The notes under the pieces were generated by a model. The model was not told the origin of the DNA, searched no databases, and saw only the letters and a list, made by a program, of their open reading frames with translations. From NCBI GenBank assembly GCA_002686955.1, contig NYZA01000043.1, positions 1 to 13,895 of the forward strand: DNA of 13,895 nucleotides, given 5' to 3'. Source of the DNA: Gemmatimonadota bacterium (GTDB lineage: Bacteria; GCA-2686955). Below are positions 1 to 13,895 of this stretch, piece by piece (position 1 is the first letter of the stretch; the number at the start of each line of letters is the position of its first letter). A program made the position numbers and the translations under genes.

Positions 1-95
1 GGGGGATCGGTGGGCGGCAGAGGGTTGGGCACGAAGGCCGCCACCTCTTCTCCGCCGGCTGTGGTGCGCTCGTAGGTTCCTGTTTGGCGCGGCAT
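1..95 (-). CDS. Fic family protein, N-terminal fragment (runs off window start)
   Basis: The reading frame opens with ATG at 93-95 on the minus strand and stays open to the window edge (31 full codons). The peptide begins MPRQTGTYERTTAGGEEVAA and continues FVPNPLPPTDPP. A GTYE..T..GE.V.AFVP.PLPP stretch is characteristic of the Fic_N type of Fic/Doc proteins, which are usually about 370 residues and use a later HPFxDGNGR motif to AMPylate targets. A GGGAAG sequence about 6 nt upstream of the ATG could serve as ribosome binding site. Only the extreme N-terminus is visible, so catalytic competence cannot be judged. The family call rests on the short N-terminal signature and is moderately sure. 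The same Fic subtype seems to be represented by the C-terminal remnant at 7600-7845, and in both places the 155-bp repeat lies on the upstream side of the minus-strand Fic sequence. Confidence 0.65.
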   Translation of the reverse strand, partial: MPRQTGTYERTTAGGEEVAAFVPNPLPPTDP

Positions 96-116
96 TGGGT
101 TCTTCCCGGGGAAGGC

Positions 117-255
117 GTTCTTTCTTCTCTCGGGGCCAAAAGAAAGGAATCTTTCTTTTCTCGGGCTCGAAAGAAAGAAATCTTTCTTTTGGCCTTTCTA
201 TCGCCTTCGAGTTCAAAAAGAAAGAAATCTTTCTTTTCTCGAGCTCAAAAGAAAG
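117..255. repeat. Tandem A/T-rich palindromes (AAAGAAAG/CTTTCTTT units)
   Basis: This A/T- and purine/pyrimidine-skewed block stands out from the high-GC surroundings. Three short palindromes recur: AAAAGAAAG at 138-146 with CTTTCTTTT at 151-159, AAAGAAAG at 170-177 with CTTTCTTT at 182-189, and AAAAGAAAG at 216-224 with CTTTCTTTT at 229-237. Loops are 4 nt. A fourth left arm lies at 247-255. The first two are nested in a longer perfect inverted repeat: GGCCAAAAGAAAG at 134-146 pairs with CTTTCTTTTGGCC at 182-194. The arms are joined by TCTCGGGCTC-like spacers that also repeat. The block can form several alternative hairpins or one cruciform-like structure. It lies just upstream of the minus-strand Fic start and runs into repeat copy A. 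Its function is unknown. Confidence 0.85.
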
Positions 256-405
256 AAAACCTACTTTTGCCCCTTTTCGTCTCCGCGCACGCGTTCAAAA
301 GCTCTCGCGATCGAGCCCCTATTGCACGCGCGGCCGCCGTGCCGGCGTGGCTTCCGCGATCGACGGTCGGAGGTCTCTGTCGCCCTCCCCTATCCCCTTC
401 TCCCT
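245..405 (+). repeat. Dispersed ~155-bp repeat, copy A
   Basis: This segment is repeated in the same orientation at 7847-8003 with roughly 85% identity by eye. The strongest shared blocks are CTACTTTTGCCCCTTTT, GCGTTCAAAAGCTC, CGCGATCGAGCCCCTATTGC followed by ACGCGC, GCCGGCGTGGCTTCCGCG and CTCTGTCGCCCTCCCC. All reading frames are similar between copies, with differences scattered irrespective of codon position. This fits a non-coding repeat better than a conserved protein. No terminal inverted repeats or target duplication are evident. Both copies adjoin Fic gene debris. Confidence 0.85.
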
Positions 406-480
406 CTAGGAGCCTGTGGGACATGATGCTGGTGGCGGCACGGGGGACGGAGGCTTCGCGCGAGCCGGAACCGGCCGCCG

Positions 481-959
481 GTGTCGAGCTACTCTCTGGG
501 TCCCCCCACTGTGGCCAAGGTGCCGGTGAGCTACCAACCTCCCTACGCAATCACGCCTGAGATTCTCGCGCTCGTGGAGCGGATCGGCGAGGCGCTCGGG
601 CGGCTGTCCGCGCTGTCTGGAACGGCCTCTCTCGCACCGCGGAGGGCGAATCGGATCCGCGCTTTGCGGGGTTCACTGGCCATCGAAGGGAACACGCTGA
701 CCGAGGGGGAGATCAGCACGATCCTCGACACAATCACACAGAGCGACCAAGTGAGCGACCAAGTAGCCAGGCTTCTGGAGTGCCTGCGCGATGGGCCGAA
801 GAACGCGAATGATTGCTGGCCGCACTCGGTCTCTCGCATCGCGCCGGCTTCCGGCGGCGCTATCTCAGGCCGGCGATGGAGGCGGGGCTGGTGGAGATGA
901 CCAACCCGCGTTCGCTGCGGGCGAAGAACCAGCGGTATCGCTTGCTGCTCCGGCCATAG
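481..959 (+). pseudogene. Fic family protein pseudogene: catalytic core deleted and frameshifted
   Basis: The first segment (GTG at 481 to 813) encodes a Fic N-terminal region: ITPEILALVERIGEALGRLS, then RANRIRALRGSLAIEGNTLT and GEISTILD. In intact relatives the latter leads into the Fic domain. Here ILD is joined directly to TITQSDQVSDQVARLLECLR, which is the linker before the C-terminal winged-helix. The roughly 180-200 residues that normally lie between them, including the HPFxDGNGR active site, are absent. One base is also missing after codon GAT at 811-813. Reading from 816 restores LLAALGLSHRAGF, then RRRYLRPAMEAGL, VEMTNP and QRYRLLLRP, ending at TAG 957-959, a typical Fic C-terminus. 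The gene is therefore doubly broken. The original start is uncertain. It belongs to a different Fic subtype from the one at 1-95. Confidence 0.85.
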
Positions 960-960
960 T

Positions 961-2430
961 TCACCTGCGTGCGTTCGAACCGGCACTGGGCGATCGGCTT
1001 GCACCGAAATCTCCCTTGGCGTTCAAGCGCAGGAAGGCGATGAGCCCCCGCAGGTTCCGTTTCACGTCTTCGATGGAGCGTTGTCGCAGGGCGCGCCGGG
1101 CGAGATAGCCGGGTCGAAAGTAGAATTCCTTGTAGCTTCGCACCATGAGATCGGCGAGCTCATCGTAGGTCATGGAGTGAGGCACGAACGAGAGCAGGTG
1201 GAAGGCCGGCGGCCCAAGGGAGTGACCGTGGCGATCGAGATGCTTCCAGAAGCGAGTGCCGCTGAGTGGCGTGAAGTTGAGGAAGTTAGCGTAGTCGATG
1301 GGCAGAGATTTCGCGAATCGGATCGTCTCCAGCCCCTCGCCGTAGCTCTCGCCTGGAATACCGAACATGAACGAAACGAACGACTCGATCTTCGCTCGTC
1401 GGGTCATTTCGATGCCACGTCGGATCTGTTCCAGCGAAACACCTTTGTGAATCGTGTCGAGCTGTTTCTGAACACCCGATTCAGCTCCGAACTGTAAGCG
1501 CCAGCAACCGGCATCGCGCATGATCCCGAGCAGCTCTTCGTCGATCGTATCCACCCGGGAATTGCAGGTCCATGCGATCCGGATACTCCTTTCGCGGAGC
1601 TTGGAACAGTACTCGAGAACGAACTCGCGGTCGGCGGTGAAGGTCTCCGTGAAGAAGAGCAGGTGTCGCACCCCGAATCGACCGCGCAGCCACTCGATCT
1701 CGGCGATGACATCGTCGACGCTGCGCTTTCGAAGGCTGTTGGCCGAGTGACAGAATGAACAACTCGAGCCACAGCCTCGCTCGGTCATCATGTTCACCGA
1801 AGGAACATATTTGTAGGAGCCGATGGCCGGTTTGTATCGACGAATGTCGATCGCATCGTAGTCTGGGAACGGGACATGGTCCAAGTGGTCCGGGAGAGCG
1901 CGCCGCGAATTGACGACGATGTCTCCGTCTCGCCGCCACACCAGTCCCCGAACCGTGTCGGGCGTGCGTCGTCCCCGAACGACATCGCAGAGCTCGACGA
2001 TCGTCTCCTCCGCATCCCCTTGGATCACATAGTCGAGTGCGGCACAGTCCCCGCAGCTCAGCTCCGTCCGCCAGTCGGTCGAGAGGAAGGCGCCACCGAT
2101 CACGAATCGTGCGCCGGGGAGCCGGGAGTCCAGGCGGCGAATTGTGGCGTTCGCCCAGGGCCAGGACAGTTGCGTGCACCAGAAGCCGATCAGATCAGGC
2201 TTGAACGAGAGGATCTCGCTCTCAAAATCTTCACCCTTGGCGAAGAAACCGTCGACGATCCGGGTCTGGTGACCGGCGTTCTTGAGACTGGCCGACAGAT
2301 AGAGCAGCCCCAAGGGGGGCGTGGCTCCTCCGAGCGCGCCGAAGATCCCGCTGCCAATGGTTCTCTTCCCCTTGGATGGGGGATAGGCATCGGAGTGGGA
2401 CCAGGGCGAGATGGCCAGTACGACTTTCAA
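961..2430 (-). CDS. B12-binding domain radical SAM protein
   Basis: 489 residues. The N-terminal part (about 1-150) has the layout of a cobalamin-binding Rossmann domain: MKVVLAISPW, PPLGLLYLSASLKNAGH, LIGFWCTQLSW and FVIGGAF. The radical SAM core follows, with CxxxCxxC at C220, C224 and C227 (CGSSCSFC) to bind the 4Fe-4S cluster that cleaves S-adenosylmethionine. Later core elements are RIAWTCNSRVD, LQFGAESG and SFMFGIPGE. The tail FYFRPGYLARRAL is common in B12-dependent radical SAM enzymes. Such enzymes methylate or rearrange unactivated carbons; the substrate here is not evident. The start is TTG at 2430, supported by GAGGAG 8 nt upstream. The gene is 16 nt downstream of the GT2 gene in the same direction, so the two are probably co-transcribed. 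Its stop lies 1 nt from the stop of the convergent Fic pseudogene. Confidence 0.93.
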   Translation of the reverse strand: MKVVLAISPWSHSDAYPPSKGKRTIGSGIFGALGGATPPLGLLYLSASLKNAGHQTRIVDGFFAKGEDFESEILSFKPDLIGFWCTQLSWPWANATIRRLDSRLPGARFVIGGAFLSTDWRTELSCGDCAALDYVIQGDAEETIVELCDVVRGRRTPDTVRGLVWRRDGDIVVNSRRALPDHLDHVPFPDYDAIDIRRYKPAIGSYKYVPSVNMMTERGCGSSCSFCHSANSLRKRSVDDVIAEIEWLRGRFGVRHLLFFTETFTADREFVLEYCSKLRERSIRIAWTCNSRVDTIDEELLGIMRDAGCWRLQFGAESGVQKQLDTIHKGVSLEQIRRGIEMTRRAKIESFVSFMFGIPGESYGEGLETIRFAKSLPIDYANFLNFTPLSGTRFWKHLDRHGHSLGPPAFHLLSFVPHSMTYDELADLMVRSYKEFYFRPGYLARRALRQRSIEDVKRNLRGLIAFLRLNAKGDFGASRSPSAGSNARR

Positions 2431-2438
2431 CTCGGGTG

Positions 2439-2444
2439 CTCCTC
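2439..2444 (-). promoter_or_regulatory. Ribosome binding site fixing a TTG start
   Basis: GAGGAG (minus strand) lies 8 nt before TTG at 2428-2430. It also lies just after the ATG at 2448-2450, but that ATG opens a 7-codon frame that ends at a TGA overlapping the TTG start region. The spacing therefore favours TTG as the true start of the radical SAM gene and suggests translation coupled to the upstream GT2 gene, whose TGA is at 2447-2449. Confidence 0.7.
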
Positions 2445-2446
2445 GT

Positions 2447-3406
2447 TCATCTAGCCATCCTCGTTCGCCACGTCGCTACGGCGTGTCTGAGATTCCAAAG
2501 ATAGGCCCGAGCGAGAGCCCACAGAAGGGCCGAAGCGACCGCACCGAGCTGTAGCGGAAAGGCCCAGGGGCGGCTCCCCAATGCGCGCAAGCGCGGGGAG
2601 ATGTGCTTGCGCGTGCTGACGCTGCCTCGGCGCAAGCTCCTCAGCTTCCAGGGTTTGAACAGATACAGAAGATCCAGAAGAGGCAAGAGGATCAGCCGCG
2701 CCGGCGAGAAGTGGAGGGCGGCGAATCGGATGCGGTTGCGGTGCACAAGAAAGAGATCCCCCCGGCGCGCCTCGGTGTCGATCTCGTGGATCACTGCGCT
2801 CGCGTCGTCGACCACGCAACGCCTTCCCATCCGCCTGATCCGCCAACAAAGGTCGGTATCCTCCACGAGAAAGAAGTACGCCGGATCGAAACCGCCCAGC
2901 CGGTCGAAGTCGATCCGCCGCATGAGCATGTTGCAGCTCGGCATATAGTCGACGTCGCGTAATCCGCCGTAACCCGATGCCAGCTCCAGCGTTTCGGTCT
3001 CGCCGTTGGCGAGCAGAACCTTCACGCGCCAGAGCTTGCCCCGGTCGCCCTCAACCACGATTTCACCACCGACCGCGCCTACCGTTGAATCGGCATCGAG
3101 GATCCCGCCGGCATGCTCCAGCCGAAATGACTCTGGTATCACGGTGTCGGAATCGAGAAACCAGACGTATTCGCCTCGCGACGCGCGCACGCCCTGGTTC
3201 TTCGCCTCCGCGGCTCCTCGGTTTTCCTCATTCTCCACGATGCGCACATTCGCATGCTGATCTCGCAACCACTCGAGAGTGCCGTCGGTGGACCCGTTGT
3301 CCACCACCACGATCTCGTTCACGGAGGCCGGAATCGAGTCGAGGCAGCGCTGAAGCGCTGCGCGACGATTCCGCACCGGGATGATGACCGACACATCGTG
3401 GACCAT
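2447..3406 (-). CDS. Glycosyltransferase family 2
   Basis: 319 residues with a classic GT-A fold signature. The N-terminal nucleotide-binding strand is VSVIIPVRNR at about residues 5-14, followed by EIVVVDNGSTDGT. The metal/nucleotide-binding DxD motif is D85-S-D87 in WFLDSDTVIP. Downstream there is a GGFDPAYFFLVEDTDLCWR acceptor-side motif, where the ED.D acidic cluster supplies the likely catalytic base. The C-terminus (about 225-315) is more hydrophobic and may lie on the membrane. It should transfer a sugar from a nucleotide donor to a lipid-linked or surface glycan, but donor and acceptor cannot be read from sequence. AAGGAG at 3415-3420 is 8 nt before the ATG at 3404-3406. It heads a two-gene unit with the radical SAM gene 961-2430 and faces away from the second radical SAM gene. 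Confidence 0.93.
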   Translation of the reverse strand: MVHDVSVIIPVRNRRAALQRCLDSIPASVNEIVVVDNGSTDGTLEWLRDQHANVRIVENEENRGAAEAKNQGVRASRGEYVWFLDSDTVIPESFRLEHAGGILDADSTVGAVGGEIVVEGDRGKLWRVKVLLANGETETLELASGYGGLRDVDYMPSCNMLMRRIDFDRLGGFDPAYFFLVEDTDLCWRIRRMGRRCVVDDASAVIHEIDTEARRGDLFLVHRNRIRFAALHFSPARLILLPLLDLLYLFKPWKLRSLRRGSVSTRKHISPRLRALGSRPWAFPLQLGAVASALLWALARAYLWNLRHAVATWRTRMAR

Positions 3407-3599
3407 TCACTTTTCTCCTTTCGGATCGAGGGAACCCTGAGGAGTCGCCACCACCATCGGTGCGCGGCGGAGCACGAGCGTGGATAACATTCCGCACGAT
3501 AGATAGGTTAGACTTTCGCTAGCTGCTATCGCCCCCCCCCGGAACGCGACGAGTGCACGCGATAGGCACGATCCAACTCCCAACCCACCAATTGGGGCA
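3407..3599. promoter_or_regulatory. Divergent intergenic region with a C9 tract
   Basis: This 193-nt region separates two divergently transcribed genes, so it should contain promoters for both. No strong -35/-10 pair for a housekeeping sigma factor is obvious on either strand; the TAG/TAT-rich stretch 3500-3530 is the least GC-rich part. A homopolymer of nine C residues occupies 3532-3540. The plus-strand gene has only a weak ribosome binding site (GGGG at about 5 nt before ATG 3600), which also sits in the CCAATTGG palindrome near 3588-3595. Confidence 0.5.
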
Positions 3600-5387
3600 A
3601 TGAAGCTAGCACTCATCTATCCGCCCTTCTACGCGAAGCAGTTCAACGAGAACCTCGGAACGGTCGATGACCAGTTCGGGCTCTTCCCGCATGTCGCCTT
3701 CGGCTGGATCGCCGCGGTGGCCAAGCAATGCGGATGGCAGGTCCGACTGATCGATGCCGCGGCGGAGCGCATCGATCCGCGTGAGGCGATCGATCAGATC
3801 GAGAGCTGGAATCCGGATCTTCTGGGCTTCGCGGCCCACGCCGCCCAGACGATCCAGGATATGTACGGCTGGGCACGGGTGATCCGTCGAGAGACCGGCA
3901 TCGCGTCGATGGTCGGTGGCTACGAGGCCAAGGCCTATCCGCATGAGATCATGGAGCAAGGTTGCTTCGATTTCCTAGCGGCGGGGGATGCCCCGGCAAT
4001 GCTGCCGGAGTTCCTGAGTGCCTTCGAGCGGGGCCATGGCTACGAGGATGTGCCCAGCCTGGTGTATCAGGCGAGTGGCGAAGCGCGCTTCAGCGGGCGC
4101 ACGGCCCCGCACATCCCCTTCTCTGAGTTCCCGATCCCCGATCGAAGCATCTTTCCTAACCATCTCTACTACTCCCATGTCTCCCAACGGCGCAACTTCA
4201 CCATCGGGATCTCCGAAGTGGGCTGCCCCTACCCCTGCTCCTTTTGCTGCATGCGCCGCACCGGCTTTTCGGCGCGCTCGCCGGAGCAGGTCATCGAGGA
4301 ATTGGAGCAGTGCATCGCTTTGGGGATTCGAGAGATCGACTGGTTCGACCCGCTGATGCTGCATGATCGAACGCGCGTCATCGAGATCGCCCGCGAGATC
4401 AAGCGACGCCGGCTCGACATTATTTGGTCCTGCCGTTCTCGCGTCGACTCCCTCTCCTTTCACCGCGCCGAGGGTGCGGTCGACGAGGAGCTCATCGAGA
4501 GCCTCGCCGAGGGCGGCTGCCGGCGCATCTACTTCGGCATCGAGTCGGGTGACGACGCCGTCCTGAAGCAGATGAGCAAAGGGCAGAAGATCTGCTCGAC
4601 CCAGCGCAACGTGCTGGCGTCGGTTCGGGAAGCCGGGATCATGTCGCTCGGCTTCTTCATCCTTGGGGCTCCCGGCGATACCCCGGAGACCTGCAAGAGA
4701 ACCGTCTCTCTGGCGCTTTCTCTCCCCCTGTCCTACGCCCAGTTCCAGATCGCGATCATCAAGCCACACACCGAGCTGGAAAGGGACCATATCGTCGAGG
4801 GTAGCGGAATCGACTATTGGCGCGACTACGTTCGCGGAAGGGTCGGGGAGCGAGAGCTGCCCAATCCCTGGACCGAGATGTCTCGTGCCGCTCTGGAAGC
4901 GACGGCCAAACGCGCCTATTTCCAGTTCTACGCGCGCCCCCGCTACATCCTCATGATGCTCCGCCGCATCGAGTCCAGCCGAGAGCTCTACCGCTACGCA
5001 CGGGTGGCGCTACAGCTCTTGCTGCGACCGGTTCGGGCTAGCGAGGACTCGGGCCGATCGCGGCCACGGCGCCTCGGGCGGGCCGCCGGTGCCTTCGTCG
5101 AAGCGGTGCTGAACCCAAGAAGCCAGGGAGCGCGGCACCCCGTGATCCGCATGGGTGGCGGGATTCGTGGGGCATGCAGACTGGCGATGGCGGAGTGGCG
5201 TTGGCGTAGGGAGGAGAAGGGGGTGGACCCGGCCTCGCCGGTGCCCGCGGACCCGGTCAATGGTGCGATCATCCCTCCACCGGCTCCAACGCAGGGCGCC
5301 CACGTTCTCCCCGGCCGCTACGTACCCTTTCTGGATGCGATTCCGTTCGCAAACGGTCGCGCGATATCGGAGACGGCGATCGACTGA
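3600..5387 (+). CDS. B12-binding domain radical SAM protein, long form
   Basis: 595 residues. The N-terminal cobalamin-binding-like region includes MKLALIYPPFY, HVAFGWIAAVAKQCGWQVRL, LLGFAAHAAQT and ASMVGGYEA. The radical SAM motif is C209, C213 and C216 (CPYPCSFC). Later elements are IREIDWFDPLML, IIWSCRSRVDS, RRIYFGIESGDD and LGFFILGAPGDT. The core and the usual ARPRYILMMLRRI tail end near residue 460. About 130 further residues (to 595), rich in Arg, Gly and Pro, have no domain I recognise. It is paralogous to 961-2430 but not a close copy. A role in modifying a glycan, lipid or hopanoid-type substrate is inferred from the GT neighbours only. The start codon is ATG with a weak upstream Shine-Dalgarno. 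The next gene is convergent with a 28-nt gap. Confidence 0.92.
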   Translation: MKLALIYPPFYAKQFNENLGTVDDQFGLFPHVAFGWIAAVAKQCGWQVRLIDAAAERIDPREAIDQIESWNPDLLGFAAHAAQTIQDMYGWARVIRRETGIASMVGGYEAKAYPHEIMEQGCFDFLAAGDAPAMLPEFLSAFERGHGYEDVPSLVYQASGEARFSGRTAPHIPFSEFPIPDRSIFPNHLYYSHVSQRRNFTIGISEVGCPYPCSFCCMRRTGFSARSPEQVIEELEQCIALGIREIDWFDPLMLHDRTRVIEIAREIKRRRLDIIWSCRSRVDSLSFHRAEGAVDEELIESLAEGGCRRIYFGIESGDDAVLKQMSKGQKICSTQRNVLASVREAGIMSLGFFILGAPGDTPETCKRTVSLALSLPLSYAQFQIAIIKPHTELERDHIVEGSGIDYWRDYVRGRVGERELPNPWTEMSRAALEATAKRAYFQFYARPRYILMMLRRIESSRELYRYARVALQLLLRPVRASEDSGRSRPRRLGRAAGAFVEAVLNPRSQGARHPVIRMGGGIRGACRLAMAEWRWRREEKGVDPASPVPADPVNGAIIPPPAPTQGAHVLPGRYVPFLDAIPFANGRAISETAID

Positions 5388-5415
5388 CCATCGCCGCGGA
5401 GCCTGTCCGCCCGGC

Positions 5416-7500
5416 TCACTCCAAATCGCTGTCCTTCAGTGAGCCCGCTGGTGCCAGCTCGATCTCGGCAAGGCGCAAGGGAACCCTGCTATCACCGAGC
5501 GGTTCGAACTCCAATGTGAGCTCGGTGATTTCCGGCAGCAGCAACCACTGAGGGAAGCAACCGGCCTGGAGCAGAAGCTCGTGCTGCCTCGCTCTCAGGT
5601 TAGCCGTAGCGTGTCCCGTGATCTGTCGATTCCCCGGGAATGCCGGGGACCAGCGCATCGTCACCCGCCAAGCGTTCGAGTCATCGACGGCTTGGGCGAG
5701 CACGAGCAGCAATCCATCGTGTGCCCAAGGCTCCGCCTCGATGCAGGGGTGATGGAGGCTCAGCGCGCCGTCGATCCGGAGTCCGCCTTCACTTCCCTCT
5801 TCGATCTCTCCGGCTCCTTGCAGGCTCCACTCCGACCAGGGACGCCCCCAATGACCCCAGTAGCGCGGCACCTCTCCCGCCGAGAGAAATCGTCTCTCCA
5901 CCGCGAATTCCATCGCGTCGGTCCAGTCTTCCAGCACCTGCCCCTCGGGATTCCACAAAAAAAGATGGTCGCTTGCTCCCCACTGCAATTGGTCCACCGG
6001 ATAGTCGGGTCGCCAGCCAAACCCCCAGCGCGGATCTCTGGGCTGGAAGGCGACCTGGGAATCGTCTTCCAGAGCAACCGCGAAGAAGCGTGCTTCCCGG
6101 CGCAGGGAGAGCCAGGCGGTGACGTCGGCCGGTTGTGAGGCAGTGTTCCCGAAGAAGTGAAGGCGGGATCCGTCGGCTACTCGCGTGGTCTTGATCCGCA
6201 GCTCCTGCGCCAATCTCTCGAGCTCGAGGGCGTTGAAATGGTGTGCTCCGGCCACTTCGCCGAAACCTCGCCAGTAGACGAGCAGAATCGGCAGGAGCAA
6301 GAGTCCGCCCACCGATCGGTGGATCCAGTGATGGCCCGGTCGCGCCAGTCGACCCAGCGGAGCCAGGAGCAGCGCGCTGATTGTCAGAGCCGCGAATGGG
6401 GTGGAGTAGTAGAAGCGTCGGATCTGCGCGTCTTCGACCGACCAGCGTGCGATGTCCGGCACCACCGGCAGGATCAGCGCAAACGCCGCCGCCACGACGA
6501 AGAGCAATGAGAGCAAGACCGAGCGGCTGCGCCATCGACAAAGGAGCACGCCGACCACCAACCCGGGCGCGATCGAGCCGACGATGCTCCCGGCAGCCGC
6601 CGCGCCCGGGGGCCAGGGAAGCAGCATCGCCCGCGGGAAGTCGAAAAGCAACACACGAAGGGCCGAGCGGAGCTCACCCAGGTATTTCCAGACGCCGAAT
6701 ATCGGCACCTGTGCTGGTCCCGTGACCCCGCCGATGAGGCTCCCATGCACCTCCATCTTGGCCCATAGCCCCAGCGCGACGGCGCCGGCATGCGGCACGA
6801 AAGCCAGCCATCGAAAGCGAGAGCCGCGATCGAGCCCCGGCACCAGAGCCTCGGCGAGCACGATCACCACCGGCAGCACCACGGCGGTCTCCTTGCAGAA
6901 CACCGCCACCAAGGCGGCTTCCCAGGAGAACGCGAGCCACAAGAGGCGCCGTCCACCCCGCGAGCGCGCTCTCAGGTAGCAGGCAAGACTGGTCAGGCTG
7001 GCGAGCTGGAGCATCCCTTCCTCGCGCATAACGATCCACGCGATGATCTCTCCGGCGAAGGGGTGGACCGTGAAGAGCAGCGAGCCCGAAAACGCGGCGC
7101 TTCGGGACCGGAAAAGCCTGAGAGCCAGTCGATAGACGACCAGCGCGCTCAGCAGATGGAAAAGGGCGGTCGTGCAATGCCAACCCAGCGGGTCCAGCGG
7201 CCAGACCAGGGTGTCCCAGATCGAGGTGAGCCTCGGCAGGGGGCGGAATCCACGGTCCCGGGGCTGAGTCACATGCTCGAGGACCGCCTCGAGGACCGCC
7301 GCCCAGGATCCACGCCGAACCAGCTCGTGACCCCAGCTGAGATACTTGAAGTCATCGCGGACGAAGAAGCCGCCCAGATACTCCCAGAATCGTGTCAGTC
7401 CAAGGGCCCACAGAGAGATCGGCACCAATGCCCAGTCGAACCACGCCCTTCGACGCCGGGACCGCCGCGACGCCGGTGCTCTTACTACCTTTCGACTCAT
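5416..7500 (-). CDS. Polytopic GT-C-type glycosyltransferase with soluble C-terminal domain
   Basis: 694 residues. After a basic N-terminus (RRSRRRR at 12-18) there are multiple hydrophobic segments between about 22 and 415. The first extracytoplasmic loop carries the acidic pair D49-D50 (FVRDDFKYL), the usual metal/catalytic position in GT-C enzymes. Other family-like motifs are HLLSALVVYRLALRLF (115-130), HPFAGEIIAWI..R (146-159) and FCKETAVVLP (201-210), as seen in PMT/GT39-like and TMTC-like proteins. Such enzymes take polyprenyl-phosphate sugars and glycosylate lipids or proteins on the outer face of the inner membrane. Residues from about 430 to 694 form a soluble, Trp- and beta-rich region (GHWGRPWSEWSLQGAG, LLLQAG) that may be a jelly-roll sugar-binding module; that is a guess. 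The ATG at 7498-7500 has only a weak Shine-Dalgarno. Confidence 0.88.
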   Translation of the reverse strand: MSRKVVRAPASRRSRRRRAWFDWALVPISLWALGLTRFWEYLGGFFVRDDFKYLSWGHELVRRGSWAAVLEAVLEHVTQPRDRGFRPLPRLTSIWDTLVWPLDPLGWHCTTALFHLLSALVVYRLALRLFRSRSAAFSGSLLFTVHPFAGEIIAWIVMREEGMLQLASLTSLACYLRARSRGGRRLLWLAFSWEAALVAVFCKETAVVLPVVIVLAEALVPGLDRGSRFRWLAFVPHAGAVALGLWAKMEVHGSLIGGVTGPAQVPIFGVWKYLGELRSALRVLLFDFPRAMLLPWPPGAAAAGSIVGSIAPGLVVGVLLCRWRSRSVLLSLLFVVAAAFALILPVVPDIARWSVEDAQIRRFYYSTPFAALTISALLLAPLGRLARPGHHWIHRSVGGLLLLPILLVYWRGFGEVAGAHHFNALELERLAQELRIKTTRVADGSRLHFFGNTASQPADVTAWLSLRREARFFAVALEDDSQVAFQPRDPRWGFGWRPDYPVDQLQWGASDHLFLWNPEGQVLEDWTDAMEFAVERRFLSAGEVPRYWGHWGRPWSEWSLQGAGEIEEGSEGGLRIDGALSLHHPCIEAEPWAHDGLLLVLAQAVDDSNAWRVTMRWSPAFPGNRQITGHATANLRARQHELLLQAGCFPQWLLLPEITELTLEFEPLGDSRVPLRLAEIELAPAGSLKDSDLE

Positions 7501-7551
7501 GGAGAAATGCTACCCAAGTCCTCCGGGGTTGAGCATCACGTTATTCCGTGT

Positions 7552-7568
7552 CGCGGCTGTCGGCCGCG
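7552..7568 (-). other. GC-rich hairpin between Fic remnant and GT-C gene
   Basis: CGCGGC at 7552-7557 and GCCGCG at 7563-7568 form a perfect 6-bp stem with a TGTCG loop. The palindrome GCTCGAGC lies next to it at about 7573-7580. It sits just past the stop of the Fic remnant in the direction of transcription. No T-run follows, so a terminator role is weakly supported. Confidence 0.3.
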
Positions 7569-7599
7569 AGTTGCTCGAGCAGCCGAATCGCACTGCGGA

Positions 7600-7845
7600 C
7601 TACAACTCCGTCCCCACGCGCAAGAGATCGAGGTAGGCGGCGCAGCTGAGGCGTTGGTCCCGTTTGCGGCCGGTGGTTTCCACGAGCACCTCGGCGTCGA
7701 CCAGCGCCTTCACGGCCATCGTCGCGGTCGGCCTTGTGGTTTCGAGCAGCCGCATGGCGGAAGGGATGGAGAGCACCGGGTTCTTGGGCAGAGCCTCGAA
7801 GAGCCGGGCTGCCATGAGCGTGCTCGTCTTGGCGTTCAGCACCTG
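7600..7845 (-). pseudogene. Fic family C-terminal remnant
   Basis: This short frame encodes VLNAKTSTLMAARLFEALPK, then NPVLSIPSAMRLLETTRPTA, then KALVDAEVLVETTGRKRDQR and YLDLLRVGTEL, ending at a stop at 7600-7602. The pattern is the C-terminal winged helix of Fic_N-type Fic proteins: RLFEALP.NPVL...A..LL.TT.PTA..A...LV..GVLVETTGRKRDR...Y..YL..LR.GTEL. No Fic domain precedes it. Upstream the frame reaches TAG within a few codons and the sequence becomes the dispersed repeat (copy B) at 7847. The GTG at 7840-7842 could act as a start, but a free-standing product would be an 80-residue HTH fragment. It is most likely the 3' end of a truncated gene of the same subtype as the one beginning at 95. 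Confidence 0.8.
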
Positions 7846-7846
7846 T

Positions 7847-8003
7847 TCAAAAGGAAAGAAACCCTACTTTTGCCCCTTTTTCGCGCCCGCACACGCGTTC
7901 AAAAGCTCCCGCGATCGAGCCCCTATTGCACGCGCAGCCACCGCGCCGGCGTGGCTTCCGCGGTCGACGATCGGCGAGCTCTGTCGCCCTCCCCGATCCT
8001 CTT
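7847..8003 (+). repeat. Dispersed ~155-bp repeat, copy B
   Basis: This is the second copy of the segment at 245-405 and runs in the same direction. It starts TCAAAAGGAAAGAAACCCTA and contains GCGTTCAAAAGCTCCCGCGA, GCCCCTATTGCACGCGC and GCCGGCGTGGCTTCCGCG. It ends next to CTCTGTCGCCCTCCCCGATC. It lacks the palindrome array present beside copy A and retains only one AAAAGGAAAG-like arm. One end touches the truncated Fic remnant. The other touches the stop codon of the GNAT gene at 8004-8006. Confidence 0.85.
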
Positions 8004-8984
8004 TCAGTCGAGTCGCAGAGCCAAGTACCGCACTGTTCCCACGTCGTGGAAGCCGAAGCGGCGGTAGAGCCAGCGGGCGGGGCGGTTTTCGTTGTCGACG
8101 TCGAGGCGGACGCGGCGGGCGCCTTCGGTGGACATCGCGGAGAGGCCGGCCTTCATCAGGCGGCGGCCCCAGCCTTGGCGGCGGGCGATTTCGCGCACTC
8201 CGATGTCGTCGAGGAAGGCTTCGTTTCCGGGGCGGAGGCTCCACTCGATGAAGCCCACCGCTTCGTCGCTCTTCGCGTCGACGGCCACGAGGACTCGCTC
8301 GGCGCCCGCGCCGTGGCGCGCCAGGCGATCGGTGGCGCCTCTCTCACCATGCGGTCGAAACATCCAGGTGCCGCCGAGGGCTTCGTCGAGCAGGGCGCCC
8401 AGGGTGGCGGCGGGGGAGAAGGTCTTGCGGTCGGCGTACGATGCGAGGGTTTCGACCTTCGAATCGGCGTCTTCCGCGCCTCGAACCAGATCGGCATCGG
8501 TGAGCGCCAGGCCGGCGCTCAAATCGGAAAGCTCCATGCGCCGGTAGATCCGCACTTCGCGGTAGCCGCGGTTATGCAGGACGATTCGCCGCTCGTGATC
8601 CGATCCGTCGACTTCGAAGCGCAGGCTGCGCCACCCCCGTTCGGCCGCGAGGTGCTCGGCGGATCGCAGAAGGGCATGGGCGCAGGGTCGGTGGCGCACC
8701 GAGAGGTCGGGGGCGAGGAAGGGGCCGAGGGCGGTGAAGAACTCGTCTTCTCGGTAGAGGGCGACGAAGCCGTCGACGCCGCCCCCGGGGTGCGCCTTGA
8801 CCAGAAGGTCGCGACAGGGATTTCTGCCGTGTTTCGGGTCGTTGAACGCCTCGCGGAACTCTTTCTCGCCCGGTGTGTTGCCGCTTGGAGTCATCCGTCC
8901 CATCAGGTCGAGCAGGGCCGGCAGATCGGAATCGCGGTAGTGACGGACGGGGGGTGCGGGGACAGGGGGGGCGAGAGAGCTCAT
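8004..8984 (-). CDS. Two-domain GNAT N-acetyltransferase
   Basis: 326 residues from the ATG at 8982-8984. That start is preferred because GGAGA lies 7 nt upstream; a GTG at 9033-9035 would add 17 residues with no clear ribosome site. The N-terminal half has a degenerate GNAT layout: VRHYRDSDLPALLDLMGRM near the start, then HALLRSAEHLAAERGWRSLR and LHNRGYREVRIYRRMEL. The C-terminal half is better conserved. It has FIEWSLRPGNEAFLDDIGV, the acetyl-CoA pyrophosphate-binding loop R-R-Q270-G-W-G273, and DVDNENRPARWLYRRFGF. Substrate unknown; small molecule, antibiotic, sugar amine or protein N-terminus are all possible. Transcribed divergently from the TPR glycosyltransferase gene, with 164 nt between. 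Its 3' end abuts repeat copy B, so it may use or lack a terminator there. Confidence 0.88.
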   Translation of the reverse strand: MSSLAPPVPAPPVRHYRDSDLPALLDLMGRMTPSGNTPGEKEFREAFNDPKHGRNPCRDLLVKAHPGGGVDGFVALYREDEFFTALGPFLAPDLSVRHRPCAHALLRSAEHLAAERGWRSLRFEVDGSDHERRIVLHNRGYREVRIYRRMELSDLSAGLALTDADLVRGAEDADSKVETLASYADRKTFSPAATLGALLDEALGGTWMFRPHGERGATDRLARHGAGAERVLVAVDAKSDEAVGFIEWSLRPGNEAFLDDIGVREIARRQGWGRRLMKAGLSAMSTEGARRVRLDVDNENRPARWLYRRFGFHDVGTVRYLALRLD

Positions 8985-8991
8985 GTCCGGT

Positions 8992-8996
8992 TCTCC
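8992..8996 (-). promoter_or_regulatory. Ribosome binding site deciding GNAT start
   Basis: GGAGA on the minus strand lies 7 nt before the ATG at 8982-8984. It makes this ATG a better start than the upstream GTG at 9033-9035. Confidence 0.6.
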
Positions 8997-9148
8997 GATT
9001 CGGCGTCGCGCGGCCGTCCGGTGACCGTGCGTCACACACTTCTACTGTGGGCGCTTCGGCGGCGGCTGACAAGCGTTTGGGTCAAGCCGGGGCGATTCCG
9101 GGCGATCTTCCGGGAAAGCGGCTCATTCATCTCCGCAATTGGTGACTC

Positions 9149-12100
9149 ATGTCCAAGAAGAAGCGACGAAAGAGGGCGGCGGATCGATCGAAGCGTCCGG
9201 CGCGGCCCGAAGCGCATCACCCCTTGCCCCCCCGGGCGGACGGAACCCCGACGCTCACGGTGTCGATGATCGCGCGCGACGAAACGCGCTTTCTTCCGGC
9301 CTGCCTGGAGAGCATTCGGGGGCTGGCGGACGAGGTCGTGGTCGTCGATACGGGGTCGAACGACGACACGATCGAGATCGCCCGGCGATTCGGCGCCCGC
9401 GTGGGGCATTTCGAGTGGGTGGACGATTTCGCGGCGGCCCGCAACGCTTCGCTGGCGATGGCGCGCGGGGATTGGGTGCTGAGCCTCGACGCCGATGAGG
9501 AGATCGACGCGGTGGATCACGTCAAGCTTCGAAAGCTGATCGCCTCCGATTGCGCCGACGCCTTTCAGATGAGCACCCGGAACTACTGCAAGCGGATGAC
9601 GGCACCGAACTTCCACCCGGACGACGGTTCATATCCGGGCCGCTGTCGGAGCGAACCTGGATGGGTGCCGTCCAACAAGGTTCGCCTGTGGAAGAACGGG
9701 CTGGGGATGGAGTGGCGCAGGCGGGTTCACGAGCTACTGGAGGACAGCGCTTTCGAGGTTGGCGCTCGCGTGTTCAGGACTGCCGTGCCGATTCACCACT
9801 ACGGGCTGGTGGGCCAAGACGGCAGCAAGCTCGATCACTACCTCGCCTTGGGTATGCAGGCGATCGAGGAGGATTCGAGCAACTCCGGCGCTCATCTCGA
9901 AGTCGGGCTCGTGCTGGCGCAACGTGGGGAGTCGGAGAAGGCGCTAGAGCATTTCGCGATCGCGGCGGAGCTATCGCCACGCCCCGCGAAGCCGCTCTTG
10001 CAGGCGGCCGCGGTGCTTCTCACCGAACTGCGTTTCGACGAAGCGCGGGAGAGACTCGAGACCGCGATCGAGCTCGAGCCGGACAATCCGGAGGTTCTGC
10101 ACGGTTTCGGCGTGCTCGAGCATTTCGATGCGCGAGACCATCAGAAGGCGATCTCGTACCTTCGGCGATCGCTGGAGATCAGCCCGGACTACGCACTCGC
10201 GCACTTCAATCTGGCCCGCTGCCACCGCGCGCTCGGCCACACCGACGAGGCGATGGCCGAGATCCGCCGAGCCGCCGATTTGGCGCCGCGGCACATTCCC
10301 GTGCTGGAGCTGCACGCGGCGATCGCCCTCGAGAAGGGGAGGCCGGAAGACGCGCTCTCGGTGATCGACACCTCTATCGAGGTCGATTCCGCGAACTGGA
10401 AGACCCACAACAACCGCGGAATCGCACTCTCTCGGCTCCAGCGCTTCGACGACGCCGAGGCGGCCTTCCGGCGTGCGGAATCGCTTGAGCCCGAAGCTGA
10501 AGAGGTGCGGCGCAATTTGGCGGAGCTTGCGCGCAAGCGTGGCGGCGAATCGGCGCCGGAGGGGTGCCGGGGTGCCGATCGAGCGGGCGTTTCGCTCTGC
10601 ATGATCGTGAAGAACGAAGAGGAGAATCTGGGGAGGTGTCTGGAAAGCGCGAGGGAGGCCTTCGATCAGATCGTGGTGGTGGATACCGGCTCCACCGATC
10701 GCACGGTCGAGATCGCGGGGGAGTACGGCGCCGAGGTGCATCATTTCGAGTGGTGCGACGACTTCGCGGCGGCGCGGAACCGATCGCTCTCTTTCGCGAA
10801 GTGCGAGTGGATCATGTGGCTCGACGCAGACGACGTGTTGCACGCCGACTCGGTGGCCGAGCTACGGGAGTTGCCCCGATCGGGCATTCCGCCGGCGGGT
10901 CTGCATATCACGCTTCTGATGCGGCACGAGCGCCTCTTTCATCAGCAGGTGACCCAGCTCCGCATCTTGCCGAATCGGCCCGGGATCCACTTCGAGGGGG
11001 CCATTCATGAGCAGGTCGCGAATAGCCTCGAGGCCGCCGGAGTCGGAACCGACTACATGCCAGAGATCGTGGTCGAGCATCTGGGGTACGCCGACCCGAT
11101 CGTTGCGCGCGAGAAGGCGGTCCGCAATTTGGCGCCGCTACGCGCAGCGGCTGCTGCTCCGAGCGCCACATTCTACGAGCAGTACAACTTGGTTCAAGGC
11201 TGCTTCGGGGCCGGCATGGCGGCCGAGGCGGAGCCACCGCTACGAGTTCTGCTCGATGACTCGCGTTGTCGAGGAACGCGACCCGACATCTGGTCCCACG
11301 CCTCGGTCCTCTCGGGACGCCTGCGCCTTCAGGGAGGAGAAGCCCGCGAAGCCCTTGCCGATTTCGACCGTGCGGCGGAGGCGGATCCAGAAAGCCCACT
11401 CGCCGCCTATTTCCAGGCGGCCGCTCACAAGGCGCTGGGCGATCACGACCGGGCGCGCGCGGCGCTCCAGCGAGCGGCCTCAGAGCCGGGCGGCGTGCCC
11501 TCGATCGCCACGGCCGTGGATCGGGTGCGTTACCAGGCGCTGCTCGAGCTTGCGATCGGCTGCACCGGCGAGGGCGACTTCATCCAGGCCGAGCGCCTCT
11601 TGGAGCAGGCGATTTCGATCTCTCCGGCGCATCCCGACGCTGTGCTCGCTCTGGTTCGAGTCCACATTCAACGTGGCCGCCCGCAGCAGGCGGCGGAGCT
11701 CTTGCGGACGACGATCGGGCTCGCGGGGGCGCTCGCGGAGCTGATACTGCCCCTGGGCAACCTCCACTTCGAGCGCGGCGATCTCGCAGCCGCCGAAGCG
11801 GTTTACTCGAAAGTCGATCGTGCGACGCCGAGAATCTCCGCGAATCTCGGCAAGGTGCTGGTTCTTCGCGGCCGCGACGACGAGGCGATCCCGCACCTCG
11901 AGTCGGCTCTGAATGAGGATGCCGCGCTCACCGATCTGCACGGTGTTCTCGGCGACGCTCATCTGCGCCGCGGCCGCCCGGAAGACGCGCTGGATTGCTA
12001 CGAAAACACCCTGCGTTCGGGGCTGCCGCCCAGCGCCACGACGATGTCGAAGATCGGTGAGGCATACCGGGCTCTCGGACATCGGGAATCGGCGGCGCTC

Positions 12101-12187
12101 GCGTTCCGAAGCGCTCTCGAGCTGGATCGCTCCTGCGCCCGAGCGAAGGAAGCCCTCGCCGACCTGACCTCGGCCGCGACTCGGTGA
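9149..12187 (+). CDS. Tandem GT2 / TPR glycosyltransferase, candidate flagellin glycosyltransferase
   Basis: 1012 residues in the order basic N-tail (1-34), GT2 domain 1 (about 36-245), TPR block (about 249-470), GT2 domain 2 (about 480-690), TPR block (about 700-1010). Domain 1 has VSMIARDE, VVVVDTGSNDDT, HFEWVDDFAAARN and DxD at D114-D116 (LDADEE). Domain 2 repeats the pattern with VSLCMIVKNEEENL, IVVVDTGSTDRT, HFEWCDDFAAARN and DxD at D559-D561 (LDADDV). Both thus keep the donor-site acids. The TPRs have the usual ALEHFAIAAELSP / AISYLRRSLEISP phasing and probably hold a protein acceptor. The protein has no signal peptide or membrane segment, so it should act in the cytoplasm. The flagellin gene starts 308 nt downstream on the same strand. 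TPR-linked GT2 proteins beside flagellin are known to glycosylate flagellin before export, so this is a reasonable but unproven role. Confidence 0.93.
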   Translation: MSKKKRRKRAADRSKRPARPEAHHPLPPRADGTPTLTVSMIARDETRFLPACLESIRGLADEVVVVDTGSNDDTIEIARRFGARVGHFEWVDDFAAARNASLAMARGDWVLSLDADEEIDAVDHVKLRKLIASDCADAFQMSTRNYCKRMTAPNFHPDDGSYPGRCRSEPGWVPSNKVRLWKNGLGMEWRRRVHELLEDSAFEVGARVFRTAVPIHHYGLVGQDGSKLDHYLALGMQAIEEDSSNSGAHLEVGLVLAQRGESEKALEHFAIAAELSPRPAKPLLQAAAVLLTELRFDEARERLETAIELEPDNPEVLHGFGVLEHFDARDHQKAISYLRRSLEISPDYALAHFNLARCHRALGHTDEAMAEIRRAADLAPRHIPVLELHAAIALEKGRPEDALSVIDTSIEVDSANWKTHNNRGIALSRLQRFDDAEAAFRRAESLEPEAEEVRRNLAELARKRGGESAPEGCRGADRAGVSLCMIVKNEEENLGRCLESAREAFDQIVVVDTGSTDRTVEIAGEYGAEVHHFEWCDDFAAARNRSLSFAKCEWIMWLDADDVLHADSVAELRELPRSGIPPAGLHITLLMRHERLFHQQVTQLRILPNRPGIHFEGAIHEQVANSLEAAGVGTDYMPEIVVEHLGYADPIVAREKAVRNLAPLRAAAAAPSATFYEQYNLVQGCFGAGMAAEAEPPLRVLLDDSRCRGTRPDIWSHASVLSGRLRLQGGEAREALADFDRAAEADPESPLAAYFQAAAHKALGDHDRARAALQRAASEPGGVPSIATAVDRVRYQALLELAIGCTGEGDFIQAERLLEQAISISPAHPDAVLALVRVHIQRGRPQQAAELLRTTIGLAGALAELILPLGNLHFERGDLAAAEAVYSKVDRATPRISANLGKVLVLRGRDDEAIPHLESALNEDAALTDLHGVLGDAHLRRGRPEDALDCYENTLRSGLPPSATTMSKIGEAYRALGHRESAALAFRSALELDRSCARAKEALADLTSAATR

Positions 12188-12231
12188 CTCGAAGAATCCC
12201 AGGATTGTTCCGTCTTGAAGCCCCCGGACGC

Positions 12232-12259
12232 TAAAGCCGATCGGCTCTTTGCCCGATGG
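12232..12259 (+). promoter_or_regulatory. Putative sigma-28 (FliA) promoter
   Basis: TAAA at 12232-12235 is followed after 15 nt by GCCCGATGG (12251-12259), which resembles the flagellar sigma consensus TAAA-N15-GCCGATAA with one extra C and two changed 3' bases. It lies upstream of a flagellin gene, where such a promoter is expected. Transcription would begin near 12265, giving a leader of roughly 230 nt. A perfect 10-bp palindrome, GCCGATCGGC (12236-12245), lies in the spacer. Confidence 0.5.
12236..12245. promoter_or_regulatory. Perfect palindrome within the putative flagellin promoter
   Basis: GCCGATCGGC is identical to its reverse complement. It sits between the candidate -35 and -10 elements, where a bound dimeric regulator would block or modulate initiation. 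It may also be chance in GC-rich DNA. Confidence 0.35.
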
Positions 12260-12363
12260 TAACCGTGAGCGCCATAGAAGCCGGACTCCCCTCCACTTTT
12301 ATGGACTCGCATCGGGAAAGGTCCCAAACCGCAAGGGGCGGGGCCTCGACCAACCGCGAATAG

Positions 12364-12381
12364 CGAGGCAAGGACGCCTCG
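12364..12381 (+). promoter_or_regulatory. GGA-loop hairpin in flagellin leader (possible CsrA site)
   Basis: CGAGGC (12364-12369) pairs with GCCTCG (12376-12381), and the stem can be extended outward by a G-T and an A-T pair. The loop AAGGAC presents GGA, the core of CsrA/RsmA binding sites. A second GGA at the Shine-Dalgarno would complete a two-site arrangement. Confidence 0.4.
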
Positions 12382-12482
12382 TTGGCCCGCCCGGCCCCGG
12401 CGATGTCGAAAGCCGCGTTCCGGGGCAAGGAGTCGGGATCTGGCCGCCGCTCAGGAGGAAGGCGGAGGCAGCCCCCCATCAC

Positions 12483-12487
12483 GGAGG
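12483..12487 (+). promoter_or_regulatory. Flagellin ribosome binding site
   Basis: GGAGG lies 7 nt before ATG 12495-12497, a strong Shine-Dalgarno at ideal spacing. The surrounding CACGGAGGA contains two overlapping GGA triplets. Another AGGAGG at 12453-12458 has no start codon behind it and could be a decoy or a further GGA site. Confidence 0.75.
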
Positions 12488-12494
12488 ATCGAAG

Positions 12495-13895
12495 ATGTCA
12501 TTGCGCATCAATCACAACATCGCGTCCATGAACGCCTTCCGGAATCTGACGAAGGTCGAGCATGGGCTGAACAAGAACCTGGAGCGGCTCTCGAGCGGTC
12601 TTCGGATCAACTCGGCGGCCGACGACCCCGCGGGTCTCTCGATCTCGCAGCAGTTCCGTGCCCAGATCTCCGGCCTCGGGCAGGCGATCGAAAACGCAGA
12701 GACCTCGATCAACATGCTGCTGACGGCAGAGGGCGCCCTGGCCGAGGTGCACAACCTGCTCACCACGATGCGTGAGCTGGCCGTGCACGCGTCGAACGAG
12801 GGGGTAAACGACGCGACGATGCTGGCCGCGGATCAGGACCAGCTGGAGTCGGCGATCGATACGATCACCCGGATCGCGCAGGAGACGCAGTTCGGTGCCC
12901 AGTATCTGCTGGACGGGTCGTCCGACAACGGCATCGGGATCTCGACCAATGCATCCGACATCGAGCTGGCTCAGAACTCCACACTCTCGGAAGGGTTCCA
13001 CACCGTCACCGTGAGCTCGGTGGTCGACGCGAGTCAGTTCATCGACAACGAATCGTTGGGTCTATCCGATCCGACCAGCGTCGTCGGGCTCGATGCGGGC
13101 GACCACCAGGTCGTGGTCACGCAGGAGTCGGCCGGTGCCATCGTGAGCGGCGACGACATCGACTTCACCAGCACCCTCACGATCACGGCGGGCGTGAACG
13201 ACGACTTCATGCTCTCGCTCGACGGTGGGAGCGCGATGACGGTCACGGTCGCAGCGGGTGGCCATACGAACGCCACCACTCTCGCCGCGGCGATCGAGAC
13301 CGCCGTGAACATGGGCTTGACCACCGCTTCCCTCTCCGCAGCCGAAATCGATGTCACGGCAACGGGTGACCAGCTGGTGTTCACCACAGGAGACCAGGGC
13401 TCGGCGGCGTCGATCAGCATTCACGACACGGGCCTCACCACCAGCTCTCTCGCGGATATCAACGTGACACAGCAGGTGACGGTGGGAACCGACGCGATCG
13501 TGACGCTCGACAACCAGGTGAACTACATCTACGACGTCGATGAGCGTCAAGACGGCAGCGCGACACTGCAAGACAAGGATGGCAACACAGTCGACTTCAC
13601 CGTCGGCAATGCGTCGGCCGGCCTGACGCTGGGCTCCACCACCCTCACCTTCAACGCCAAGAGCTTCCTGGTCGATCTCGATGGGGATGTGCAGGGCCGT
13701 TTCGAGGTGGGCAAGACCGGCACGATCTCGAACGGCCGAGAGTCGGTCGATCTTCGCTTCGGAAGCAATGTCGCCGCTGGGATCAACAAGATCCGGGCAG
13801 AGGACAACTCTCTGCGCTTCCAGATCGGCGCCAACGAGGGGCAGTTCAAGGAGATCTCGATCGCCTCGATGGCGGGAACTCAGCTCGGACTGACC
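12495..13895 (+). CDS. fliC: Flagellin, 3' end beyond window
   Basis: Open from ATG to the window edge (467 codons, no stop). The N-terminal D0/D1 region (1 to about 140) is canonical: SLRINHNIASMNAFRNL, LERLSSGLRINSAADDPAGL, ISGLGQAIENAETSINMLLT, TTMRELAVHASN and TQFGAQYLLDG. The central region (about 145-430) is long, Thr/Ser/Asp-rich and variable. Residues about 228-272 (TITAGVNDDFMLSLDGG, TVTVAAGG) match the Flagellin_IN type of inserted motif. The C-terminal D1 begins near residue 440 with LRFQIGANEGQ, so perhaps 80-150 residues are missing past the window. The product is secreted through the flagellar type III apparatus and polymerises as filament. The Ser/Thr-rich middle is a plausible target for O-glycosylation by the upstream TPR glycosyltransferase. 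Expression is likely under sigma-28 with leader-mediated translational control. Confidence 0.96.
   Translation, partial: MSLRINHNIASMNAFRNLTKVEHGLNKNLERLSSGLRINSAADDPAGLSISQQFRAQISGLGQAIENAETSINMLLTAEGALAEVHNLLTTMRELAVHASNEGVNDATMLAADQDQLESAIDTITRIAQETQFGAQYLLDGSSDNGIGISTNASDIELAQNSTLSEGFHTVTVSSVVDASQFIDNESLGLSDPTSVVGLDAGDHQVVVTQESAGAIVSGDDIDFTSTLTITAGVNDDFMLSLDGGSAMTVTVAAGGHTNATTLAAAIETAVNMGLTTASLSAAEIDVTATGDQLVFTTGDQGSAASISIHDTGLTTSSLADINVTQQVTVGTDAIVTLDNQVNYIYDVDERQDGSATLQDKDGNTVDFTVGNASAGLTLGSTTLTFNAKSFLVDLDGDVQGRFEVGKTGTISNGRESVDLRFGSNVAAGINKIRAEDNSLRFQIGANEGQFKEISIASMAGTQLGLT

Follow-up and report, generated by a model that had tools for sequence, protein, structure and literature searches.

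A lineage-specific family of dispersed ~115-bp intergenic repeats whose copies may be kept as DNA sites

According to a review, bacterial repeats of about this size mostly possess terminal inverted repeats, target duplications and stable stem-loop transcripts (PMC2229807; see also PMC10969869). ERIC (or RU-1) of enterobacteria, an intergenic repeat of 127 bp, displays terminal inverted repeats, a target duplication, TA ends and a long stem-loop (PMC2229807, PMC10969869). The Correia (or NEMIS) repeats of Neisseria are small and dispersed and contain 24-bp terminal inverted repeats together with target duplications; some of them carry a site for the DNA-bending IHF (PMC2229807, PMC10969869). 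The Caulobacter CcrM-associated intergenic repeats (CIR) measure ~110 bp, are dispersed between genes and contain conserved motifs internally. They are listed without a terminal inverted repeat, and their RNAs, which contain GANTC, fold into two long stem arms (PMC2229807). The REP/REPIN sequences, which are linked to RAYT transposases, occur in many dispersed extragenic copies. Small dispersed repeats of bacteria are usually read as palindromic transposon relics or as structured RNAs. The family described here shows neither mark.

The family came to light in the window, i.e. the whole stretch of 13,895 nucleotides that was analysed. The original prediction described a repeat of ~155 bp in two copies of the same orientation, each next to the wreck of a Fic gene. 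Pairwise alignment confirmed the repeat: copy A (245-405) and copy B (7847-8003) lie on the same strand at a spacing of 7,604 bp and are 88.5% identical across 157 bp (E 5e-51), far beyond chance. The features of the window are as follows.

3 to 95, minus strand: N-terminus of a Fic-family gene (residues 1-31, tblastn), running off the contig
134 to 240, no strand: three palindromes (AAAGAAAG..CTTTCTTT) that separate the Fic start from copy A
245 to 279, plus strand: upstream flank of copy A (AAAAGAAAGAAAACCTACTTTTGCCCC...), common to copy B only; the pair alignment reaches -43
280 to 399, plus strand: copy A of the dispersed element, family-wide unit (genome-wide search; profile match 4-116 of 125, E 2e-21; bounds from the conservation profile)
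288 to 302, plus strand: core CACGCGTTCAAAAGC of copy A
481 to 957, plus strand: pseudogene from another Fic subfamily, internally deleted and with a broken frame
961 to 2430 and 3600 to 5387: two B12-binding radical SAM proteins
7618 to 7845, minus strand: C-terminal remnant of a Fic-family gene (residues 305-381, tblastn)
7847 to 7883, plus strand: upstream flank of copy B, common to copy A only (pair alignment)
7884 to 8003, plus strand: copy B of the dispersed element, family-wide unit (genome-wide search; profile match E 4e-21)
7892 to 7906, plus strand: core of copy B
12483 to 13895: flagellin gene running off the contig

Within the window, the family-wide unit covers only ~280-399 and 7884-8003 and is narrower than the similarity between A and B. 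The ~40 extra upstream bases (in copy A the 245-279 part reads AAAAGAAAG..CTACTTTTGCCCC) are present in these two copies alone and absent from the others.

A mobile or recombinogenic element had been expected to recur many times in the genome, and a count of only two, inside one longer duplicated tract and without an association in relatives, would have spoken against it. Copy A finds 19 places in its own genome by BLAST, and the core CACGCGTTCAAAAGC (15 bases, up to one mismatch allowed) matches 42 times, compared to 2 in a reversed control. A sequence-only profile was built from 41 copies. In the same genome (a single draft, 84.5% complete) it locates 57 places, of which 49 reach E<1e-9. No copies were found by profile search of one other genome of the phylum, the second in the family, nor in 288 further genomes under stricter filters. 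A gapped pattern scan of 84,980 species returned three matches only, near chance at 11-15 bits, and the same type of scan found no copies in 2.9 million viral contigs. The family is lineage-specific, being seen in one genome only among those searched.

The element has a core of ~115 bp with the consensus GC-CACGCGTTCAAAAGC...tGCGTsGC...CGCrtAtCGCC and a conservation content of ~107 bits. According to the conservation profile the unit is ~115-125 bp long with sharp bounds: conservation begins ~12 bases ahead of the core and ends ~112 past its first base. The alignment can be subdivided into two main subfamilies with an identical order of blocks. The copies are isolated, occur in both orientations without cassette arrays and lie mostly between genes, where the four arrangements of neighboring genes are equally common (11/10/10/10). 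Genes near the copies were predicted with a simple custom caller. A small number of copies extend into predicted genes; in three cases the overlapping part precedes the Pfam domain, and the called start may be wrong there. In the closest pairs the similarity spans the unit and hardly extends beyond it (for example -8 to +127, -11 to +152 and -43 to +111), the DNA outside being unrelated. As the copies are mostly intergenic, randomly oriented and surrounded by unrelated flanks, the unit was copied around the genome. Three of the closest pairs each sit within a single contig at 3-8 kb (the window, C246 and C228), which suggests that some of the spread proceeded by local duplication. From the predicted family of mobile or recombinogenic non-coding elements, the dispersed non-coding family thus stands (57 copies in non-homologous flanks), while "mobile" holds in the sense of past copying only.

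Right-handed beta-helix domains give 133 matches genome-wide, several of them adjoining repeat copies. Beta-helix genes make up 9 of 86 copy neighbors, with two further genes overlapping a copy, compared to 4 of 87 in the control (one of which overlaps a copy); their somewhat higher frequency beside copies is only suggestive. The 23-kb contig C228 contains five copies as well as long beta-helix genes.

The sequence of the family looks constrained copy by copy. A comparison of eleven independent sister pairs gives 30 differences in 441 positions of conserved columns and 156 in 579 positions of variable columns (p 7e-18), a fourfold lower divergence at the former of which detection bias accounts for a part, according to a decay simulation. 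The three closest pairs display 1 change in 119 conserved positions and 22 in 159 variable ones. Simulated neutral decay of 10-15% yields mean scores of 40-51 bits, whereas most real copies score 60-87. Since conserved columns differ less between sisters and the scores are unlike those of simulated decay, selection is suggested to act on each single copy, as far as one draft genome can tell in which sister copies may link through unsampled intermediates. We infer that the family spread by duplication and that each of its mostly intergenic copies is retained as a protein-bound site in double-stranded DNA, a reading to which we assign a probability of roughly 50%.

A possible though doubtful alternative is that the copies are relics of a non-autonomous MITE-like transposon that was moved in trans. 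The conserved blocks would then be its ends and transposase sites, with no role for the host. Small size, lack of coding capacity, dispersal, the mostly intergenic position and the random orientation all fit, as does the copying of a unit into unrelated flanks, and other MITE-like palindromes do exist in the genome. By eye, ~10 imperfectly matching inverted bases can be seen at the ends of one subfamily (GGCGcACGCG / GGCGatACGCG); inverted words of 6-7 bases are absent from the consensus ends. However, the search of the edges for target duplications, which had been suggested along with the original prediction, was negative: no length or offset clearly exceeded permuted flanks, with the reservation that age may have erased such duplications from the copies. 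Lacking target duplications and a stable stem-loop, the element does not pass as a MITE or ERIC-type repeat. The best pair is just 93% identical, no autonomous partner was found among the few transposase families searched, and the constraint between sister copies also argues against relics. When empty sites were sought in the other genome of the phylum, no usable orthologues were obtained.

Two other repeats were observed in the genome. One is a ~185-bp palindromic, MITE-like element with the ends GGGTCCGCGCAAGAATA, of which copies with 84-94% identity lie in L054, L058, L068 and L082 and shorter kin in L050 and at L052:1238-1345. The other is an inverted repeat with the ends AGGAGCCTGTTGCGCATAG (L074:3595-3760, L070:99 and window 408); its first ten bases directly follow copy A.

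A role of the elements as promoters or as genes for short RNAs without structure is unlikely. Of the 21 same-strand downstream genes, 12 have their start 85-158 bp from the 3' end of the element, and among the 21 divergent genes at the 5' side there is none with a start at 50-160 bp, both windows having been chosen post hoc. This spacing is a hint of a directional signal. On the other hand, the copies as a whole have no preferred orientation relative to genes, and half face gene ends. Folding of the copy flanks is no stronger than that of shuffled sequence, and no terminator-like structure is found downstream. The element itself displays neither a three-base (codon) period nor a helical periodicity.

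A folded element, either a structured non-coding RNA or an integron attC site, is very improbable. The constant block spacing would agree with it, and one pair of segments seemed complementary by eye (the GGAG/CGCG block and the 3' end); the latter helix is gone within subfamilies. A conserved fold had been proposed as a test, and its outcome was negative: the RNAalifold consensus contains two base pairs only, and the folding energies relative to shuffled sequence have mean z-scores of -0.07 for one strand and 0.05 for the other. The scan for covarying segments gave noise, with no covariation within subfamilies (p 0.6). No Rfam match was obtained at the elements, and a structured RNA was rejected on these grounds. 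The attC site was rejected by the missing fold and by the isolated copies in both orientations without cassette arrays. A mir-548 Rfam score in locus L027 lies on another inverted repeat.

The proposed association with Fic genes did not survive the genome-wide search. The Fic domain PF02661 has no match in the genome at E<=0.001, and a search with a full Fic protein recovers only the two pieces in the window and one at the end of another contig, C166, where no copy of the repeat is found in the 1.8 kb examined. Fic pieces adjoin 2 of the 57 copies, and the genes flanking copies across the genome are a mixed and diverse set. An element dedicated to Fic genes was therefore rejected; the link is a local one.

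Within the window, the description of the Fic pieces proved accurate. In tblastn both minus-strand pieces match WP_048227653.1, the N-terminus over residues 1-31 with 58% (weak taken singly) and the C-terminal remnant over residues 305-381 with ~48% (E 3e-9 to 5e-10). The remnant is indeed cut almost exactly where the shared sequence of copy B begins, with a gap of 2 bp (7845 / 7847). The plus-strand pseudogene beside copy A was recovered as well: the open reading frame from 481 matches the N-terminus of another Fic protein with 52% over 69 aa. As the match then skips to a later part of that protein, the frame is a wreck. Bases 1-91 of the window are identical to C166:260-350, both at contig ends, and the DNA upstream differs. 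Hence, the left end probably represents an assembly fork, a strain variant or a repeated or duplicated Fic start.

The predicted ancestral duplication of Fic plus flank with loss of the middle is plausible for the A/B pair alone, because a single protein matches the two minus-strand Fic pieces and ~40 bp of extra flank are shared. A segment of Fic, flank and element would have been duplicated, and the B side would subsequently have lost the Fic middle and the palindromes of 134-240, which were not found in the other element loci examined. This history would be local and would say nothing on the family at large. As the whole story, i.e. a local duplication without a wider family, this is scarcely credible: the protein match, the shared flank and the local position of other closest pairs favor it, and the 55 further copies elsewhere refute it.

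To the extent that sequence can show it, folding, coding, target duplication and a linkage to Fic are ruled out, which leaves a double-stranded DNA site as the best reading. Duplication of the unit, partly local within 3-8 kb, would have spread the copies, and each would be kept as a putative site with several blocks at fixed spacing. The candidate binder is most likely a chromosome-associated or regulatory protein. More tentatively, and somewhat unlikely in this specific form, an unfolded multi-block site of ~115 bp with ~60 placements in one lineage could be selected, copy by copy, as a putative platform for a chromosome-organizing or insulating protein complex. A counterpoint to any host role is that the second genome of the family lives without the element. 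If the constraint holds, a phylum with little sampling would possess a chromosomal site that is repeated and serves the host, and the search for the protein reading this site would have a concrete target.

Compared to the known systems, the family resembles ERIC in size, copy number and intergenic location, and none of the hallmarks of ERIC were clearly seen in it. The Correia repeats share the small size and dispersal and differ by their inverted repeats and target duplications. REP/REPIN was rejected: the element is much longer and without palindrome, and the single Y1 transposase gene of the genome (Y1_Tnp, on C59) lies on a contig without a profile match. A literature search for dispersed repeats that lack inverted ends yielded no helpful parallel. 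CIR comes closest, with similar size, dispersal and internal motifs; the present element differs from it by having no fold and no GANTC in its consensus. Because even this closest system folds and carries GANTC, the family is filed outside the named families, as a variant of the dispersed intergenic repeat.

Follow-up and report, generated by a model that had tools for sequence, protein, structure and literature searches.

The A/T-rich array of palindromes that lies just upstream of a Fic-family gene in this Gemmatimonadota genome is probably a locally amplified, slippage-prone minisatellite carried on a duplicated repeat–array–Fic segment, the second copy of which (copy B) would have lost most of the units as well as the 5′ three quarters of its Fic gene. 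The array has a tandem period of 31 bp, its unit is unique in the assembly save for one diverged unit at copy B, and it adjoins a dispersed element with sharp ends (copy A). The window analysed here is the entire contig C43 (13,895 bp), and genome searches covered the 4.28-Mb assembly to which it belongs (270 contigs). Because the completeness of this assembly is estimated at 84.5%, 'unique' here means unique in the assembled part of the genome. Feature coordinates are collected in Table 1.

Table 1 Features of the array, the neighbouring dispersed element and the Fic-type genes in the window
Feature	Position	Strand	Basis
Fic family gene, N terminus, running off the contig end	1–95	−	ATG at 95–93, translation; Fic_N on C166; homologue match
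31-bp tandem array (minisatellite), A/T palindromic units	107–277	.	Sequence check, TRF
Array parts	107–137 (degenerate); 138–168; 169–199; 200–215 (16-nt insert); 216–246; 247–277 (diverged)		
Imperfect palindrome, 61 bp, outer 13 bp perfect (134–146/182–194)	134–194	.	Sequence check
Dispersed element, copy A	281–399	+	Motif and model searches
Fic-type remnant, central Fic domain missing	481–958	+	N-terminal part by homology; frames by translation
Fic C-terminal fragment, subfamily as beside A, directly adjoining the one unit of copy B	7603–7846	−	Homology
Single remaining array unit, diverged, at copy B	7847–7880	+	Sequence comparison
Dispersed element, copy B	7886–8003	+	Model search, A/B alignment

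The array consists of about five head-to-tail 31-bp units that start at positions 107, 138, 169, 216 and 247. Successive starts are separated by 31, 31, 47 and 31 bp, the 47-bp step representing one unit plus the 16-nt insert. TRF returned the same period of 31 (87% matches over 119–190 and 83% over 207–268), which falls within the range of minisatellites, whose tandem units measure roughly 10–100 bp. Three of the units contain AAAGAAAG-NAAT-CTTTCTTT, and AAAGAAAGNAATCTTTCTTT occurs exactly in three, at 139, 170 and 217, in agreement with the three or more near-identical hairpins described in the initial annotation. The 13-bp inverted repeat that it reported was likewise perfect on sequence check, GGCCAAAAGAAAG at the left being the reverse complement of CTTTCTTTTGGCC at the right. 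The spacer TCTCGGGCTC at 159–168 recurs as TCTCGAGCTC at 237–246 and in a degenerate version at 128–137. A composition unlike that of the neighbourhood, also remarked on earlier, was borne out by a GC content of 0.41 over the 171 bp from position 107, compared with a window mean of 0.64 (s.d. 0.04); the lowest-GC stretch of 171 bp in the rest of the window had a value of 0.53.

Nested inverted repeats arise in the array because the unit is itself (nearly) palindromic and is repeated in tandem. The nested palindrome array first delimited at 117–255 is therefore real, although it extends over about 107–277 and its nesting is largely an arithmetic consequence of a tandem palindromic unit. Compared with dinucleotide shuffles, the folding energy of the array gave z values of −4.1 (RNA, plus strand), −3.3 (RNA, minus strand) and −4.8 (DNA, plus strand). 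Hairpins with perfect 9-bp arms number two in the array region, whereas shuffles average 0.14; as single shuffles contain up to four such hairpins (500 shuffles), the 31-bp period is stronger evidence than the hairpin count.

We then considered where else the unit occurs. The 20-bp palindrome pattern had three exact forward matches genome-wide, all within the array (C43:139–236), compared with none for the reversed-pattern control, and the spacer-side motif was also confined to the array site. Apart from the one diverged unit at copy B, no array unit was found elsewhere in the 4.28-Mb assembly; such uniqueness is one half of what the initial annotation said would refute its reading, the other half being invariance among strains. 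An exact pattern search of IMG/VR did not return the unit, and window positions 100–420 had no match in plasmid and phage collections. A plasmid, phage or viral origin of the array or of the dispersed element was accordingly rejected.

These results bear directly on the suggestion that the array is of REP/BIME type and mobilized by a REP-associated tyrosine transposase (RAYT). REPs are palindromes with a GTAG or CGTC head and are G+C-rich in RAYT-linked cases (PMC3733652, PMC2817692). The array resembles such sequences in that small palindromic units lie in an intergenic spacer (PMC2817692, PMC3733652). REP/BIME families, however, comprise many dispersed palindromes with such a head and have copies flanking a RAYT gene, whereas the array occupies a single site, its arms are A/T-rich and its units have neither GTAG nor CGTC head. 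The genome does encode one Y1_Tnp protein of IS200/RAYT type, the only such gene found (C59:8842–9117, locus L137; a 167-aa open frame), but no array units, dispersed element or clear inverted repeats were detected in its surroundings. Since the unit is absent elsewhere save for the diverged one at copy B, the array does not constitute a REP/BIME family, and we regard this origin as highly improbable.

The genome-wide dispersed family is instead the G+C-rich block of approximately 115 bp beside the array, not the hairpins. This element is present in about 50 copies across the genome: its 17-nt left-end motif has 43 genome matches at up to two mismatches, and a model search yielded 55 matches, 48 of them full length or nearly so. 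Conservation extends only from CCCCSGCGCACGCGTTCAAAAGC to CGCGTATCGCCTCCC, outside of which information drops to background, giving the element sharp ends. A codon-usage model places almost every copy between genes, in many cases shortly after a gene's stop codon. The right end frequently lies less than about 50 bp from the stop codon of an opposite-strand gene, which may point to an orientation bias. Short, non-coding, multi-copy, mostly intergenic and sharply bounded, the element resembles a MITE in these respects. Its termini may form imperfect inverted repeats of about 10 bp, GGCG-CACGCGTTC and GGCGATACGCGATC (GGCG-C/AT-ACGCG; shuffle P about 0.02). A scan for target site duplications gave a best z of 3.3 among 1,248 overlapping offset/length tests, which is not convincing. 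A conserved RNA structure was rejected, as none of six predicted pairs in the element showed the two-sided changes of a covarying fold.

The element was not found in the family relative G001, the one other genome of the phylum that was searched, nor in 58 further genomes. An exact pattern search of GTDB contigs and IMG/VR returned one match only, the GTDB contig L044, where it is a chance occurrence inside a MiaB-like gene, and the idea that the element has reached genomes other than this one was rejected. The genome also harbours a second dispersed family of approximately 180 bp with the long terminal inverted repeats GGGTCCGCGCAAGAAT...ATTCTTGCGCGGACCC, a classic MITE architecture. At least 40 copies are present, at C251:9297–9476, C88:3575–3754 and at least 38 other places; the family was seen in the flanks of L113 and L019, and in one case about 50 bp separate it from the 115-bp element. 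In addition, a MITE-like sequence of about 185 bp, the ends of which (ATTTCTCACCAACTTTCGTCGCGAGGCGGCGCA) are inverted over about 34 bp, occurs near copies of the 115-bp element at L115 (C228).

A MITE with its own minisatellite has been described in Porphyromonas gingivalis, where BrickBuilt contains a 23-nt tandem unit and occurs 19 times (PMC4596501). Our case is similar in that a short tandem unit, of 31 nt, is associated with a MITE-like element that is dispersed between genes and has small, possibly inverted, terminal repeats. In BrickBuilt, however, the units are inside the element, whereas here they adjoin one or two of about 50 copies and lie outside the conserved element edge. A BrickBuilt-like arrangement, with the array built into one end of a longer and less common form of the 115-bp element and moving along with it, would account for the presence of at least one unit at both A and B, at the same distance from the left end of the element. 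We nevertheless consider it improbable, given that the other 42 examined copies carry no unit, that conservation ends at the element edge and that A and B also share a Fic neighbour. Only copy A, among 44 examined copies, is flanked by tandem repeats with a period of at least 15. Ordinary bacterial minisatellites (VNTR loci) likewise have head-to-tail units, here of about 31 bp, that vary in divergence and lie outside genes; the palindromic nature of the unit sets the array apart from them. Because tandem units tied to MITE-like elements are known and the array lacks the hallmarks of REP/BIME sequences, we classify it as a minisatellite beside a MITE-like repeat.

Fic-type sequence adjoins both copy A and copy B. 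The N-terminal 116 residues of the gene beside A, read on the overlapping contig C166, match Fic_N (E = 3 × 10−21), and the fragment at B comprises 82 residues of a Fic C terminus. Both pieces align with one 383-aa Citrobacter Fic protein, at residues 3–115 and 305–381, respectively, and this homology places them in one subfamily. At B, Fic homology gives way to repeat homology at about 7846/7847. A and B are approximately 89% identical across about 157 bp that include the element-proximal array unit; other aligned element copies are 72–79% identical to A and carry no array unit. As the Fic neighbour is also common to A and B, duplication explains their common unit without transposition. To the right of A, positions 481–958 represent a Fic-type pseudogene, in which the N-terminal part and a winged-helix-like C-terminal part, the latter assigned by eye, are in different frames.

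At the left, window positions 1–91 are identical to C166:260–350 (91 bp), after which the contigs diverge, at the Fic start. This fork could be an assembly fork or mis-join, a strain variant or a rearrangement. The array begins about 15 bp past it, so the left junction of the array may be a strain variant or a mis-join.

We favour local amplification as the origin of the array. Slippage during replication, or else unequal exchange, would have multiplied a 31-bp A/T-rich palindromic unit to about five head-to-tail copies in the spacer that separates the Fic gene from a copy of the MITE-like element. Replication slippage is a general expectation for tandem repeats whose units form hairpins. Such units would ease slippage and automatically give nested inverted repeats, and the array would gain or lose units in this way. 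In this single genome, A and B appear to descend from one duplicated segment comprising the dispersed element, the array and the Fic gene. The simplest account of B is then a single deletion with one end within the array and the other near Fic codon 304; it would have taken out the distal units and the first three quarters of the Fic gene, so that the one unit left is joined directly to the Fic C terminus. The difference in unit number could mean that A has gained units or that B has lost them. As first noted, the array is reduced at copy B, where one unit remains. The accompanying proposal of an array able to expand and contract is consistent with the 31-bp tandem structure and with the unit counts in this single genome, five at A as against one at B.

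Some 12 bp separate the array from the ATG of the Fic gene upstream of which it lies, a position that would also suit a regulatory role. The palindromic units could form an operator or 5′-UTR array bound by a dimeric DNA-binding protein that controls Fic: they have dyad symmetry, those at 138, 169 and 216 are nearly identical, they lie 12–185 bp upstream of the ATG and repeat at about three helical turns (31 bp), and their fold is more stable than shuffles. The 47-bp step, however, breaks the helical phase, and the two units at the ends of the array are degenerate. Moreover, the genome has no related array elsewhere, and no sigma-70-like promoter was detected at the array. An operator is thus unlikely in our assessment, and it is more doubtful still that the units form a multi-site operator whose unit number tunes expression of a Fic-family gene in this uncultivated lineage.

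Other functional signals were sparse. The codon model placed no gene across the array, and an Rfam search of the window had no match to a known RNA family. Two terminator-like sites near 101–192 are about what shuffles give (expectation 1.2), and a terminator function was discarded. The initial annotation had also raised a replication or recombination site or a nuclease substrate; nothing was found in favour of these, and the window encodes no Rep, integrase or transposase genes. No finding points to an active role of the array, and as a minisatellite it would be selectively neutral.

The array itself is mostly ordinary, a feature of a known kind, and illustrates that a striking cluster of palindromes can result when a palindromic unit is simply repeated in tandem. 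Beyond the array, this analysis documents a lineage-specific MITE-like family of about 50 copies and a second of at least 40 in a poorly sampled bacterial lineage, in which a probable duplication and deletion can be traced at a Fic gene.
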